Positions 1 to 64,000 of a stretch of DNA of 64,000 nt are shown piece after piece. The translations under genes were made by a program, and so were the position numbers. The first letter of the stretch is position 1. The number at the start of each line of letters is the position of its first letter. The stretch is from Chryseobacterium taklimakanense (GTDB lineage: Bacteria > Bacteroidota > Bacteroidia > Flavobacteriales > Weeksellaceae), in the NCBI RefSeq assembly GCF_900187185.1, contig NZ_LT906465.1, forward strand, positions 2,418,001-2,482,000. Direction: 5' to 3'. The notes below the pieces were generated by a model that was not told the DNA's origin, ran no database searches, and saw only the letters and a list, made by a program, of their open reading frames with translations.

Positions 1-35
1 AGGGGGATTTCCTTTTAAACAATTATAATGTCATT

Positions 36-434
36 ATGAAAATAGAGCATCTTGGGATCGCCGTAAAATCGCTTGAAAGTTCAGATAATCTTTTTGCGAG
101 ATTACTGGGAAAGCCCAATTACAAACAGGAAGCTGTAGAAACGGAAGGTGTGACGACATCTTTTTACCAAGTTGGTGAAAGCAAAATCGAACTTCTGGAA
201 GCGACAAATCCCGACAGCCCGATCGCAAAATTTATTGCTAAAAAAGGCGAAGGCATCCATCATATTGCGTTTGGTGTAGAAGATATCAAAGCTGAGGTAG
301 AACGTTTAAAAAATGAAGGCTTTGTTTTTATCACTGAAGAACCGAAAGAAGGCGCTGATAATAAGCTGGTTGTGTTTCTGCACCCTAAATCCACAAACGG
401 CGTTTTGGTAGAGCTTTGCCAGGAAAAGCCATAA
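36..434 (+). CDS. mce: methylmalonyl-CoA epimerase
   Basis: This 132-residue protein of the vicinal-oxygen-chelate (glyoxalase) superfamily should interconvert (2R)- and (2S)-methylmalonyl-CoA in the cytoplasm, linking propionyl-CoA metabolism to succinyl-CoA. Two beta-alpha-beta-beta-beta repeats are visible, beginning IEHLGIAV (residues 3-10) and HHIAFGVED (75-83). Likely metal ligands are H5, E52, H75 or H76 and E126 in LVELC. The length matches the family. It starts with ATG at 36, so the gene is complete and its 5' neighbour lies outside the window. It is followed by a promoter-like sequence and a tRNA gene. The family assignment is strong; the epimerase activity is inferred from it. Confidence 0.9.
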   Translation: MKIEHLGIAVKSLESSDNLFARLLGKPNYKQEAVETEGVTTSFYQVGESKIELLEATNPDSPIAKFIAKKGEGIHHIAFGVEDIKAEVERLKNEGFVFITEEPKEGADNKLVVFLHPKSTNGVLVELCQEKP

Positions 435-440
435 TAAATT

Positions 441-469
441 TTGATATTCTTCAAAAAAGATTATTTTTG
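441..469 (+). promoter_or_regulatory. Bacteroidota-type promoter for the tRNA(CAT)
   Basis: TTG (441-443), an 18-nt spacer and TATTTTTG (462-469) match the Bacteroidota promoter layout TTG-N17-23-TAnnTTTG. It would start RNA near 476, about 80 nt before the tRNA at 557. Confidence 0.6.
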
Positions 470-556
470 CAAACCAATTTAGGACTTCAAAAGTTTTAAA
501 TTTCTATAGCGCATGCTGACAGCCATCGGCAGGTAACAGCAAACAGTTATAACTGA

Positions 557-630
557 GGCCCTATAACTCAGTTGGTTAGAGTAGCTGACTCATAATCAGC
601 AAGTCCTTGGTTCGAGCCCAAGTGGGGCCA
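557..630 (+). tRNA. tRNA with CAT anticodon, probably tRNA-Ile2 (otherwise elongator tRNA-Met)
   Basis: This is a full cloverleaf. The acceptor stem GGCCCTA pairs with TGGGGCC, the anticodon stem is GCTGA/TCAGC with loop CTCATAA, and the T arm is CTTGG/CCAAG. No CCA is encoded. The anticodon CAT fits tRNA-Met or tRNA-Ile2, whose C34 is converted to lysidine by TilS. The GGCCC acceptor start and the GACTCATAATC anticodon-arm core match the E. coli Ile2 tRNA better than elongator Met, so I lean towards Ile2. The structure is certain; the amino-acid identity is less so. Confidence 0.9.
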
Positions 631-684
631 CTTTTTTAAATCAACCATTTACAAATTGTAAGTGGTTTTTTTATTTTACCAATT

Positions 685-920
685 ATGGATTATAAGGAAT
701 ATAAAACCAAAATCGACTGGGACGGCATTACGTAAGAAATATAAACACTCGGATTTTGACCTTTTTTATTATGTGGAAACACCCAAATTTAATGAGATGA
801 GAAAATAAAATTCTTATAATTTACAATATATTGCCTTTCAAAACCTCCAACTTTTCAAAGCAGAAAAACTGGATTAAGGCATGGTACACTGAAATAGTTT
901 TAATATCGGCGAGCTCGTAG
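685..920 (+). pseudogene. decayed short gene with two frameshifts and an in-frame stop
   Basis: Protein-like sequence is spread over three frames. An ATG at 685 opens MDYKEYKTKIDWDGI. From 731 the next frame reads KYKHSDFDLFYYVETPKFNE up to a TAA at 806. The same frame then continues as YNLQYIAFQNLQLFKAEKLD to a TAA at 875. A further shift near 870 gives WIKAWYTEIVLISASS to a TAG at 918. The pieces are collinear, rich in aromatic and charged residues, and abut without large gaps, as expected for a recently broken gene of about 80 codons. I do not recognise the family. Confidence 0.5.
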
Positions 921-1038
921 AGATTTAAAGTGGTTTTTCATAAATAATCTCATTAAATTCATAAAAATAAGTTAATATGGGAAAAGCCCTCATTCTTGGC
1001 ACAAAAATTATTTGTTAAAAAAGGAAATAAATTTTGAA

Positions 1039-1464
1039 ATGAGGAAAACAATACTTGCATTTTTAATTGCATTTTCAGGATTGGTTTGGGCACAAAAGAC
1101 CCCGCTAAGAGAAATGTACCAATACTCTGGAAAAAACGATAAAGCGCTCGTAAAGGCTAAAACCGACCTTTTTTTACTGAATATTTTGGCGTCGGATAAG
1201 TTTGAAGTGAAGACCAACAGTTCCGGGAACGATCATTTGGATGTGAATCTTTTAATGCCTTTTTCCAACGGTAAAATATCATCCCGGGTGCGTTATGATT
1301 TTCTGAACGAAGGTTTTGTTGTTTCACTTTCCAATACAAAACTTGTGAGCAGGGACGGAAAAGTAACTTTGCTTAATAATCCTTCAGATCTCAATCATAA
1401 CAAAGTTCTTGAAAGCTTAAAGGGCCTGGTTTTCACCACTTATCAAAAGGAAATAAACAAATAG
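1039..1464 (+). CDS. secreted protein of unknown function
   Basis: I chose the ATG at 1039, which gives a 141-residue protein opening with a clear signal peptide (MRKTILAFLIAFSGLVWAQ, cleavage expected after the A before Q19). A TTG nine codons upstream would place charged residues in front of the signal and is unlikely. The mature part is a mix of predicted strands and turns with no cysteine and no recognised motif. It is probably periplasmic, since neither a lipobox nor a type IX sorting domain is visible. It stands alone between a decayed gene and a shared terminator. I do not recognise the family and infer no function. Confidence 0.7.
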   Translation: MRKTILAFLIAFSGLVWAQKTPLREMYQYSGKNDKALVKAKTDLFLLNILASDKFEVKTNSSGNDHLDVNLLMPFSNGKISSRVRYDFLNEGFVVSLSNTKLVSRDGKVTLLNNPSDLNHNKVLESLKGLVFTTYQKEINK

Positions 1465-1466
1465 GA

Positions 1467-1500
1467 AAAGCCTCCGGATTTTGGAGGCTTTATCTTTTTT
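1467..1500. terminator. bidirectional terminator
   Basis: A 9-bp stem (AAAGCCTCC, 1467-1475, with GGAGGCTTT, 1483-1491) is followed by a T-rich run. It lies between the convergent ends of the secreted unknown gene and the M23 peptidase gene. Confidence 0.75.
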
Positions 1501-2455
1501 AGAAATTCAAAAACAGTTTTGGGTTTACCGGAGTGTTGTTTTTGTGCACTTCGTAGTGAAGGTGCGGGCCTGTCGAACGGCCGCTGTTTCCTGATTTTGC
1601 GATGACCTGATTTACTTTCACCTGATCATTGGTCTGAACCAGAATTTGTGAAAGATGCCCGTAAAGCGTCGCCAAACCGTTGCCGTGTGAGATAATCACG
1701 CAGTTTCCGTAACCGCCTTTCTGCCCTGCAAAAATTACGGTTCCGATTGCTGCACTGCGCACATCAGTGCCGTAAGGCACCGCGAAATCCATGCCTTTGT
1801 GAAACTGGATCTGGTCAGCTTCTGCGGGAGGATTATTTTTTTCTGTGGGAACTGCTTTGGATTTGTTTGCAGCCGCGGTTGCAGATTCTGGAATCACCGT
1901 TCTTTTAACCACATTTCCCAAGCTGTCTTTTTCCTCGATGATTTGCGGTTCGGGTTTTGCCGCTTCCATTGCCGGAGCTTTCACTGCAGCCATCATCACT
2001 GTCCTCTTTACCGGAATGGGGTTGATTCTTTTTCCGAAATTTGACGAAATATATCCTGAAGTAGGAATTCCCAGTGGTACTTGCTGCAACTTTTGCTGAA
2101 GATCTACCAGGTACTGGCTGTAGCGGTTGCTTACTTTTGCAAGATAGACGGCATTATCCAAACTGTCCTGATCCAGCGTCATTATTCTTTCATTGGTGAT
2201 GTTTTTGGAAAGCAGAAATCCATTTATTTCCCTTACGCTGCTGTCGATCAGGGTTAGGTCATTTTTCATTTTGAGGTAATCGATGCTGTCTTTTTCAGTA
2301 TTGATTTTCACGAGATTCACCTCGTAATTTTTCTGGTTCTTTTCAGTGAAAAGCTTTCCTATTATTAAAGCCTGGCCAAAAACAACGGCCAAAAGAATAC
2401 CCAGCAGAATGTTTGCTTTATTTTTATTTTTCAAAAAATTTTTCATTCTTTTCAT
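1499..2455 (-). CDS. membrane-anchored M23 (LytM-type) peptidase
   Basis: This 318-residue protein probably cuts or regulates cutting of peptidoglycan cross-links in the periplasm. One N-terminal membrane helix (about residues 14-36) is followed by a helical, probably coiled-coil region (about 38-130), a charged, proline- and alanine-rich linker and a C-terminal M23 domain (about 215-318). The zinc-site motifs are intact: H219-x3-D223 (HKGMD) and H298-x-H300 (PHLHYE). It should therefore be catalytic, unlike EnvC-type LytM factors that have lost these residues. Its layout resembles MepM/DipM-like proteins. It is convergent with the preceding gene and its promoter side faces gpsA. Confidence 0.9.
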   Translation of the reverse strand: MKRMKNFLKNKNKANILLGILLAVVFGQALIIGKLFTEKNQKNYEVNLVKINTEKDSIDYLKMKNDLTLIDSSVREINGFLLSKNITNERIMTLDQDSLDNAVYLAKVSNRYSQYLVDLQQKLQQVPLGIPTSGYISSNFGKRINPIPVKRTVMMAAVKAPAMEAAKPEPQIIEEKDSLGNVVKRTVIPESATAAANKSKAVPTEKNNPPAEADQIQFHKGMDFAVPYGTDVRSAAIGTVIFAGQKGGYGNCVIISHGNGLATLYGHLSQILVQTNDQVKVNQVIAKSGNSGRSTGPHLHYEVHKNNTPVNPKLFLNF

Positions 2456-2589
2456 TTTTTTTGGGACTGCAAATTTAAATAAAAAATAAAAATTGAATTA
2501 GATCTTAATCGGAGTGGTTTGATTCTGAAAACATTAATAGGTTAAATGGCGCTATAAAATCCGGAGTCGCCAGCCACCTTATTTTTAAT

Positions 2590-2597
2590 TATATTTG
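2590..2597 (+). promoter_or_regulatory. -7 promoter element for gpsA
   Basis: TATATTTG matches TAnnTTTG and lies 25 nt before the gpsA ATG. No clear upstream TTG is seen at the expected spacing. Confidence 0.4.
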
Positions 2598-2621
2598 TAA
2601 ATTACCTATTTCTCAAAAGCT

Positions 2622-3689
2622 ATGGCGAAGAAAAAGACTAAGGAAGATGCTAAAACCGTAAAAACGAAAACTAACCCCGCAAAAACGGGTAAGCCACAGC
2701 AACCATGCAGTGTCGGCGTGGTGGGCAGCGGAAGTTTTGCAACGGCTATTGTAAAAATGCTCACAGAAAACTGCAAAATGGTACACTGGCACGTTCGCAA
2801 TGAGTTTGTAAAAGGCGCTATCGAACTCCGGGGGCATAATCCTACCTACCTTACTTCAGTCAGCTTCAATACCAAAAATCTGAATATTACGACAGATATC
2901 AACGCGCTTGTTGCGGCATGTGATGTCATCGTGTTGGCGACCCCATCCATTTATCTTGCGCAAACCATTGAAAAAATGACCTGCGATTATGCGGATAAAA
3001 TCTTTATTTCAGCGATTAAAGGTATTGTTCCGGAGCATAATGATGTCGTTGCTCATTATTTGAAAGAAAAATTCGATATAGGTTTCAGAAACCAGGCGGT
3101 GATTGCCGGTCCGTGCCACGCTGAGGAAGTTGCTATGGAAAGGCTGTCGTACCTTACCATCGCCACGGTAGAAGAAGAGGTTGCACAGAAATTGGATCAG
3201 CTGTTCACTTCCAGATTTATAAAAGTTAACAACAGCACGGATATTTTGGGCAATGAATACAGCGCGATCCTCAAGAACATTTATGCAGTCGGCGCCGGAA
3301 TTGCCAGTGGACTTGGTTATGGCGACAACTTCATCGCTGTTTTTGTAACCAATGCAATCCGTGAAATGGAAACTTTCCTCGAGGGCGTTTATGAAGCGCC
3401 GCGCGATGTGAACGAAAGCGCCTATCTTGGGGACCTTTTGGTAACCGCGTACTCACTGTTTTCACGTAACAGGAATTTAGGAAATTTAATTGGTAAGGGC
3501 TACACCGTGAAATCTGCAATACAGTCGATGAACATGGTTGCGGAGGGATATTACGCCGCAGATTCCATTTACAATACCGCGAAGGAGAAAAATATTTCAA
3601 CACCAATTATAGATACCATTTATGGGATTCTGTATGAAGATAAGAACCCGGAAAAACAGTTCAAAAAACTTACGGCAAAACTGACATAA
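2622..3689 (+). CDS. gpsA: NAD(P)+-dependent glycerol-3-phosphate dehydrogenase
   Basis: This enzyme reduces dihydroxyacetone phosphate to sn-glycerol 3-phosphate, the backbone for phospholipids, in the cytoplasm. The Rossmann motif GVVGSGSFATAI lies at about residues 33-44, and the catalytic-lysine segment LKNIYAVGAGIASGLGYGDN is conserved. The 355-residue length exceeds the usual 330-340 because of a 29-residue Lys/Thr-rich, probably disordered N-terminal tail ahead of the fold. The ATG at 2622 is preceded by a -7 promoter element, and no later in-frame ATG precedes the domain, so the tail is probably real. A T-run and a GC-rich repeat follow immediately. Confidence 0.93.
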   Translation: MAKKKTKEDAKTVKTKTNPAKTGKPQQPCSVGVVGSGSFATAIVKMLTENCKMVHWHVRNEFVKGAIELRGHNPTYLTSVSFNTKNLNITTDINALVAACDVIVLATPSIYLAQTIEKMTCDYADKIFISAIKGIVPEHNDVVAHYLKEKFDIGFRNQAVIAGPCHAEEVAMERLSYLTIATVEEEVAQKLDQLFTSRFIKVNNSTDILGNEYSAILKNIYAVGAGIASGLGYGDNFIAVFVTNAIREMETFLEGVYEAPRDVNESAYLGDLLVTAYSLFSRNRNLGNLIGKGYTVKSAIQSMNMVAEGYYAADSIYNTAKEKNISTPIIDTIYGILYEDKNPEKQFKKLTAKLT

Positions 3690-3699
3690 TTGCTTTTTT

Positions 3700-3900
3700 T
3701 TTTTTTGATTGGGGCGCATGCTCGCTCCCTCACTCCGTGCCTCCGTTCAGTCGCTCGCACCGGGCTTTCCGTTACAAGTCCTCGTGCACCGGCGCTCATC
3801 GCCTTCGGCGCTTCGCGCCCACGCTTACTCCGGGCTTTCCACTGCAATCCCTTGCGCATTGCGAGTCGGCACTCAATTTCGGGGAATCCCATAAAATCCA
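3700..3900. repeat. GC-rich intergenic repeat element with dyads
   Basis: About 200 bp between gpsA and recG differ sharply from the neighbours: GC-rich, full of CGC/GCG, and without a credible gene. Two direct copies of CCGGGCTTTCC followed by a purine-rich CAA box sit 70 bp apart (about 3760-3776 and 3830-3846). Nested hairpins lie between them, for example GGCGC-TTC-GCGCC at 3807-3819. Short reading frames cross it on both strands but read as low-complexity Arg/Ser/Ala. From memory, similar GGGCTTTCCGCTNCAAT repeats are scattered between genes in Chryseobacterium and Flavobacterium; this was not checked. Only one copy is seen in this window. Confidence 0.65.
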
Positions 3901-3942
3901 TTGGTTACAAATCAAAAAAAATCCCGAAATTCGGCTTCAGTT

Positions 3943-6027
3943 TTGAATCTTGACACATCCATAGAATACCTCAAGGGCATCGGTCCCGAACGCGCGAAGC
4001 TCATCAAAAATGTGCTTGGTATTTCCACGGTGGAGGATTTTCTCAACTTTTATCCCATCCGTTATCTGGACAAAAGCAAAATTTACAAAATCAAGGACTT
4101 AAAAGAAGGTTTGCCCGATGTACAGCTGAAAGGAAAAATAAAGGAGTTAAAGGAGATCGGAACGGGGAGAACCAAGCGGTTATCCGGAAAATTTCAGGAT
4201 GAGACCGGGACTGTGGATTTGGTTTGGTTTCAGTATTCCCAATGGCTCAAGGATCAGCTGCCTGTAAACCGGGAAATTCTCATTTTTGGTAAGGCCAGTT
4301 TCTTCAATAATCAGTTTTCTATGGCGCATCCGGAAATTGAGATCGAAGAAAAGCGTGAACAGGAAAATTACCTGAAGCCGATTTATCCAAGCTCAGAAAA
4401 GCTGACCAAAAGAGGGCTTAACCAGAAATTTTTTCAAAATTTACTGAAAAATATCTGCCTCCAAATTCCAATCCTCATTCAGGAAAACCTGCCGGATTAT
4501 CTGATGAAGTTTTTGAAGCTGATGTCGCGGCAGCAGGCATTTCTCAATATTCATTTTCCTGAAAACATGACACATTTCGAGGCGGCCGACCGGCGCCTTA
4601 AGTTTGAGGAAGCCTTCTTTTTCCAGTTAGGTTACGGACTGAAAAAGCAATATCATCAAACCAATTCCCAAGGAAATCCGTTTCCGGTTGTGGGTGATTA
4701 TTTCAACAATTTCTATGAAAATTTCCTGCCTTTTGACCTTACCAGTGCACAGAAAAGGGTTTTAAAAGAAATAAGAACCGATATGAAACGTCCGGTGCAG
4801 ATGAACCGGCTTTTGCAGGGCGATGTTGGTTCAGGCAAAACAATGGTTGCGCTTCTTTCCATGCTCATTGCTATGGATAACGGTTTCCAGAGCTGTATGA
4901 TGGCGCCGACCGAAATCCTGGCACAACAGCATTTCAGCGGGATATCCGAACTTTTGGCAGGCACAGGAATTACAGTAAAACTGCTCACAGGCTCCACAAA
5001 AAATTCTGAAAGAAAAATCATTCACGAAGAATTATCAGGCGGCGAACTTTCAATCCTGGTGGGGACGCACGCTGTTTTGGAAGATATTGTTCAGTTTAAA
5101 AATTTAGGTTTAGCCATCATCGATGAACAGCACCGTTTCGGGGTGGCCCAGCGTGCTAAACTTTGGGCAAAAAACCGCATTCCGCCGCATATTCTGGTGA
5201 TGACGGCTACGCCGATCCCCAGAACTCTGGCCATGAGTTTTTATTCTGATCTGGATGTTTCAGTGATAGACGAGATGCCAGCAGGAAGAAAGCCCATCAT
5301 TACCGCGCACCGAAAAGAAAAAGACAGAATTTCGGTTTACAATTTTTGTCGGGACGAGATTATTAAGGGACGGCAGATCTATTTTGTTTACCCTTTAATC
5401 GAAGAAAGCGAAACGCTGGATTATAAAAATTTAATGGAAGGTTTCGACCATATTTTACAGCACTTTAGCGATTATAATGTGACGATGCTGCACGGAAGAA
5501 TGCTGCCCGCCGAAAAAGATGCAGCAATGCAGTATTTCGCTTCCGGAAAAGCACAGATTATGGTGGCTACCACGGTTATTGAAGTCGGCGTGAATGTTCC
5601 CAATGCCTCGGTTATGGTGATAGAAAGTGCTGAAAGGTTCGGCCTCTCCCAATTGCATCAGTTGCGGGGCCGTGTGGGGCGCGGAGCCGAGCAGAGTTAC
5701 TGTATCTTAATGACTTCTGACAAGCTTTCAAACGAGAGCCGCAAACGCATCAAAACGATGTGTGAGACCAACGACGGCTTCAAAATTTCTGAGGTAGATA
5801 TGCAGCTCCGCGGTCCGGGCGATATTCTCGGCACGCAGCAAAGCGGTGTTGTAGATTACAAACGGCTGGATCTGGTTCAGGATGCCAAAATCATCAAAGC
5901 TTCAAAAGAAACGGTAGAGAAAATCATTTCAAAGGATCCTTTTCTTAGCCATCCGGATCATCTGGCGATGAAGTATTATTACCAGAAACAATACCGCGGG
6001 AAAAATAAGTGGGGCAAAATTTCGTAA
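3943..6027 (+). CDS. recG: ATP-dependent DNA helicase RecG
   Basis: RecG remodels stalled replication forks and branch-migrates Holliday junctions. The order is an N-terminal wedge/OB domain (about residues 1-230), a helicase domain with Walker A GDVGSGKT, a DEQHRFG box and the MTATPIPRT motif III, then a second helicase domain with GRVGRG motif VI. There is no ATG near the N-terminus. TTG at 3943 gives the family-like start LNLDTSIEYLKGIGPERA and a 694-residue protein. An in-frame TTG at 3901 would add 14 residues but lies at the edge of the repeat. The repeat sits where the original promoter and start would be. Confidence 0.93.
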   Translation: MNLDTSIEYLKGIGPERAKLIKNVLGISTVEDFLNFYPIRYLDKSKIYKIKDLKEGLPDVQLKGKIKELKEIGTGRTKRLSGKFQDETGTVDLVWFQYSQWLKDQLPVNREILIFGKASFFNNQFSMAHPEIEIEEKREQENYLKPIYPSSEKLTKRGLNQKFFQNLLKNICLQIPILIQENLPDYLMKFLKLMSRQQAFLNIHFPENMTHFEAADRRLKFEEAFFFQLGYGLKKQYHQTNSQGNPFPVVGDYFNNFYENFLPFDLTSAQKRVLKEIRTDMKRPVQMNRLLQGDVGSGKTMVALLSMLIAMDNGFQSCMMAPTEILAQQHFSGISELLAGTGITVKLLTGSTKNSERKIIHEELSGGELSILVGTHAVLEDIVQFKNLGLAIIDEQHRFGVAQRAKLWAKNRIPPHILVMTATPIPRTLAMSFYSDLDVSVIDEMPAGRKPIITAHRKEKDRISVYNFCRDEIIKGRQIYFVYPLIEESETLDYKNLMEGFDHILQHFSDYNVTMLHGRMLPAEKDAAMQYFASGKAQIMVATTVIEVGVNVPNASVMVIESAERFGLSQLHQLRGRVGRGAEQSYCILMTSDKLSNESRKRIKTMCETNDGFKISEVDMQLRGPGDILGTQQSGVVDYKRLDLVQDAKIIKASKETVEKIISKDPFLSHPDHLAMKYYYQKQYRGKNKWGKIS

Positions 6028-6030
6028 ATA

Positions 6031-6065
6031 AAAAAGCCGCCTGAAAATGAATTCAAAACGGCTTT
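6031..6065 (-). terminator. terminator of the small membrane protein pair
   Basis: The stem AAAGCCG/CGGCTTT (6033-6039 and 6059-6065) is followed on the minus strand by a T-run. It may also stop recG transcription, although the T-run on the plus strand is weak. Confidence 0.55.
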
Positions 6066-6099
6066 CCGATTTTAAGTGTAATATAAGTAATGAAGTTTT

Positions 6100-6336
6100 T
6101 TAGTCTCTGCTTCCGCCGCCTCGTGCTACTAAAGCTATAATAAGGATAAGCACTAAAGCTCCTATAACCCAAACCAAAGGATTAGACATCCAGTCGCCAC
6201 CCATAGCTTCTCCCGGTTTATCAACATCCACATCCACCTTCAGATCCGGAGCTTTCTCCTGTGCGAAAAGGATGGCTGATGCAAACATTGTTAAAATAAA
6301 CATTTGGGCTTTTGATAAAAATTGTAAATTTTTCAT
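6100..6336 (-). CDS. small membrane protein, unknown function
   Basis: This 78-residue protein begins with a hydrophobic segment resembling a signal peptide (about residues 9-25, ending LFAQ). An acidic stretch (KVDVDVD) follows, then a second hydrophobic helix (about 53-71, VWVIGALVLILIIALVARGG). This predicts an acidic region outside the membrane and a short Arg/Asp tail in the cytoplasm. It overlaps the upstream small gene by 4 bases (ATGA), so the two are translationally coupled. I recall similar short KVDVDV proteins in other Flavobacteria but know no function. Confidence in the gene is good; its role is open. Confidence 0.7.
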   Translation of the reverse strand: MKNLQFLSKAQMFILTMFASAILFAQEKAPDLKVDVDVDKPGEAMGGDWMSNPLVWVIGALVLILIIALVARGGGSRD

Positions 6337-6500
6337 AATCTATTATTTGTTTTGTGATCGATAAATATTTTATACACTATTACTAAAACAGCTGCTAAAA
6401 AGACAAAATGAATTTCCCCGCCTGCATCAAAAACCATAAATCCTAGAAACCAGGTGATAAACAGTACCGCGGATACAACATAAAATAAACTGTTACTCAT
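6333..6500 (-). CDS. small two-helix membrane protein, DUF5670/lmo0937-like
   Basis: From the ATG at 6500 this is a 55-residue protein with two hydrophobic helices (about residues 3-24 and 29-46) and a basic tail. The pattern LF.V..VLFITWFLGF followed by GGEIHFVFLAAVLVIVYKIF matches the lmo0937/DUF5670 family of tiny membrane proteins, whose function is unknown and which are often stress-linked. An upstream in-frame ATG at 6533 would add 11 mostly charged residues and is less family-like. The stop overlaps the start of the next small membrane gene by 4 bases. Confidence 0.65.
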   Translation of the reverse strand: MSNSLFYVVSAVLFITWFLGFMVFDAGGEIHFVFLAAVLVIVYKIFIDHKTNNRL

Positions 6501-6821
6501 TGCTATCATCTGTTGTGCTTTCTTATGGTACAAATTTCATTGATCTTTGCTTTGTAAGCTTTACGTGTTTGTAAACGATTTTTATAAAATTTCCATAAAA
6601 TAATCTTTTTAAATTAAAAAATAATCGCCCGGAAGCTTATTTATGGAATTTTATTCACAGAAAATCACTTTCCTTAAAATTTCACCACTTGTTTTAAATG
6701 ATCGTTTTGTAATACAAATATGATTTTAATTTGGAAGTTTCTTATTACACAATTTTGAGTGTTACTTTCAAGATTCTGGAGGGTGCTTGTAGAAAGAATG
6801 ATTAAATAGCTGGGTAATTTG
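6501..6821. other. non-coding AT-rich gap
   Basis: This stretch holds the upstream side of the small membrane gene pair and the downstream side of the histidine kinase gene. I see no open frame with protein-like composition, no tRNA-like fold and no strong hairpin. Confidence 0.5.
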
Positions 6822-9023
6822 CTAATACTGTGGCAGGAAGATAGTGAATTTGGCGCCAACGCCTGGCGTGCCTTCTGCATAGATATAACCGTTGTGGTTT
6901 TCGACAATTTTTTTGCAGATGGCGAGGCCTATACCTGTTCCCTCAAACTCGTCTTTGTCGTGAAGCCGGTTGAACAGTGTGAAGATTCTGTCGGCATATT
7001 GCTGTTCGAAACCAATTCCGTTATCGGTAAATTGCAGTTTGAAATAAATCTTTTTTGATTTTTTTAGAATTAACGGTTCATTATCGGACTCTACTTCTGT
7101 AACATGCAGGTCAATGACTGGCGGAACGCCCTTTTTGGAGTATTTAAGTGAATTTCCCAAAATATTGACGAAAAGCTGCTGGATCTGAAAAGGAATTACT
7201 TTGAGCATTGGTAAAGGCTCCAGGTTTACTGTTGCATTCTTTTCTTCAATGGTGGCTTGCAGTTCATCAGTGGCATTCTGCATCAATTCATCGAGTTCTG
7301 TATACTCAAATTTTTGGTCTGCTCTGGTAGAACGTGAAAACTGCAGCAAATCATCGATGAGTTTCCGCATTCTGCCTGCCGAAAACTGTATGCGCTCCAG
7401 ATATTGTTTCCCGGAGTCGGAAAGGCGGTCGTTATCCTTATCGTAAAGCCTGGAAATAAAAGTTTCTATCTTGCGCAAAGGTTCCTGCAGGTCGTGGCTG
7501 GCCACATAATTGAAGGCCTGTAACTCTTTGTTATTGGCCTCGAGCAGGATATTTTTTTCTTCAATATTCTGCTTGTCGAGATATTCTTCGGTAATGTCCC
7601 GGGTGATGAAGAGCATATATTCACCAACTGCCGGATCACTGATTTTTTTACTGGTTACGGAATGGTAACGCAGTTTGTGGTCATCCGCACGGTAAATTCT
7701 GTGAACGAAAGCTTTTACTTCCTGGCCTTCGTACATTTTTTTTATGCGTTCATTTACGATGTGTTTATCCTCAGGATGTATGGCCGGAAGAAAATTCTTC
7801 AGTTCATGTTCAAAATTTTCCGGATTGAAGCCGTATAAGCAGATCAGGTTTTTAGAAAATACAAAATAATCATCTTGAGGGAACCACTGCCATGTACCGA
7901 AGGCACCGATTTTCTCGGATTCCCCGAAAGTTTCATTCGCAATGCTCAGGTTTTTATTTCTTTCAGAAAGTACCCAGTTAATGCTTTCGAGCTGCAGTTT
8001 GTTTTCAATGTCAGAAGTAACATTTTTGGTGATTCCCAGGACAACTTTCTCGCCAGTGTTCATTTCCACGATTTGTCCGGCGGACTGAAAATGTTTCAGT
8101 TTTCCATCCTTGGTAATGACCCGGTAGGTGAACGGCAGCATATTTTTGCCACTGATCATTTCCTTGGCCCTCTTGTTTACGTAATCGTAGTCTTCAGGAT
8201 GTATATGCTTCATGAATCCCTCATACTTAGCTTCAAAACCGCCGGGTTCGTAACCCAGAATGCGGTATTCATTATCCGAGAAAGTGTATTGGTTGCTCTC
8301 CAAATCCAGAATCCATATTCCAAAATCTCCTACTTTTTCCGCCAGTTTGGAGGTGTCGAGTGATACCTGAAGGCTACGGTTGACCTGTTTCTGGATCTTT
8401 ACATCTTTATTGATACGGTAAAATGCAAAACCCAAAAGTCCTAGAGAAAATAATGAAATGATATAGAGATAGACCGGTGTACTTCTCTGATCGAAAAAAA
8501 GCTGCGAGCGGCGCTCCTGGAGTATCAGTTTTTCTTCAAGCAGCATTTCCCGGATTTTTAAGGATATATCCCGTGTAAGTGCGCTGTCTTTTAAAAGATG
8601 AATTTTAAGTTCGCTCGAATTAGAGTCCTGAAGTATGGCTGCGCTGTCGGCGAGTTTTATTTTTTCAGAAACCAGCCTGTTAAGATCCTGCAAATTTTTT
8701 AACTGCTTTGGGCTATGTGAGAAAGATCGCCCCAAATCTGCAAGCTCTTTTTGTACCGCAATTTTCAGCGCCGGAACATTGTCCAGGTTTTGAGGATTGC
8801 CTGTAGCAAGGAAATGTATCCTTTCGTTTTCTATATTCTTTACGTTGGAATATAATTCTTCCAATTTAAGCGACACTTCGAAAGAATGGTTTACCCATTG
8901 GTTGTTTTCATTTACCCGCTCGAGGTGTTTGTAGGTGAGCCCCATTAAAAAAAAGATTAATGCCGTTGCAACAACAACAATTAATCTTAAATAAAACGTA
9001 GACGTATCAAAGAGTTTTTTCAC
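6822..9023 (-). CDS. CHASE3-PAS-PAS sensor histidine kinase
   Basis: This 733-residue membrane kinase should sense an unknown cue and phosphorylate a response regulator. Two membrane helices (about residues 13-30 and 184-202) flank a helical CHASE3-like sensor region. Two PAS/PAC modules follow (about 225-340 and 365-480). The HisKA domain has H510 in NYVASHDLQEPLRK, and the HATPase domain shows the N box (NILGNSLKYSKKG), DNGIGF and GTGIGLAICKK. It begins with GTG immediately after the TAA of the response regulator gene, so it is the third gene of a tight operon with the AraC-type regulator. The architecture resembles phytochrome-family kinases without the chromophore domain. Confidence 0.93.
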   Translation of the reverse strand: MKKLFDTSTFYLRLIVVVATALIFFLMGLTYKHLERVNENNQWVNHSFEVSLKLEELYSNVKNIENERIHFLATGNPQNLDNVPALKIAVQKELADLGRSFSHSPKQLKNLQDLNRLVSEKIKLADSAAILQDSNSSELKIHLLKDSALTRDISLKIREMLLEEKLILQERRSQLFFDQRSTPVYLYIISLFSLGLLGFAFYRINKDVKIQKQVNRSLQVSLDTSKLAEKVGDFGIWILDLESNQYTFSDNEYRILGYEPGGFEAKYEGFMKHIHPEDYDYVNKRAKEMISGKNMLPFTYRVITKDGKLKHFQSAGQIVEMNTGEKVVLGITKNVTSDIENKLQLESINWVLSERNKNLSIANETFGESEKIGAFGTWQWFPQDDYFVFSKNLICLYGFNPENFEHELKNFLPAIHPEDKHIVNERIKKMYEGQEVKAFVHRIYRADDHKLRYHSVTSKKISDPAVGEYMLFITRDITEEYLDKQNIEEKNILLEANNKELQAFNYVASHDLQEPLRKIETFISRLYDKDNDRLSDSGKQYLERIQFSAGRMRKLIDDLLQFSRSTRADQKFEYTELDELMQNATDELQATIEEKNATVNLEPLPMLKVIPFQIQQLFVNILGNSLKYSKKGVPPVIDLHVTEVESDNEPLILKKSKKIYFKLQFTDNGIGFEQQYADRIFTLFNRLHDKDEFEGTGIGLAICKKIVENHNGYIYAEGTPGVGAKFTIFLPQY

Positions 9024-9470
9024 TTAAAATCTCAAAAGAAAATTATCCTTGTTCATTCCCGATGTGTGGTACTGCCAGTTTATAGTCACCACGTCTGAAA
9101 GAACTTTTTTCAAAGTATTGAAATCGTTTGGTTTTTTGATATAGATATTGGCGCCGCTTACAAAAGTTTCCTCAATATGTTCCTCGGATGATGAGGTAGA
9201 GTAAATCGCCACCGCGATATTTTCAAATCTCGGATTGGCTTTGATTTCGTGCAGGCATTCGATGCCGTTCTTCTTTGGCATATTCAGATCCAGGAAAAGT
9301 ATTTCCGGGAGCTGCGAGTTTTCACCGTTCAGGTAATCCATCAATTCAGCACCATCGTTGAAGGTCTGCACTTTTGTATTGATCTTCAGCTCATCGAACG
9401 CATCGGTGAAGAACAGTCTGTCGTCCGCATCGTCGTCTGCAAGTACAATGTAGGTATATTCTTTAGTCAT
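9024..9470 (-). CDS. single-domain response regulator
   Basis: This 148-residue receiver-only protein has acidic-pocket residues D12 and D13, the phospho-acceptor D61 (LFLDLNMP), a conserved serine/threonine in AIYSTSS and the lysine in YIKKP. There is no DNA-binding output domain, so it may act through protein contact or as a phosphorelay intermediate. It belongs to the CheY-like type often encoded beside PAS kinases in Bacteroidota (Rcp1-like). Only 2 bases separate it from the AraC-type gene upstream, and its stop abuts the kinase start, so co-expression and partnership with that kinase are likely. Confidence 0.92.
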   Translation of the reverse strand: MTKEYTYIVLADDDADDRLFFTDAFDELKINTKVQTFNDGAELMDYLNGENSQLPEILFLDLNMPKKNGIECLHEIKANPRFENIAVAIYSTSSSEEHIEETFVSGANIYIKKPNDFNTLKKVLSDVVTINWQYHTSGMNKDNFLLRF

Positions 9471-9472
9471 AT

Positions 9473-10030
9473 TTAGTTCTTGATTATGTTATCTCTTCTC
9501 TTATTTATAATTTTCTGGAACTGTGATGGCGTCATCCCGGTCGTGTTTTTAAATTGGGTGCTCAGGTGCGCTACACTGCTGTAATTTAAACGGTGGGCAA
9601 TGTCAGTAAGCGACAGATTCTCTATGATCAGCAGCTGCTTCGCGTACTCAATTTTTTGGATGATAATGAAGTTCTCGATGGATGTATAAGTTACCTGTGA
9701 AAAAATATTTGAAATATAACCATAGCTGTGGCCCAGTTTTTCTGCCAGATAAACGGATGCTTTCACCTGCACCTGTTCTTCGGAGAAAATCATATCTACG
9801 ATGACGTCTTTTATTTTCTGAACTAAAGCGGTCTTCTGGTTTTCAATAACTTCAATTCCGTACTCATCAAGCTTGGCGCGGAGCTGTTTTTCGGTGTCTT
9901 TCGACAGTTTTTCCAGGAGCTCTATTTCACCAAAATTCAGAATTCTGTAATTGATATTGAGGCTGTTCAACTGCTCTTCCAAAACTTTTTTGCAGATGGT
10001 GTTGAAGTCGAACTTCACATTCATTTTCAT
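9473..10030 (-). CDS. AraC-family regulator with a degenerate heavy-metal-type N-terminal domain
   Basis: The C-terminal half (about residues 85-185) is an AraC-type double helix-turn-helix with the LSLTDIAHRLNYSSVAHLSTQFK signature and GMTPSQFQ. The N-terminal roughly 75 residues resemble the small HMA-like fold that flavobacterial AraC regulators of this kind often carry. Relatives have a C-x-x-C metal motif; here only C13 remains and the other position is N10, so metal binding through that pair is doubtful. It is the first gene of a three-gene operon with a receiver and a histidine kinase. ATG codons at 10030 and 10024 are both possible starts. The targets are unknown. Confidence 0.85.
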   Translation of the reverse strand: MKMNVKFDFNTICKKVLEEQLNSLNINYRILNFGEIELLEKLSKDTEKQLRAKLDEYGIEVIENQKTALVQKIKDVIVDMIFSEEQVQVKASVYLAEKLGHSYGYISNIFSQVTYTSIENFIIIQKIEYAKQLLIIENLSLTDIAHRLNYSSVAHLSTQFKNTTGMTPSQFQKIINKRRDNIIKN

Positions 10031-10114
10031 TCGTGGATAATTTTTTTGTAAAAGTAAATATACAAATAGTTTGTCAAAGTTTTAAATGGTGAATATTATA
10101 ATTAACCTTCAACG

Positions 10115-10140
10115 AAAATTCCCGCAAAACCGGGAATTTC
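10115..10140 (-). terminator. terminator after the 86-residue unknown gene
   Basis: AAATTCCCG (10116-10124) pairs with CGGGAATTT (10131-10139) around a 6-nt loop, followed on the minus strand by TTTTCG. Confidence 0.55.
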
Positions 10141-10174
10141 AAAAAAGTATTAACTTTGGTAGGAATGCCGACCG

Positions 10175-10435
10175 TTACGCAACCAAAACGAAATAATTAT
10201 TGTTGATGTCGCGCTTCACCTTCAGTGAAAAATTACGCTGCAGTTCGCTGTAAACCAACAGGCAATGCTCCAGAAGGTTATCGAATTCTGAATTGAAATC
10301 ATCTGATGCGAAAACCATGTGCTTGATGAGCTGGTCATCGATTTCTAATTTATTGTCGCGAAAATCAAGGCTGGTAATACCATAGTTTTTATAGATTTTC
10401 ACAAAATATTCTTCAAGTGAGTTGAGGTTCTCCAT
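10175..10435 (-). CDS. hypothetical protein, 86 residues
   Basis: A short acidic, soluble protein begins MENLNSLEEYFVKIYKNYGI and ends in a basic, strand-rich stretch (LKVKRDINNNYFVLVA). There is no signal peptide, membrane segment or cysteine. It has its own apparent terminator downstream and stands between the AraC-type operon and a GNAT gene, all on the minus strand. Composition and codon use look like those of the neighbours, which supports a real gene. I do not recognise the family. Confidence 0.65.
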   Translation of the reverse strand: MENLNSLEEYFVKIYKNYGITSLDFRDNKLEIDDQLIKHMVFASDDFNSEFDNLLEHCLLVYSELQRNFSLKVKRDINNNYFVLVA

Positions 10436-10512
10436 TTGTCGGTTTTTAGTCTCACAAATCTCCGCTTACTTTAGATAAATGTGCTTACAGAATTATAATG
10501 GCAATTTATATT

Positions 10513-11004
10513 TTAAAGGATGAATTCCATCAGGTAATCATCCATAACGTACCCACCGCCGATATCGAAAACGCCTTCGTCATAAACTTTAAACCCCTGT
10601 GATTCATAGATCTTTCTGGCGCTGTTGTTTTTATTGACGTTCAGGATTATTCTTTTGTTACCGGTCTCCCCAGTCTTCTCTTTTAAAAAATTAATGGCGG
10701 CTTTCCCCAGACCTGAACCTTTTGCTTCGGGAATGAGATATAAACGGTGAAGTTTGGTTGTCCCCGGTTCGTAATGGTGTTCAAATCCGATAAATCCTAC
10801 CGGTTTTTCATTGTTTTCAATCAAAAAATAATGGTAATTTGGATTCGTCAGGTGCGAACTGATTTCAGCGGTAGAATACATTTCGGCTAACATATAATCA
10901 ATCTGTTCTTTAGAGAGAATTTCCGCATAGGCACTTTCCCAGGATGTTCTTGCAAGCTGCTGTATCAGGGCGATATCGTCGGTTTTTGCTTGAATAAATT
11001 TCAT
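10513..11004 (-). CDS. GNAT family N-acetyltransferase
   Basis: This 163-residue acetyltransferase should transfer acetyl from acetyl-CoA to an unknown amine. The GNAT core is clear: a central strand (GFIGFEHH), the LHRLYLIPEAKGSGLGKAAI segment containing the acetyl-CoA phosphate loop (R/Q-x-x-G-x-G/A equivalent KGSGLG), then ILNVNKNNSARKIYESQGF, the motif B helix typical of RimI-like members. It lies 71 bp downstream of dapA on the same strand with a probable terminator between. The substrate cannot be deduced. Confidence 0.88.
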   Translation of the reverse strand: MKFIQAKTDDIALIQQLARTSWESAYAEILSKEQIDYMLAEMYSTAEISSHLTNPNYHYFLIENNEKPVGFIGFEHHYEPGTTKLHRLYLIPEAKGSGLGKAAINFLKEKTGETGNKRIILNVNKNNSARKIYESQGFKVYDEGVFDIGGGYVMDDYLMEFIL

Positions 11005-11022
11005 ATTGTAAAAATATTAAAA

Positions 11023-11050
11023 AAGTGAAATCCACTGCTGAATTCCACTT
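11023..11050 (-). terminator. probable dapA terminator
   Basis: An imperfect 11-bp stem (AAGTGAAATCC with GGAATTCCACTT-like partner, 11023-11050) is followed on the minus strand by a long T/A run. Confidence 0.5.
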
Positions 11051-11075
11051 AAAAAATTATTATTGAAGTCGTGAG

Positions 11076-11948
11076 TTACAGTTTTGCCATTTCTGCTTTG
11101 ATTTGCGCCTGAAGACCTTCTGAAGCAGCTACCAACGGCAGTCTTAAATAATTTTTGATGATACCTTTTTCAGCCAGAATCGTTTTGATCCCGCACGGAT
11201 TTCCTTCAGCAAAAATCAACCTTGTGATTTCAACAAGTTTGTTGTGGATTTCGTAGGCTTCTTTCACTTTACCGTCAAATGCCAGCTGCACCATCGTTGA
11301 AAATTCCTTCGGATAGCCCTGTCCAATCACTGAAATTACACCGTCGCCACCTGCAAGAGTTACCGGCAAAGTAAATTCATCATCACCTGAGACTAACGAA
11401 AAATTAGCCGGTTTTTGCCTTAAAATATCAAAATACTGCAAAATGTTTGGTGCAGCTTCCTTGATCATAAAAAGATTAGGAAATTCCTTAGCAAGACGCA
11501 GGGTTGTAGAAGTTTCCACATTTTGCCCGGTTCTTGCCGGTACGTTGTAAATGATGATTGGTTTCCCGGTTTCCGCCAGCATTTTATAATGCTGATAAAG
11601 CCCTTCCTGATTGGGTTTGTTATAATATGGCGAAACAGAAAGTACCGCATCGAACTCGGATAAATCGGTTTCCTCGATCTGTTTTTTGATGTCGAGGGTA
11701 TTGTTTCCACCAATTCCCAAAACCAGTGGCAGGCGTTTGCTGGTGGTCTTTACGATATGATCTGTAACCTGTTTCTTTTCTTCCGCGGAAAGTGTTGCAG
11801 CTTCTGCAGTAGTTCCCAAAACTACTAGATAATTGGTTCCATTCTCGATATTGTACTCTACAAGCTTGGTAAGCGAGTCGAAATCTACGGATAAATCTTC
11901 ATTAAAGGGTGTAACCAGCGCAACACCAACGCCTTTTAATCTGCTCAT
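11076..11948 (-). CDS. dapA: 4-hydroxy-tetrahydrodipicolinate synthase
   Basis: DapA condenses pyruvate with aspartate semialdehyde, the committed step to lysine and diaminopimelate for peptidoglycan. From the ATG at 11948 the protein has 290 residues, the usual length; the upstream in-frame ATG adds 21 atypical hydrophobic residues. Active-site residues are visible: Schiff-base lysine K163 (MIKEA), Y134 (IIYNVPARTG), the GTTAEA loop (45-50) and SPYYNKP. GTTAEA replaces the more usual GTTGE. A TAAATTTG promoter element lies upstream. The gene is divergent from the 5'-nucleotidase pair. Confidence 0.95.
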   Translation of the reverse strand: MSRLKGVGVALVTPFNEDLSVDFDSLTKLVEYNIENGTNYLVVLGTTAEAATLSAEEKKQVTDHIVKTTSKRLPLVLGIGGNNTLDIKKQIEETDLSEFDAVLSVSPYYNKPNQEGLYQHYKMLAETGKPIIIYNVPARTGQNVETSTTLRLAKEFPNLFMIKEAAPNILQYFDILRQKPANFSLVSGDDEFTLPVTLAGGDGVISVIGQGYPKEFSTMVQLAFDGKVKEAYEIHNKLVEITRLIFAEGNPCGIKTILAEKGIIKNYLRLPLVAASEGLQAQIKAEMAKL

Positions 11949-11969
11949 TGGTAAAAAATTATTAAGTTT

Positions 11970-11977
11970 CAAATTTA
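11970..11977 (-). promoter_or_regulatory. -7 promoter element for dapA
   Basis: On the minus strand the sequence reads TAAATTTG, 21 nt before the chosen dapA start codon. This supports the shorter start, because the longer one begins upstream of this element. Confidence 0.45.
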
Positions 11978-12032
11978 TGGAATTTAGAGTAAAGAAATAG
12001 GTTAAAAACATTTAAATAATTATACATATAAT

Positions 12033-12040
12033 TATATTTG
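12033..12040 (+). promoter_or_regulatory. -7 promoter element for the 5'-nucleotidase pair
   Basis: TATATTTG matches TAnnTTTG and lies 22 nt before the ATG at 12063, within the dapA divergent region. Confidence 0.45.
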
Positions 12041-12062
12041 CAGGTATAAGTTTTTACTAAAA

Positions 12063-12815
12063 ATGAAAAACAGAATTATAGTTCTCGGATTTGCATCTAT
12101 GGCGCTTGTTTCTTGCAGAACGCCGATGAATCTAACCAATATCCAGACCCAGAAAAACATCAGCATCGCACAGTCAATCCCTGAAGACGGCGCTACAGCA
12201 ATGGTGATTGAGCCCTACAAGAAGTCTTTGGAATCTCAAATGGATACCAAAATTTCCTATACCAACGCTGAACTCACAAAACAGGGCGACAACAGCAGCT
12301 TGGGGAACCTTCTCGCAGATTATACGTTTCAGGGCGCGAAAGAATGGGCTGCAAAAAACAATGTCGCAAAAATTGACGGTGCGGTCATCAATATCGGCGG
12401 TATCAGAACCAATATCGGTAAAGGGGACATTCTCCTGAGGCATATTTATGAAGTGATGCCGTTTGAGAACGAACTGGTAATCGTGAAAATGACGGGTGCG
12501 CAACTGCAGGCAATGTTCGGTTATTACCTTCAAACCCAAAAGAATAACCCGGTTTCAAATATGGTTATTGAAACTGAAGCCGGCAAGATCAATAAAGCGC
12601 TGATCAACGGTGCAGCGGTTGATCCGGCACAAACTTATTTTATCGCGACATCCGATTACTTGGCTTTGGGTGGTGATAATATGAAGTTTTTCAGCGCAGG
12701 TGAAATGATTTCTACGGGCGTGAAACTACGCGATTTATACATCGAAAAATTCAAACAAAATCCAAATGTAACTGCTCCAGCAGATTTAAGATTAATTTTT
12801 AAAGGCAAAAAGTGA
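12063..12815 (+). CDS. 5'-nucleotidase C-terminal-domain lipoprotein
   Basis: This 250-residue protein has a lipoprotein signal with lipid-accepting C18 (LVSC) and then a 5'-nucleotidase C-terminal domain, the nucleoside-binding half of UshA-type enzymes. Landmarks include NLLADYTFQGAKEW, INIGGIRTNIGKGDI, YEVMPFENELVIVKMTG and a C-terminal YFIATSDYLALGGDNMKFF. By itself it lacks the catalytic metallophosphatase domain, which is encoded by the next gene. The two genes touch (TGATG), so they are surely co-translated and probably form one nucleotidase from two subunits in the periplasm. Confidence 0.88.
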   Translation: MKNRIIVLGFASMALVSCRTPMNLTNIQTQKNISIAQSIPEDGATAMVIEPYKKSLESQMDTKISYTNAELTKQGDNSSLGNLLADYTFQGAKEWAAKNNVAKIDGAVINIGGIRTNIGKGDILLRHIYEVMPFENELVIVKMTGAQLQAMFGYYLQTQKNNPVSNMVIETEAGKINKALINGAAVDPAQTYFIATSDYLALGGDNMKFFSAGEMISTGVKLRDLYIEKFKQNPNVTAPADLRLIFKGKK

Positions 12816-13765
12816 TGAACAGGAAAGAATTTTTAAAAATAGCAGGTGCCGGAAGTTTGGCAATGACGTTTGCCCCAAATTTACTTTTGGCCAAAAATAA
12901 TTTGTTTGCAGATACCCCTCACAAACTGACCATCTTACACACCAATGATCAGCACAGCAGGATTGAACCATTCGATTCATCGGCCGGCAGGAACGCAAAT
13001 CAGGGTGGTTTTGCCAGAAGAGCGCACCTGATAAAAGAAATCAGAAAAACGGAAAATAATGTTCTGCTTCTGGATTCGGGAGATATTTTTCAGGGAACGC
13101 CATATTTTAATCTCTTTGGTGGTGAACTGGAATTTAAACTGATGTCGATGATGGGTTATGATGCCTCTACGATGGGCAATCACGATTTCGATAACGGTTT
13201 GGAAGGGTTTGTTAAAGTTTTGCCAAATGCAAAATTTCCCTTTATAACTTCAAATTACGACTTCACCAATACCATCGTAGACGGAAGAACTGAAAAGTAT
13301 AAGATTTTTGTTAAAAACGGCATCAGAGTTGGGATTTTTGGTGTCGGAATAGAGCTGGACGGTCTTGTAGGTAAGAAGCAGTATAAAGAAACAAAGTATC
13401 TGAATCCTGTTGAAATTGCTCAACAATATTCAGAATTTTTAAAGAACGATAAAAAATGCGACCTGGTGATCTGTCTTTCGCATTTGGGCTACAAATACGA
13501 TAATGACAATAAAGTTTCAGACATCACACTGGCTTCCCAAACCGAAAATATTGATTTAATCCTGGGCGGGCACACGCACACCTTCCTTTCTGAGCCGCAG
13601 AAATATACGAACAGGGCAGGGAAATCCGTTCTTATAAATCAGGTTGGTTTTGCGGGGCTTCTTTTGGGAAGGCTTGATTTCTTCTTTGATAAAAACAAAA
13701 ATGTAAAAAATATCACCTGGAATAATCAGGTTATCGACTCCAAGCTTGATGCTGTTCTGGTTTAG
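12815..13765 (+). CDS. UshA-type metallophosphatase domain protein
   Basis: This protein is the catalytic half of a 5'-nucleotidase/2',3'-cyclic phosphodiesterase-like enzyme. The dimetal motifs are complete: HTNDQHSR, LDSGDIFQGTP, MGNHDFDNG, LSHLGYKYD and GGHTHTF. The N-terminus (NRKEFLKIAGAGSLAMTFAPNLLLA) is a signal of Tat-like style, although it lacks a twin arginine. The ATG at 12815 overlaps the stop of the preceding gene by one base; a GTG one codon earlier is the alternative. At 316 residues it ends after the metallophosphatase fold, with the C-terminal domain supplied by the preceding gene. Confidence 0.9.
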   Translation: MNRKEFLKIAGAGSLAMTFAPNLLLAKNNLFADTPHKLTILHTNDQHSRIEPFDSSAGRNANQGGFARRAHLIKEIRKTENNVLLLDSGDIFQGTPYFNLFGGELEFKLMSMMGYDASTMGNHDFDNGLEGFVKVLPNAKFPFITSNYDFTNTIVDGRTEKYKIFVKNGIRVGIFGVGIELDGLVGKKQYKETKYLNPVEIAQQYSEFLKNDKKCDLVICLSHLGYKYDNDNKVSDITLASQTENIDLILGGHTHTFLSEPQKYTNRAGKSVLINQVGFAGLLLGRLDFFFDKNKNVKNITWNNQVIDSKLDAVLV

Positions 13766-13768
13766 CAA

Positions 13769-16009
13769 ATGAAAAAAATATTATCCGTTTTTACAGTTTT
13801 CAGTTTTCTGATTTTGCAGTCGCAGGTGATCTCTTCGAGCCGGTGGACCGACTTGTTTTCGTATAACAATGTGCTGCATATCCGCGAAGACAACGGCAAG
13901 CTGATTGCAGCAACCGAAAACGGAATATTATTCTACACGCCCAAGACGGGTGAACTTACCAAGCTTTCCAAGGCAAACGGCCTTCACGAAGTTAAAATTT
14001 CAGCTTTCGATTACAACCCTGAAACAAAAACCGGACTCGTAGGTTATGTGAACGGAACGATGGATGTGATAAAGCCCGACGGAATTACATATGTTGTGGA
14101 TATTCCTTTAGCCACCGGATATACGGGTTCAAAAAAAATCAACCATATTTCGATCACCGGCAACCGTGCGGTAGTTTCGGTGAATTATGGCGTCTCTATT
14201 TTTGATCTTGAAAAAAAAGAATTTGGTGATACCTCATTTTTTATTTCAAACGGCGTTTATATTCCTGCAATAGAATCTGTTATAAAAGACAATACGGTTT
14301 ATGCGGTGACAGCTTCTGCAGTAAAGAAACACGAAATTAATGTCACTTTCCCGATCTATTCCAGTTGGAGCGACGCTGAGGTGGGAAGTTTCAATCATAT
14401 TGACATTGAAAATAATCTCATTGCTCTGGCAGGTACAAACCAGGTTCTGTATGGTGATGGTAATTCTTTCAGCCCGATTCCTCAGGGATTTTCAGCAATA
14501 AAAGATGTAACGGTTACGCCGCAGAATATTCTGGTAACAGATGCTGAAACTGCATTTTCGTTTTCAAGAACAGGAGCTGCAGCAGGAACTTTAGAAGCCA
14601 AAGAAAATCTCAATTCTTCCTGGATCAGCGATGGTAAAATCTACGCCGCCACCGAGCATTCAGGGATTTTTGATTCGGGCTTGAAATCTTATAAACCGGA
14701 TGGGCCGTATAATAACCAGTCTTACAAAATTTTCCTTAAAAAGGATAAAATGTGGGTGGCTTCAGGCGCATATTCAGGGCTTTATCCTTCAAAACTCGGT
14801 TATTATTACTTTGACGGGAAAAGCTGGATTTATCCTGATTATTTTAAACTTAATCCTGACAATTTTTCATTTAACATTACCGATATCGCTGTAAACCCAG
14901 CCGATGACACAGAACTTTTTTTTACAAATTCTTTGCAGAAAAATCCGGAAAAAGGAATTTTCCGGATGAAAAACGACAAATTTGTAAAACTTTATAACGA
15001 ACCACATATTTCGTATATCAGAGTCCCAATCAATGTGGAATATGATGAGAACAACGAGCTTTTCAGTACCAAATTGTGGCATGAATTTAATGCCAATGGC
15101 TGGGGCGTCAATATTTCTTTACAACACTACGACAAGGTTACGGATACTTTTGTAGATTATCCTAAAATTCACTCTAATCAGGTACAGAACCTTCTGCTTA
15201 ATGATGGAATCGCATATATTGCCTCACCAGATGAACTTGGTGGAAGTATGGTTCTTTACAAGTACAACAGAACAGCTTCAGTTAACGATGACAAATCCAA
15301 ACTTTTGCTTGCGGAAAATGGCATTCCGACCGGAGCTGTTTGCTCAGCTATCGATAAAACAGGAGATTTATGGATCGGCACGGCATCAGGTTTAAAAATT
15401 CTAAGAAACCCAGCAGCTGCGATTGATGAATTAAAGCCTAAAGCTGAACCGGTTATTATTGTTCAAAATGGCATTGCGGAAGAGCTTTTCAGGGATAGTA
15501 AGATTTTAAATATTACTGTGGACTCCGGTAATTTTAAATGGATTTCGATTGAAGAAGGAGGTGTCTATTATTTGAGCCCCAATGGTGAAAGAACGGTTGA
15601 GCATTTTACCCGCGGTAATTCTCCGTTGCCGGTTGATAATATTACGGATATCCAGATAGATGAGTCTGCTGGTGAAGTTTTTTTTGTAAGCCGTGAAGGT
15701 ATTGTTTCCTACAAAGGGAACTTGTCAAATGTGACGGAAAATTTTGGTAATGTGATCGTTTACCCGAATCCGGTAGTCCAGGCTAATTACAAAGGTAATG
15801 TAAAAATAAAAGGCCTTGCCGAAAGGACAAATATCAGAATTACAGATGCGGGCGGAAACCTCGTTCACCAAGCTGTGGCAAGAGGCGGTTATTATGAGTG
15901 GGACCTTACAAATCGTGGAAAAAGAGTTGCTTCAGGAATTTATTTTGTTTTGATGACAAACGCAGATGGCACCGATAAGGCAACTGCAAAAATAGCGGTC
16001 GTAAACTGA
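13769..16009 (+). CDS. porZ: PorZ-like type IX secretion protein
   Basis: This 746-residue secreted protein resembles PorZ, a surface component of the type IX secretion attachment complex that in Porphyromonas gingivalis works with the PorU sortase. A signal peptide (about residues 1-19) precedes two beta-propeller-like regions, with repeated LWIGT/KWISIEEGGVYYL motifs. The C-terminal roughly 85 residues are a type A sorting domain: VIVYPNPV, NIRITDAGGNLV, YYEWDLTNRGKRVASGIYFV and a final KIAVVN. Its stop overlaps the recO start by one base. It is 27 kb from gldKLMN, which it should serve. Confidence 0.85.
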   Translation: MKKILSVFTVFSFLILQSQVISSSRWTDLFSYNNVLHIREDNGKLIAATENGILFYTPKTGELTKLSKANGLHEVKISAFDYNPETKTGLVGYVNGTMDVIKPDGITYVVDIPLATGYTGSKKINHISITGNRAVVSVNYGVSIFDLEKKEFGDTSFFISNGVYIPAIESVIKDNTVYAVTASAVKKHEINVTFPIYSSWSDAEVGSFNHIDIENNLIALAGTNQVLYGDGNSFSPIPQGFSAIKDVTVTPQNILVTDAETAFSFSRTGAAAGTLEAKENLNSSWISDGKIYAATEHSGIFDSGLKSYKPDGPYNNQSYKIFLKKDKMWVASGAYSGLYPSKLGYYYFDGKSWIYPDYFKLNPDNFSFNITDIAVNPADDTELFFTNSLQKNPEKGIFRMKNDKFVKLYNEPHISYIRVPINVEYDENNELFSTKLWHEFNANGWGVNISLQHYDKVTDTFVDYPKIHSNQVQNLLLNDGIAYIASPDELGGSMVLYKYNRTASVNDDKSKLLLAENGIPTGAVCSAIDKTGDLWIGTASGLKILRNPAAAIDELKPKAEPVIIVQNGIAEELFRDSKILNITVDSGNFKWISIEEGGVYYLSPNGERTVEHFTRGNSPLPVDNITDIQIDESAGEVFFVSREGIVSYKGNLSNVTENFGNVIVYPNPVVQANYKGNVKIKGLAERTNIRITDAGGNLVHQAVARGGYYEWDLTNRGKRVASGIYFVLMTNADGTDKATAKIAVVN

Positions 16010-16692
16010 TGGTTCACTCAGAAAACGGTTTTCTTCTTTCCTATATCAAATATGGCGACGCCGATGCGGTCCTGCACTCTTTCACTAAGGAAAAGGGCTT
16101 TAGGAGTTATTTTATAAAGTCAGTTTTCACGCAGAAAAGCAGAAAAAAAAGCTATCTACAACCCTTAAATGAATTGAATTTTAAAATTAGGGATAAATCA
16201 TCGTCATCAATGCCGGAAGTTTTAAGCATTGAACCACTTAGAATTGTTGAAAGCCCCGGCAGCAAATCAGATTCAGTTTTATTTTTTGTAAGTGAGTTTC
16301 TAAACCATATTTTGAGGGATGAAACCGAAGGACAGTTAGTTTATTACGAAGTTTGCAAACTACTAACAGAGATTGAAAACCGAAATTACAGTGCTCATCT
16401 GGTTTTTATGGTTAAATTATTGAAAGTATTGGGCGTTGCGCCATTTATTTCTGAGGGTAAATTTTTGGATGCGGATGGAGGAGTTTTTACAGATGAGCCC
16501 GTGAACTCTCTTTATTCTGAAACTGTCTCAAATTACTGGAAAAATATCCTCTCTGAAAGCGAACCGTATCAAATAAAAATAGAAAGCTTGAGCAGGCCCG
16601 CGGTACTTGACAGTATTCTTTTTTATTACAGTTGCCACCATTCAGGCTTTAAAACGCCTAAGTCTCTTGAAATTATCAGACAGTTGTGGTAA
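16009..16692 (+). CDS. recO: DNA repair protein RecO
   Basis: RecO helps load RecA on SSB-coated single-stranded DNA in the RecFOR pathway. The 227-residue protein begins with the usual oligonucleotide-binding fold (NGFLLSYIKYGDADAVLHSFTKEKG), continues with a helical domain and matches Bacteroidota RecO in length. The zinc-finger cysteines of some RecO proteins are not apparent. Its start is translationally coupled to porZ (TGATG). Its last 51 bases overlap the 3' end of a convergent membrane-protein gene, which is unusual. Confidence 0.85.
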   Translation: MVHSENGFLLSYIKYGDADAVLHSFTKEKGFRSYFIKSVFTQKSRKKSYLQPLNELNFKIRDKSSSSMPEVLSIEPLRIVESPGSKSDSVLFFVSEFLNHILRDETEGQLVYYEVCKLLTEIENRNYSAHLVFMVKLLKVLGVAPFISEGKFLDADGGVFTDEPVNSLYSETVSNYWKNILSESEPYQIKIESLSRPAVLDSILFYYSCHHSGFKTPKSLEIIRQLW

Positions 16693-17874
16693 TTTCTGTT
16701 CCAGCAGTTTTCCCGACATAATTAAAACTACTGGTAATACTTGCGTGAAATATTTTTCCCATATCTGAAAATTTACCATCATCGCGGCAAGGAAAATGAT
16801 CAGATAAATAAGCGAAAATCTGTGAAAGTCCAGAGATTTCAGATTATATCTTCTGAGGAAAAATTCTTTTACAAAAAGATAAAACAGCACGCTCCCAAAA
16901 AGGAAGGATAAATAAAGCAGCAAATGCTTAACTATATTGTTTCCAAAAATCAGCGTAACCAGTTTATCGAAAAGCCCAACAGTATGAAATCCGTCCTGAA
17001 CAGCAATAAAGGATGGAGCAACAGGAAATAAATTGTAATAAAATAAGGTGAAGATTATTATAAAATACCACTCTTTTTTTGATATTTTACTGTGCCAAAT
17101 TATGAACCCGGAAATTGGCAAAACAAAGATGAAAATACAATAAATATAAACTGGCAGCGACTCGGCATAAAAAATAAACGGAACAGCAGTCAACTTTTCA
17201 GACATTGCACCGACCGGGCTAAAACCTCGCCACATTATGAAAAGAGGGATTATAGTTGCACTTCCCAACGCCAAGGATAAAAGCATTTTTAAGTTTAATC
17301 CCTGATCTTTAGAAGCTAGAAGCAGATAATAGATTCCCGCAGCTCCGACGATGAGGATATTGTATTGGCGTGTGTAGATCAGAAGAGATGCCGCTAAAAA
17401 TGCAAGCATATAATGATTTTTATAAACGGCGAAAAGAAAACCAACAATCAGTAAGTTTGACAGCCCGTCGGTAAAAACCAACCCGTTAAACCCTACAATA
17501 TATGGGTTTAAAAGCCAGATAATAAAAAGGCCCCAGTAAATAAATGGTTGCCGCAAAATATTCTTCAGAAGTACAAAAAAAAATGTGTGCGTAAAAAATC
17601 CAATTATTAGCGAGACAATTCTTACGGTATGCAGATCAGTCCCAAAAGTTTTTGCAAACCAGCCATAAATGATAAAAGTTAAAGGTGTAATTAGTTCATC
17701 ATAGCTCAGGATCGTACCCCAGGTCAAGTTCTTACTGAAATTCACTATTGTTTCGTAAAAATGGTGCTCATCGCCGGTTATTGGTTTTTTCAGAACAATG
17801 AAAAAATAGCATAGCAATTCATAAAGAATCACTAAAATTATAGCTGTCGAAAACTCACAGAATTTATTTCTCAC
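16642..17874 (-). CDS. GT-C fold membrane glycosyltransferase-like protein
   Basis: This 410-residue protein has roughly ten membrane helices. An acidic motif follows the first helix (KKPITGDEHHFYETI, about residues 29-43). A first-loop acidic motif, then LITPLTFIIYGWFAKTFGTDLHTVRIVSL, is the pattern of GT-C glycosyltransferases (PMT, ArnT or ALG10-like) that use polyprenyl-phosphate sugars. The substrate is unknown; cell-envelope glycan or protein O-glycosylation are possibilities. It begins with GTG, 26 bp after the DUF1684 gene, so it probably ends the mqo operon. Its 3' end overlaps recO convergently by 51 bp. Confidence 0.7.
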   Translation of the reverse strand: MRNKFCEFSTAIILVILYELLCYFFIVLKKPITGDEHHFYETIVNFSKNLTWGTILSYDELITPLTFIIYGWFAKTFGTDLHTVRIVSLIIGFFTHTFFFVLLKNILRQPFIYWGLFIIWLLNPYIVGFNGLVFTDGLSNLLIVGFLFAVYKNHYMLAFLAASLLIYTRQYNILIVGAAGIYYLLLASKDQGLNLKMLLSLALGSATIIPLFIMWRGFSPVGAMSEKLTAVPFIFYAESLPVYIYCIFIFVLPISGFIIWHSKISKKEWYFIIIFTLFYYNLFPVAPSFIAVQDGFHTVGLFDKLVTLIFGNNIVKHLLLYLSFLFGSVLFYLFVKEFFLRRYNLKSLDFHRFSLIYLIIFLAAMMVNFQIWEKYFTQVLPVVLIMSGKLLEQKLPQLSDNFKRLRRFKA

Positions 17875-17900
17875 ACTAAAAAACTTTGACCTGTAAGATA

Positions 17901-18530
17901 TTAATGCTCAAAATAAACATCCTCATACATCACGCCGGCTTTAATCTCTACCGGGAGGTTGTTTTCTGCAGGCACGATCGGGCAGCTGTAATCGTAAGCG
18001 TTATAAGCGCAGTAGGGATGGTAGGATTTGTTGAAATCTATCATCATCCGGTCTGATGTCGGTATTTCCAGATCAAGGTATTTTCCACCGCCGTAGGTTT
18101 GCTTGCCGGCAGTTAAATCTTTAAATGGAAGAAACAAACGCTTTTCATAGCCTTTCATCTTCCCGGCGTTTTCAATTTGAAATAACGTGAGAACCAAATT
18201 TTTACCGTCCAGTTTGAAATACACTTTTCCGTATTCGCGGTAGCGTTTTGTTCTGCCGGAGGAGGTCGGAAAATCGAAGTATTCAGAATTTTCTGATTTT
18301 ACCAGCCTGGCGTCCACACGATATTTTGAATCGATTGGGAAAAAAGGATGTTGTCTGAAGTTTTTGAAATTGTCCCCGCGAAGCGGTGTCGTTTTTTCGT
18401 TGGTATAGCCTTCGTTGAGCTCGGTCTGGAATTTTTCAATTTCAGTCTTATAATCTGCTGGGTTTACTTTATTTCCGCAGGAAATTAGAAATCCTGAAAT
18501 TAACAGTGTATAGAGTAATTTTATTCTCAT
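17901..18530 (-). CDS. DUF1684 lipoprotein
   Basis: This 209-residue lipoprotein has lipid-accepting C18 (FLISCGN). The body matches DUF1684: HPFFPIDSKYRVDARLV, the GGGKYLDLEIP strand and the C-terminal signature DFNKSYHPYCAYNAYDYSCPIVPAEN split around paired cysteines. Members are envelope proteins of unknown biochemical role. Only one base separates it from the upstream 129-residue gene, and a GT-C protein follows after 26 bp. I infer co-transcription with mqo but no shared function. Confidence 0.85.
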   Translation of the reverse strand: MRIKLLYTLLISGFLISCGNKVNPADYKTEIEKFQTELNEGYTNEKTTPLRGDNFKNFRQHPFFPIDSKYRVDARLVKSENSEYFDFPTSSGRTKRYREYGKVYFKLDGKNLVLTLFQIENAGKMKGYEKRLFLPFKDLTAGKQTYGGGKYLDLEIPTSDRMMIDFNKSYHPYCAYNAYDYSCPIVPAENNLPVEIKAGVMYEDVYFEH

Positions 18531-18531
18531 A

Positions 18532-18921
18532 TCAACTAATTTTTATCCGGTAAACATCACTTTCGTTTCGCCTGATGTTTTGCACAAAGAAACCACCTTC
18601 TTCAGGAATCACTTCCATAAAATCAAACCGTTTGCATTCTTTTGGAAGTCCCGAAAACACCAGCGTAAACCAAAAATCTTTCATCGGTGGCACTTCGGTC
18701 CAGTACGGGAAAACTGCAATGTTTTCAGCATGGATTAAATGGCTTCTGTGCCCAATCGTATCATCAATCAGGAAAGTACTTTGCCAAATCCTGATCAGAT
18801 TTCCAAATGCCGCCGACCCGGGAAAACAACAATGCACGATCACTTGCTTTTCTTCCAGAGTTCTCGTTTGCAGCGATTGCAGAAGTTCTTCTGCAATTTT
18901 TGGTTTATCGGTGGTTGGCAC
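18532..18921 (-). CDS. hypothetical soluble protein, 129 residues
   Basis: The protein starts with GTG and contains no signal peptide or membrane helix. Visible features are VIVHCCFPGSAAFGNLIRIW (residues about 28-47), which resembles a nucleotide- or ligand-binding turn, and a tryptophan/aromatic-rich middle (FPYWTEVPPMKDFWFTLVF). It sits tightly between mqo and the DUF1684 lipoprotein gene. I do not recognise the family; conservation in Chryseobacterium is likely from memory but unchecked. Confidence 0.7.
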   Translation of the reverse strand: MPTTDKPKIAEELLQSLQTRTLEEKQVIVHCCFPGSAAFGNLIRIWQSTFLIDDTIGHRSHLIHAENIAVFPYWTEVPPMKDFWFTLVFSGLPKECKRFDFMEVIPEEGGFFVQNIRRNESDVYRIKIS

Positions 18922-18974
18922 GCTGAATCTTTTTGATTAAACAATAGTGCAGCCCGTCTATGTTTGATGGACAA

Positions 18975-20480
18975 TTAGTAATGTAACTGAAGTTTTTCTT
19001 TGGTGAAATTTCTTATGTCCCGCGTTAATTGGGGATGTTCTGAAAGTTTTTTTCCATAAGTTGGAATCATTTCCACGATTTTTGATGCCCATTCACCCTT
19101 TACCTTTTCAGGAAAACACTTTTCTAAAACCGTCAGCATTGCAGATACCGAGGTTGATGCGCCCGGCGACGCGCCCAAAAGAGAAGCAATCGTTCCTTTT
19201 TTATTCACCACGACCTCGGTACCGAATTCCAGTTTGCCGCCTTCTGCTTCATCTTTTTTGATGATTTGTACCCGCTGTCCGGCGATTTTCAGTTCCCAGT
19301 CCTCGTCTTTTGCATCTTTTACAAATTCACGCAGGTGGTTCATTTTCTGCATTTTGGTCATGGCAACCTGCTGAATTAGATAAGTTGTTAACGGCAAATT
19401 GTGCCACCACGCACCAAACAGGGAACGGATATTTTTAAAATTTACGCTTTCAGGTAAGTCAAGGTAACTTCCTTCTTTTAAAAATTTGGTTGAGAAACCT
19501 GCGAACGGACCAAACAGCAGCGCTTCTTTGCCGTCGATAATACGCAGATCGAGGTGCGGAACCGACATTGGCGGCGCATCCACAGATGCCAGCGTATAAA
19601 CTTTCGCCTTATGCTGCCTGATCAATTCCTCGTTGTGCGACACCAACCACTCGCCTGAAACCGGAAATCCTCCGTAACCTTCACTTTCTGCAATATCTGA
19701 ACTGTCCAGAAGCGGCAGCGCATAACCGCCGGCGCCGATGAACACAAAATCAGCGGCAACGTCCTGCTTGTGCGAGTGCAGACGGTCTTTGATCTTCAGT
19801 TCCCAGCTTCCGTCATCTTTCGGGTCAATATCTTTCACTTCGTGATAAAGAAAAATTTCAACATTCGAAGCATTAAGCAAATGAAATCCCAATTTACGGG
19901 TTAATGTTCCAAAATTTACATCGGTTCCTAAATCCATCTTTGTAGCGGCAAGGATTTCGGAGCTGTTTCTGCCCTTCATGATCAACGGAATCCACTCCCG
20001 GAGTTTGTCGTGATCCCTGGTAAACTGCATTTCGGAAAAAAGATGCGATTGAGTCATTTTTTTGTGACGTTTCTCCAAAAAACTGGCGTCATTCTCACCA
20101 AATACGAGGCTCATGTGCGCACAGGACGTGATGAACTGCTGCGGCTGGTCTATTAATTTTTTATCTACCAAATAGGCCCAAAACTGTTTTGAAATCTCAA
20201 ACTGTTCCACGATTTTTTCAGCCTTTGAAATGTCGATGGTTCCGTCTTTCATTTCCGGCGTATAGTTCAGTTCGCAAAATGCAGAATGTCCGGTGCCTGC
20301 ATTATTCCAGGCGGCGGAGCTTTCCTTGGCAAATCTTCCAAGTCTTTCAAAAATTGCAATTTCCAGTTCTGGTTCCAGTTCATGTAACAGTGTTGCAAGC
20401 GTAACACTCATGATGCCGCCACCGATAAGTACGATGTCGTATTTTGGTTTTGGCTTTCTGTTGGTGATTATTTCGGGCAT
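18975..20480 (-). CDS. mqo: malate:quinone oxidoreductase
   Basis: Mqo oxidises malate to oxaloacetate and passes electrons to the quinone pool at the inner membrane, replacing or complementing NAD-dependent malate dehydrogenase. The 501-residue length is typical. The FAD-binding GGGIMSVTLATLL motif (about residues 20-32) is followed by WNNAGTGHSAFCELNYTP, a family signature, and the C-terminal SLLGASPGASTSVSAML segment. Three smaller genes follow on the same strand with short gaps, suggesting an operon headed by mqo. Confidence 0.95.
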   Translation of the reverse strand: MPEIITNRKPKPKYDIVLIGGGIMSVTLATLLHELEPELEIAIFERLGRFAKESSAAWNNAGTGHSAFCELNYTPEMKDGTIDISKAEKIVEQFEISKQFWAYLVDKKLIDQPQQFITSCAHMSLVFGENDASFLEKRHKKMTQSHLFSEMQFTRDHDKLREWIPLIMKGRNSSEILAATKMDLGTDVNFGTLTRKLGFHLLNASNVEIFLYHEVKDIDPKDDGSWELKIKDRLHSHKQDVAADFVFIGAGGYALPLLDSSDIAESEGYGGFPVSGEWLVSHNEELIRQHKAKVYTLASVDAPPMSVPHLDLRIIDGKEALLFGPFAGFSTKFLKEGSYLDLPESVNFKNIRSLFGAWWHNLPLTTYLIQQVAMTKMQKMNHLREFVKDAKDEDWELKIAGQRVQIIKKDEAEGGKLEFGTEVVVNKKGTIASLLGASPGASTSVSAMLTVLEKCFPEKVKGEWASKIVEMIPTYGKKLSEHPQLTRDIRNFTKEKLQLHY

Positions 20481-20614
20481 AAATTTTTAGCTGAGAACAC
20501 GAATTTCGTAATTTTTTTTTGAAATCAAATTACTGCAATAAGAATTTTGAAATATAAATTGAACAATATATAGCGATTTTAAACTCCTGAATCCTTTGAC
20601 CGAAAATTCACAGT

Positions 20615-20642
20615 AAAAAAGCTCTCCAAATTAGGAAAGCTT
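20615..20642 (-). terminator. terminator of the thioredoxin-like gene
   Basis: A 9-bp stem with one G-T pair (20619-20627 with 20634-20642) is followed on the minus strand by TTTTTT. Confidence 0.65.
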
Positions 20643-20647
20643 CAGTA

Positions 20648-21178
20648 TTATTTGATACTTGATTTGAATTTTTTCTGATAATTTTCCCATTTTTCACGGG
20701 TTTGAATTTTTTTGTATTCATCATTGGCGAAAAAGGGGAGATAGGGTTCCAGTTCCTTGGCGGTCAAAGCGCCCTGTAAAATGGTTATCGGCATACTTTG
20801 TTCATCCAGAAAAATGATGCTGGGCACCGCGTTCACATTCATGTATTTTGTAAATCCATGCATTGAATTTCGGCCTTTTTGCCCTGGCGAATTTTCGTTC
20901 GTGAAGGTCTTACCATAAATTTGAATGCTTTCTTTCTCCTCAGCATTAAATTTTACTGCGTAATAGTTTTCGTTCAAATATTCCGCAATAACCGGATTAT
21001 TATAGGTGTATTTGTCCATGATTTTACAGGGCCCACACCAGTCTGCATAGAAATCTATGAAAATTTTTTTTGGCTGGGTGTGCTGTGCCTTCAAAGCATC
21101 TTCAATGCTCATCCACTTAACTTGTGAAAAAGCAAAGAAGGAAGCGAACACGAATAACAGCCCTGAAATTTTTCTCAT
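20648..21178 (-). CDS. periplasmic thioredoxin-family protein
   Basis: This 176-residue protein has a signal peptide (about residues 1-18, ending FAFS) and a thioredoxin domain with an intact W47-C48-G-P-C51 motif and the cis-proline loop (NAVPSIIFLD). It should reduce or isomerise disulfides in the periplasm, as DsbD-gamma/thioredoxin_7 proteins do. A 35-residue basic tail follows the fold. It lies downstream of three peptide transporter genes on the same strand, 35 bp after the nearest one, so some co-transcription is possible. The substrate is unknown. Confidence 0.88.
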   Translation of the reverse strand: MRKISGLLFVFASFFAFSQVKWMSIEDALKAQHTQPKKIFIDFYADWCGPCKIMDKYTYNNPVIAEYLNENYYAVKFNAEEKESIQIYGKTFTNENSPGQKGRNSMHGFTKYMNVNAVPSIIFLDEQSMPITILQGALTAKELEPYLPFFANDEYKKIQTREKWENYQKKFKSSIK

Positions 21179-21213
21179 AGATCTTTGATGATAAAACGGG
21201 TTTAAGGTTAAAT

Positions 21214-22725
21214 TTACCTTACCTCCTGCATCAGTTTTTTCACAAAGGGAGAAATGATAATAAGCAAAACCCCCGCAATTAAAGCATATAAACCGAGTTG
21301 TTTGTAGCCGTCGGTATAGGCGATCAGTGCATCCATATTCGATGAGCCTTCCTTGGCAGTCGCCATACCTGCACCGATAATTCCCGCCACGTACTGTCCG
21401 TACGCTGACGCGAGAAACCAGAGTCCCATCATCATTCCCTGAAGTTTTTCGGTGGAAAGTTTGGTCATAATCGATAAACCAATAGGAGAGAGGCAGAGCT
21501 CTCCAAAGGTAATGACCAATAGTGCAATTGTAAATATGTTTAACGAGGTAATACCCTGTAAATCAGCAAAAAATCTAGTGGCAAATAACACATAATACCC
21601 CAATCCAAGGAAGATAAATCCAAGGCCGAATTTAATTATGGTATTCGGCTCCAGCTTTCTTTTGCTCAGCCAAATCCATAAAAGTCCGAAGAGCGGAGCG
21701 AGGAAAATGATGAAAAATGCGCCGCCGGAATTGTTCACGCCGTTAGGATCAAGCCCGAGTAAATCTTTGTTGAGGTTTTTGGCAGCGAAAATGCTTAGTG
21801 AACCGCCCGACTGTTCATAAATTCCCCAAAATAATATTGAAAATAAAATGAAAATCAACGCTGCCCAAAGTTTCTTCCGCTCCGGAGAGGTTACTTTCGA
21901 CATTTCATAGAAAAGGTAAATCAGCGTTAATGGCCCCACCGTCCACATAAAATAATCGGTGTATTGCGGCACAGAAACCATCACCATGATTAACGGAACA
22001 AAGATTAGTGACAACACATAAACGCCATATTCTTTCCATTTTTCGAGGGCGACTTTTGTTCCGTCTGCCAGTATTTTTTGCGGCGCAAGTCCAATTGGTC
22101 CCATTCTTCTTTGGGTGAATACAAAATTGATGAGCGATATTACCATCACGATTGCGGCCAAACCAAAAGCAACATTCCATCTTTTATCTTCCGGAATGAT
22201 GGATGAAAGCATTTCGCCTTTCCCAATGGCGATGCATAAGTAGCCACCGAGAAGTGCGCCCAAATTAATTCCTGCGTAGAAAAGCGAGAAGCCGGCATCT
22301 CTTCTGGTATCATCAGATTTATAGAGTTTCCCGACCATCGTGGAAATGTTGGGTTTAAAAAATCCGGTTCCTACAACGGTAAAAGCGATGCCTAAAAAGA
22401 AAAACTGATGCGGTTCAAATGCCAGAATTAAACTTCCGACGATCATCAATAATCCGCCCCAAAACAAAGACTTTCTAAAACCCAAAATTTTATCAGCGAA
22501 AAGTCCGCCCACAAAAGTAAATGCATAAACGAAAGCCTGTGTGGCGCCATACTGCAAATTTGCTTGTTGGTCTCCAAATTTCAGTTCAGAAATCATGAAG
22601 AAAACGAGCATTCCGCGCATCCCGTAGAAGCAAAACCTTTCCCACATTTCAGAAAAAAAGAGAGACCATATTTGACGTGGATATTTTCCTTTAAAATCCT
22701 GGATTTGTTCGAGGGTGAGGTTCAT
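21214..22725 (-). CDS. POT family proton-coupled peptide transporter (first of three)
   Basis: This 503-residue inner-membrane carrier should import di- and tripeptides with protons. The POT signature ExxERFxxYG appears as EMWERFCFYG (about residues 27-36), with phenylalanine where most members have tyrosine. NGFFKP-type NISTMVG (GTGFFKPNISTMVGKLY) and GELCLSPIGLS are also present. It is shorter than its 24.6-26.3 kb relative and lacks that protein's large loop insertion. It is the last of three tandem POT genes on this strand, downstream of DPP IV. It is preceded by a gap that holds a possible small open frame. Confidence 0.93.
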   Translation of the reverse strand: MNLTLEQIQDFKGKYPRQIWSLFFSEMWERFCFYGMRGMLVFFMISELKFGDQQANLQYGATQAFVYAFTFVGGLFADKILGFRKSLFWGGLLMIVGSLILAFEPHQFFFLGIAFTVVGTGFFKPNISTMVGKLYKSDDTRRDAGFSLFYAGINLGALLGGYLCIAIGKGEMLSSIIPEDKRWNVAFGLAAIVMVISLINFVFTQRRMGPIGLAPQKILADGTKVALEKWKEYGVYVLSLIFVPLIMVMVSVPQYTDYFMWTVGPLTLIYLFYEMSKVTSPERKKLWAALIFILFSILFWGIYEQSGGSLSIFAAKNLNKDLLGLDPNGVNNSGGAFFIIFLAPLFGLLWIWLSKRKLEPNTIIKFGLGFIFLGLGYYVLFATRFFADLQGITSLNIFTIALLVITFGELCLSPIGLSIMTKLSTEKLQGMMMGLWFLASAYGQYVAGIIGAGMATAKEGSSNMDALIAYTDGYKQLGLYALIAGVLLIIISPFVKKLMQEVR

Positions 22726-22808
22726 AATTTATAGAGAATTAATGTTTGAATTTCATTTATAGATTAGGTATTCTGCACAATTTTTTCCTTGTATTTCGTC
22801 TTCCACAA

Positions 22809-22931
22809 TTAACTTTTCAATTGGCAATACGAAGGCAACAAAGCAGAACTGGCTGCTCGAAAAACTTTTTCGCGGGCCTGCACGTTAATATCTTGTTTAG
22901 ACTTGAAAAGTGAATTTCCCAAAGAATTCAT
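22809..22931 (-). CDS. possible 40-residue small protein
   Basis: An ATG-initiated frame of 40 codons starts just after the terminator of the upstream POT gene. It contains DINVQAREKVFRAASSALL, an amphipathic-looking alanine-rich helix, and ends CQLKS. It is the only protein-like frame in the 270-bp gap. It could be a real small protein, a leader peptide for the next POT gene, a remnant of a larger gene or chance. The rest of the gap (22726-22997) shows nothing else. Confidence 0.3.
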   Translation of the reverse strand: MNSLGNSLFKSKQDINVQAREKVFRAASSALLPSYCQLKS

Positions 22932-22944
22932 TGTACTAAAATAG

Positions 22945-22973
22945 AAAAAACCACCGAATAATCAGTGGTTTTT
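22945..22973 (-). terminator. terminator of the second POT gene
   Basis: AAAACCAC (22947-22954) pairs with GTGGTTTT (22965-22972), followed on the minus strand by a T-run. Confidence 0.65.
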
Positions 22974-22997
22974 ATGATTAATTAAAATTTTCAGCAG

Positions 22998-24503
22998 TTA
23001 GTTGATTCCGTGCATTCTTTTTTCCAACCAACGGCTCAAAACGAATAGAATTGCAGCTGCAACACCACACATTACGATGAATACCATAAAGAAATCGAAA
23101 AGATTTGCAATCTGAAAACCTAAAAATGAAGTGGTTTTAGCAGCTTCACCATTTTCTCCACCACCAGGAATCAATGCAGAAAGAGTACCTGCAAATTTGT
23201 TCGCAGCGGCATTTGCCAGGAACCAGGTTCCCATTAATAAAGAGGAGAATCTGATGGGTGAAAGCTTAGAAACCATTGATAAACCTATAGGTGACAAGCA
23301 AAGTTCTCCCATCGTGTGAATTACGTAAAGTGCGATTAACCAAAACATTGAAACTTTGTCAGCAATTCCTAATCCGTAAACAGCAAATGCAATTACAACG
23401 TATCCTAATGAAACCAAAGCCAGACCAATGGCCATTTTCTTAGGCGAAGAAGGTTCTTTTCCTCTGTTTCCTAAGTTGAGCCACAATGAGGAGAATAAAG
23501 GCGCCAAAAGAATAATTGCCAAAGGATTCACCGATTGGAAATAACTTGCAGGCATTTCCCAACCGAAAAGGTTTCTATCCGTTTGTCGGTCTGCAAAAAT
23601 GGTCAATGAAGCTCCTGCCTGTTCAAATGCGCCCCAAAAGAAGATCACGAAGAAAGCAAGGATAAAAATCACCATGATCCGGTCGCGTTCGTCTTTTGTT
23701 AAAGATTTGTCGGTTAAAATAATTAAGGGCATCACAATCATCGCTCCATAAATCAAATAACCAATAATATCCAAATCACTGTTGAACATTGTTTTAAAGT
23801 TCATAAAGAAAAAGATCACTGCAATCGCTGCCAAAACGACACCAATTTGAGTAATTCCAAAAGGTTTCGTCGGCATACCGATTGGTTTGTTGTCTTGATC
23901 CACGAGCAATTTATTTTTCTGTGCGATAAAGGTAATCAAACCAATAACCATCCCGATTCCCGCAGCTAAAAAGCCCCATTTAAAATCAACTTTTTCTGCT
24001 AAAGTTCCGCAAACAAGCGGTGAAAAGAATGCTCCCAGGTTGATTCCCATATAGAAAATCGTGAAGGCGGCGTCAACCCTTCGGTCTCCCTTTGGATATA
24101 ACTGACCTACCATGGTAGAAATATTCGGTTTAAAGAAACCGTTTCCGATGATGAGCGAGGTAAGACCGATCCACATCAGCGTAATAGCCATTGCCCCTGA
24201 ACTTGCAGCGCTGAAAAACATCAAAAATTGTCCAATCGCCATTAAAACACCTCCAATTTCAATACTTCTTCGGTTCCCCAGAAAACGGTCGGAAAGATAA
24301 CCTCCCAAAAGTGGAGTAAGGTAAACCAAACCTGTGTAACTTCCATAAATTTCAGATGCTTTCGCATCGTCAAAAGCAAGCATTTTCACCATGTATAAAA
24401 CGAAAATTGCCCGCATTCCGTAGTAGGAAAAACGTTCCCACATTTCTGTCATAAACAGAAGATAGAGTCCTTTCGGGTGCCCTTTTTGCACTGCTGTATC
24501 CAT
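22998..24503 (-). CDS. POT family proton-coupled peptide transporter (second of three)
   Basis: This 501-residue POT carrier has the canonical EMWERFSYYGMR motif (about residues 16-27), GNGFFKPNISTMVGQLY and GELCLSPIGLSMVSKLSP. About 13-14 membrane helices are visible. It is clearly paralogous to its neighbours but not a recent copy, since the nucleotide sequences have diverged throughout. It should import small peptides, and differences among the three probably reflect peptide preference. It has its own downstream terminator and an upstream TATATTTG element, suggesting independent expression. Confidence 0.94.
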   Translation of the reverse strand: MDTAVQKGHPKGLYLLFMTEMWERFSYYGMRAIFVLYMVKMLAFDDAKASEIYGSYTGLVYLTPLLGGYLSDRFLGNRRSIEIGGVLMAIGQFLMFFSAASSGAMAITLMWIGLTSLIIGNGFFKPNISTMVGQLYPKGDRRVDAAFTIFYMGINLGAFFSPLVCGTLAEKVDFKWGFLAAGIGMVIGLITFIAQKNKLLVDQDNKPIGMPTKPFGITQIGVVLAAIAVIFFFMNFKTMFNSDLDIIGYLIYGAMIVMPLIILTDKSLTKDERDRIMVIFILAFFVIFFWGAFEQAGASLTIFADRQTDRNLFGWEMPASYFQSVNPLAIILLAPLFSSLWLNLGNRGKEPSSPKKMAIGLALVSLGYVVIAFAVYGLGIADKVSMFWLIALYVIHTMGELCLSPIGLSMVSKLSPIRFSSLLMGTWFLANAAANKFAGTLSALIPGGGENGEAAKTTSFLGFQIANLFDFFMVFIVMCGVAAAILFVLSRWLEKRMHGIN

Positions 24504-24587
24504 ATTTTTTTATTGTTAAATTTTGTTAAGACCAACAAATATAGGTTTTTTTCGCAATTGAAGTACGATTATTTTAGGTTTTGAAAA

Positions 24588-24618
24588 CAAAAAGTGCCGA
24601 ATTTCTCCGACACTTTTA
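24588..24618 (-). terminator. terminator of the third POT gene
   Basis: AAAAGTG (24590-24596) pairs with CACTTTT (24611-24617), with a short inner CG match. A T-containing stretch follows on the minus strand. Confidence 0.55.
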
Positions 24619-24638
24619 TATATTTTATTGAGAAGCAA

Positions 24639-26303
24639 TTAATTTACTCCTTTTTCCTTCATGATTTTGTTTAACCTTTTAAGAATCGATAATCCCAGTA
24701 GTGTTGCCAACAAAAGCAATCCGAAATTAACGATAAAGAAGTTGGCCTTATTTTCATAGTCGTACCAGAAACTCGCCAAAACTCCTGAAAGCTTATTACC
24801 AATTGAAGTTGATAAGAAAAATCCACCCATCATCAATGCTGTAATTCTAGGCGGAGAAAGTTTAGAGACCAACGAAAGGCCCATCGGTGAAAGACATAAT
24901 TCTCCCACAGTAATCACTCCGTACGCTGCCACCAACCACAACGCCGATACTTTTACGGCACCATTATTCCCTGCATAAACTGCTCCCACCATAACCAAAC
25001 AGGAAAGCGCAGAAATAAACAGCCCCAACACAATTTTGCTCGGTGTAGTGGGTTCCTTGCCTTTTCTTCGAAGCATCATGAAAAATCCCACCACAACTGG
25101 TGTTAAAACAATTACCCAAAACGGATTCACCGATTGAAATAATTCAGTGTTGTACAGATAAACTTTATCCGTCGGGTTGGCTTCCAGCACAGCTTTTTTC
25201 TCAGGCGAAACATTCCGGAAGTAGATGTCTTTCCCTTGTTCTTTAATTGGTTTCCCGGCCTCATCTTTCTGCGCTTGATACTGATCATCAAAAACCCCCA
25301 CTTCCTTGGTTTGATAATCTTTCGCGTCTACCAGATAAATGGCTTCCAAAGGTTTTTCCAGAGCTGCAGGAACACTTCGGTCCGTGTAATAATTTGCCCA
25401 TCGTGTCAAAGCTGTTCCGTTTTGTTTGAAAACCGCCCAAAACATTAAGCTCACCGCAAAAATGGCCAACAAAGCTCCGATTGGCTTTTTATCTTCTGCG
25501 TTTGCTTTTACCCAAAGCATGACGTAGAAATAAATCACCGGTAAACAGGCAAAAATAAAGGCGTCGGTGGAGTCGCTTCCGAAAATATTTCCAGGAATGA
25601 TCCAGCCGATGATCCCTGCAATGATTGCGGGCAGAAACACTTTCACCAGAACGTCAGAAATCTTGGTGTCACCTTCCTGAACGGGTTTTTTAACATTGGC
25701 TTTCATGATGTGTTTTCTTCCTAATGAAAAGATAATCAGGCCGATGAACATTCCCACTCCGGCCGTAATAAATGCTTCACCCCAACCGAATTTATTCCGC
25801 ATAAAAGCGGCGATAATATTACAGGCGAAAGCACCAATGTTGATTCCCATGTAGAAAATATTGTAACCCGCATCTTTGTTTATCCGGTACGGCTCTTCTT
25901 CGTAAAGATTTCCTAAAAGGGTAGAAATGCTTGGTTTAAAGAAACCGTTTCCCAGAATAATTAATGCCATGGAAACATAAAACATGGAAACTTCCTTGAA
26001 AACACCCAATCCGACATAACCGAGTCCCATTAAAGCACCACCAATATAGATTGCTTTCACGTAGCCAAGAACTCTGTCTGCCAAAAAACCGCCCAAAAAA
26101 GGAGTGAGATAGGTGAGTGCGATAAAAGTTCCGAAAATGTCGTCTGCATTTTTATCGTTGAAAGCCAATCCACCCGTTTCTTTCGGGTCGATCATGTACA
26201 GCACGAAAATTCCTAAAATAAGGTAGTACCCGAAGCGTTCCCACATTTCCGTGAAAAACAGGTAGGGAAGCCCTTTCGGATGTTTAGATGTTGATTTCTC
26301 CAT
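24639..26303 (-). CDS. POT family peptide transporter with a large loop insertion (third of three)
   Basis: This 554-residue POT carrier shows EMWERFGYYLILG (about residues 19-31), GNGFFKPSISTLLGNLY and GELCLSPMGLSLVSKLSP. It differs from its two neighbours by a hydrophilic insertion of about 70 residues (about 311-384) between two membrane helices, just before the FQSVNPFWVIVLTP segment. The insertion is rich in Lys, Asp, Glu and Gln and probably forms a folded loop or extra hairpin outside the core. It has a good promoter of its own and is the most upstream of the three POT genes after DPP IV. Confidence 0.94.
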   Translation of the reverse strand: MEKSTSKHPKGLPYLFFTEMWERFGYYLILGIFVLYMIDPKETGGLAFNDKNADDIFGTFIALTYLTPFLGGFLADRVLGYVKAIYIGGALMGLGYVGLGVFKEVSMFYVSMALIILGNGFFKPSISTLLGNLYEEEPYRINKDAGYNIFYMGINIGAFACNIIAAFMRNKFGWGEAFITAGVGMFIGLIIFSLGRKHIMKANVKKPVQEGDTKISDVLVKVFLPAIIAGIIGWIIPGNIFGSDSTDAFIFACLPVIYFYVMLWVKANAEDKKPIGALLAIFAVSLMFWAVFKQNGTALTRWANYYTDRSVPAALEKPLEAIYLVDAKDYQTKEVGVFDDQYQAQKDEAGKPIKEQGKDIYFRNVSPEKKAVLEANPTDKVYLYNTELFQSVNPFWVIVLTPVVVGFFMMLRRKGKEPTTPSKIVLGLFISALSCLVMVGAVYAGNNGAVKVSALWLVAAYGVITVGELCLSPMGLSLVSKLSPPRITALMMGGFFLSTSIGNKLSGVLASFWYDYENKANFFIVNFGLLLLATLLGLSILKRLNKIMKEKGVN

Positions 26304-26319
26304 AAAAATTCAATTTTTT

Positions 26320-26348
26320 CAAAAATAGCTTATTTAATTTAAACACAA
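26320..26348 (-). promoter_or_regulatory. promoter of the third POT gene
   Basis: On the minus strand TTG (26348-26346), an 18-nt spacer and TATTTTTG (26327-26320) match TTG-N17-23-TAnnTTTG, 17 nt before the ATG. Confidence 0.6.
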
Positions 26349-26471
26349 AATTATTTTAAAATTTGGTTAACAGGTTTTAAAAAACGAAAGAAAATGCCGC
26401 AAAATCATATGATGTCTGAGAATCGTCAAAACGCAAACCTCGCTGCATCAGGAGTTCGAGAAAAACACAAA

Positions 26472-26508
26472 AAAAGCCGTTGTCACGAATCGTGAGACGG
26501 CTTTTATT
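26472..26508 (-). terminator. terminator of the DPP IV gene
   Basis: AAAAGCCGT (26472-26480) pairs with ACGGCTTTT (26497-26505), with a nested inner stem TCACGA/TCGTGA. T-runs flank both sides, so it may work in both directions. Confidence 0.75.
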
Positions 26509-26530
26509 TTATTGCTTGTGGGTTCCTGTT

Positions 26531-28657
26531 TTATAAATTTTTCAGCAGGAAGTCCGTCATCATCTGATAAAGCTGTGGCCTTGTGTTTCCGCCAAAGATG
26601 CCGTGGTTTTTATCAGGATAGGTCATGAATTCAAACTGTTTTTTGTTTTGAATCAGCGCTTCTGCGAATTCAACGGCGTTTTGGTAATGCACGTTGTCAT
26701 CAGCTGTTCCGTGCACGAGCAGAAACTTGCCTTTCATTAGTTTGGCATGCGTGGTTGGGGAATTGTCATCGTAACCGGAAGGATTTTCCTGCGGGGTTCT
26801 CATAAACCTTTCGGTGTAAACGGTGTCATAATACCTCCAGTTGGTTACCGGTGCTACGGCAATGCCTGCTTTAAATACATCTGCTCCTTTGGTAAGCGCC
26901 AAACTCGCCATGTAACCGCCAAAACTCCAGCCGAAAATTCCGATTCTGTCCTTGTCGATATACGACTGTTTTCCGAACCATTTTGCAGCAGCAATTTGGT
27001 CTTCTATTTCGTATTTACCAAGCTGCATATACGTTGATTTCTTGAATTTTGTCCCTTTACCACCGGTCCCTCTGCCATCTACGCACGCAACGATATAACC
27101 CTGCTGAACCAAATGGTTGAACCATAAACCGTTGCCGCCATCCCAGGAATTGGTTACCTGCTGAGATCCGGGACCGGAATACTGGAACATAAACAATGGA
27201 TATTTTTTATTAGGGTCAAAGTTTTTTGGTTTCATAATCCAGGCATTCATCTGGTCGCCAACCTCGTTCGGAACGGTGATGTATTCTTTAGCAACCCAAT
27301 TGTCGGCCTTCAGTTTTTCGAGCATTTCATTGTTGTTCTGAAGTTCCTTCACCGCTTTTCCCGAATTGTCTTTCAAAACATAAGTATGCGGGCGCTGGGC
27401 TGTAGATGAAGTCTCGATGAAGTAGTTATAGTTGCCACTGAAGTTTGCAGAATTGTTGCCATCTTTGCCGGAAATGATAGAGGTGTTCCCGTTGGCGATA
27501 TTCACTTTAGAAACGACCTTATTGATACTTCCTGTTTGATTGGTCTGGATATAAACTTCCTTGGTTTTTGGGTTATAACCGTAGTAGTCAGTCACTTCCC
27601 AGTTTCCTTTGGTAATTTGCTTTTTCAGTTTTCCGTTTTCGTCGTAGAGGTAGAGATGTCGGTTTCCGTCACGCTCACTACCCCAGATGAACGAATTGTC
27701 ATCCAAAAATTCCATCGTTACATTATCGGTTTCCACCCATTTTTCATCGGTTTCGGTGAAGAGTTTCTTTACTGCGCCCGTTTTCGTATTCACTTTCAAA
27801 ACATCAGAAGCATTTTGAGTTCTTTCCGATGTGATCAGAATAATTTCATCAGCCTTAGCCGTTTGTATGACATTGGGAATATAGTAATTCTTGAAATTTT
27901 TCAGGTTGATTTCAGTAGTGCTGCCGCTGTCCAGTCTGTATAAATGTGCTGAAACGACTGAGTTTTTTTCACCAGCTTTCGGGTATTTAAAACGCATTTC
28001 AGAAGGGTAGAGCTGTTTGTTGTAAATCGGAATATACATTTCCGGAACTTCGCTTTCATTGGACTTTACAAAAACAAGAGCGTCAGAATTTTTTGTCCAT
28101 TCGTACAGTCGGGCGTGGCCGAATTCTTCTTCATAAACCCAGTCTGCAAGCCCGTTCAGTATTTGGTTTTTCTTTCCGTCTGTCGTTATTTGAGTGATTT
28201 TTCCTGAATTCAAATCCTGCCAGAAAAGGTTATTGTCTGCAATAAAAGCCACTTTGGAAGCATCCGGAGAAAATCTTGGCTCCTGAGCGAAGTTTCCATT
28301 ATTTAAACTGATTGTTTTGCTGGTTTTAAGATCCTTTACATCATATTTTCCAAGAAAGGAATGCCTGTAAATCTGCTTGCTTTCCTTTTGAAGCAGGATT
28401 TTGCTTTCATCATTTGAAAATTGGTAGCTCTCGAAATTTCCGTCAACAATATTTCCCTCTTTTTGTGTGGTTTTATACGAATATTTTGCTATGCCACCAC
28501 GCTCGATAATCGCATAATTTTCACCGTTTTTAAGGGATGCAATTCCTGCGATGCCTTTTCCACGGTAGTAACCGGAATATATTTTGTCCAGAGTAATGGT
28601 CTGGGCAGATGAGGCTACGGAAACTACGATGGATAGGGATAAAAGTACCTTTTTCAT
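26531..28657 (-). CDS. dipeptidyl peptidase IV (S9B)
   Basis: This 708-residue exported serine peptidase should release dipeptides (typically X-Pro) from the N-terminus of peptides in the periplasm. A signal peptide (about residues 1-18) is followed by a beta-propeller and a C-terminal alpha/beta-hydrolase domain. The triad is S578 (GWSFGGY), D653 (TADDNVH) and H685 (KNHG), with S-D and D-H spacing close to human DPP4. The DWVYEEEFG motif, which holds the N-terminal amine of the substrate, is present and supports DPP4 over other S9 enzymes. It lies upstream of three peptide carriers on the same strand, a logical supplier of dipeptides. Confidence 0.95.
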   Translation of the reverse strand: MKKVLLSLSIVVSVASSAQTITLDKIYSGYYRGKGIAGIASLKNGENYAIIERGGIAKYSYKTTQKEGNIVDGNFESYQFSNDESKILLQKESKQIYRHSFLGKYDVKDLKTSKTISLNNGNFAQEPRFSPDASKVAFIADNNLFWQDLNSGKITQITTDGKKNQILNGLADWVYEEEFGHARLYEWTKNSDALVFVKSNESEVPEMYIPIYNKQLYPSEMRFKYPKAGEKNSVVSAHLYRLDSGSTTEINLKNFKNYYIPNVIQTAKADEIILITSERTQNASDVLKVNTKTGAVKKLFTETDEKWVETDNVTMEFLDDNSFIWGSERDGNRHLYLYDENGKLKKQITKGNWEVTDYYGYNPKTKEVYIQTNQTGSINKVVSKVNIANGNTSIISGKDGNNSANFSGNYNYFIETSSTAQRPHTYVLKDNSGKAVKELQNNNEMLEKLKADNWVAKEYITVPNEVGDQMNAWIMKPKNFDPNKKYPLFMFQYSGPGSQQVTNSWDGGNGLWFNHLVQQGYIVACVDGRGTGGKGTKFKKSTYMQLGKYEIEDQIAAAKWFGKQSYIDKDRIGIFGWSFGGYMASLALTKGADVFKAGIAVAPVTNWRYYDTVYTERFMRTPQENPSGYDDNSPTTHAKLMKGKFLLVHGTADDNVHYQNAVEFAEALIQNKKQFEFMTYPDKNHGIFGGNTRPQLYQMMTDFLLKNL

Positions 28658-28680
28658 AATTTTTTATTAGATGTAAGATT

Positions 28681-28688
28681 CAAAGATA
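28681..28688 (-). promoter_or_regulatory. -7 promoter element for DPP IV
   Basis: On the minus strand the sequence reads TATCTTTG, 23 nt before the ATG of the DPP IV gene. Confidence 0.45.
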
Positions 28689-28781
28689 TAAAATTTCAGA
28701 AAATATTTGCGACATCCCATGGTTTTTGGATTTTTGGCTGAATTATAGCTGCTGAACCTTAAATCATAAAAATTAAATATT

Positions 28782-28979
28782 ATGGCAACCCGAAAATATT
28801 CAGAAAAAGCGCAGGATAAGATCGGCGATGTAATGAAAGAATTTAAGGAAGGTAAACTGAAAAGCAGTTCCGGAGAGAAGGTAACCAACAGGAAACAGGC
28901 AATAGCCATCGGCATTTCGGAAGCCGGGCAAAAAGGACTGAAAGTTCCGAAGAAACCGGGTGCTAAATCCAGGAAATAA
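28782..28979 (+). CDS. DUF6496 family small basic protein
   Basis: This 65-residue, Lys-rich soluble protein reads KYSEKAQDKIGDVMKEFKEGK, then NRKQAIAIGISEAGQKG and a basic tail (KKPGAKSRK). The pattern matches small DUF6496 proteins of unknown function; the repeated lysines and predicted helices are compatible with nucleic-acid binding, which is inference only. It is alone on the plus strand between two long minus-strand genes. A GC-rich hairpin follows the stop. Confidence 0.75.
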   Translation: MATRKYSEKAQDKIGDVMKEFKEGKLKSSSGEKVTNRKQAIAIGISEAGQKGLKVPKKPGAKSRK

Positions 28980-28981
28980 AA

Positions 28982-29020
28982 ATTCCGGCGGAGCCAAAGG
29001 CTCCGCCGGAATAGTTTCTA
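28982..29020 (-). terminator. strong terminator of the glucan phosphorylase gene
   Basis: A perfect 14-bp stem (28982-28995 with 28999-29012, loop AAA) is followed by TTTTTATTT on the minus strand. It also lies directly after the DUF6496 stop on the plus strand, where the T-run is poor. Confidence 0.75.
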
Positions 29021-29031
29021 TCAACAAAATC

Positions 29032-30717
29032 TTAAGAATTTACCGGTGCTAAAATTTCAGCATTGTAAATCTGTTTGTAATATTCATCCGCCATCCTGTC
29101 GCTGTTGAAGTTGTCTTTCACATCGTCCATTGCAGCCTGCTGGATTTTTCTCCATTGATCCGGATTGTCGTAGTATGTTGGGATAATTTCGTCTTCAAGG
29201 ATTTGGTAAAGTTTTTCCAAATCATAATTATCCTGCTCGTAAACGCTCATCTTTGCATAATCACCTTTTGGAACCACGAAAGAGTTTACGCCGTGTTTTG
29301 CAAATTCAGGAATCCATCCGTCGTCGGTAGAAAGGTTTACGGAACCGTTCATCGCAGCCGTCATTCCCGATGTTCCCGAAGCTTCTCTCGGAACTCTCGG
29401 ATTATTCAGCCACAGGTCAGAACCTTGCTTCATTAATTTACTTAGAGCCAGCTCATAACCGGTTAGAACTGCCATGTTTTTGTAATATTTGCTTTCTTCA
29501 ACCAGGCTGTTGAAAGTGGAAATCGCTGTGTAGTCCATTGGGTAAGGTTTTCCTGCCCAGATGATCTGTACCGGATATTTTGGATTGTTCAGTAATTTCT
29601 CGAATCTTACCTTATCGTGAAGCAGTAAATCAGCTCTCTTGTAACCTGCGAACCGTCTCGCCCAAACGATGGTGAAAACATTTGGATCGAATAATTTCCC
29701 GCACTGGTCAGCAACAGTTTTGAAAAGTCTTTTCTTGATATGCTTTTTTCTGAAATCGAATAAAGTATCGTCGTTTTCATCTTTGGCATCATAAAGCGGC
29801 TTGTCTGCCCAATATTTGAATTCCTGAGCGTTGGTGATGGATCTGATCTCGCAGATTCCTTCATATTTGCCCCACATTTCTCTGGAAACCACACCGTGAA
29901 GCTGGGACACACCATTTGAAATTCTCGCCATCCTCAAAGCACACAGCGAGTGGTTGAACATATTGTTGTCGCCGCCGCCTTCTATAGCTTTCACTTCATC
30001 TTTCTCAAAACCTGAGAAATAAGACATGTCGTAGCACATATCGAAGTTGTGCTTCTCATTACCTGCTTCTTCAGGCGTGTGCGTCGTGAACACAAGTTTT
30101 TCTTTTACTTTTGAAAGGTCGCCGCCGAATTTTCTTAAAAGGTAAAACGCTGCCGGCAAACCGTGCGCCTCATTCAGATGGTAAACTTCCCTGTTGAAAT
30201 TCATCATGTCGAGCATTTTGGCACCACCTTTTCCCAGAAGGATGTACTGAGCGATTTTTGTGGACTCGTTGGCATCGTATAATCTGTGGGAGATCGTTTT
30301 AGAAATATGGTCGTTTTCAGGGACGTCTGTCGAAAGGAAGAACATCGGCGCAGTGTGGAAGATTTCTGGATCCAAATACCAAACTTTCACCCAAACCGGT
30401 GCGTCGTGAATGTCGATCTGGAACTTGATGCCCGTATCCTGCAGAAAGCTGTACATCTTCTTGGTCCACGTCGGCTGCAGGGTTTGGTCGTGGTTTCTGG
30501 CCTGGTCATAGTAACCGAATTTCCACAGGATGCCGATACCTATCAAGTCCTGTTTTAGGTTATAGGCGCTTCTCATATGCGATCCTGCAAGGAAACCTAA
30601 ACCTCCTGAATATATTTTCAGGGCCTGGTCGATGGCAAATTCCATCGAGAAATAGGCTACTTTTTTCGAGTAATCCGGGTTGATGCTGTACGGCATCTGG
30701 AAGTTTTTAAAATCCAT
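29032..30717 (-). CDS. short-type alpha-glucan phosphorylase-like protein (GT35)
   Basis: This 561-residue protein has the two-domain GT-B fold of the short alpha-glucan phosphorylases, which release glucose 1-phosphate from glycogen-like glucans. Visible landmarks are YFSMEFAID and GGLGFLAGSH near the N-terminus, HLNEAHG, and WARRFAGYKRADLLL, which corresponds to the phosphate-site segment of muscle phosphorylase. The PLP-site segment reads EASGTSGMTAAMNG (445-458). Threonine T453 stands where muscle phosphorylase has the PLP-bearing lysine (GTGNMK). The fold is certain, but phosphorylase activity through PLP is doubtful unless another lysine serves. The gene name glgP is used for this family. 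Confidence 0.85.
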   Translation of the reverse strand: MDFKNFQMPYSINPDYSKKVAYFSMEFAIDQALKIYSGGLGFLAGSHMRSAYNLKQDLIGIGILWKFGYYDQARNHDQTLQPTWTKKMYSFLQDTGIKFQIDIHDAPVWVKVWYLDPEIFHTAPMFFLSTDVPENDHISKTISHRLYDANESTKIAQYILLGKGGAKMLDMMNFNREVYHLNEAHGLPAAFYLLRKFGGDLSKVKEKLVFTTHTPEEAGNEKHNFDMCYDMSYFSGFEKDEVKAIEGGGDNNMFNHSLCALRMARISNGVSQLHGVVSREMWGKYEGICEIRSITNAQEFKYWADKPLYDAKDENDDTLFDFRKKHIKKRLFKTVADQCGKLFDPNVFTIVWARRFAGYKRADLLLHDKVRFEKLLNNPKYPVQIIWAGKPYPMDYTAISTFNSLVEESKYYKNMAVLTGYELALSKLMKQGSDLWLNNPRVPREASGTSGMTAAMNGSVNLSTDDGWIPEFAKHGVNSFVVPKGDYAKMSVYEQDNYDLEKLYQILEDEIIPTYYDNPDQWRKIQQAAMDDVKDNFNSDRMADEYYKQIYNAEILAPVNS

Positions 30718-31023
30718 GTTATTGTTTTAATATTTGACTCAGCAAATTTATTGATTTTTAATTTCTTTTTAAAACTAATTTATATCATTAACCGTCTGCT
30801 TTTGGAGTAAAATTATCAGTGATCATGCTTTTTTGCTTAAAAAATTATTTTGAATGTTAAATGAACTTTAAATTTGACTGAAACAGTGCTTTGTAATCTT
30901 TTTTTAATTAATTTAGGAGCATAAAATTTTGATTTTCAGTCACAAATAACTTCTTGTTTTCAGGAAATGAAGCGGAATTAGGCGGCGGAGAAACTGAATT
31001 GAAGTCACTAAAAACTTGTTGCT
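30718..31023. other. AT-rich gap upstream of the orphan nuclease-like gene
   Basis: This 306-bp divergent region contains a TAAATTTG element for the phosphorylase on the minus strand (30743-30750). The rest is AT-rich with scattered T-runs. I find no protein-like frame, tRNA or strong hairpin. Confidence 0.5.
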
Positions 31024-31821
31024 ATGAAAAGAGTTTTTTCTGATGAAGATTTGGTGAAAAACCTAAACCTCTACTACCTCAACCGACATCTCAAAAAGAA
31101 GCCGATAGAGCGGTACCACCGCGAGATCGACAGCTCCCAGCTCCACGACCGCGAGAAATACAAGAAAAAATCTGAAATCCTGCTCCTCAATTCCTTCCTT
31201 CATCATTTTCCGGAAGTTACTTTTGAAAACCTCACCTGCGAAAGCCCGGATTTCATCGCTAAAATTGACGGCAAAAAAATCGGTATTGAACTTACAGAAG
31301 TCATCAACAATCTCGAAATCAAAAAGATTGAGTGCCAGATGAATAAGATTTTCCGCCAGGCAGAACTGCTGCTCGAAGAAGAAGACACCCCGAAACACCG
31401 TGGTGTCTATTTTTTAGAATTCATTCCGCTCACCATGCAGATGATTACAGACAAACAGGAAGAAATCACCCAAAACATCATAAAATGCATCACACGCAAA
31501 AAAGCATCAGGCTTCGTGAAAAAAATCCGCAAGTCACACCACCGCAGAAATGTCTTTATTACACACGATTACAATTTGAGTCTGTTCGACGGGCTTTCTT
31601 CTGAGAAAATCATCGATCTCATTCACAAAAAAAATCAGAAATACCCATTCTACGACAGCAGTGTCGATGAGTGCTGGCTCGTGATCGTCTCGGATATGAA
31701 TTCTTTGGCTTCGCGGTTTTCTTTCATTCAGAACAAGGAAGACCTGCATAAGATCAAATCACCTTTTCACAAAATCTTCCACCTGGAAAACCTCTGCGGA
31801 AATCTCGTTCACATAAAATAG
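31024..31821 (+). CDS. orphan PD-(D/E)XK nuclease-like protein
   Basis: This 265-residue basic, soluble protein has no signal peptide. E51 (KKSEILLLNSFL), then P75-D76-F (ESPDFIAKIDGKKIGIELTEV) and E89-x-T91 follow the order of PD-(D/E)XK nuclease motifs: a helix with Glu, a PD strand, a beta turn and an ExK strand. Here the lysine of ExK is threonine, a variant seen in some PD-(D/E)XK families; K100/K101 could substitute. The remainder is helical with a conserved-looking DECWLVIVSDMNS strand. It stands alone between about 300-bp non-coding gaps, which is untypical here and compatible with a horizontally acquired or defence-type gene. Confidence 0.55.
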   Translation: MKRVFSDEDLVKNLNLYYLNRHLKKKPIERYHREIDSSQLHDREKYKKKSEILLLNSFLHHFPEVTFENLTCESPDFIAKIDGKKIGIELTEVINNLEIKKIECQMNKIFRQAELLLEEEDTPKHRGVYFLEFIPLTMQMITDKQEEITQNIIKCITRKKASGFVKKIRKSHHRRNVFITHDYNLSLFDGLSSEKIIDLIHKKNQKYPFYDSSVDECWLVIVSDMNSLASRFSFIQNKEDLHKIKSPFHKIFHLENLCGNLVHIK

Positions 31822-32095
31822 CATTTCGTAATTTGGTTTTTAATTTATGAAAATGAAAGATTTATTCATTAAAAGATTTCTTTAGAATCGACAAAAATTT
31901 TACAAGTTTTACTCTAAGTTTCAATTTCGCCAGAAGAATTTGTGCTGAAGCAGCAACTTAGAGGTTTGTATATCAATTATTTGGAGACTCAATCCTTTAA
32001 GATTAATCCCCATTTATTGTTATAGAGTTGGAATGAAAAAAGGGATTCGATATCCGCATAATTTTTTTTGAATCACCCTTCCCAAATTTTTTCCC
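31822..32095. other. AT-rich gap after the nuclease-like gene
   Basis: Roughly 270 bp hold no convincing gene. A short frame starting near 31848 (MKMKDLFIKRFL) stops after 12 codons, and further frames are broken by stops. Confidence 0.45.
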
Positions 32096-32103
32096 TAAAT
32101 TTG
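32096..32103 (+). promoter_or_regulatory. -7 promoter element for mtaB
   Basis: TAAATTTG lies 13 nt before the mtaB ATG at 32117, implying a very short 5' leader. A TTG occurs upstream at 32068 but the spacing (25 nt) is long. Confidence 0.4.
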
Positions 32104-32116
32104 CACCCTTGAAAAT

Positions 32117-33466
32117 ATGGAACAGAACACAACAAAAACCGCTGCATATCACACACTTGGCTGCAAACTTAACTTTGCAGAGACTTCTACCATCGCCAGA
32201 AATTTAACCGGCGCAGGGTATGAGAAGGTGAGTTTTGATGAGAAAGCGGATGTGTACGTCATCAACACCTGTTCCGTCACCGATAATGCGGACAGAGAGT
32301 GCAAGCTCCACGTAAAACGCGCCATGAAGGCCAATCCGGACGGTTTGGTGGTGGTCGTCGGTTGCTATGCCCAACTGAAACCTGAAGAAATTTCCCAAAT
32401 CGAAGGCGTGGATCTGGTTTTGGGTGCGAAAGAGAAATTCAATATTTTAAGTTACCTCGAAGATTTGAAAAAATCTGAAAATCAGGGAATTGTACACTCG
32501 TGCGAAATTGAGGAAACGGATTTTTTCATCGGCAGTTATTCCATCGGCGACAGAACCCGCGCGTTTCTGAAAGTTCAGGACGGCTGCGATTACAAATGCA
32601 CCTACTGCACGATTCCTTTGGCACGCGGCATTTCCCGTTCGGACACGATTGAAAATGTGTTGAAAAACGCCCGCGAAATTTCAGAAAAAGGCATCAGGGA
32701 AATCGTTCTTACCGGTGTCAATATCGGGGATTACGGCAAAGGCGAATTCGGTAACAAAAAACATGAGCATACTTTCCTGGATTTAATCAGGGAACTCGAC
32801 CAGGTGGATGGCATCGAGAGAATCCGCATTTCGTCCATCGAACCGAATCTTCTGAAAGACGAAAGCATCGAACTGGTTTCAAAATCGAAAAGTTTCGTGC
32901 CGCATTTCCATATTCCGCTGCAGTCGGGAAGTGATGATCTGCTCAAAAAAATGAAACGCCGCTACCTCACCAAACTGTACACCGACCGTGTGGCGAAAAT
33001 CCGTGAAGTGATGCCGGATGCGGCAATCGGCGTCGATGTAATCGTGGGATTTCCGGGCGAAACGGAAGAACATTTTTTGGAAACCTACAACTTCCTGAAC
33101 GAACTTCCGATCACGTATCTGCACGTTTTCACCTATTCTGAAAGAGAAAATACCGAAGCCGCCGGAATGGACGGTGTGGTGCCAATTCCCGAAAGAAAAC
33201 GCCGCAACAAAATGTTGCGCATCCTTTCCGAGAAAAAGAAAATGGCTTTTTATCAGTCACAAATCGGTAAAACTTTGCCGGTACTTTGGGAGCATGAAAA
33301 CAAAGAGGGTTATATGTACGGTTTTACCGAAAATTATGTGCGTGTGCGCAAACCTTTCGCTGCTGGTTCAGTCAACCAGATTGAACTGGTCACGCTGAAA
33401 CACATAAAGCCCGACGGAACGTTTGATGCAGAGGTTTCTTTTGATGAGTTCCTGGCTAAAGTTTAG
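32117..33466 (+). CDS. mtaB: tRNA t6A37 methylthiotransferase
   Basis: MtaB is a radical-SAM enzyme that converts N6-threonylcarbamoyladenosine at position 37 to its 2-methylthio form (ms2t6A). The N-terminal UPF0004 domain supplies three cluster cysteines (C16 in TLGCKLNF, C52 in NTCSVT, C83 in VGCYAQ). The radical-SAM motif C157-x3-C161-x2-C164 (GCDYKCTYC) follows, and a C-terminal TRAM-like region ends the 449-residue protein. The absence of RimO- and MiaB-specific features and the LGCKLNFAE start point to MtaB. Its known substrate tRNA-Lys(UUU) is encoded twice in this window, as is its upstream partner TsaD once. Confidence 0.92.
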   Translation: MEQNTTKTAAYHTLGCKLNFAETSTIARNLTGAGYEKVSFDEKADVYVINTCSVTDNADRECKLHVKRAMKANPDGLVVVVGCYAQLKPEEISQIEGVDLVLGAKEKFNILSYLEDLKKSENQGIVHSCEIEETDFFIGSYSIGDRTRAFLKVQDGCDYKCTYCTIPLARGISRSDTIENVLKNAREISEKGIREIVLTGVNIGDYGKGEFGNKKHEHTFLDLIRELDQVDGIERIRISSIEPNLLKDESIELVSKSKSFVPHFHIPLQSGSDDLLKKMKRRYLTKLYTDRVAKIREVMPDAAIGVDVIVGFPGETEEHFLETYNFLNELPITYLHVFTYSERENTEAAGMDGVVPIPERKRRNKMLRILSEKKKMAFYQSQIGKTLPVLWEHENKEGYMYGFTENYVRVRKPFAAGSVNQIELVTLKHIKPDGTFDAEVSFDEFLAKV

Positions 33467-33486
33467 AATTTAAAACTCAATAAATT

Positions 33487-33517
33487 AAATCCGGACTGCT
33501 CCGGATTTTCTTTTTTT
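33487..33517 (+). terminator. mtaB terminator
   Basis: AAATCCGGA (33487-33495) pairs with TCCGGATTT (33500-33508) around a CTGC loop, followed by a T-rich run. Confidence 0.8.
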
Positions 33518-33681
33518 CATAAATAGATTTTTTCAATTGTCGTTATATTTTTTTATAAAATTTACGGGACTGCAATATTGAGTTAGGAAAACTCAATTTA
33601 AATTCTGTTTTGTGAATTTTTCATTAGATGTTTCAAATTTTTATTAGATTTTTATTAAATTACCGAGATTTTTTATTTGAG

Positions 33682-33689
33682 TATTTTTG
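33682..33689 (+). promoter_or_regulatory. -7 promoter element for the glutamate-synthase-like gene
   Basis: TATTTTTG lies 18 nt before the ATG at 33708, in a very AT-rich 240-bp gap. Confidence 0.4.
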
Positions 33690-33707
33690 AAAAATTTTTA
33701 AAACTTT

Positions 33708-35219
33708 ATGAGAGATAAATTTCTGCGATGGGGAGTCGTGCTGCTCATTATCACATGGGCCATATCACTGCTGATCAGGGCGCATTACTGGATTCCCATA
33801 CTGTTAACCGTAATTTACTTGGTTGGGGTTTACAATGCGAACCAAACCAAACATGCGATCTTAAGGAACTTCCCGGTTTTAGGGTATTTCCGCTATTTTT
33901 TTGAAAGCATTTCACCCGAGATGCAGCAGTATTTCATCGAAAGGGAAACCGATGGAAAGCCTTTCCCAAGAAATGAGCGTTCAGCCGCATACAGGCGTGC
34001 GAAAAACCTTAGCGACACCGTGGCCTTCGGTACCCAGCTGAACATCAACCACAGGAAATATGAAGGAATTAAGCATTCCATTTATGCAAAGTCACCGAAA
34101 GAAGAATTGCCAAGGGTGATGGTAGGGAACGAGCAGTGTTCGCAGCCTTACAGTGCGTCGCTTTTCAATATTTCAGCAATGAGTTTCGGTTCACTGAGCG
34201 ACCGTGCACAGATTTCCCTAAACCGGGGCGCCAAAAAAGGAAACTTCTATCATAACACCGGCGAAGGTGGAATTTCACCTTACCACATGGAAGGTGGCGA
34301 TCTGTGCTGGCAGATTGGTACGGGGTATTTCGGCTGCCGCGATGAGGAAGGCAAATTCTCGGCGGAACTTTTTGCAGAGAAATCCAAAATCCCAAACGTG
34401 AAAATGATCGAAATCAAACTTTCACAGGGAGCAAAACCTGGACACGGGGGTGTACTACCGGGATCAAAAAACACTCCGGAAATCGCTAAAATACGGCACG
34501 TAACACCGGGAATGACGATTATTTCGCCACCGTCGCATTCCGCATTTTCCAATGCGGCCGGTTTGTTGAAGTTCGTGCAGCAGCTGCGTGAGCTGTCCGG
34601 CGGAAAACCTGTCGGTTTCAAACTTTGCATTGGTGATACTAAAGAGTTTGAAGAAATCTGTGCCCAGATGAATGTCCTGAAAATCTATCCGGATTTTATC
34701 ACGGTCGATGGTGCTGAAGGGGGCACCGGAGCAGCACCGCCAGAATTTTCTGATGGGGTGGGCATGCCTCTGGAACCTGCATTGATGTTCGTGAACAAAA
34801 CTTTAAAAAGCTACAACGTAAGAAATAAGCTTAGAGTAATTGCCAGCGGCAAAGTGCTGACGTCTCTCGACATTTTGAGAGCGATTGCAATGGGCGCCGA
34901 TATGTGTAACAATGCCCGTGGCTTCATGTTTTCGCTGGGCTGCATCCAGGCGTTGCGCTGCAACAACAATACCTGCCCGACAGGTGTGGCTACACAGGAT
35001 AAAATGCTGATTAAAGGCCTTGATGTAACCGATAAAGCGGAAAGGGTATATCATTTCCATAAAAACACGCTTCATACCTGCAACGAACTGATTGCTGCTG
35101 CCGGCCGCGATTCCTACGATCAGGTAGATGCCAGCATGTTTATGCGTGGTGATGAATTTGACCAATTGGCAGACCTTTATTTCCCGGATATTTTGGGGAA
35201 TGTGAAAAACAGAAATTAA
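33708..35219 (+). CDS. FMN-binding glutamate synthase-family protein
   Basis: This 503-residue protein carries two membrane helices at its N-terminus (about residues 8-40), then the FMN/Fe-S domain of glutamate synthase large subunits. Landmarks are SFGSLSDRAQISLNRGAKKG, NTGEGGISPYH, QGAKPGHGGVLPG, TVDGAEGGTGAAPPEF and GCIQALRCNNNTCPTGVATQD, whose cysteines probably bind a 3Fe-4S cluster. The glutamine amidotransferase domain and the C-terminal gltB domain are absent. Such proteins are widespread and their true reaction is unsettled; a membrane-attached flavoprotein is the safe description. The gene is followed by a shared terminator. Confidence 0.88.
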   Translation: MRDKFLRWGVVLLIITWAISLLIRAHYWIPILLTVIYLVGVYNANQTKHAILRNFPVLGYFRYFFESISPEMQQYFIERETDGKPFPRNERSAAYRRAKNLSDTVAFGTQLNINHRKYEGIKHSIYAKSPKEELPRVMVGNEQCSQPYSASLFNISAMSFGSLSDRAQISLNRGAKKGNFYHNTGEGGISPYHMEGGDLCWQIGTGYFGCRDEEGKFSAELFAEKSKIPNVKMIEIKLSQGAKPGHGGVLPGSKNTPEIAKIRHVTPGMTIISPPSHSAFSNAAGLLKFVQQLRELSGGKPVGFKLCIGDTKEFEEICAQMNVLKIYPDFITVDGAEGGTGAAPPEFSDGVGMPLEPALMFVNKTLKSYNVRNKLRVIASGKVLTSLDILRAIAMGADMCNNARGFMFSLGCIQALRCNNNTCPTGVATQDKMLIKGLDVTDKAERVYHFHKNTLHTCNELIAAAGRDSYDQVDASMFMRGDEFDQLADLYFPDILGNVKNRN

Positions 35220-35220
35220 A

Positions 35221-35256
35221 AAAAAGCGGGATTCAATTTGAATCCCGCTTTTTTTA
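35221..35256. terminator. bidirectional terminator
   Basis: A perfect stem of about 14 bp (AAAAAGCGGGATTC... with GAATCCCGCTTTTT) lies between convergent genes, with T-runs on both strands. Confidence 0.85.
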
Positions 35257-35973
35257 TCTTGGCGTTGTTCTGTAAATCTGGAAGTTGAAGACAAATGACC
35301 TGTTCCTGAAACTCATTCCGGAGTACGGATAGTGTTCGTCTCTCGCAAATGCTGCTCTCGATGGAACCAGGATCACGCCCTGAAGGTTATAGTTTGCTGA
35401 ATTTGGCAAATTAAAACTTTTAAAATATTTCAGACCTTCCTGGAAGCCTTCGATCTCGTAATATGCCCTTGTCTTATTGCTGGCATCCATCACAGACTGC
35501 TTTACATAATAGTATGACGGGTCCACTTCTGGGTTTCCGGTGCCGTCAATCGTGTTGGCAAACGGAATCTCAGAAACATACTCGATGCCGTTGTTTTCCT
35601 GTGCTACGAACGAGTAGGATCTCTGCATGATGCTGATGATATCCGTTGCGCCGATGGCAGTTCCAGGATTTGGCTGCGCACCTTCGCGCACAATGACGAT
35701 TACACCTGAAGGGAGTTTTTGAACATTAAGTTCAGAAAGTTTTTTATTGGCATCATCAGATGTATCTGTGCTGCTAAATCTTGTGATTTTTCCCGATGCA
35801 TCCAGATAATGCTCATCCATATATTTCGCAATCGCTTTGTCATCATTGCTGTTTTGCACAGTTAGATCTTTCACTTCATCCTTAATGATAGATTCAGTGC
35901 TGTCAGTGTCTTCTTTGCGGCAAGATGTAACGGTCAACGCTGCGGCAGCGATATATATTAGGGCTTTTTTCAT
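35254..35973 (-). CDS. FKBP-like lipoprotein
   Basis: This 239-residue lipoprotein has lipid-accepting C18 (VTSCRKE). After an acidic linker it ends with a diverged FKBP-type peptidyl-prolyl isomerase domain (about 110-239): GFQEGLKYFKS, GVILVPSRAAFARDEHYP and SFVFNFQIY align with the FKBP core strands. Related FKBP lipoproteins (such as GldI in Flavobacterium) assist gliding/secretion, but orthology is not shown here. It shares a 40-bp divergent promoter region with the S4-domain gene. Envelope protein folding is a reasonable inference. Confidence 0.75.
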   Translation of the reverse strand: MKKALIYIAAAALTVTSCRKEDTDSTESIIKDEVKDLTVQNSNDDKAIAKYMDEHYLDASGKITRFSSTDTSDDANKKLSELNVQKLPSGVIVIVREGAQPNPGTAIGATDIISIMQRSYSFVAQENNGIEYVSEIPFANTIDGTGNPEVDPSYYYVKQSVMDASNKTRAYYEIEGFQEGLKYFKSFNLPNSANYNLQGVILVPSRAAFARDEHYPYSGMSFRNRSFVFNFQIYRTTPR

Positions 35974-35982
35974 ATTAATGAT

Positions 35983-35990
35983 TATTTTTG
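35983..35990 (+). promoter_or_regulatory. -7 element for the S4-domain gene
   Basis: TATTTTTG lies 23 nt before the ATG at 36014 and faces the divergent FKBP-like gene. Confidence 0.45.
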
Positions 35991-35996
35991 AATACG

Positions 35997-36004
35997 CAAA
36001 AGTA
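35997..36004 (-). promoter_or_regulatory. -7 element for the FKBP-like gene
   Basis: On the minus strand TACTTTTG lies 23 nt before the ATG at 35973. It interleaves with the promoter of the divergent S4-domain gene. Confidence 0.45.
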
Positions 36005-36013
36005 AAAAAAATA

Positions 36014-36451
36014 ATGAGAATTGATAAATTTTTGTGGAGTGTAAGGTTTTACAAAACCCGCAGCATGGCCTCAGATGAAATAAAGAAAAACCGTGTTTCG
36101 GTAGGAGAAAATGTCGTGAAATCCTCCAAAGAGATCAAAGAAGGCGATATCATCAAAATAAGAAAAAACCAGATCGATTATAAGATCAAGGTGTTGCAGA
36201 TTCCCAAAAGCAGAATTGGGGCTAAACTGGTTCCTCTTCATGTCGTGGATATGACAGATAAAGAACAGTATGAAATCCTGAAAATGCGCCGTATGGAGCA
36301 GAATTATTACCGCATAAAAGGCGAGGGACGGCCAACCAAGAAAGACCGCCGCGAAATCGAGGATTATGTTTCTGCAGATGATCCAGAGGTGGCGGCAGGC
36401 GACGAAGATTATTGGGACAGCTTCTTTAATACGTCGGAAGATGATGAATGA
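36014..36451 (+). CDS. hslR: S4-domain RNA-binding protein, Hsp15/HslR-like
   Basis: From the ATG at 36014 this is a 145-residue protein. A longer in-frame extension begins inside the divergent gene and is rejected. The S4 domain opens it (MRIDKFLWSVRFYKTRSMASDEIKKNRVSVGEN is its beginning, split here as RIDKFLWSVRFYKTR, then VSVGENVVK). A basic middle and an acidic tail (DYVSADDPEVAAGDEDYWD) follow. Hsp15 homologues rescue stalled 50S ribosomal subunits carrying peptidyl-tRNA. The last 26 bases overlap the 3' end of aroK convergently. Function is inferred from family. Confidence 0.85.
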   Translation: MRIDKFLWSVRFYKTRSMASDEIKKNRVSVGENVVKSSKEIKEGDIIKIRKNQIDYKIKVLQIPKSRIGAKLVPLHVVDMTDKEQYEILKMRRMEQNYYRIKGEGRPTKKDRREIEDYVSADDPEVAAGDEDYWDSFFNTSEDDE

Positions 36452-36944
36452 TTTCTTCCGCAATATCCTCGGGAGTCCGGTGGTCTGTGTTGACTGTGAA
36501 CCGGCATTTATTGTAGTAGGCGTTTCTTTCAAAGAGGTGTTTGGCAATAAATTCAGGTAAATCCTCATCGGCGATATTGGCGAGGAGCGGACGCTTAGCT
36601 TTTTGTTTTTTTAGGCGGTCTGACAAGGTTGCGACGTTGGCACGAAGATAAAAACTCAACGAATTTTGATTGATGACATCCATATTATTGTAGTAAGCCG
36701 GTGTGCCGCCTCCTAAACTTAAAACGCAGTTGTTTTCAGTGGCTAGAACTTCCTCCAGAACTTCTCTTTCCTGTTTTCTGAAGAAGATCTCACCCTTTTT
36801 CTGGAATATTTCGGGGATGGTGAGTTTATTTTTTTTCACAATTTCTTTGTCCAGGTCAATGAGTTTGAAATTGAGTTTATCGCTCAATATTTTGGAAATG
36901 TGAGATTTACCGCTGCCCATATAGCCGGCCAAAGAAATTATCAT
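36426..36944 (-). CDS. aroK: shikimate kinase
   Basis: AroK phosphorylates shikimate in aromatic amino-acid synthesis. The 172-residue protein shows the P-loop G10-S-G-K-S14 (GYMGSGKS), the shikimate-binding LIDLDKEI segment, IFQKKGEIFFRKQE, the GGGTPAYY loop and a lid region with KRPLL. The length matches bacterial shikimate kinases. It converges on the S4-domain gene with a 26-bp overlap and is divergent from the tRNA cluster promoter region. Confidence 0.93.
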   Translation of the reverse strand: MIISLAGYMGSGKSHISKILSDKLNFKLIDLDKEIVKKNKLTIPEIFQKKGEIFFRKQEREVLEEVLATENNCVLSLGGGTPAYYNNMDVINQNSLSFYLRANVATLSDRLKKQKAKRPLLANIADEDLPEFIAKHLFERNAYYNKCRFTVNTDHRTPEDIAEEIIHHLPTY

Positions 36945-36976
36945 GTTTTAAATTTAAACAAATATCTAAAAAAATT

Positions 36977-37005
36977 TTGAGAATTTAAAAAAAGCCCTAT
37001 CTTTG
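36977..37005 (+). promoter_or_regulatory. promoter of the tRNA-Lys/Leu/Lys cluster
   Basis: TTG (36977-36979), an 18-nt spacer and TATCTTTG (36998-37005) match the Bacteroidota consensus. The first tRNA begins about 35 nt after the expected start of transcription. Confidence 0.65.
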
Positions 37006-37046
37006 CACCACTTTTTGAGCAGTTAACACTGCCAATAAAAGTGGCC

Positions 37047-37119
37047 GACCTGGTAGCTCAGCTGGTAGAGCAATACACTTTTAATGTATGGGTCCTGGGT
37101 TCGAATCCCAGCCAGGTCA
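37047..37119 (+). tRNA. tRNA-Lys(TTT), first copy
   Basis: A full 73-nt cloverleaf has acceptor stem GACCTGG/CCAGGTC, anticodon stem ATACA/TGTAT with loop CTTTTAA (anticodon TTT), and T arm CTGGG/CCCAG. CCA is not encoded. A37 in the loop is the site that TsaD and MtaB modify. Confidence 0.97.
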
Positions 37120-37157
37120 CAAACAAAAGAAGCCCGTATGTGTTACGGTTTTTTTTT

Positions 37158-37240
37158 GCCTGTGTGGTGAAATTGGTAGACACGCCATCTTGAGGGGGTG
37201 GTTTCCTATGGATGTGCTGGTTCGAGTCCAGTCGCAGGCA
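37158..37240 (+). tRNA. tRNA-Leu(GAG)
   Basis: An 83-nt class II tRNA has acceptor stem GCCTGTG/CGCAGGC, anticodon stem CCATC/GGTGG with loop TTGAGGG (anticodon GAG) and a long variable arm. CCA is not encoded. It lies between two identical tRNA-Lys genes. Confidence 0.95.
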
Positions 37241-37316
37241 CAGTGAAAGTATATAGAGAATTTGAAATTCTTTATCTCAATTTTTCTTAATTGGTAAAAT
37301 TGTTAATTAAGAAAAA

Positions 37317-37389
37317 GACCTGGTAGCTCAGCTGGTAGAGCAATACACTTTTAATGTATGGGTCCTGGGTTCGAATCCCAGCCAGGTCA
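37317..37389 (+). tRNA. tRNA-Lys(TTT), second copy
   Basis: This copy is identical base for base to the tRNA-Lys at 37047-37119, with anticodon TTT. The identity extends only a few bases past the gene (CACAAA), so it is a gene duplication with little flank. Confidence 0.97.
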
Positions 37390-37442
37390 CAAATTTGCTG
37401 AAAAGTAAATTTTTTTCATATTAATATTTTGTGATTTGGTGT

Positions 37443-37470
37443 TCAAAGGCTTCCTTCGGGAAGCCTTTGA
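37443..37470 (+). terminator. UUCG hairpin after the tRNA cluster
   Basis: A perfect 12-bp stem (37443-37454 with 37459-37470) is closed by a TTCG loop, which makes an exceptionally stable hairpin. The T-run is short, so termination is likely but not certain. Confidence 0.6.
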
Positions 37471-37623
37471 TGTTTGCGGTGTTGTTTCTGAAGATTTAAA
37501 AAGTACTTTTATGTTTCAATAAAAATTTTAAGAAAACTGTACTTATTCTTTGAATAAATCTATCCTAAGGGAAGTGTTATGTTCTGGTTTGAAGTAACCC
37601 GGGAAATTTTAACTGATAAAAAT

Positions 37624-38472
37624 TTAGTCTAAATGTTTATTGTCAATCAGCCGCACCTCCCCGGCAAATGCGGCGATAAATGCGCGGTAATTTCTGTCTT
37701 TGTAAAAGAAATCTGTCTCCTTCAGGGTTTCTTCATCTGCGATGATGAAATATTCCAGCACAATTCCGCTGGTTTTTTCAAAGATTTTGTTCACCCGGTC
37801 TTTAATCTCCGGGATTGATACTACGCGGAACCAGTCGTTTACCTGCGTCAGCGTTTCGTGTATTATTTTGGCAGTTTTTCTCTGCTCCGGCGTTAATCTT
37901 TCGTTTCTGGAGCTCCTGGCCAGTCCGCTGTCTTCTCTTAGTGTGGGAACACCGTGTATTTTTACAGGAAGATTTTTCTTTTCAACCATTTTCTTGATGA
38001 TGGCCAGCTGCTGATAATCTTTTTCACCAAAGTAAGCGTTGTCCGGCTGCACCTGGCGGAAGAGTTCTTCAACCACTGTTCCCACGCCATCAAAATGTCC
38101 CGGCCGGAATTTGCCTTCCATTTCGTTTTCAAGACCGTCGAAATCGTATTTTTCGCTTTTCAGGCCGTTGGGATATATGTCCTGCTCTTTCGGGATATAA
38201 ACCGCGTCAATATTTCCTGTAGATTCAAGCAGTTTTATGTCTGCTTCTACCGTTCGGGGATATTTTTGCAGATCAGCGCTGTTGTTGAACTGTGTAGGGT
38301 TTACAAATATGGATGAAATTACCAAGTCATTTTCCTTGCGGGCAGCTTCATATAGAGAAAGGTGTCCTTCATGCAGGGCTCCCATCGTGGGTGCAAAACC
38401 AATCTTTTTTCCCATTTCCCTGTTTCGCTCGATATAGGCGCACAGTGCGTTTTTACTTCTCAGTACTTCCAT
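37624..38472 (-). CDS. panC: pantothenate synthetase
   Basis: PanC joins pantoate and beta-alanine with ATP to make pantothenate (vitamin B5), the precursor of coenzyme A. The 282-residue protein has the ATP-site motif PTMGALHEGHLSL (residues 28-40, H34 and H37), VNPTQFN, GEKDYQQLAI and the KMSKS-equivalent LARSSRNERL. It is divergent from the starch-synthase-like gene. The adjacent pair is common in Flavobacteria. Confidence 0.95.
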   Translation of the reverse strand: MEVLRSKNALCAYIERNREMGKKIGFAPTMGALHEGHLSLYEAARKENDLVISSIFVNPTQFNNSADLQKYPRTVEADIKLLESTGNIDAVYIPKEQDIYPNGLKSEKYDFDGLENEMEGKFRPGHFDGVGTVVEELFRQVQPDNAYFGEKDYQQLAIIKKMVEKKNLPVKIHGVPTLREDSGLARSSRNERLTPEQRKTAKIIHETLTQVNDWFRVVSIPEIKDRVNKIFEKTSGIVLEYFIIADEETLKETDFFYKDRNYRAFIAAFAGEVRLIDNKHLD

Positions 38473-38598
38473 CTTTTTTTAAGGTATGTTTCAAACAAAA
38501 ATAATTAAAAAAATCAAAAGCTAAAATATCTGTAAACTTATTTGCAGTGTGAGATATCTTAAAAATCGTTAATTTAAAATTATTATTTCAAAATTTCG

Positions 38599-38606
38599 TA
38601 CTTTTG
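38599..38606 (+). promoter_or_regulatory. -7 element before the starch-synthase-like gene
   Basis: TACTTTTG lies 38 nt before the ATG at 38645 in the panC divergent region. Confidence 0.4.
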
Positions 38607-38644
38607 CGGTGAATTGTGTCTTTAAAAAAGATCAGGAAGAAATT

Positions 38645-39415
38645 ATGCCGAATCAGAAAATATTATACGTTACCACCGAGATGTATCCTTATCAGGAAGA
38701 GAGCAGCATGGCGGCAACGGTGAACAGGATGGCGCTGAAGATGCACCATGAGGGAAATGATGTGAGAGTGTTTATGCCGCGGTTTGGGCTGATAAGTGAA
38801 AGAAAATTTCAGCTTCACGAGGTCATCAGGCTTTCCGGGATGAATATCATTATTAATGATCTTGATCAGCCGCTGATCATAAAGGTGGCATCTCTGCCGG
38901 GTGAGCGTTTGCAGGTTTATTTTATTGATAATGAAGAATATTTCCAGCGCAAATCCTATTATACAGACGAGGAGGGAAAAGGTTTTGAAGACAATGGCGA
39001 GCGTGCCGTCTTCTTTGCCAGAGGCGTGATAGAAACCATCAAGAAACTGAACTGGGTGCCCGACGTGATCCACATCAACGGTTGGATGTCTTCACTCATT
39101 CCAATATACCTGAAGACCTTCTACAAGAACGATTATTATTTTAAAGATACTAAAATTGTAATTTCCGTTTACAATGAGGAAAATGTGCAGCTTACCGATA
39201 CGGTAAAGGAAGTGCTGCAGTTTGACAATATTTCTGAGCTTAAATCGTTAGAATCCCCAAACTCTGAACAGTTTGTGACCGACAGTCTGAATTTTGCTGA
39301 TGTAGTGGTAAAAGGCGATGAGTTCCTGGAAGGTAATATTGATCAATCCTACGAAAAGGCCAAAGTACAAAAAGCGGACTATGTGGAGCCTGACGCTATC
39401 GAAAAAGTTTATTAA
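38645..39415 (+). CDS. starch/glycogen synthase N-terminal-domain-like protein
   Basis: This 257-residue protein (ATG at 38645) aligns with only the N-terminal GT5 domain of glycogen synthases: KILYVTTEMYPY, NRMALKMHHEGNDVRVFMPRFG and PDVIHINGWMSSLIPIYLK. The C-terminal GT-B domain is missing. The ADP-glucose-binding K-x-G-G motif of GlgA is replaced by E18-E19-S20-S21. A catalytic glycogen synthase role is therefore unlikely; a regulatory or structural role is possible. The gene is followed after 16 bp by the DUF4270 gene and then glmS, an apparent operon. Confidence 0.8.
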   Translation: MPNQKILYVTTEMYPYQEESSMAATVNRMALKMHHEGNDVRVFMPRFGLISERKFQLHEVIRLSGMNIIINDLDQPLIIKVASLPGERLQVYFIDNEEYFQRKSYYTDEEGKGFEDNGERAVFFARGVIETIKKLNWVPDVIHINGWMSSLIPIYLKTFYKNDYYFKDTKIVISVYNEENVQLTDTVKEVLQFDNISELKSLESPNSEQFVTDSLNFADVVVKGDEFLEGNIDQSYEKAKVQKADYVEPDAIEKVY

Positions 39416-39431
39416 TCTATTTGAATTTTCA

Positions 39432-41012
39432 ATGACAAAAAATATTAAGAGTATTTTTAAAACTTCTGTTTTATTAATGGCCGGAAGTTTTATGCTGTGG
39501 AACTGTGAATCTGAAGCTGATAATTTAGGTTCACAATTTTTTGAAGGGGCATCTGCAGAAGGGGTGAACAAGGCTTATGATGTAATTGCGTACAACATCA
39601 GCAATAATGATACGATACGGAGTGATGCTTCAAAACTTACATACGCAACTCTGGGAGCTTTCAATGAACCGCAGTTCGGTTTGCAGAAATCCAGCTATGT
39701 GACTCAGGCAAGGCTTTCAACCTACAATCCTGACTTCGGGACGAATCCTGTTGTAGACTCGGTGGTTCTTGAGATTAAGCCGGTATATCCCACAGATTCA
39801 GTAAAAACGGTGACCGATGACAAATTTGTTTATCCAGATGGAAATGTAGAAGCTAAAAAAGTAACCAATACGTATCCAGTTACGAAATACGGAAACAAAA
39901 ACCTGAAGCTGACCGTAAACGTTCATGAAGTGACCGATTTCCTTGGCGCACCGTCAGATATAGTTTATTCTGACCAGGTGGTAAATTACAGCACTTTACT
40001 TGGAAGCAAACAGATTGGCGGCACCGTTACTGGTACCACAATAACCAAAAAGACCGATAATTCGGAACTTTATAAAAGTGATCCATACATCCGTGTAAAT
40101 CTGGACAAGAATTTCTTCCAGAATAAGATTATTGCCAAAAAAGGGCAGCCGGAACTTTCTGATGCTTCTAATTTCATAAGATATTTCAAAGGCATCAGAA
40201 TTTCTGTAGCAGAAAACGACGGCTACATCTTCAAATTCACGCCAAACGACACGCAGATTAAAATCTATTATAAAAGTGATGTCACTTCCAACGGGACTAC
40301 AAAGGCAACTGCGGCAGTTTACCCGATATCTTTAGGTTCCGGAAATGTTCATTTTAACCAGATTGCAAATGTGCGTACGGGTACACCTTCTGAACCTTAC
40401 GGCAAAACGGCTGCAGTAAATTACCAAACAGGTGATAAAAGGATCTACGCCCAGGGAATGGGCGGTCCAAGTGTTGGGATCAGGATTCCGGCGGCTACAG
40501 TAGCACAGGTGCGTGAACTTTATAAAACTCAAAAAATAGGAATTCTTTCCGCGAAAATAAAACTGTATTCCGACACATCAGTTTGGAATAACAGTTATGA
40601 AAAACCAACAAATTTTACCTCGGAATATTTTGATCCTACAAAACCTCAAAAAGAAAGGAGGGATATGTCAACCTTCCTGACAGATCTTGCAGCTTTCTCT
40701 GCAAACGGGGCAATACAGTTGATCAAAGGTTATAACCTTGATAAAAATCCTGCTTATTACGAACTGACTGTTACTCAAACCTTCAAAGATATTATCGAAA
40801 AATCAGAAGAAGCGAAAGATATCGCATTATCGGTGGGGGCTTATGATTTGAATTCCAATACCGGAATGCCGGTGGCACAGCAGTACAACACAAGAGTCTA
40901 TACGCCGAACAGAATTGTCCTGGTAGGTACGGATACAGATAATCCGGCTAACCCGCAGCTGGCAAACAGGGCTCAACTTCATATTATTTATTCAACTAAA
41001 AAAACTCAATAG
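39432..41012 (+). CDS. DUF4270 lipoprotein
   Basis: From the ATG at 39432 this is a 526-residue lipoprotein with C25 (FMLWNCES). Repeated all-beta signatures of DUF4270 include GAFNEPQFGLQKSSYVTQ near the N-terminus, an interior VDSVVLEIKP, and a C-terminal NRAQLHIIYSTKK. It is expected on the outer membrane or in the periplasm of Bacteroidota, function unknown. A longer in-frame start would lie inside the preceding gene and is rejected. It is 10 bp upstream of glmS. Confidence 0.88.
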   Translation: MTKNIKSIFKTSVLLMAGSFMLWNCESEADNLGSQFFEGASAEGVNKAYDVIAYNISNNDTIRSDASKLTYATLGAFNEPQFGLQKSSYVTQARLSTYNPDFGTNPVVDSVVLEIKPVYPTDSVKTVTDDKFVYPDGNVEAKKVTNTYPVTKYGNKNLKLTVNVHEVTDFLGAPSDIVYSDQVVNYSTLLGSKQIGGTVTGTTITKKTDNSELYKSDPYIRVNLDKNFFQNKIIAKKGQPELSDASNFIRYFKGIRISVAENDGYIFKFTPNDTQIKIYYKSDVTSNGTTKATAAVYPISLGSGNVHFNQIANVRTGTPSEPYGKTAAVNYQTGDKRIYAQGMGGPSVGIRIPAATVAQVRELYKTQKIGILSAKIKLYSDTSVWNNSYEKPTNFTSEYFDPTKPQKERRDMSTFLTDLAAFSANGAIQLIKGYNLDKNPAYYELTVTQTFKDIIEKSEEAKDIALSVGAYDLNSNTGMPVAQQYNTRVYTPNRIVLVGTDTDNPANPQLANRAQLHIIYSTKKTQ

Positions 41013-41022
41013 AAAAAAAATT

Positions 41023-42876
41023 ATGTGTGGAATTGTAGGTTATACGGGATTTCAGGACGCTTATGAAATCGTCATCAACGGTTTAAGAAGACTTGAATAC
41101 AGAGGTTACGACAGTGCAGGTATTGTGCTGGACTCTTATAATAATACTTTTGATATCGCTAAAACAAAAGGAAAGGTAGATGACCTGGTGGCGATTTCTG
41201 AAAACTTGAGAGGCAAAGCAAAAGTGGGAATGGGACACACACGGTGGGCAACTCATGGTGTGCCGAGCGACAGAAACTCGCACCCGCATCTTTCAAATAA
41301 CGGAAAAATTGCATTGGTACATAATGGAATCATCGAAAATTATGACACCATCAAAACCATGCTTGTTGAAAAAGGATTTACATTCCAGTCCGAGACGGAT
41401 ACTGAGGTTCTGGTGAACCTTATCCAATACTTCATGGACATCAATCCTGACATTGACTTCCCAACTGCCGTAAGAAATGCGCTTAACGAGGTTTATGGTG
41501 CTTATGCAATTACCGTAATGCACGACGACTTCCCTGGACTTTTGGTAGTAGGCAGGTTAGGTTCTCCACTGGCAATTGGGCTTGGTGATAATGAATATTT
41601 CATCGCATCAGATGCATCCCCGTTCGTAGAATTTACGAAAGAAGCCATTTACCTGGAAGAAGGACATATGGCAACAATCTCTTTGCAGGATGGAGTAGAT
41701 ATCCGCACAATCATTGACAATTCTAAAATTGATCCGACCGTTCAGGAATTAAAACTTAACCTGGAGCAGATCGAGAAAGGCGGTTATGAACATTTTATGC
41801 TTAAAGAAATTTTTGAGCAGCCTAAGTCCATCCATGACACGATGAGAGGAAGAATCCTTGTGGATGAAGGCATCATTAAAATGGCCGGAATCTGGGATCA
41901 CCTTGAAAGATTCAAAAATGCTCATAAAATTACCATTATTGCCTGCGGAACTTCATGGCATGCAGGCCTTATTGGGGAATATTTAATCGAGGAATTTGCC
42001 AGAATTCCTGTCGAAGTAGAATATGCTTCAGAATTCAGGTACAGAAACCCGATCATCTCGGATAAAGATGTGGTAATTGCGATTTCACAGTCTGGTGAAA
42101 CGGCTGACACTATGGCTGCGCTTAAGCTGGCTAAGGAAAAAGGGGCGTTTATCTACGGAATCTGTAATGTAGTTGACTCGTCTATTGCGCGTATTACAGA
42201 TGCCGGTTCTTATACGCACGCAGGGCCTGAAATCGGTGTAGCTTCTACCAAAGCTTTCACCGCTCAGCTTACGATATTGTCTCTTATTGCCATCAAATTA
42301 GGGCACCATAACGGGAATTTGAGCAAACAGGATTTTATGAAACTCATTACCGAGCTGGACAATATCCCTAATAAAGTGGAAGAAGTTCTTGCATCCACGC
42401 ACGATTATGTAAAAGAGATATCAAAGCAATACGCAGATGCAACCAATTTTCTATACCTTGGCCGCGGCTACAACTATCCTGCAGCCCTGGAAGGAGCATT
42501 GAAACTGAAGGAAATTTCTTACATCCACGCAGAAGGTTATCCGGCGGCTGAGATGAAACACGGTCCGATTGCTTTGATTGATGAAAATATGCCAATCGTC
42601 ATTATCGCTCCGAAAAAAGGACATTACGACAAAATCGTAAGCAACGTACAGGAAATTAAAGCAAGAAAAGGGAAGGTAATCGCCGTGGTAACCAGAGGAG
42701 ACGAGCAGGTCGCATCTATGGCGGACCATGTGATCGAAATTCCTGATTCTGAGGAATGTTTCTCGCCAATTTTAGCATCTGTGCCGCTTCAGCTCTTGGC
42801 ATACTATATTGCTGTTTTAAGAGGTGCGAATGTAGATCAGCCTAGAAATCTGGCAAAATCTGTAACCGTAGAATAA
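41023..42876 (+). CDS. glmS: glutamine-fructose-6-phosphate aminotransferase
   Basis: GlmS makes glucosamine 6-phosphate from fructose 6-phosphate and glutamine, the entry to peptidoglycan and lipopolysaccharide sugars. The 617-residue protein has the catalytic N-terminal cysteine C2 (MCGIVGYTGF), glutaminase motif GHTRWATHG and two SIS domains (CGTSWHAGL, SQSGETADT, ARGYNYP-like GRGYNYPAALEGALKLKE). It ends in the conserved LAKSVTVE. No glmS ribozyme is present: the preceding gene ends only 10 bp before the start. Confidence 0.96.
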   Translation: MCGIVGYTGFQDAYEIVINGLRRLEYRGYDSAGIVLDSYNNTFDIAKTKGKVDDLVAISENLRGKAKVGMGHTRWATHGVPSDRNSHPHLSNNGKIALVHNGIIENYDTIKTMLVEKGFTFQSETDTEVLVNLIQYFMDINPDIDFPTAVRNALNEVYGAYAITVMHDDFPGLLVVGRLGSPLAIGLGDNEYFIASDASPFVEFTKEAIYLEEGHMATISLQDGVDIRTIIDNSKIDPTVQELKLNLEQIEKGGYEHFMLKEIFEQPKSIHDTMRGRILVDEGIIKMAGIWDHLERFKNAHKITIIACGTSWHAGLIGEYLIEEFARIPVEVEYASEFRYRNPIISDKDVVIAISQSGETADTMAALKLAKEKGAFIYGICNVVDSSIARITDAGSYTHAGPEIGVASTKAFTAQLTILSLIAIKLGHHNGNLSKQDFMKLITELDNIPNKVEEVLASTHDYVKEISKQYADATNFLYLGRGYNYPAALEGALKLKEISYIHAEGYPAAEMKHGPIALIDENMPIVIIAPKKGHYDKIVSNVQEIKARKGKVIAVVTRGDEQVASMADHVIEIPDSEECFSPILASVPLQLLAYYIAVLRGANVDQPRNLAKSVTVE

Positions 42877-42983
42877 TTTCATAACAGGACAAAATATTAT
42901 ACTTTATTTTGCGTTAGAAATAAATCTTCATAAGATTTAGAAAGACTTATATTTTTTTGTAGACTAATTTTTTAGTTCATAAC

Positions 42984-44381
42984 ATGAGAAGAACCTTCCT
43001 TTTAGTAATGTCGGCCTTTGTAATTGTCTCCTGTTCGAAGGGAAGCAGATCAGCAGGCAAACCTGGCTCACGGGGTGAGCTTATAGCAGCTGAAAAGTCA
43101 AAGTCATTTTTAGCAGAAAGACCTTATGGTATGGTGGCTATTCCTGGCGGTTCATTTGTGATGGGAAATGCAGATCAGGATATGACTGATACTCCTGAAA
43201 AAGCGATGTTGAAAACAGTAACTGTGTCTTCATTCTTTATGGACGAGACCGAGGTTACCAATGGGGAATATCGCGTGTTTGTAAAATATGTGAGAGACTC
43301 GATCGCCAGAACTCTTCTTGCAGAAGCAGCCGGAGACGGTAGCGGGACCGGAATTGGAAATTACGCCTACCTTTCAAAAAAATCAGGGAACGCAACCCCA
43401 TATGATGAATTTATTGAATCACACGGCGGCCGTGACGGATATGATCAGTCAAAAAGACTGGACTGGAGCGAACCATTATACTGGAATACTTCACAATATC
43501 CGGACGTACAGTATGCTGAGATTATGGAATCGATGTATATCCCTAAAGCTGAACGAATCAATAACGAAAGAGTTATTGATGCAAGGAAGCTGAGATATGC
43601 GTATGAGTGGGAAGATATTGAAAGTGCAGTGAAAAACAGGGAAAGAAATATTTCTTACCTAAAAAAAGAAAGTATCGCAGTATATCCTGATACGACGGTG
43701 TGGTTGCGAGACTTCAATTATGCATATAACGAACCGCTTTTCAACCAGTATTTTTGGCATTCTGCATACAGCAATTATCCAGTCGTGGGCGTGACCTGGG
43801 ATCAGGCGAGAGCTTACTGCAATTTCAAGTCGAAATTAAAATCAGACTATAACGAAAGTCTTAAAAAGAAAAAACAAAAACCTATGAACTTCCGCCTTCC
43901 AACGGAAGCAGAATGGGAATATGCTGCTAAAGGTGGACGTGCAAATGCTACATATCCATGGGGCGGTCCTTACCTGGTTGATGACAGAGGTTGCTATCTG
44001 GCCAACTTTAAACCGAAAAGAGGTAATTATATTGAGGACGAAAAGAAAGGAACTTATATGTATACGGCGCCGGTGAAAAAATTTGGAAGAAACGATTTCG
44101 GGCTCTATGATATGGCGGGTAATGTTGCTGAATGGACCGAGTCTCCGTACAACAACGCTACTTATCAGTTTTCCTCAACCTTAAACCCATCTCTGTCCAA
44201 TCAGGCGTATAGAGAAGTAAAAAAATCCGTAAGAGGGGGCTCGTGGAAAGATGTAGGCTACTTGCTTATGACCGGAAACCGCGATTGGGAAAGAAAAGAT
44301 TCTGCCCGCAGTTATATTGGGTTCAGAACTGTACAGGACATCCCGGAAGGCTCTGCTAAATTCAAAAAAAGAACCAACTAA
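42984..44381 (+). CDS. gldK: gliding motility/type IX secretion lipoprotein GldK
   Basis: GldK (PorK) is an outer-membrane lipoprotein that forms a periplasmic ring with GldN. The lipobox gives C17 (VIVSCSK). The body is a formylglycine-generating-enzyme (SUMF1) fold with IPGGSFVMGN, GVTWDQARAYCNF, FRLPTEAEWEYAA, LYDMAGNVAEWTE, SVRGGSWKD and IGFRTV. The 465-residue length matches flavobacterial GldK. It begins the gldK-L-M-N cluster, with gaps of 30, 45 and 28 bp between genes, surely one transcript. Confidence 0.95.
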   Translation: MRRTFLLVMSAFVIVSCSKGSRSAGKPGSRGELIAAEKSKSFLAERPYGMVAIPGGSFVMGNADQDMTDTPEKAMLKTVTVSSFFMDETEVTNGEYRVFVKYVRDSIARTLLAEAAGDGSGTGIGNYAYLSKKSGNATPYDEFIESHGGRDGYDQSKRLDWSEPLYWNTSQYPDVQYAEIMESMYIPKAERINNERVIDARKLRYAYEWEDIESAVKNRERNISYLKKESIAVYPDTTVWLRDFNYAYNEPLFNQYFWHSAYSNYPVVGVTWDQARAYCNFKSKLKSDYNESLKKKKQKPMNFRLPTEAEWEYAAKGGRANATYPWGGPYLVDDRGCYLANFKPKRGNYIEDEKKGTYMYTAPVKKFGRNDFGLYDMAGNVAEWTESPYNNATYQFSSTLNPSLSNQAYREVKKSVRGGSWKDVGYLLMTGNRDWERKDSARSYIGFRTVQDIPEGSAKFKKRTN

Positions 44382-44411
44382 TATACATTAATAATACTAA
44401 AATTATATACA

Positions 44412-45092
44412 ATGTTTAAAAACAGAGCTGCAATTTCAAATTTTGTCTATTCATTTTTTGCTGCGATCGTAATCCTTGGGGCATTATTCAAAATGCTGCA
44501 CATTAGCATAGGGCCTATTTCCGGTAACCTGATCTTGGGAATCGGTCTTGGGGCAGAGGTTTTAGTATTCCTTTATATGGCGTTTTTTCCGGACCACGAT
44601 TCCACCACACAGTATGCGTGGGAAAATGTTTATCCGGAACTTTTGGATAATGAAGCGCAACCAAAGGCAAGAACAGTAAGCAAGCTCGCAGAATCTTCGG
44701 ACCTTGATGTTTCACTTTCTGACAAGCTCGATAAAATGTTGGCTGATGCGAAACTTGATGTGAATTTGTTCGAAAGATTAAAGTCCGGGATCGATAAGTT
44801 TTCAGATTCTGTAGAACAAATAAACCAGACGGTAGATGTGTCTTCCTCTACACGTAAATACAATGATCAGCTTACACTGGCTGCAAGTCATCTTGAAAGT
44901 ATGAACGCCTTATACGCACTTCAGCTCGAGCATGGTAAACAGCAGTCTGAATATCACACCAGATACGTGGCTGACCTTCAGAAATCTGCGGAACATTCTG
45001 CTAAATTCAATGAAGAATTAACAGGACTTACATCTAACTTAAATAACCTGAACAGAGTTTACGGCGGTATGCTTAATGCGATGAAGTCATAA
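44412..45092 (+). CDS. gldL: type IX secretion motor protein GldL
   Basis: GldL (PorL) forms, with GldM, the proton-driven inner-membrane motor of type IX secretion and gliding. Of 226 residues, two membrane helices lie near the N-terminus (about 13-30 and 38-58). The second contains a glutamate (LGAEVLVFLYMAFFP) in the position of the conserved membrane glutamate that couples proton flow. A cytoplasmic helical tail, probably coiled-coil, makes up the rest. It directly precedes gldM. Confidence 0.95.
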   Translation: MFKNRAAISNFVYSFFAAIVILGALFKMLHISIGPISGNLILGIGLGAEVLVFLYMAFFPDHDSTTQYAWENVYPELLDNEAQPKARTVSKLAESSDLDVSLSDKLDKMLADAKLDVNLFERLKSGIDKFSDSVEQINQTVDVSSSTRKYNDQLTLAASHLESMNALYALQLEHGKQQSEYHTRYVADLQKSAEHSAKFNEELTGLTSNLNNLNRVYGGMLNAMKS

Positions 45093-45137
45093 TTGTAACC
45101 ATTTTAAAAAGTAAAATTATTAAAGAAATCTATTAAA

Positions 45138-46460
45138 ATGGCACAAGGAAAACAGACACCGCGTCAGAAGATGATCAACCTGATGTATCTGGTTTTCATT
45201 GCGATGCTCGCAATGCAGATCGACCAGGAAATTGTAAGGTCATTCTACGATACGCAGGTTTCATTAAGTGAAACGCTTTCGCTGACAAATTCAAAAAACG
45301 AAGTATTTGAAAAAAACTTAGCAGAGAAAGCACAGAATTCACCCGACGATCAGGTATCTTATCAGAATTATCTTGAACTGAAAGGTTATAGTGATGATTT
45401 GGTGAATGATATCAATCGGATCAAAAATACAATGGTAACGCAGTCAGGCTTCAAATTTAATGAAGAAAATTTTGACTATAACAGTTTGAACAACGCTGAG
45501 CATTCCACTAAATTGTTTTTTCAGGGGGGAGACGAAAACAAACCTTCCGGGGAAGCAAAATCCCTGATCAATAAAATAAACGCATTACGCGGATTTATTA
45601 TACAAAAATTTGAAGGGGACGAAAAGTTTTCCACTGTAGTATCCAGAGCGAAACAGAACCTGATTACTGAATATCCTCAGAAAAAGAATGGCAAAAGCTG
45701 GTTGATGCATAAGTTTTATAATCAGCCATTGGTTGCAGCTCTTTCTAATTTGGAGATTTTAGCAACTGAAGTAAGAAACATCCAGTCGGATGCTTTATCA
45801 ATTTATTTGCAGGGGAAAAGTATCATTGCAGATCCAAATTCAACCTTGATAACGCAGACTCCGACTACTTCGCCACCGATGACTTCAAATTCTTCACATA
45901 CGGAAGATTTTACACAGCAGAAAACTCAGGACTACACTGCGACGATTACTTCGGGCACGGTTCTTTACCAGGGTTTTCCTAACCCTGTGAATATTGACGG
46001 TGCTACATCATCAACGTCTATTTCTGCAACTGGAGCCACAGTTTCCGGAGGTGGTGGCAAGTGGACAGTAACGCCGGGACCTGTAGATGAAGTAACGCTG
46101 ACTGTTGGCGGGAAATCCACGAAGTATATGGTTAAGAAACTACCGCCGGTAGTAGCTACGGTTCGTGGTAAAAGTGCAGTTGCTATGCCGGCGAGCTCAA
46201 TTAAAAACCAGACTGTAAGCGTGGATATGCCAGGATTCGTATATCCGGTAAGCTTTACAGTAACCGGATTTAAAGTGAAAGTACCGGGCAAACCTACAGC
46301 TTTTGTAAGCGGAAACTCGCTCAGCGAAGTTGGCCACCTGTTTACCAACCTTCGTGCGGGCGATAAAGTAACAATTCTTGATATTGAAGTTACTGCGACA
46401 GGAATGGGGAACAGTATACCTAAAACCCCAAGCAACGTGACAATTAATGTCAGCAACTAG
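45138..46460 (+). CDS. gldM: type IX secretion motor protein GldM, shortened
   Basis: GldM (PorM) is the periplasm-spanning partner of GldL. One membrane helix (about residues 14-30) follows KQTPRQKMINLMYL. The helical first periplasmic domain (about 36-224) ends at SDALSIYLQ. An S/T/P/Q-rich linker of about 45 residues (226-270) follows, then a domain with SGTVLYQGFPNPV and GGGGKWTVTPGP (about 271-335) and a C-terminal domain (about 336-440). Known GldM/PorM proteins have about 515 residues and four periplasmic domains. The second appears to be replaced here by the linker, making this protein about 75 residues short. The ends are complete and the frame is intact. Confidence 0.93.
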   Translation: MAQGKQTPRQKMINLMYLVFIAMLAMQIDQEIVRSFYDTQVSLSETLSLTNSKNEVFEKNLAEKAQNSPDDQVSYQNYLELKGYSDDLVNDINRIKNTMVTQSGFKFNEENFDYNSLNNAEHSTKLFFQGGDENKPSGEAKSLINKINALRGFIIQKFEGDEKFSTVVSRAKQNLITEYPQKKNGKSWLMHKFYNQPLVAALSNLEILATEVRNIQSDALSIYLQGKSIIADPNSTLITQTPTTSPPMTSNSSHTEDFTQQKTQDYTATITSGTVLYQGFPNPVNIDGATSSTSISATGATVSGGGGKWTVTPGPVDEVTLTVGGKSTKYMVKKLPPVVATVRGKSAVAMPASSIKNQTVSVDMPGFVYPVSFTVTGFKVKVPGKPTAFVSGNSLSEVGHLFTNLRAGDKVTILDIEVTATGMGNSIPKTPSNVTINVSN

Positions 46461-46488
46461 AGTAATACAAACAATTCATCTGTCAAAA

Positions 46489-47421
46489 ATGAAAAAGTTA
46501 TTGTGCAGTTTATTTTTAGCAGCGGTAGGATTTTCGCAGGCACAGTCCATTCTGAATGCCAAATCGCCTGAAGAATTCCGCCAGCTTCGCGAAGAAAATA
46601 AAATAAAAAAAGGGGACAGCATCGTATCAAATGAGACTGTTCCGTTACCGTACGGTTATATTGATGAAAAAGATATTCTGAAGAGTATGGTGGTGTGGGA
46701 AATTATTGACCTGAATGATAAGCTGAACCAGCCACTTTACCATAACTCTGACGGTTTGGTATCACAGAATAAATCACTTTATCAGATTCTTATTGATGGA
46801 ATAAAGTCCGGGAAGATCGAGGAAGTGTATGATGACGAAATGTTTACGACCAGATTGGGTATGGATGAGATCCAGAAGCGTATCAGCAAACTGGTAATCT
46901 CTGATGACTTAATTGATAAGATTAATTCAGGTGCAACAGTAACCGAAGAAGACAAAAAAGCTGGTACGGACGTGTACGAAACCAAATCTGAGAACGTAAA
47001 ACTTCTTAAGATTAAAGGGATGTGGTATATAGACAGGCGTGATTCCCAGATGAAATACCGTTTGCTGGGCATTGCGGCGATGGGCAAGGATCCGCAAACC
47101 ATGGGAGTCATTGGCGGTGACGGTGAGCTGGTAGATGCAGGAGATGATTATATTGACCTGTTCTGGGTTTTTTATCCTAATGTCCGCCCGCTGCTTGTAA
47201 ACTCAGTGGTGTTCAACAACAAGAACCTTTCTTCAGATATTACTTATGATGACATTCTAAATGCCAGAAGATTTTCATCTGTGATTTATAAATCTGACAA
47301 TGGTTTGGGAAATGGTGTTATAAAAGACTATATTCCACGTAATGCTGATGAGCAGATGGAGGAGCACGAACGTATTAAAGCGCAGATTCTGCAGATGGAA
47401 AATGACATGTGGAATTATTAG
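46489..47421 (+). CDS. gldN: type IX secretion protein GldN
   Basis: GldN (PorN) is a periplasmic protein that forms the ring complex with GldK and contacts GldM. I chose the ATG at 46489, which gives a signal peptide (MKKLLCSLFLAAVGFSQAQ) and 310 residues. An upstream in-frame ATG overlaps the gldM stop region. Family landmarks are DEKDILKSMVVWEIIDLNDKLN, YHNSDGLVSQNKSLYQ, WYIDRRDSQMKYRLLGIA and DYIDLFWVFYPNVRPLL. It ends the gldKLMN cluster and is followed by a terminator. Confidence 0.94.
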   Translation: MKKLLCSLFLAAVGFSQAQSILNAKSPEEFRQLREENKIKKGDSIVSNETVPLPYGYIDEKDILKSMVVWEIIDLNDKLNQPLYHNSDGLVSQNKSLYQILIDGIKSGKIEEVYDDEMFTTRLGMDEIQKRISKLVISDDLIDKINSGATVTEEDKKAGTDVYETKSENVKLLKIKGMWYIDRRDSQMKYRLLGIAAMGKDPQTMGVIGGDGELVDAGDDYIDLFWVFYPNVRPLLVNSVVFNNKNLSSDITYDDILNARRFSSVIYKSDNGLGNGVIKDYIPRNADEQMEEHERIKAQILQMENDMWNY

Positions 47422-47442
47422 CATGAAATTTTGATATTGCTT

Positions 47443-47472
47443 AAAACCTGATTAACTTTAATCAGGTTTTTC
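47443..47472 (+). terminator. gldKLMN terminator
   Basis: AAAACCTGATTA (47443-47454) pairs with TAATCAGGTTTT (47459-47470) around an ACTT loop, with a TCTT run after it. Confidence 0.8.
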
Positions 47473-47477
47473 TTATT

Positions 47478-48515
47478 ATGAAAAATGTAGAATATATCAT
47501 TGTCGGCGACGGTTACGCAGCTCTTTTTTTTGCGCATCAGCTTATTAAAAATAATAAGTCCTTCGCCCTTTTTTCCGACGGCAGAAAAAGCGCTTCGCAG
47601 GTCTCTGCGGGAATTATAAATCCGGTTGTGCTAAAGAAATTTACAACATTTTGGAAAGCACAGGAGCAGATTGATTTTTTGAAGACAACACTTGCTGAAA
47701 TAGAAAAATTCACCAAGAAAAATTATCTGGTTGATGAAAATATCCGCCGTATTTTTCATGATGAAAGGGAAAAGGAACTTTGGCTTAAGAAGTCCCAAAC
47801 TGAAGAACTGAAACCTTTTCTCTCAACCGAATTTTCCGAAATCGAAGGTGTTAAAAATCCGTTCGGGACCGGGAAAGTTGAGCAGTCCGCACGCCTGGAT
47901 GTTGCGGGCTTTTTTAAAGATTTTCCTAATTTTCTTGAGGAAAGAGGCCACCTTATGCGTGAACGGTTTGATTATTCAAAACTCGATCCGTTAAAAAATC
48001 AATACAGGGAAATAACTTTTGAAAATATTGTTTTTGCCGAAGGAATGGGCGTTACCGAAAATCCTTACTTCAAGAATATCCCGCTGAATCCCAATAAAGG
48101 CCATCACATTCGCGTAAAACTTTCAGAAAATCTACAGAATGATTTTACGATAAAGAAAAAACATTTCTTATTTCCGTTAAATGAACACTTGCATTTCTAC
48201 GGCGGAACTTACGACAGGGAACAGCTTCATCATAAGATCGACGATTCGGCAATAGAGCAGTTGATTAACGGTCTCGGTGAAATTTACATGCGGGATTTTG
48301 AGGTGGTTGAAGAGCATTTTGGTTTCAGACCTACAGTGAGGGACAGACGCCCGCTCCTGGGAAATCATTCAGAGTTTCAGAACTTTTATGTGTTTAATGG
48401 TTTGGGAGCGAGGGGAATTCTCAATGGTTGCTTTTTCGCAGAAGTACTTTTCCGGCATATTGAAAATGGTGACGAAATTCCAGCGGAAGTTGATCTGAAA
48501 AGGTTTGATTTTTGA
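47478..48515 (+). CDS. FAD-dependent oxidoreductase (DAO family)
   Basis: This 345-residue flavoprotein begins with a Rossmann FAD-binding motif (YIIVGDGYAALFFAHQL, GxGxxA type) and ends with the DAO-family segment FGFRPTVRDRRPLLGNH...FNGLGARGILNG. Such proteins oxidise amines or amino acids, releasing peroxide; a relationship to the MnmC C-terminal half or to glycine oxidase is possible. It starts 6 bp after the gldKLMN terminator, so it may be expressed by read-through or its own start. The substrate is unknown. Confidence 0.85.
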   Translation: MKNVEYIIVGDGYAALFFAHQLIKNNKSFALFSDGRKSASQVSAGIINPVVLKKFTTFWKAQEQIDFLKTTLAEIEKFTKKNYLVDENIRRIFHDEREKELWLKKSQTEELKPFLSTEFSEIEGVKNPFGTGKVEQSARLDVAGFFKDFPNFLEERGHLMRERFDYSKLDPLKNQYREITFENIVFAEGMGVTENPYFKNIPLNPNKGHHIRVKLSENLQNDFTIKKKHFLFPLNEHLHFYGGTYDREQLHHKIDDSAIEQLINGLGEIYMRDFEVVEEHFGFRPTVRDRRPLLGNHSEFQNFYVFNGLGARGILNGCFFAEVLFRHIENGDEIPAEVDLKRFDF

Positions 48516-48527
48516 TGCTGATGTGGC

Positions 48528-49931
48528 ATGTCAAATAATGATGAACTTCCACTAGAAACAACCAAGAAAATCCTTCCCCTGATCCTCGCGACCGCAATTT
48601 TCATGCAGATGCTGGATTCCACGATTCTGAATACCTCGCTGCCGTCCATCGCAAAAGACCTCGGCGAATCACCGCTGAATATGCAGAACGCGATCATCAG
48701 TTACGTACTCACCTTAGCTGTCTTTATGCCGGTTTCAGGTTTTTTGGCAGATAAATTTGGAACCAGGAAAGTTTTTGTCGTATCGCTTATACTTTTCGTG
48801 CTTGGTTCTGTGCTCTGTGGGTTGTCTCAAAACCTAACGCACCTCGTGATAGCCCGGGTAATCCAGGGATTAGGAGGCTCGATGATGACTCCGGTCGGAA
48901 GGCTGGCTTTAATCAAAACATTCGACAAGAATGAAATCGTGCAAGCCATGAATTTTGCAATTATTCCTGCGCTCATCGGTCCGGTTCTGGGGCCGCTGGT
49001 CGGCGGTTATATGGTGGATTATCTTACATGGCACTGGATCTTTTTCATCAATATTCCGATGGGTTTGGCGGGAATTATTTTGGGTTTAAAATATATGCCC
49101 GATTACAAATCCAAAATCCTGGATTTCGATTTGAAAGGGTTCCTGATTTTCGCTTCGGCTTCTCTTGTACTTTCCGTCGCACTTGAATTTTTAGGTAATG
49201 CAAAAAACATTACCCCGGTTTTGGGCGTTTTCGTGTTGGGCTTTTTGTTGCTGTATTATTATTACGTCCACGCCAAAAAAGACAATAATCCCATTTTTCC
49301 TTTAAATTTATTTCAGATACGCACTTTCCGTGTCGGGATCTTAGGGAACCTGGCGACCAGATTGGGGATTTCTTCGGTTCCGCTTTTAATTCCGCTGATG
49401 ATTCAGATTGCGTACGGACAAAGTGCGGTCATTTCAGGCTGGATCGTGGCTCCGATGGCATTAACTGCAATGTTCGGCAAATCTTTTGTCATTAAAATTT
49501 TAAATAAAATCGGTTACCGCAAAACGTTGATGCTCAACACCATGATTATCGGTTTTATCATTATCAGTTTTGCAATACCGGGAGTCAGAACCTCGATTTA
49601 CTGGTTTGTACCGCTTTTGGCGATACTTGGATTTTTTAATTCGATACAGTTTACCTCGATGAATACCATCGCCATCGCCGACCTGCGCCAGGAAATGACC
49701 AGCAGTGGAAATTCATTACTGGCAGTAAATCAGCAGCTTGCCATTGGTTTTGGTACCGCGTTCGGGTTGATTGTCCTTAAAATTTTTGAAGGCAAACTCG
49801 GTTTTGGGGAACAGGGCACTCACGATGCGTTCCGGTACACATTTTTAACCATCGGGCTTCTCACGGTCATTTCCGGTTTTGTCTTCAGGCGGCTGCACAT
49901 CCGCGACGGCGATAATATGAAAGCAGAATGA
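48528..49931 (+). CDS. MFS multidrug efflux transporter (DHA2/EmrB type)
   Basis: This 467-residue inner-membrane transporter shows motif A (GFLADKFGTRKVFV), motif D1-like LDSTILNTSLPSIA near the N-terminus and motif C (GPVLGPLVGG), which together mark drug:H+ antiporters of the DHA2 group with 14 helices. It probably exports toxic compounds or small molecules; substrates cannot be predicted. Only 12 bp separate it from the FAD oxidoreductase upstream, so the two are likely co-transcribed. Confidence 0.9.
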   Translation: MSNNDELPLETTKKILPLILATAIFMQMLDSTILNTSLPSIAKDLGESPLNMQNAIISYVLTLAVFMPVSGFLADKFGTRKVFVVSLILFVLGSVLCGLSQNLTHLVIARVIQGLGGSMMTPVGRLALIKTFDKNEIVQAMNFAIIPALIGPVLGPLVGGYMVDYLTWHWIFFINIPMGLAGIILGLKYMPDYKSKILDFDLKGFLIFASASLVLSVALEFLGNAKNITPVLGVFVLGFLLLYYYYVHAKKDNNPIFPLNLFQIRTFRVGILGNLATRLGISSVPLLIPLMIQIAYGQSAVISGWIVAPMALTAMFGKSFVIKILNKIGYRKTLMLNTMIIGFIIISFAIPGVRTSIYWFVPLLAILGFFNSIQFTSMNTIAIADLRQEMTSSGNSLLAVNQQLAIGFGTAFGLIVLKIFEGKLGFGEQGTHDAFRYTFLTIGLLTVISGFVFRRLHIRDGDNMKAE

Positions 49932-50116
49932 AAGTTTTTAAGTTTAAATTGGTGTTAAAATTGTTCCAATTCGTCAAATGTCGTCAATGATCACATCACC
50001 ACATTACCGCAAATTACCATACATCAATGCACCGGAAACTGTACTTTCGTATGTTTGTTAATGAAAAACGGAAGAAGAATTCCAAAACTTCGATAAAATA
50101 ATAAATGAGCTAAAAA

Positions 50117-50989
50117 ATGGCAACAAAAAAAGTAGAGATCGTAGTAGCTCCAAAAGCTGCGCATTTTGTGGGTGATGGTTTCCGGGTGCATAATTTTATT
50201 CCGAGTGCTTATCATCTGGACATGAAACGTATGGATCCGTTCATAATGCTGGATTATAATTCTAAATATCATTTTGCTGCATCCGAAATCCCGAGGGGTG
50301 TCGGCGTGCATCCGCACAGGGGTTTCGAAACAGTGACGATCGCTTACCAGGGTAAAGTGGAACATCACGATTCTGCAGGCGGCGGCGGAGTAATCGGGCA
50401 GGGCGACGTGCAGTGGATGACGGCGGCTTCCGGCGTTTTGCACAAAGAGTTTCACGAAACGGAATGGGCGAAAGTAGGTGGAATTTTCCAGATGGTGCAG
50501 CTGTGGGTAAATTTGCCTGCGAAAGATAAAATGAGCACCCCAAAATATCAGGCGATTAAAAATGCCGATATGAAAATCGTGGATTTGGGCGAAAATGGCT
50601 TTGTAGAAATAATTGCGGGCGAGTTTCAGGGTGAGAAAGGCCCGGCGCAGACCTTCAGTCCGGTAAATTTGATGAACGCCAAACTGAAAAGCGGCGGCAC
50701 AGCGGAATTCAGTTTTCCGGCCCGTTTCAATACGGGAGCTTTGGTAATTGAAGGGGACATCACGGTGAACGGCGAAGATAAAGTGGCGACCGATTATTTT
50801 GTCCTTTTTGAAAATGAAGGCGAAACGTTTACAGTCACCGCGAATGAAGATTCTGTTGCTTTGATTATCAGCGGGGAACCTTTAAATGAGCCTATCTTTC
50901 CACACGGTCCGTTTGTGATGAATACGAGAGAAGAAATCATCCAGGCCTTTGAGGATTTTAATTCCGGAAAATTCGGTTATCTGGAGTGA
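50117..50989 (+). CDS. pirin family protein
   Basis: This 290-residue bicupin has the metal-binding motif of pirins in the first barrel: GVHPHRGFETVTIAYQGKVEHHDS, with ligand residues at HPH, E and HH. The second barrel (NAKLKSGGTAEFSFPA onward) follows. Bacterial pirins include quercetinases and redox-responsive regulators. The roughly 185-bp gap before it is AT-rich without a recognised element. Metal binding is well supported; the reaction is not. Confidence 0.9.
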   Translation: MATKKVEIVVAPKAAHFVGDGFRVHNFIPSAYHLDMKRMDPFIMLDYNSKYHFAASEIPRGVGVHPHRGFETVTIAYQGKVEHHDSAGGGGVIGQGDVQWMTAASGVLHKEFHETEWAKVGGIFQMVQLWVNLPAKDKMSTPKYQAIKNADMKIVDLGENGFVEIIAGEFQGEKGPAQTFSPVNLMNAKLKSGGTAEFSFPARFNTGALVIEGDITVNGEDKVATDYFVLFENEGETFTVTANEDSVALIISGEPLNEPIFPHGPFVMNTREEIIQAFEDFNSGKFGYLE

Positions 50990-51047
50990 AAAATAATTTA
51001 AAAATCAACCCACGCACAGTAAATTAAACCTTAAACAAATATTAATT

Positions 51048-51332
51048 ATGACAGAAATAAAACAAAACAACAGCGAAAAAAATGGTTCATTTGAAATTTA
51101 TTCTGACGGTGAAAAAGCCGGTGAAATGACTTATACCTGGGCCGGAGATGACAAATTCATCATCGATCATACTGAAGTAAACGAAGCCTTTTCGGGTAAA
51201 GGGCTCGCCAAACAGCTGGTTTACGCAGGTGCTGAATATGCCAGAAATAACGGTAAAAAGGTGATTCCGTTGTGCTCTTACGCAAAATCGGTTTTTGATA
51301 AAAACGAGGATATCCGCGACGTTTTATCATAA
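51048..51332 (+). CDS. small GNAT-like acetyltransferase (YjdJ type)
   Basis: This 94-residue protein belongs to the Gcn5-like Acetyltransf_CG group. It has GEMTYTWAGDDKFIIDHTEV and then AFSGKGLAKQLVYAGAEYARNNGKKVIPLCSYA, split here as FSGKGLAKQLV and VIPLCSYAKSVF, where the GKGLA loop binds acetyl-CoA. It is smaller than regular GNAT enzymes. The target is unknown. It is followed by one of the strongest hairpins in the window. Confidence 0.85.
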   Translation: MTEIKQNNSEKNGSFEIYSDGEKAGEMTYTWAGDDKFIIDHTEVNEAFSGKGLAKQLVYAGAEYARNNGKKVIPLCSYAKSVFDKNEDIRDVLS

Positions 51333-51357
51333 TTCTTTTTTTTAAATTAGCTTTGTG

Positions 51358-51391
51358 AACCGACGCGCGCCGCAGGCGCGCGTCGGTTTTT
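51358..51391 (+). terminator. GC-rich terminator after the small acetyltransferase
   Basis: A perfect 14-bp stem of ACCGACGCGCGCC type (51358-51371 with 51375-51388, loop GCA) is followed by a T-run. It is far more GC-rich than its surroundings. Confidence 0.8.
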
Positions 51392-51430
51392 ATGATCTTA
51401 ATTTCCGATATGAACAAAAATTAAAAAAAC

Positions 51431-51438
51431 TATATTTG
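51431..51438 (+). promoter_or_regulatory. -7 element for the sodium:solute symporter gene
   Basis: TATATTTG lies 24 nt before the ATG at 51463. Confidence 0.45.
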
Positions 51439-51462
51439 CTAAATTTTTCAAAATAAATTTCT

Positions 51463-52899
51463 ATGAATCCGATTGTGCTGTTGTGTATCATCATCGCCTA
51501 TTTCGCGCTTTTACTTTGGGTGGCTTACCGCACCGGAAAAGGCAGCAACAACGACAGTTTCTTCATCGGAAACCGGAAATCCAACTGGATGCTCGTTGCC
51601 TTTGGGATGATCGGGACCTCGCTTTCGGGCGTTACTTTCGTGTCGGTTCCGGGAGCAGTAGGCGCGGATCAGTTTCATTATCTGCAAATCACTATTGGAT
51701 ATCTTATTGGTTATGTGGTAATTGCGTATATTCTTTTGCCGCTGTATTACCGTTTGAAACTCACTTCCATTTATGGTTATCTTCAGCAAAGGATGGGCGA
51801 GATTTCCCTTAAAACCGGCGCCTGGATTTTCATTGTTTCGCGCTTGGTGGGCGCAACCGCACGGCTTTACCTCGTGGTGAATATTTTGCAGATGACCATT
51901 CTGGAAAGTCTGGGCGTACCGTTTATCGTGACGACGCTTGTGATCTTACTGATGATCATCCTCTATACTTACGAAGGCGGCGTGAAAACCATCGTATGGA
52001 CCGACACGTTGCAGACAAGCTGCATGCTTTTGGGGCTGATAATCTGTTCCACTTATATGCTGAATCATTTGAATTTGGGCCTTTTTGAAAGTTTAAAAGA
52101 AATGAACAGGCTTGGCTACACCGAAGTCTTCAATACCGATGTCAATTCCAAAGCTTTTTTCTTTAAACAAATTTTAGCCGGAGCATTCATTACAATAACG
52201 ATGACCGGTATCGACCAGGAAATGATGCAGAAATCGCTGTCAGTAACCAAACTGAAAGATTCCCAGAAAAATATGGTGACACTCGGCTTTATTTTGGTAG
52301 GCGTAATTTCGCTTTTCCTTTTCATGGGCGGTTTGCTGCATCTTTACGGACAAACGGAACACGTTTCATCTTCCGGAGACCAACTGTTTCCAGACATCGC
52401 GCTTAACCACATGCCGCCCTTTATTTCCATCATCTTCATCATCGCTTTGATTTCGGCACTTTTTCCGTCGGCGGATGGCGCAATGACGGCTTTAACCTCG
52501 TCGCTCTGCATCGATATTTTTGGTTTGAAGGAAAAAAATTGGGACGATAAAACGAAAGAAAAATTCAGGAAAAGAGTTCATCTTATGGTTGCCGCAGCAT
52601 TTTTGGTGATGGTAATTATCTTTAAAATCATCAACGACAATTCGATGATCGGCCTGATTCTGAAACTTGCCGGATTTACTTACGGTCCGCTGCTCGGGCT
52701 TTTCGCATTCGGGATTTTTACTAAATTTAAAGTTCACGACAAATTGGTGCCGTACGTCTGCATCGCTGCACCACTGATTTCCTATTTCATCGACAAATTC
52801 CAGGAAAATATTTTTGGTGATTTTAAGATAGGTTTGGAGTTGCTGATTATCAACGGTTTGCTCACGTTCTTAGGATTGTGGCTGATCAGAAAGAAATAA
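51463..52899 (+). CDS. sodium:solute symporter (SSS family)
   Basis: This 478-residue inner-membrane carrier has about 13 helices and the SSS signature SGVTFVSVPGAVGADQFHYL in its first half, followed by VGATARLYLVVNILQ. It should import an organic solute with Na+; the substrate could be a sugar, amino acid, sialic acid or pantothenate. No dedicated catabolic genes flank it, so the substrate cannot be narrowed from context. It has its own promoter element and terminator. Confidence 0.92.
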   Translation: MNPIVLLCIIIAYFALLLWVAYRTGKGSNNDSFFIGNRKSNWMLVAFGMIGTSLSGVTFVSVPGAVGADQFHYLQITIGYLIGYVVIAYILLPLYYRLKLTSIYGYLQQRMGEISLKTGAWIFIVSRLVGATARLYLVVNILQMTILESLGVPFIVTTLVILLMIILYTYEGGVKTIVWTDTLQTSCMLLGLIICSTYMLNHLNLGLFESLKEMNRLGYTEVFNTDVNSKAFFFKQILAGAFITITMTGIDQEMMQKSLSVTKLKDSQKNMVTLGFILVGVISLFLFMGGLLHLYGQTEHVSSSGDQLFPDIALNHMPPFISIIFIIALISALFPSADGAMTALTSSLCIDIFGLKEKNWDDKTKEKFRKRVHLMVAAAFLVMVIIFKIINDNSMIGLILKLAGFTYGPLLGLFAFGIFTKFKVHDKLVPYVCIAAPLISYFIDKFQENIFGDFKIGLELLIINGLLTFLGLWLIRKK

Positions 52900-52927
52900 T
52901 GGCGTTAAAATTTAAACTAAATACAGT

Positions 52928-52964
52928 AAAATTCCGGTTGAATATTTCTTCCGGAATTTTTTTA
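52928..52964 (+). terminator. terminator of the symporter gene
   Basis: AAAATTCCGG (52928-52937) pairs with CCGGAATTTT (52951-52960), followed by a T-run. Confidence 0.8.
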
Positions 52965-52990
52965 AATTTAAAAACAAAAAAACACCTATT

Positions 52991-53506
52991 ATGAAAAAAA
53001 CAATTATGTTATTCCTGACCTTTCTTTTTACGGCAGCGAATGCGCAGGATAACTTTGATTTGAGTACTCTAAGAATAGGTCCTTTTCACCTTAAAATGGA
53101 TATCGTGGAAGCCGATAAGATTGCCGGAAGAAAAATTAAAAGCAGTAATTCCAACAGTCCTGAAAAAATTAGTTACAAAGGCGAAACCGTGATGTTATAT
53201 GTTTATGGCTACACTGGCGGGAATAACATGGAAGCAAGAATGATTGGGAATATTACGACACGCAGTGCAAAATTCCGTACCAGAAGTGGGATGGGCGTAG
53301 GATCAACCAGAGACCAGCTTATCGGTGTTTACCGGAATTTCCCAAGCTTCAGGGTCTATCCGGAGTGGGACGACAACGGTAAACCTTCCAAAACTGTGAG
53401 CTACTTTGTTTTATCAGACAGTGATGCCGGAAGTACGCTTTCCTTCAAACTGGTCAATAATATAACCGTAGAAGTTAGTGTTTATCCCATTGAAGGAGGT
53501 TGCTGA
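52991..53506 (+). CDS. secreted protein of unknown function, 171 residues
   Basis: A signal peptide (MKKTIMLFLTFLFTAANAQ, cleavage likely after the final A) precedes a mature protein of about 150 residues with predicted beta strands. RIGPFHLKMDIVEADKIAGRK and the repeated glycine turn RTRSGMGVGSTRDQLIGVYRNF are its clearest features; the latter resembles the short VGVGSTREEV-type turn of some periplasmic beta-domain proteins. It has no lipobox or type IX sorting domain. I do not recognise the family. Confidence 0.72.
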   Translation: MKKTIMLFLTFLFTAANAQDNFDLSTLRIGPFHLKMDIVEADKIAGRKIKSSNSNSPEKISYKGETVMLYVYGYTGGNNMEARMIGNITTRSAKFRTRSGMGVGSTRDQLIGVYRNFPSFRVYPEWDDNGKPSKTVSYFVLSDSDAGSTLSFKLVNNITVEVSVYPIEGGC

Positions 53507-53525
53507 TTTTTGCCTGAATTAAATA

Positions 53526-53557
53526 AAGCCGGTTTTATTTAAAGCCGGTTTTTTCAT
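53526..53557 (+). terminator. probable terminator of the secreted unknown gene
   Basis: An imperfect stem (CCGGTTT at 53529-53535 with AAAGCCGG at 53541-53548, one bulge) is followed by a T-run. A GCCGG direct repeat makes the fold less certain. Confidence 0.5.
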
Positions 53558-53609
53558 TTCCAAAACCCGCAGAAAAACAGTAAATTCGCATGCAAAATAA
53601 ATTGAAGCA

Positions 53610-54461
53610 ATGAGTAAAAGTATCGAAGAATTAAAATCGCTCACAATCCAGATCAGAAGGGATATTTTGCGGATGGTGCACGCCGTAAATTCCGGACATC
53701 CCGGCGGAAGTTTGGGCTGTACAGAATATTTCACCGCGCTTTACGGCAAAGTGATGGAATACAGACTCCCTTTCACTATGGAAGGCAAAAACGAAGACCT
53801 TTTCTTCCTTTCCAACGGGCATATTTCACCGGTTTTCTATTCCACATTGGCGAGATTTGGCTTCTTTCCGGTAGAAGAACTTAAGACTTTCCGTAAACTG
53901 GATTCCAGATTGCAGGGACACCCGACAACACACGAAGGTCTGCCGGGAGTTAGAGTCGCTTCAGGTTCTCTGGGACAGGGACTTTCTGTGGCGGTTGGTG
54001 CCGCTTTAGGTAAAAAACTAGACGGCGATAAAAATTTGGTTTACTCGCTTCATGGCGACGGTGAACTGCAGGAAGGCCAGATTTGGGAGGCCCTGATGTT
54101 CGCTGCGCACAATAAAGTTGATAATTTAATTTCTACGATTGATTACAACAACCGCCAGATCGACGGAGATGTAGATGATGTGTTGAGTTTGGGTGATTTG
54201 CATGCAAAACTTGAAGCATTTGGCTGGACAGTCCTGAACGAAAAGAATGGTAATGATCTGGAAGCGGTGATCGCCATTCTGGAGAAAGCAAAATCTGAGA
54301 CAGGTAATGGTAAACCGGTAGTGATCATCCTCAACACAGAAATGGGCTTTGGAATCGATTATATGATGGGAACCCACGCTTGGCACGGAAAAGCGCCAAA
54401 TGATGAACAGCTTGAACTTGGAATTAAGCAGCTTTATCTGGAAGCACCGGCTGATTATTAA
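53610..54461 (+). CDS. transketolase, N-terminal subunit
   Basis: This 283-residue protein is the thiamine-diphosphate-binding half of transketolase in the pentose phosphate pathway. Landmarks are VNSGHPGGSLGCTEYF, SNGHISPVFYS, HEGLPGVRVASGSLGQGLSVAVGAALG, the GDGELQEGQIWEALM metal site and IDYNNRQIDG. It ends where the pyrimidine-binding domain would begin; that half is the next gene after a 94-bp gap. Split transketolases of this kind are common in Bacteroidota. The two should form an active heteromer. Confidence 0.94.
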   Translation: MSKSIEELKSLTIQIRRDILRMVHAVNSGHPGGSLGCTEYFTALYGKVMEYRLPFTMEGKNEDLFFLSNGHISPVFYSTLARFGFFPVEELKTFRKLDSRLQGHPTTHEGLPGVRVASGSLGQGLSVAVGAALGKKLDGDKNLVYSLHGDGELQEGQIWEALMFAAHNKVDNLISTIDYNNRQIDGDVDDVLSLGDLHAKLEAFGWTVLNEKNGNDLEAVIAILEKAKSETGNGKPVVIILNTEMGFGIDYMMGTHAWHGKAPNDEQLELGIKQLYLEAPADY

Positions 54462-54555
54462 GGGCAAAGAGGACTTTTAGAAACCAAAAAAATTAAACAA
54501 AATCATGGTTGAGGTAACTGCAAATTGCAGATGGCCAAAAACCGAAAGCAATAAA

Positions 54556-55503
54556 ATGAAATACGAAGTTTTAGATAAAAAAGATACAAGAAGCGGATTC
54601 GGTGCCGGTTTGGCAGAATTGGCTGATAAAAACCCGAATGTTGTTGCACTTTGTGCCGACCTTATCGGTTCCCTTAAGATGGAAAAATTCATCGAGAAAG
54701 CACCGGAAAGATTTTTCCAGGTGGGAATCGCAGAAGCCAATATGATGGGCCTTGCCGCAGGGTTGACGATTAACGGTAAGATTCCGTTCACCGGAACTTT
54801 TGCGAATTTCTCTACTTCAAGAGTGTATGACCAGATTCGGCAATCCATCGCCTATTCAGGAAAAAATGTTAAAATCTGTGCTTCCCACGCCGGTTTGACT
54901 TTAGGTGAAGACGGTGCTACACACCAGGTTTTGGAAGACATCGGAATGATGAAGATGCTTCCGGGAATGACCGTGATCAATACCTGCGATTACAACCAGA
55001 CAAAAGCCGCAACATTGGCAATTGCTGATTATGATGGACCGGTTTATTTAAGGTTCGGCCGTCCTGTAGTGCCGGTTTTTATTCCGGAAGACATGCCGTT
55101 TGAAATCGGAAAAGGCATCATGCTTCAGGAAGGCACAGACGTTACCATCGTTGCCACCGGACATTTGGTTTGGGAATCTTTGCTTGCGGCGGACGAACTG
55201 GAAAAAGAAGGAATTTCCTGCGAAGTGATCAACATTCACACCATCAAACCTTTGGATGAAGAAATCATCCTGAAATCTGTTGAAAAAACAGGAAAAGTAG
55301 TGACCGCTGAAGAACACAATTATCTTGGCGGCTTAGGAGAATCGGTTGCCGGAATGTTGGCCAGAAAAAGGCCGACGCGACAGGAATTTGTAGCAGTGAA
55401 CGATACTTTCGGCGAATCTGCGACACCTGCGGAACTGATGAAAAAATATAAAATCGATGCAGCAGCAGTGAAAGAAGCTGTAAGAAGAATTCTAGATCAA
55501 TAA
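54556..55503 (+). CDS. transketolase, C-terminal subunit
   Basis: From the ATG at 54556 this is a 315-residue protein with the pyrimidine-binding and C-terminal domains of transketolase. RSGFGAGLAELADKNPNVVALCADLIGS opens it (split here as RSGFGAGLAELADKN and VVALCADLIGS), followed by FFQVGIAEANMMGLAAGL with the catalytic glutamate that activates thiamine, and a HAGLTLGEDGATHQVLED loop. An in-frame ATG at 54505 would add 17 residues unlike the family and is rejected. It works with the upstream half and is followed by a terminator shared with a convergent gene. Confidence 0.94.
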   Translation: MKYEVLDKKDTRSGFGAGLAELADKNPNVVALCADLIGSLKMEKFIEKAPERFFQVGIAEANMMGLAAGLTINGKIPFTGTFANFSTSRVYDQIRQSIAYSGKNVKICASHAGLTLGEDGATHQVLEDIGMMKMLPGMTVINTCDYNQTKAATLAIADYDGPVYLRFGRPVVPVFIPEDMPFEIGKGIMLQEGTDVTIVATGHLVWESLLAADELEKEGISCEVINIHTIKPLDEEIILKSVEKTGKVVTAEEHNYLGGLGESVAGMLARKRPTRQEFVAVNDTFGESATPAELMKKYKIDAAAVKEAVRRILDQ

Positions 55504-55528
55504 TTCCGGAAAACAGGTTTTTGAAAAT

Positions 55529-55560
55529 AACGGCACGCTTTCGGGCGTGCTTTTTATTTT
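55529..55560. terminator. bidirectional terminator after transketolase
   Basis: GCACGC (55533-55538) pairs with GCGTGC (55545-55550) around a TTTCGG loop, followed by a T-rich run. It overlaps the 3' end of the convergent DUF486 gene. Confidence 0.75.
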
Positions 55561-55925
55561 CTGAAGGCGAAATATACCGCCATTACAAGACAAATTCCGG
55601 CGTAAAGATGATTAAGCTTCAGCTCAAAATTCTTGAATGCCACCACTGCAAAAGCGGTAAAAACCACCAGCGTAATCACCTCCTGAATGACCTTCAGCTG
55701 GAAAAGTGAAAACGGGCCGCCATTGTCCACAAACCCAATTTTATTGGCAGGAACCTGGAAAATGTATTCAAAAAAGGCAAGCCCCCAACTGATCAGGATG
55801 ATTACAAAAAGACTGGTCTTTTTTAGCCAGCCCATTTCCTCCATCTTCAGATGTCCGTACCATGCCAGAGTCATAAAAATATTTGAAATCAGAAGAAAAA
55901 CTATAGTAAAAACTGCTTTGCCCAT
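55554..55925 (-). CDS. DUF486 (DMT-like) membrane protein
   Basis: From the ATG at 55925 this is a 123-residue protein with four membrane helices, matching DUF486, a half-size relative of drug/metabolite transporters. Typical segments are LLISNIFMTLAWYGHLK, ILISWGLAFFEYIFQVPANKIG and QLKVIQEVITLVVFTAFAV. An upstream in-frame start adds 19 residues and is not family-like. It probably dimerises. The function is unknown. The region upstream (55926-56162) is non-coding with no recognised element. Confidence 0.88.
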   Translation of the reverse strand: MGKAVFTIVFLLISNIFMTLAWYGHLKMEEMGWLKKTSLFVIILISWGLAFFEYIFQVPANKIGFVDNGGPFSLFQLKVIQEVITLVVFTAFAVVAFKNFELKLNHLYAGICLVMAVYFAFRK

Positions 55926-56162
55926 GGTACTGATATTTCTGCAATGATACGAAATCGCCCCGGAAATATGGAGAGAATTCATTCTGGAAAGTTTAATGAT
56001 ATGGTGATCGCTGAAAGTTTTTTAATGCGCTTCAGCTTTTCGGAAAGAATTACTGTATGCTCACTGCGGCTGTTAGTGAACGTAGATAGTGCTGCAGTCC
56101 TCCGCAGGTAAATGGTATTTATTGGTTTTATTCAATGACAAACCATAACATCTTTTTTAATT

Positions 56163-56546
56163 TTATTTAAAAAACTGCCATTTGGGAATGATCGCTAACA
56201 GAGCAACACCCGTAAACACAAATAACGCCGTAACATCAGAATAAAGAAACGTATCCAGGAAATACATATGAACCATAAAGTGGGCGATGGTGGCTAAGGG
56301 ATAGATGATAGCACCAGCTTTTCTGTAAAAATAAATAAGCAGGATCGACAGCAAAATAACCGCATCGATCATAAAGATGATAAAGAAATACCACTGCGGA
56401 ATCACGATATCCTTTTCTGTGGACTGAAGGTACTGGTCCACGTCAATCCCAATTCCCATAACAGTGAAGATCAGAAGACCAATCAGGGAGCAGATGAATC
56501 CCATTCCTTTTTCAGGAGTTTCCCCTTTAAAATATTCATTTTCCAT
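56163..56546 (-). CDS. small four-helix membrane protein, unknown function
   Basis: This 127-residue protein has four hydrophobic helices (about residues 16-35, 50-72, 78-95 and 103-122) and charged loops (DVDQYLQSTEKD). The HFMVHMYFLDT segment between helices 3 and 4 is its only distinctive polar motif. It stands 69 bp downstream of the Lrp-type regulator gene on the same strand. I do not recognise the family. Confidence 0.7.
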   Translation of the reverse strand: MENEYFKGETPEKGMGFICSLIGLLIFTVMGIGIDVDQYLQSTEKDIVIPQWYFFIIFMIDAVILLSILLIYFYRKAGAIIYPLATIAHFMVHMYFLDTFLYSDVTALFVFTGVALLAIIPKWQFFK

Positions 56547-56614
56547 GGGTGTAAAAATAAAGAAAACTTACGGGAAAATCCCATAAGTTCTCTTTTATAA
56601 TATTTTGCGTTTCT

Positions 56615-57085
56615 TTAGATAGAAATCGCTTTTATCAGCCTGTTCTTGTCGCTCAGGTATTCTTCCATAGAGATCATACTTTCGGTTCTCATAACGTCCT
56701 GTATGTCATCAATCTGGTAGATGATGCGTTTTGCGTCGTCTGTATTTCTGGCTCTTACTTTACAGAAAATATTGTACTTTCCGGAGATGACGCTGGCTTC
56801 AATCACGTTTGGAATAAGCGAAAGTTCTTTAAGAACATCCTGCGTTCTGTTTGATTTTGTAAGCAAAATCCCGATGAAAGCAGTAAAGTGATAATCCAGT
56901 TTAGTGTAATCTATGGTTAAAGAAGACCCAAGGATAATGCCTGCATCCTCCATTTTCTTCACCCTTACGTGGATCGTTCCCGCCGATACATCCATCTGCT
57001 TTGCAATTTCAGTAAAGGGCATTCTGGTGTTTTCTACAAGGAAATCCAGAATTCTTTTGTCAATTTCGTCAAGTTGGTAGTTCAT
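56615..57085 (-). CDS. Lrp/AsnC family transcriptional regulator
   Basis: From the ATG at 57085 this is a 156-residue regulator. The N-terminal helix-turn-helix (LDEIDKRILDFLVENTRMPFTEIAKQMDVSAGTIHVRVKKMEDAG, quoted here in part as LDEIDKRILDFL and TEIAKQMDVSAGTIHVRVKK) is followed by a RAM ligand-binding domain (GILLTKSNRTQDVLKEL, VSGKYNIFCKVRA). Such proteins sense amino acids and control amino-acid metabolism. A TAAATTTG promoter element lies upstream, between this gene and the end of tamB. A longer start in the same frame is rejected. Confidence 0.93.
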   Translation of the reverse strand: MNYQLDEIDKRILDFLVENTRMPFTEIAKQMDVSAGTIHVRVKKMEDAGIILGSSLTIDYTKLDYHFTAFIGILLTKSNRTQDVLKELSLIPNVIEASVISGKYNIFCKVRARNTDDAKRIIYQIDDIQDVMRTESMISMEEYLSDKNRLIKAISI

Positions 57086-57129
57086 TTTCCTTTTATTATA
57101 TAATTTATAAAAAACTCTTGTATTTTTTG

Positions 57130-57137
57130 CAAATTTA
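57130..57137 (-). promoter_or_regulatory. -7 element for the Lrp-type regulator
   Basis: On the minus strand TAAATTTG lies 44 nt before the ATG at 57085; this supports the shorter start over an upstream in-frame ATG at 57202. Confidence 0.45.
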
Positions 57138-57215
57138 AGAAAAAAATACCAACTGAAAAAAAATATGTTTGGATTAACAATATTTAACAGAAATTCATCC
57201 AAATGATGATTTTAG

Positions 57216-60200
57216 CTATTTTATACTATTTATCCTTGCTGAATCTGCTTTTATCTTGGTGCTGTCTGTGGTGTTCTTTTTCTTTTTTCTTTTAAAAATA
57301 GTATTAAAACTCTTGCTGTAAACAACACCCACTCCAAAAGTCTGGTTCGCAGAGTTGGCCGCGTTGCCGCTTACGATACCAATATTAGACGGTTTGGAAT
57401 ATACCCGAACCAATCTGGTTTTGTCGTTGTTTTTGCTCCAGTCATACTCCACAATACCTTCGCCGGATAAATAGTTTTGCTGGGTAACTTCAGCACCTTT
57501 GGAGAGTGGAACTCCAAGTCCCGTTTTTACGGTAACTCTTGGGGACAGTGCAAAAGTCAGACTGGCATTCGCTCTTGATCCTGTGTTCGATGCATCGTCA
57601 CCCTTTAAGTAATTGATGTCAACCTGTACCTCATTACTGATGGTATTAAAGACAGCTCCGAGTTGCTTAAAGAGCATATTGTAACCTGTATTTTCAATGG
57701 CGTTTTCAAGGTTGAGATCGAAGCCGCCGCCATTCTGCACATTGAATGAATTGGTGATCAGCACAGACCCAAACTGAATCACTTTATCATCCTCGTTCAT
57801 CATTTTTGCAGCCAGTGTTTCCTTAAGTTGGGTCGATAAATCTGGTGCGCTTACACCAAGGTTCACTTTAGGCTGGTTTAAAGTTCCCGTAATATCAACG
57901 GACAGCAGTACGTTCACTGCCGGAAGATTTGGGTCGCCAAGGTACGCGCCCGCATTGGTTACTGCCCGCATATAGTGGGCTTTTATAGCCAGGTCAGGCG
58001 TCATCGCATCGCCGTCCCATCTTATGCTGCTGTTTCGCGCGATTTGGAAAGTTCTCTCAAGAATGGCTTGTGAAACAAAGGTTCCGCTGTCCACCATATA
58101 ATTGCCGCTCATAGTAAGATTGCCGTTTCTGAACATCCTGAATCTTAGTGGATTTGCATTTCCTCTTACGCTGATGCTTCCCACATCTTCAGGAAGCATC
58201 ACGTTCACCGTAGTTCCTCTGTCAACCGCAAGATTGAAGTTCAGGTCCATATTGGCGCCTTTTTCCTTTCTGTCTTCCAGCACAATGGTTCCGGATTTAT
58301 CTTCTTTCAGGAAACGGAGCATTTTAAATTCGTCAACTCCAGAAGTAGAACCGGCGTTGAATGTGAAGACACTGTTGTTCAGTGCTTTGAAAGGTTCATT
58401 AAGATCAGTGGCAATGCTTAATCCTGAAACAGGTCCTGAGACGTAAAGGTTACCTTCGCCGTAAACTCTGCCCCAAAACAGGTCGTAATCCTTTTGCTGC
58501 GTATTGAGTACCATAAGATTATCTGCTCTCATAATGAGGTTGACGGCCATAGAAGCAAGTGTTTCAAACTGTATAACCCCAGAAATGGTTCCGCTGGAAA
58601 TGTCGCGGCCGTCTTTCAGTTTTATGTTGTTCAGGATTGCCCTGCCTTTGGCCAGGGGAATCACCGTGTCTTCAAAACTGTAATCAACCCCGGTGAAATT
58701 TAGCTTCATTCCAAAACCTTTCAAAGCGATGTCCCCACTGTAGTCGATATCGTTCAGTGGGCCGGTTATAGCCAAAACGCCGTTGGCTTTACCACGCATA
58801 TTTCCGAACACGCCTTTCACGAATTCCTGGGTAAATGCCAGATCAAAATCTTTCATATCCGCTTTGATGTCCAAAGTCGGTTTGCTCGTGTTATTATTAA
58901 TGGTACCGGTGACGTGAAGATTGTTGTTGCCAATTATTTCTGATGAAATGACCTTGGCATCGATATCAAAAACATTGGATTTGGAACTGTTTTTAGCATT
59001 GATCACGATACTGCCCATATCTTTACCATTCATTGAGATGTTGTCGATGTTCATATCAATCAGTGGCTCAAGATTATTTTTATTCATTTTAATATCGAAC
59101 TTGCCGTTGGCAACTCCGTGTATATCCATATCGTTCCCGCCGGTCTGCATAGCCATAAGTTTTGCGAGCTGCAAATTCTGTATTTCACCTTCGGCACTGA
59201 AATCTTTTGCTGATTTAAAGAGTGCGTTTCTTACCAAAAGTGAACTTTCATCCGAATAAAGTCTTAGATTTTGTATAGAGAAATCGCCCTGCCGCTTACG
59301 GTACGTGATGGAATGGTTCAGTTCAGGACTGGTATCGATCTGCCAGACCACATTGTTTAATTTAACTTCAGTCGGTTCAAACCTTACCACATAATCTCCA
59401 GCGCTGTTGGTAGTTTGATTAAGGTTTACAGCGTATGCTTTCAGATTGCCGTCGATTTCCTCCGCCGGCGATCCGTGCAGAAAATTCGCGGCGAGATGCA
59501 GCACCTGATTGTTTTCATTTTTCCCGGTAAGAATAACGTCCTTGAAAACATTCTGGTTGTAAAGTACACGGTCGATCTTGGCAAAAATCTGCTCGTCGAG
59601 ATTGGCCGTATTGATCTTAAGGATGAGGTTATCAACCATAGCACTGTCCCGGGTTGTGCGTGCGCCATCCGGAATTTTATAAGCTGGGTTAGCTGCCGCA
59701 AGCGCTCTGTCGGCATCTGTAATCTCCCGGGTTTTCGTCATCTGATAAATAATCGAACGGGCATCCACATTCAAAACGAGGTTATTGGAGTTGCCTTCGT
59801 ATGATCCGGAAATCCTGGCACCGGTGGGAATTCTCAAATTGGGTTCAAAGTAATTCACCAGGGCCTGTTTTACATCAAATTCCATGTTGAAGCTTTGTCC
59901 TCTGTAAAGTTTTCTTGGCGGTGGGCCTACCAGAACTTTCTGCATGCCGTTCTGTATCATGCCGGCAAGGTCTTCCAGTTGGTATCTGCCGGCAATACGA
60001 CCGTTAACAGCACCTGGTGCATCTACTTCAACCACTCGGTTTCCGTTGGCAAAATAAACTTTAAGATCTGCATTCGGGATGGTGTACGTTTTTCCGTTTG
60101 CGGTAAAGGTGAGGCCTTTCATGTTGGCATTCAGATCCAAATCATTAAGATTCGTCATCGAAATTTTACCGTCAATCAAGCCGCTTAATATCTGGCTTCC

Positions 60201-61973
60201 CCGCTTCCCTGTAAAATAGTTGAGGTTCAGTCTTTTAATATTCGCTACAACATCGGCCATTATTTTTGAAGTGCGGAAATCTATAAACCCATCCACATCA
60301 GCTGCCGCCTGTTCATCATTTACCCTGATCATTCCTTGGTAAGTTTTCTTGTTCAGAAGGCCGTCGAGGTACAAATTGTTAATGGTTTTATCCATGATTT
60401 CGATACTCGAGATGTTGGCTTTGGTGCGAACAATCATTTGGTTTACATCAAAACTCTGGCCTTGAAGATTGATTTTTCCGGTGATGAGGCCAACCTGCGG
60501 CATCTTTGTAATCACCTTTGTATTGAGGTTTTTTATATCAAAGAAACCTCTGTATTTAGGTAGGTTAGTGCTGTAATCGTCAAGATAAAAATTATTAATC
60601 CGTGCCTGGCCAACACCCGTAATCAGATTTCCGTTTGGGACATAAACCTGTTCCGGCATAATTCTCGCAGCTCCGGTAAAACGCAGCCTTCCGAAATCAT
60701 CTGCGAAATTTTTCATTTTCTGGGAGATGAAAGTCGGCAGCATCGCTTTCAGACCTTTATAAGTGAAATCTGTTGACAAATTATTGGTTTCGATTACGAA
60801 TTTTCCGCCCAGCAGATTGCGCAGTTTCATCGTTCTTGTGGCAATGCTCACGTCCGTATTGCCAATAACGAAATCTTCAAGATAAAAATTATTGAGTGGG
60901 CCGGTCATCCTGCCGGATATGTTCACCGGTTTGTAATTGTCCCAGTTCGTCACAAAATAGCTGATGTCGTAGCCGCTGATCTGGCTGCCGCGCATCAGGT
61001 CCATTTCCCAACGTACTTTGTCAGTAAAATCAGCCCAGGAACCGTTATTCAGATTAAACTTCAGATCGCCCTGAAGAAGTGTGTGATTGGTATTCAGCGT
61101 CAGATCTTTCAAGGATAAATATTCTTTGGTCATCGCGAGATCCGTGGAAAATGTATCTACAAAATGCTCCTTTCCCCAGCGTGTCGTCCTGAAAGTCAGG
61201 TTATTGATCTGTGCTGAAACATTAGGGCCGTTTACTTTAACCTTCGGAGCCAAAAGATTGACGTTTTTTGCCAAGAGCCACTTTCCTTTGTCGCCTTCGC
61301 TGTTCTGGTTGATGATTGAAACTTTTGAATTTACAAGCTCAATGCGGGAATCCAGCTGAAACGGCGGTTTATTGGGGTCTGACGGTTTTCCGCTGTCGAA
61401 ATTCCCTATGTATTTGATGAAGTTTGAAATGCTGTCGCCTTTATAAGTAACCACTTTTATATCCGCCTCTGTTAACTGCAGTGCGTCGAAACTTAAGTGG
61501 TTGTTTTTTTGAAGCTGATTGGTGGCGAGCGCAATCCAGTTCGAATTGGCTCTGAACACACGGGCTTTAATGAAATCGAGACCTTTCTCATCCTGAATTT
61601 TTAGCCCTTTGATTGTGACGTCGCCAAAGTAGTTGACATCCACACTTTGGTACGACATTTTTGCTTTGAAGTCCTGGTTAAGCACCTTAAGGGCCTGGTT
61701 CGCTGCCCATCTTTTGGTAGAATCCAAATTGATAATAATGAAGAAAGTAGCCACAAGTGCCAAGCCCACCCAAAAAAGAATCAGCAGAAGTTTTGCCCAC
61801 CACTTGACGTTGGTAACATCTTTAGCGGCCTGCTCCGTGAATTCTTTTGCGGTTCCCACAGGATTCTGCACAGCATCTTTTACCAGTTCCCTGGCATTTT
61901 CGATGCTTACCTCTTCTTTGGGCGACTGTTCCTGTTCTTTTTCGTTATCGTAATTATTCTCTAAATTTGCCAT
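57216..61973 (-). CDS. tamB: TamB-like translocation/assembly protein
   Basis: This roughly 1585-residue protein is anchored by one membrane helix (about 58-83) and spans the periplasm as a long beta-groove built of AsmA/TamB-type repeats. It ends with the TamB C-terminal domain (DUF490-like: GSVLITNSF, NNKG-type blocks, YSKSFNTIFKRKKKK). TamB-like proteins move phospholipids between membranes and help insert outer-membrane proteins. I chose the ATG at 61973 (MANLENNYDNEKEQ), which leaves 4 bp to the tsaD start. An upstream ATG at 62042 would add 23 residues and overlap tsaD by 65 bp. The true start is undecided. Confidence 0.85.
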   Translation of the reverse strand: MANLENNYDNEKEQEQSPKEEVSIENARELVKDAVQNPVGTAKEFTEQAAKDVTNVKWWAKLLLILFWVGLALVATFFIIINLDSTKRWAANQALKVLNQDFKAKMSYQSVDVNYFGDVTIKGLKIQDEKGLDFIKARVFRANSNWIALATNQLQKNNHLSFDALQLTEADIKVVTYKGDSISNFIKYIGNFDSGKPSDPNKPPFQLDSRIELVNSKVSIINQNSEGDKGKWLLAKNVNLLAPKVKVNGPNVSAQINNLTFRTTRWGKEHFVDTFSTDLAMTKEYLSLKDLTLNTNHTLLQGDLKFNLNNGSWADFTDKVRWEMDLMRGSQISGYDISYFVTNWDNYKPVNISGRMTGPLNNFYLEDFVIGNTDVSIATRTMKLRNLLGGKFVIETNNLSTDFTYKGLKAMLPTFISQKMKNFADDFGRLRFTGAARIMPEQVYVPNGNLITGVGQARINNFYLDDYSTNLPKYRGFFDIKNLNTKVITKMPQVGLITGKINLQGQSFDVNQMIVRTKANISSIEIMDKTINNLYLDGLLNKKTYQGMIRVNDEQAAADVDGFIDFRTSKIMADVVANIKRLNLNYFTGKRGSQILSGLIDGKISMTNLNDLDLNANMKGLTFTANGKTYTIPNADLKVYFANGNRVVEVDAPGAVNGRIAGRYQLEDLAGMIQNGMQKVLVGPPPRKLYRGQSFNMEFDVKQALVNYFEPNLRIPTGARISGSYEGNSNNLVLNVDARSIIYQMTKTREITDADRALAAANPAYKIPDGARTTRDSAMVDNLILKINTANLDEQIFAKIDRVLYNQNVFKDVILTGKNENNQVLHLAANFLHGSPAEEIDGNLKAYAVNLNQTTNSAGDYVVRFEPTEVKLNNVVWQIDTSPELNHSITYRKRQGDFSIQNLRLYSDESSLLVRNALFKSAKDFSAEGEIQNLQLAKLMAMQTGGNDMDIHGVANGKFDIKMNKNNLEPLIDMNIDNISMNGKDMGSIVINAKNSSKSNVFDIDAKVISSEIIGNNNLHVTGTINNNTSKPTLDIKADMKDFDLAFTQEFVKGVFGNMRGKANGVLAITGPLNDIDYSGDIALKGFGMKLNFTGVDYSFEDTVIPLAKGRAILNNIKLKDGRDISSGTISGVIQFETLASMAVNLIMRADNLMVLNTQQKDYDLFWGRVYGEGNLYVSGPVSGLSIATDLNEPFKALNNSVFTFNAGSTSGVDEFKMLRFLKEDKSGTIVLEDRKEKGANMDLNFNLAVDRGTTVNVMLPEDVGSISVRGNANPLRFRMFRNGNLTMSGNYMVDSGTFVSQAILERTFQIARNSSIRWDGDAMTPDLAIKAHYMRAVTNAGAYLGDPNLPAVNVLLSVDITGTLNQPKVNLGVSAPDLSTQLKETLAAKMMNEDDKVIQFGSVLITNSFNVQNGGGFDLNLENAIENTGYNMLFKQLGAVFNTISNEVQVDINYLKGDDASNTGSRANASLTFALSPRVTVKTGLGVPLSKGAEVTQQNYLSGEGIVEYDWSKNNDKTRLVRVYSKPSNIGIVSGNAANSANQTFGVGVVYSKSFNTIFKRKKKKNTTDSTKIKADSARINSIK
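61962..61969 (+). promoter_or_regulatory. -7-like element for tsaD inside the tamB start
   Basis: TAAATTTG matches the promoter consensus and lies 9 nt before the tsaD ATG, within the first codons of tamB. It would make the tsaD mRNA almost leaderless. A chance match is possible, because it also encodes part of the tamB N-terminus. Confidence 0.35.
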
Positions 61974-61977
61974 CGTT

Positions 61978-63021
61978 ATGAGCGAGTCAACAATAATTTT
62001 GGGAATCGAATCGTCCTGCGACGATACATCTGCTGCCATCATTCAAGGAAATAAAATCCTTTCCAACATTGCTGCCAATCAGCAAATCCACAACGATTAT
62101 GGTGGTGTGGTTCCGGAGCTGGCTTCACGCGCTCATCAGCAAAATATAATCCCGGTTGTACAAAAATCTCTGGTTGAAGCAAATATACAACAAAATGATA
62201 TTGCAGCCATAGGATTTACGAGGGGTCCGGGGCTTTTGGGTTCACTGCTTGTCGGAACCTCGTTTGCCAAGTCTTTGGCGATGAGTCTGGAGGTACCTTT
62301 AATCGAGGTAAACCACCTTCAAGCCCACATTTTAGCGCATTTTATCGAGGATGCAAATCCTGTGCCGCCAAAGTTCCCTTTTTTATGCCTTACCGTGAGC
62401 GGCGGGCATACGATGATCGTGCTGGTGAAGGACTATTTCAACATGAAAATCATCGGTAAGACAACTGATGATGCAGCAGGAGAGGCCTTCGACAAAATAG
62501 GAAAGATTTTTGGGCTGGATTATCCGGCTGGCCCCATTGTTGACCGGCTGGCGAAGGAAGGTGATCCCAATTCTTTTAAATTTAATAAACCGAGACTGGA
62601 GAATTATGATTATTCTTTCAGTGGGGTGAAGACCTCCGTGTTATATTTTATTCAAAAAGAAATAAGGAAAAATCCTGATTTTATAAACAAAAATCTGAAT
62701 AATCTCTGCGCTTCTGTTCAAAAAACCATTATCGAAGTTTTGATGGAGAAACTTGAAAAAGCGGCAGAGGATTATGGTATAAAGGAGGTTGCGATTGCGG
62801 GTGGTGTTTCTGCAAATTCTGGTTTGAGGAAGGCAATGGAAGAAAATGCTGCCAAATTGGGCTGGAACATCTATATCCCCAAATTTGAATACACCACCGA
62901 TAACGCAGCGATGATCGCAATGGTGGCGAAACTGAAATATGAAAGAGGGGAGTTTTCGGATTTATCGGTTTCAGCAACTGCCCGCTACGATTTGGAAGAG
63001 GATTTTTATAAAAGGTCTTAA
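61978..63021 (+). CDS. tsaD: tRNA N6-adenosine threonylcarbamoyltransferase
   Basis: TsaD transfers the threonylcarbamoyl group to A37 of ANN-decoding tRNAs, forming t6A with TsaB, TsaC and TsaE. The 347-residue protein shows the ASKHA fold: ILGIESSCDDTSAAI, GGVVPELASRAH, the metal motif H113-x3-H117 (VNHLQAHILAHF), LTVSGGHTMI, GKTTDDAAGEAFDKIGK and AIAGGVSANSGLR. All key residues are present. It is divergent from tamB with start codons perhaps 4 bp apart, and 7 bp upstream of rsmE. Confidence 0.95.
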   Translation: MSESTIILGIESSCDDTSAAIIQGNKILSNIAANQQIHNDYGGVVPELASRAHQQNIIPVVQKSLVEANIQQNDIAAIGFTRGPGLLGSLLVGTSFAKSLAMSLEVPLIEVNHLQAHILAHFIEDANPVPPKFPFLCLTVSGGHTMIVLVKDYFNMKIIGKTTDDAAGEAFDKIGKIFGLDYPAGPIVDRLAKEGDPNSFKFNKPRLENYDYSFSGVKTSVLYFIQKEIRKNPDFINKNLNNLCASVQKTIIEVLMEKLEKAAEDYGIKEVAIAGGVSANSGLRKAMEENAAKLGWNIYIPKFEYTTDNAAMIAMVAKLKYERGEFSDLSVSATARYDLEEDFYKRS

Positions 63022-63028
63022 AATAATA

Positions 63029-63739
63029 ATGAAACTTTTTTTTGGTGAAATATTTCCGCAGGTGAAAATTGACGATGATGAGCAGCAGCATATCGTGAAA
63101 GTTCTTCGTATGCGGGAAGGCGAGGAAATTTATGTGACTGATGGTAAAGGAAACCTGGCTAAAGGAAATCTGGTTTTTGAAGGAAAAAAGGTATCGTTAA
63201 ACGTTTCTGAAACTGAAGAAAATCTGGCTGATTTCTCGCCAAAACTCCATATTGCGATTGCGCCGACAAAAAATATCGACCGCATTGAATTTTTTGTAGA
63301 AAAAGCCACTGAGCTCGGGATTTCCGAAATAACTTTTCTTCAAACGGATAAGACTGAGCGTAAAAATATTAATACCCAAAAAATACAGAAACAGGCGATA
63401 GGAGCGTCCAAACAGTCGCTGAGGTTTCATTTTCCCAAGATTAATGACCTTACGAAACTGTCAGACTTCATTAAAAACATAAATGTTGAAAATGCATTTG
63501 TTGCCCACTGCGACGAAAGTTTTGAAAGAACAGAACTGAAGGATATTAACCAAAATAATTCCCAAAGCTTTCAGCATATTACATTTTTAATAGGTCCCGA
63601 AGGAGATTTTTCGCCAAATGAAATAAAAATGCTTTCGGAAAAAGGAATTAAGGCTGTTTCACTCGGAAATCAGAGGTTAAGAACTGAAACTGCCGGAATA
63701 TTTGTCGCAGCATGGAATTATCACCAAATGAATAAATAG
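63029..63739 (+). CDS. rsmE: 16S rRNA m3U1498 methyltransferase RsmE
   Basis: RsmE methylates N3 of U1498 in 16S rRNA. From the ATG at 63029 the protein has 236 residues, the family size. An N-terminal PUA-like domain (KVLRMREGEEIYVTDGKGNL) precedes a trefoil-knot SPOUT domain with LIGPEGDFSPNEI and VSLGNQRLRTETAGIFV, the knot and SAM-binding segments. Only 7 bp separate it from tsaD, so the two tRNA/rRNA modification genes share a transcript. A longer in-frame start lies inside tsaD and is rejected. Confidence 0.94.
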   Translation: MKLFFGEIFPQVKIDDDEQQHIVKVLRMREGEEIYVTDGKGNLAKGNLVFEGKKVSLNVSETEENLADFSPKLHIAIAPTKNIDRIEFFVEKATELGISEITFLQTDKTERKNINTQKIQKQAIGASKQSLRFHFPKINDLTKLSDFIKNINVENAFVAHCDESFERTELKDINQNNSQSFQHITFLIGPEGDFSPNEIKMLSEKGIKAVSLGNQRLRTETAGIFVAAWNYHQMNK

Positions 63740-63767
63740 TCATCACTTATCCCTCAGAACTCAGATA

Positions 63768-64000
63768 TTAAAGATTTTCCCGCATATATTTTGTGTAGAT
63801 TTCTTCGCCACTACGGATTGAATTTACTGCCCAGCGGATTTTCATCTTCAATTTTTGATCTTCAGAAAGTTTATAATCAATCCCCGATTTCAGAAGTTTC
63901 TGTTTTAGTTCATACATGCAGATTGCCGCAGCAACCGAAACATTAAAGCTCTTGGTGAAACCATACATCGGAATGGCAAGGGTTTGGTCCGCAAAATCCA
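63768..64000 (-). CDS. TrmH-family RNA 2'-O-methyltransferase (5' part outside window)
   Basis: The window end cuts this gene; only the C-terminal roughly 77 codons are visible. They read FADQTLAIPMYGFTKSFNVSVAAAI, matching SpoU/TrmH motif 3 (IPM..G..xSLNVSVA), followed by a helical basic tail (KLKMKIRWAVNSIRSGEEIYTKYM). The A-D-Q start of motif 3 and the C-terminal tail suggest TrmH (tRNA Gm18) rather than RlmB, but this is tentative. The start codon, motif 1 and motif 2 are not visible. Confidence 0.8.
   Translation of the reverse strand, partial: DFADQTLAIPMYGFTKSFNVSVAAAICMYELKQKLLKSGIDYKLSEDQKLKMKIRWAVNSIRSGEEIYTKYMRENL

Follow-up and report, generated by a model that had tools for sequence, protein, structure and literature searches.

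The closest described counterparts of the protein analyzed here are the GldM of Flavobacterium johnsoniae (6ey4, 6ys8) and the PorM of P. gingivalis (7cmg, 6ey5, 6ey6). In solved GldM the domain boundaries fall at residues 32–232 (D1), 233–320 (D2), 321–405 (D3) and 406–513 (D4), with D2 and D3 domain-swapped in real dimers; the F. johnsoniae protein is rigid at D1-D2 and P. gingivalis PorM, which also possesses D2, shows a 45-degree bend at D2-D3 (PMC5790014). From the solved structures a rigid bent crank has been proposed (PMC9389320), and the shaft is taken in models to be rigid, bent and 18 nm long (PMC5790014, PMC9389320), with GldM length described as one narrow peak (PMC9389320). A conserved glutamate in GldL TMH2 is critical in F. 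johnsoniae, and the periplasmic part of GldM touches GldK and GldN (PMC8986121). The literature searched yielded no D2-less or shortened GldM.

Evaluating a stretch of 64,000 nucleotides from Chryseobacterium taklimakanense (the window; contig NZ_LT906465.1, positions 2,418,001 to 2,482,000), we found a GldM ortholog that has lost D2. Its gene (window positions 45138–46460, + strand; 440 aa, the length given in a preliminary description made from the letters alone) is single copy in a 2.76-Mb, one-contig genome that is 99.97% complete. Pfam placed GldM_1st at residues 31–225, GldM_3rd at 274–327 and GldM_4th at 339–438 with no match of the protein to GldM_2nd (PF21601), which bears out the earlier claim of a missing second periplasmic domain. 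Searching the whole genome and that of a second carrier, G286, likewise revealed no PF21601 match in either, ruling out that D2 is encoded by a separate gene. The protein shares with F. johnsoniae GldM the transmembrane helix, D1 and its fold, D3, D4 and the position in gldKLMN, and with PorM the family and, D2 aside, the domain order; in place of the F. johnsoniae D2 the window protein has a 47-residue segment predicted to be a disordered tether, and its D3 is smaller.

The transmembrane helix and D1 (residues 1–226; 45138–45815, + strand) match PF12081 at 100.9 bits against a cut-off of 25 (E 1.2e-28), and the N-terminal helix RQKMINLMYLVFIAMLA and Arg9, which occupy invariant or nearly invariant columns of a 60-sequence alignment, are present. 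The putative tether (residues 227–273; 45816–45956, + strand) is 47 aa long with 62% S/T/P/Q/N, much as the S/T/P/Q-rich linker after the first domain had been described; in Kaistella pullorum GldM, D2 and its connector fill this position with about 108 residues. Beyond it, D3 (residues 274–338; 45957–46151, + strand) is trimmed, as its PF21602 match is partial and passes marginally (25.7 bits against 25.2), its hairpin is about 9 residues shorter in the alignment than in full-length GldM, and the ADKM motif that is nearly invariant ahead of D3 is lost. D4 (residues 339–440; 46152–46457, + strand) matches PF12080, GldM_4th, at 56.5 bits against 24.6 (E 5.1e-15). Given homology and gene order the protein is a GldM ortholog, yet it lies outside the curated four-domain equivalog, scoring 171.8 bits against the TIGR03517 cut-off of 180 (NCBIfam). 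A comparison of 110 GldM proteins put the two short forms at 436 and 440 aa, with 508 for the next shortest and a median of 520.

Structure prediction (AlphaFold2 on the monomer with the 60-sequence alignment) modelled D1, D3 and D4 with good confidence, D1 at pLDDT about 80–97, and left residues 228–273 at a pLDDT of about 30, below 50 and with no secondary structure, such that the linker is predicted to be disordered. As a control, the K. pullorum GldM run as target with the same sequences gave strands across residues 244–325 at pLDDT about 66–82, a beta-rich D2, so the possibility raised earlier that the linker folds into a normal second domain did not hold up. The best Foldseek matches of the short GldM model were GldM/PorM entries exclusively, with D1 superposing on 6ys8 (TM(target) 0.84, 2.9 A) and 6ey5 and 6ey6 matching the C-terminal part. 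On the basis of the monomer prediction and composition, the dimer would possess a flexible joint. Given that the model is of a monomer and that D2 and D3 are swapped in solved dimers, the linker could become ordered when the protein dimerizes or binds a partner.

We assessed how rare this form is with three surveys of overlapping samples, covering 320 family, 335 order and 178 phylum genomes. GldM was found in 312 of the 320 family genomes and D2 in 307, the five without a D2 match being the window genome, G286, the incomplete G150 and G296, and G248. With a GldM frame of 535 aa, G248 does not qualify as a third short form, and its D2 has probably just diverged below threshold. In the order, D1 occurred in 276 of 335 genomes and D2 in 273, with the window genome, G286 and the small, 1.3-Mb G521 (D1 present, no D2 match) as the exceptions, and in the phylum D1 occurred in 44 of 178 and D2 in 43, the window alone being without it. 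With G521 set apart as ambiguous, D2 absence is confined to the window and G286 in these surveys, making the form extremely rare. The GldMs of K. pullorum, K. jeonii and Cloacibacterium, which share the operon and about 50% D1 identity with the window protein, unlike it all possess D2 and are about 520 aa long. Within the same family, seven near-complete genomes (G198–G202, genus code g10; G303 and G304, g28) lacked any GldM or GldN match, an apparent loss of the T9SS motor; G203, also of g10, has both proteins.

The rest of the locus is ordinary. Gene order gldK-gldL-gldM-gldN is kept, and the neighbours are of normal size, as previously noted: gldK (42984–44381, + strand; 465 aa, TIGR03525 541.7 bits against 350), gldL (44412–45092, + strand; 226 aa, TIGR03513 142 bits against 68.3, with Glu49 present in the alignment) and gldN (46489–47421, + strand, Met at 46489; 310 aa, TIGR03523). 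Directly 5′ of glmS and gldK, a lipoprotein at 39318–41012 matches BamH_fj at 147.5 bits, below the cut-off of 420. Full-length SprA is present in both short-form genomes (frames of 2353 and 2359 aa), porZ was found in the window, and T9SS cargo tails number 12 in the window genome and 45 in G286. SprA, PorZ, the cargo tails, GldL Glu49 and the selection described below together make a working T9SS very likely, and on the strength of the first three the short GldM is probably functional.

Comparing the second carrier, G286 (genus code g23), which is read as Kaistella, revealed that its short gldM had arrived together with the adjoining gldN. The short form of G286 is 78% identical to that of the window. 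The flanking G286 genes resemble those of K. pullorum, K. jeonii and Kaistella SH40-3 (glmS 91–94%, GldK 89–91%, GldL 88%), whereas its GldM shares only 44–47% (D1), 49–51% (D3) and 47–51% (D4) with these Kaistella against 72%, 96–97% and 86% with the window, and its GldN 64–66% against 86%. DNA identity between G286 and Kaistella drops over roughly the first 100 bases of gldM, a stretch whose transmembrane-helix codons are nearly identical across all lineages, and returns in the final 150 or so bases of gldN. The GldN of these Kaistella carries a roughly 50-residue low-complexity N-terminal extension that is missing from G286 GldN.

Phylogenies agreed with this pattern. The GldK+GldL tree placed G286 with Kaistella (100/99) and rejected a window+G286 clade (AU p 0.0002), while the GldN and GldM trees joined window and G286 (100/100) and rejected G286 with Kaistella (AU p 0.0001 for GldN, 2e-47 for GldM). 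Signature residues, defined as those that window and G286 have in common at positions where the other sequences conserve a different one, numbered 0 in glmS, GldK and GldL, 30 in GldM (6 in D1, 16 in D3, 8 in D4) and 7 in GldN. No second GldM or GldN was found in the G286 genome. From the identity pattern, the breakpoints, the trees and this lack of a second copy, it follows that the short gldM+gldN replaced the native pair in place; the breakpoints lie at the gldM start and gldN end, the trees reject vertical descent, and the pair now sits beside ordinary GldK and GldL. The donor may have been the lineage of the window or some further one, for which GC3 in G286 (36 for gldM and 43 for gldN against 28–33 in the flanks, with gldN high in other Kaistella too) is suggestive only. 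This joint transfer, the second carrier genome and the trimmed D3 go beyond the preliminary description.

Other variation at gldKLMN was seen across the family. The roughly 50-residue GldN extension follows the signal peptide in Kaistella and Cloacibacterium (L032, L035, L039, L042) and is missing in other genera, and two MAGs (L034, L047) possess a mid-protein GldN insert of about 90 residues with a K/T/A-rich stretch. In Chryseobacterium sp. legu1 (L038) and Kaistella BC_maxbin.025 (L041), GldK, GldL, GldM and GldN all cluster with Chryseobacterium, and legu1 is linked to a genome placed in the Kaistella genus code (G277) despite its Chryseobacterium-type gldKLMN. As these two cases possibly represent whole-operon exchange, gldKLMN recombination may be common in the family.

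The short form is under strong purifying selection. Between its two versions pS is 0.73–0.80, near saturation, with dN far below it at 0.19 in D1, 0.22 in the linker, 0.03 in D3, 0.11 in D4 and 0.10 in GldN, which rules out a pseudogene. The linker differs in length by 4 residues and ranges from 44 to 62% S/T/P/Q/N, with a core, ADPN.TL.T.TP...PPM.SNS.H.ED, recognisable in both species; to judge from the sequences, its conservation is about that of D1 and would exceed the needs of a pure spacer. Conservation of D3 was considered as proof of new function and set aside as weak, since its 97% identity lies at the edge of the range for ordinary pairs that have diverged to a similar degree (mean 79, sd 8.8, with one pair at 96.97).

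Seen against these data, two explanations deny that the short gene is a working part. Artifact, by which an assembly or gene-calling error deleted D2, had been named at the outset, together with full length in all close relatives, as what would refute the claim; nearly all relatives are full length, but a second species possesses the same architecture in a copy diverged to 78% identity and D2 lies nowhere else in either genome, so that G286 refutes assembly error and we give an error of any kind practically no weight. That gldM is decaying as the T9SS is being lost might be read from just 12 cargo tails here against 45 and 68 in two Kaistella, yet with dN far below near-saturated pS in all domains, an in-frame D2 loss, intact SprA, PorZ and gldK/L/N, and the same short form gained and retained by another genus, we judge decay highly improbable.

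The remaining two accept a working protein and dispute its mechanics. A thinner periplasm in these species, with the shaft cut to fit, would suit the loss of what is a spacer domain, and periplasm thickness has been suggested behind length variation in the analogous MotB (PMC9389320). In G286, however, an otherwise ordinary Kaistella locus, GldK and GldL included, had its normal gldM exchanged for the short one, so no prior general envelope change is needed, and about 47 extended residues could bridge the missing length; we regard this reading as unlikely. Somewhat better placed, and still the minority view, is a shorter rigid shaft in which linker segments are ordered in the dimer (as swapped strands or coil) or bound to GldN, peptidoglycan or another protein. 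The D2/D3 strand swap in solved dimers (PMC5790014) and the core retained in both species point this way, and a linker about as conserved as D1 (dN 0.22 against 0.19) keeps a shorter rigid dimer in play, but pLDDT of about 30 across the segment with no secondary structure, the 4-residue length variation and the 44–62% S/T/P/Q/N composition argue against it.

We therefore favor, as fairly probable, a functional GldM without D2 in which the rigid domain gave way to a pair of flexible tethers and in which short gldM+gldN formed a matched unit that was transferred to Kaistella, with the restriction of the form to only two lineages and the D1-like conservation of the linker counting against this explanation. 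The transmembrane helix and D1 would sit in or on the GldL pentamer as usual, two roughly 47-residue disordered tethers, one per dimer chain, would join D1 to D3-D4, and a trimmed, re-tuned D3 with a normal D4 would dock on GldN. If so, the short GldM would drive secretion with GldL power crossing the periplasm via a flexible, possibly twisting, two-stranded joint rather than a rigid four-domain shaft, either as torque from strands winding round each other under load or as force by pulling, an arrangement that the proposed rigid bent crank (PMC9389320) would not fit. We estimate the reach of a 47-residue chain at some 5–6 nm relaxed and about 16 nm stretched, where each of the four domains of an 18-nm shaft would account for about 4.5 nm, so distance could be kept while rigidity is lost. 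This also tempers one part of an initial reading that is in the main supported, the suggestion of a shaft one domain shorter: D2 is indeed missing, and shortening is less certain as the tether could bridge the D2 length. In Kaistella, homologous recombination would have swapped the native gldM-gldN for the short pair with the host's own gldK and gldL retained.

Extending this to the machine as a whole, no other new result argues as strongly as the gldMN transfer for a working short form and for GldM and GldN being matched. As short GldM and its GldN have taken the place of the usual pair in a second genus, the machine can apparently do without rigid D2, and since GldL and GldK of the ordinary type seem, from the transplant, to tolerate the short form, a constraint would lie between GldM D3-D4 and GldN. 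For MotB, ExbD and TolR, the axles of 5:2 motors (5:2 architecture, PMC9389320), a dimeric axle set in a pentamer and flexible in its periplasmic part is the accepted design; these proteins bind peptidoglycan or TonB/Pal partners, not GldN, and none of them appeared in our searches. More tentatively, and at slightly less than an even chance, T9SS power may be able to pass through a flexible two-stranded tether by twist or pull, with the rigid bent shaft of current rotary models non-essential, GldL and GldK swappable between genera, and GldM+GldN a matched pair. A natural D2 deletion bears on how force is transferred from the GldLM motor to the GldK/GldN layer. Moved to another genus beside ordinary GldL and GldK, this deletion offers a natural experiment on the need for rigidity, and the transplant points to GldM with GldN as the parts that must match.
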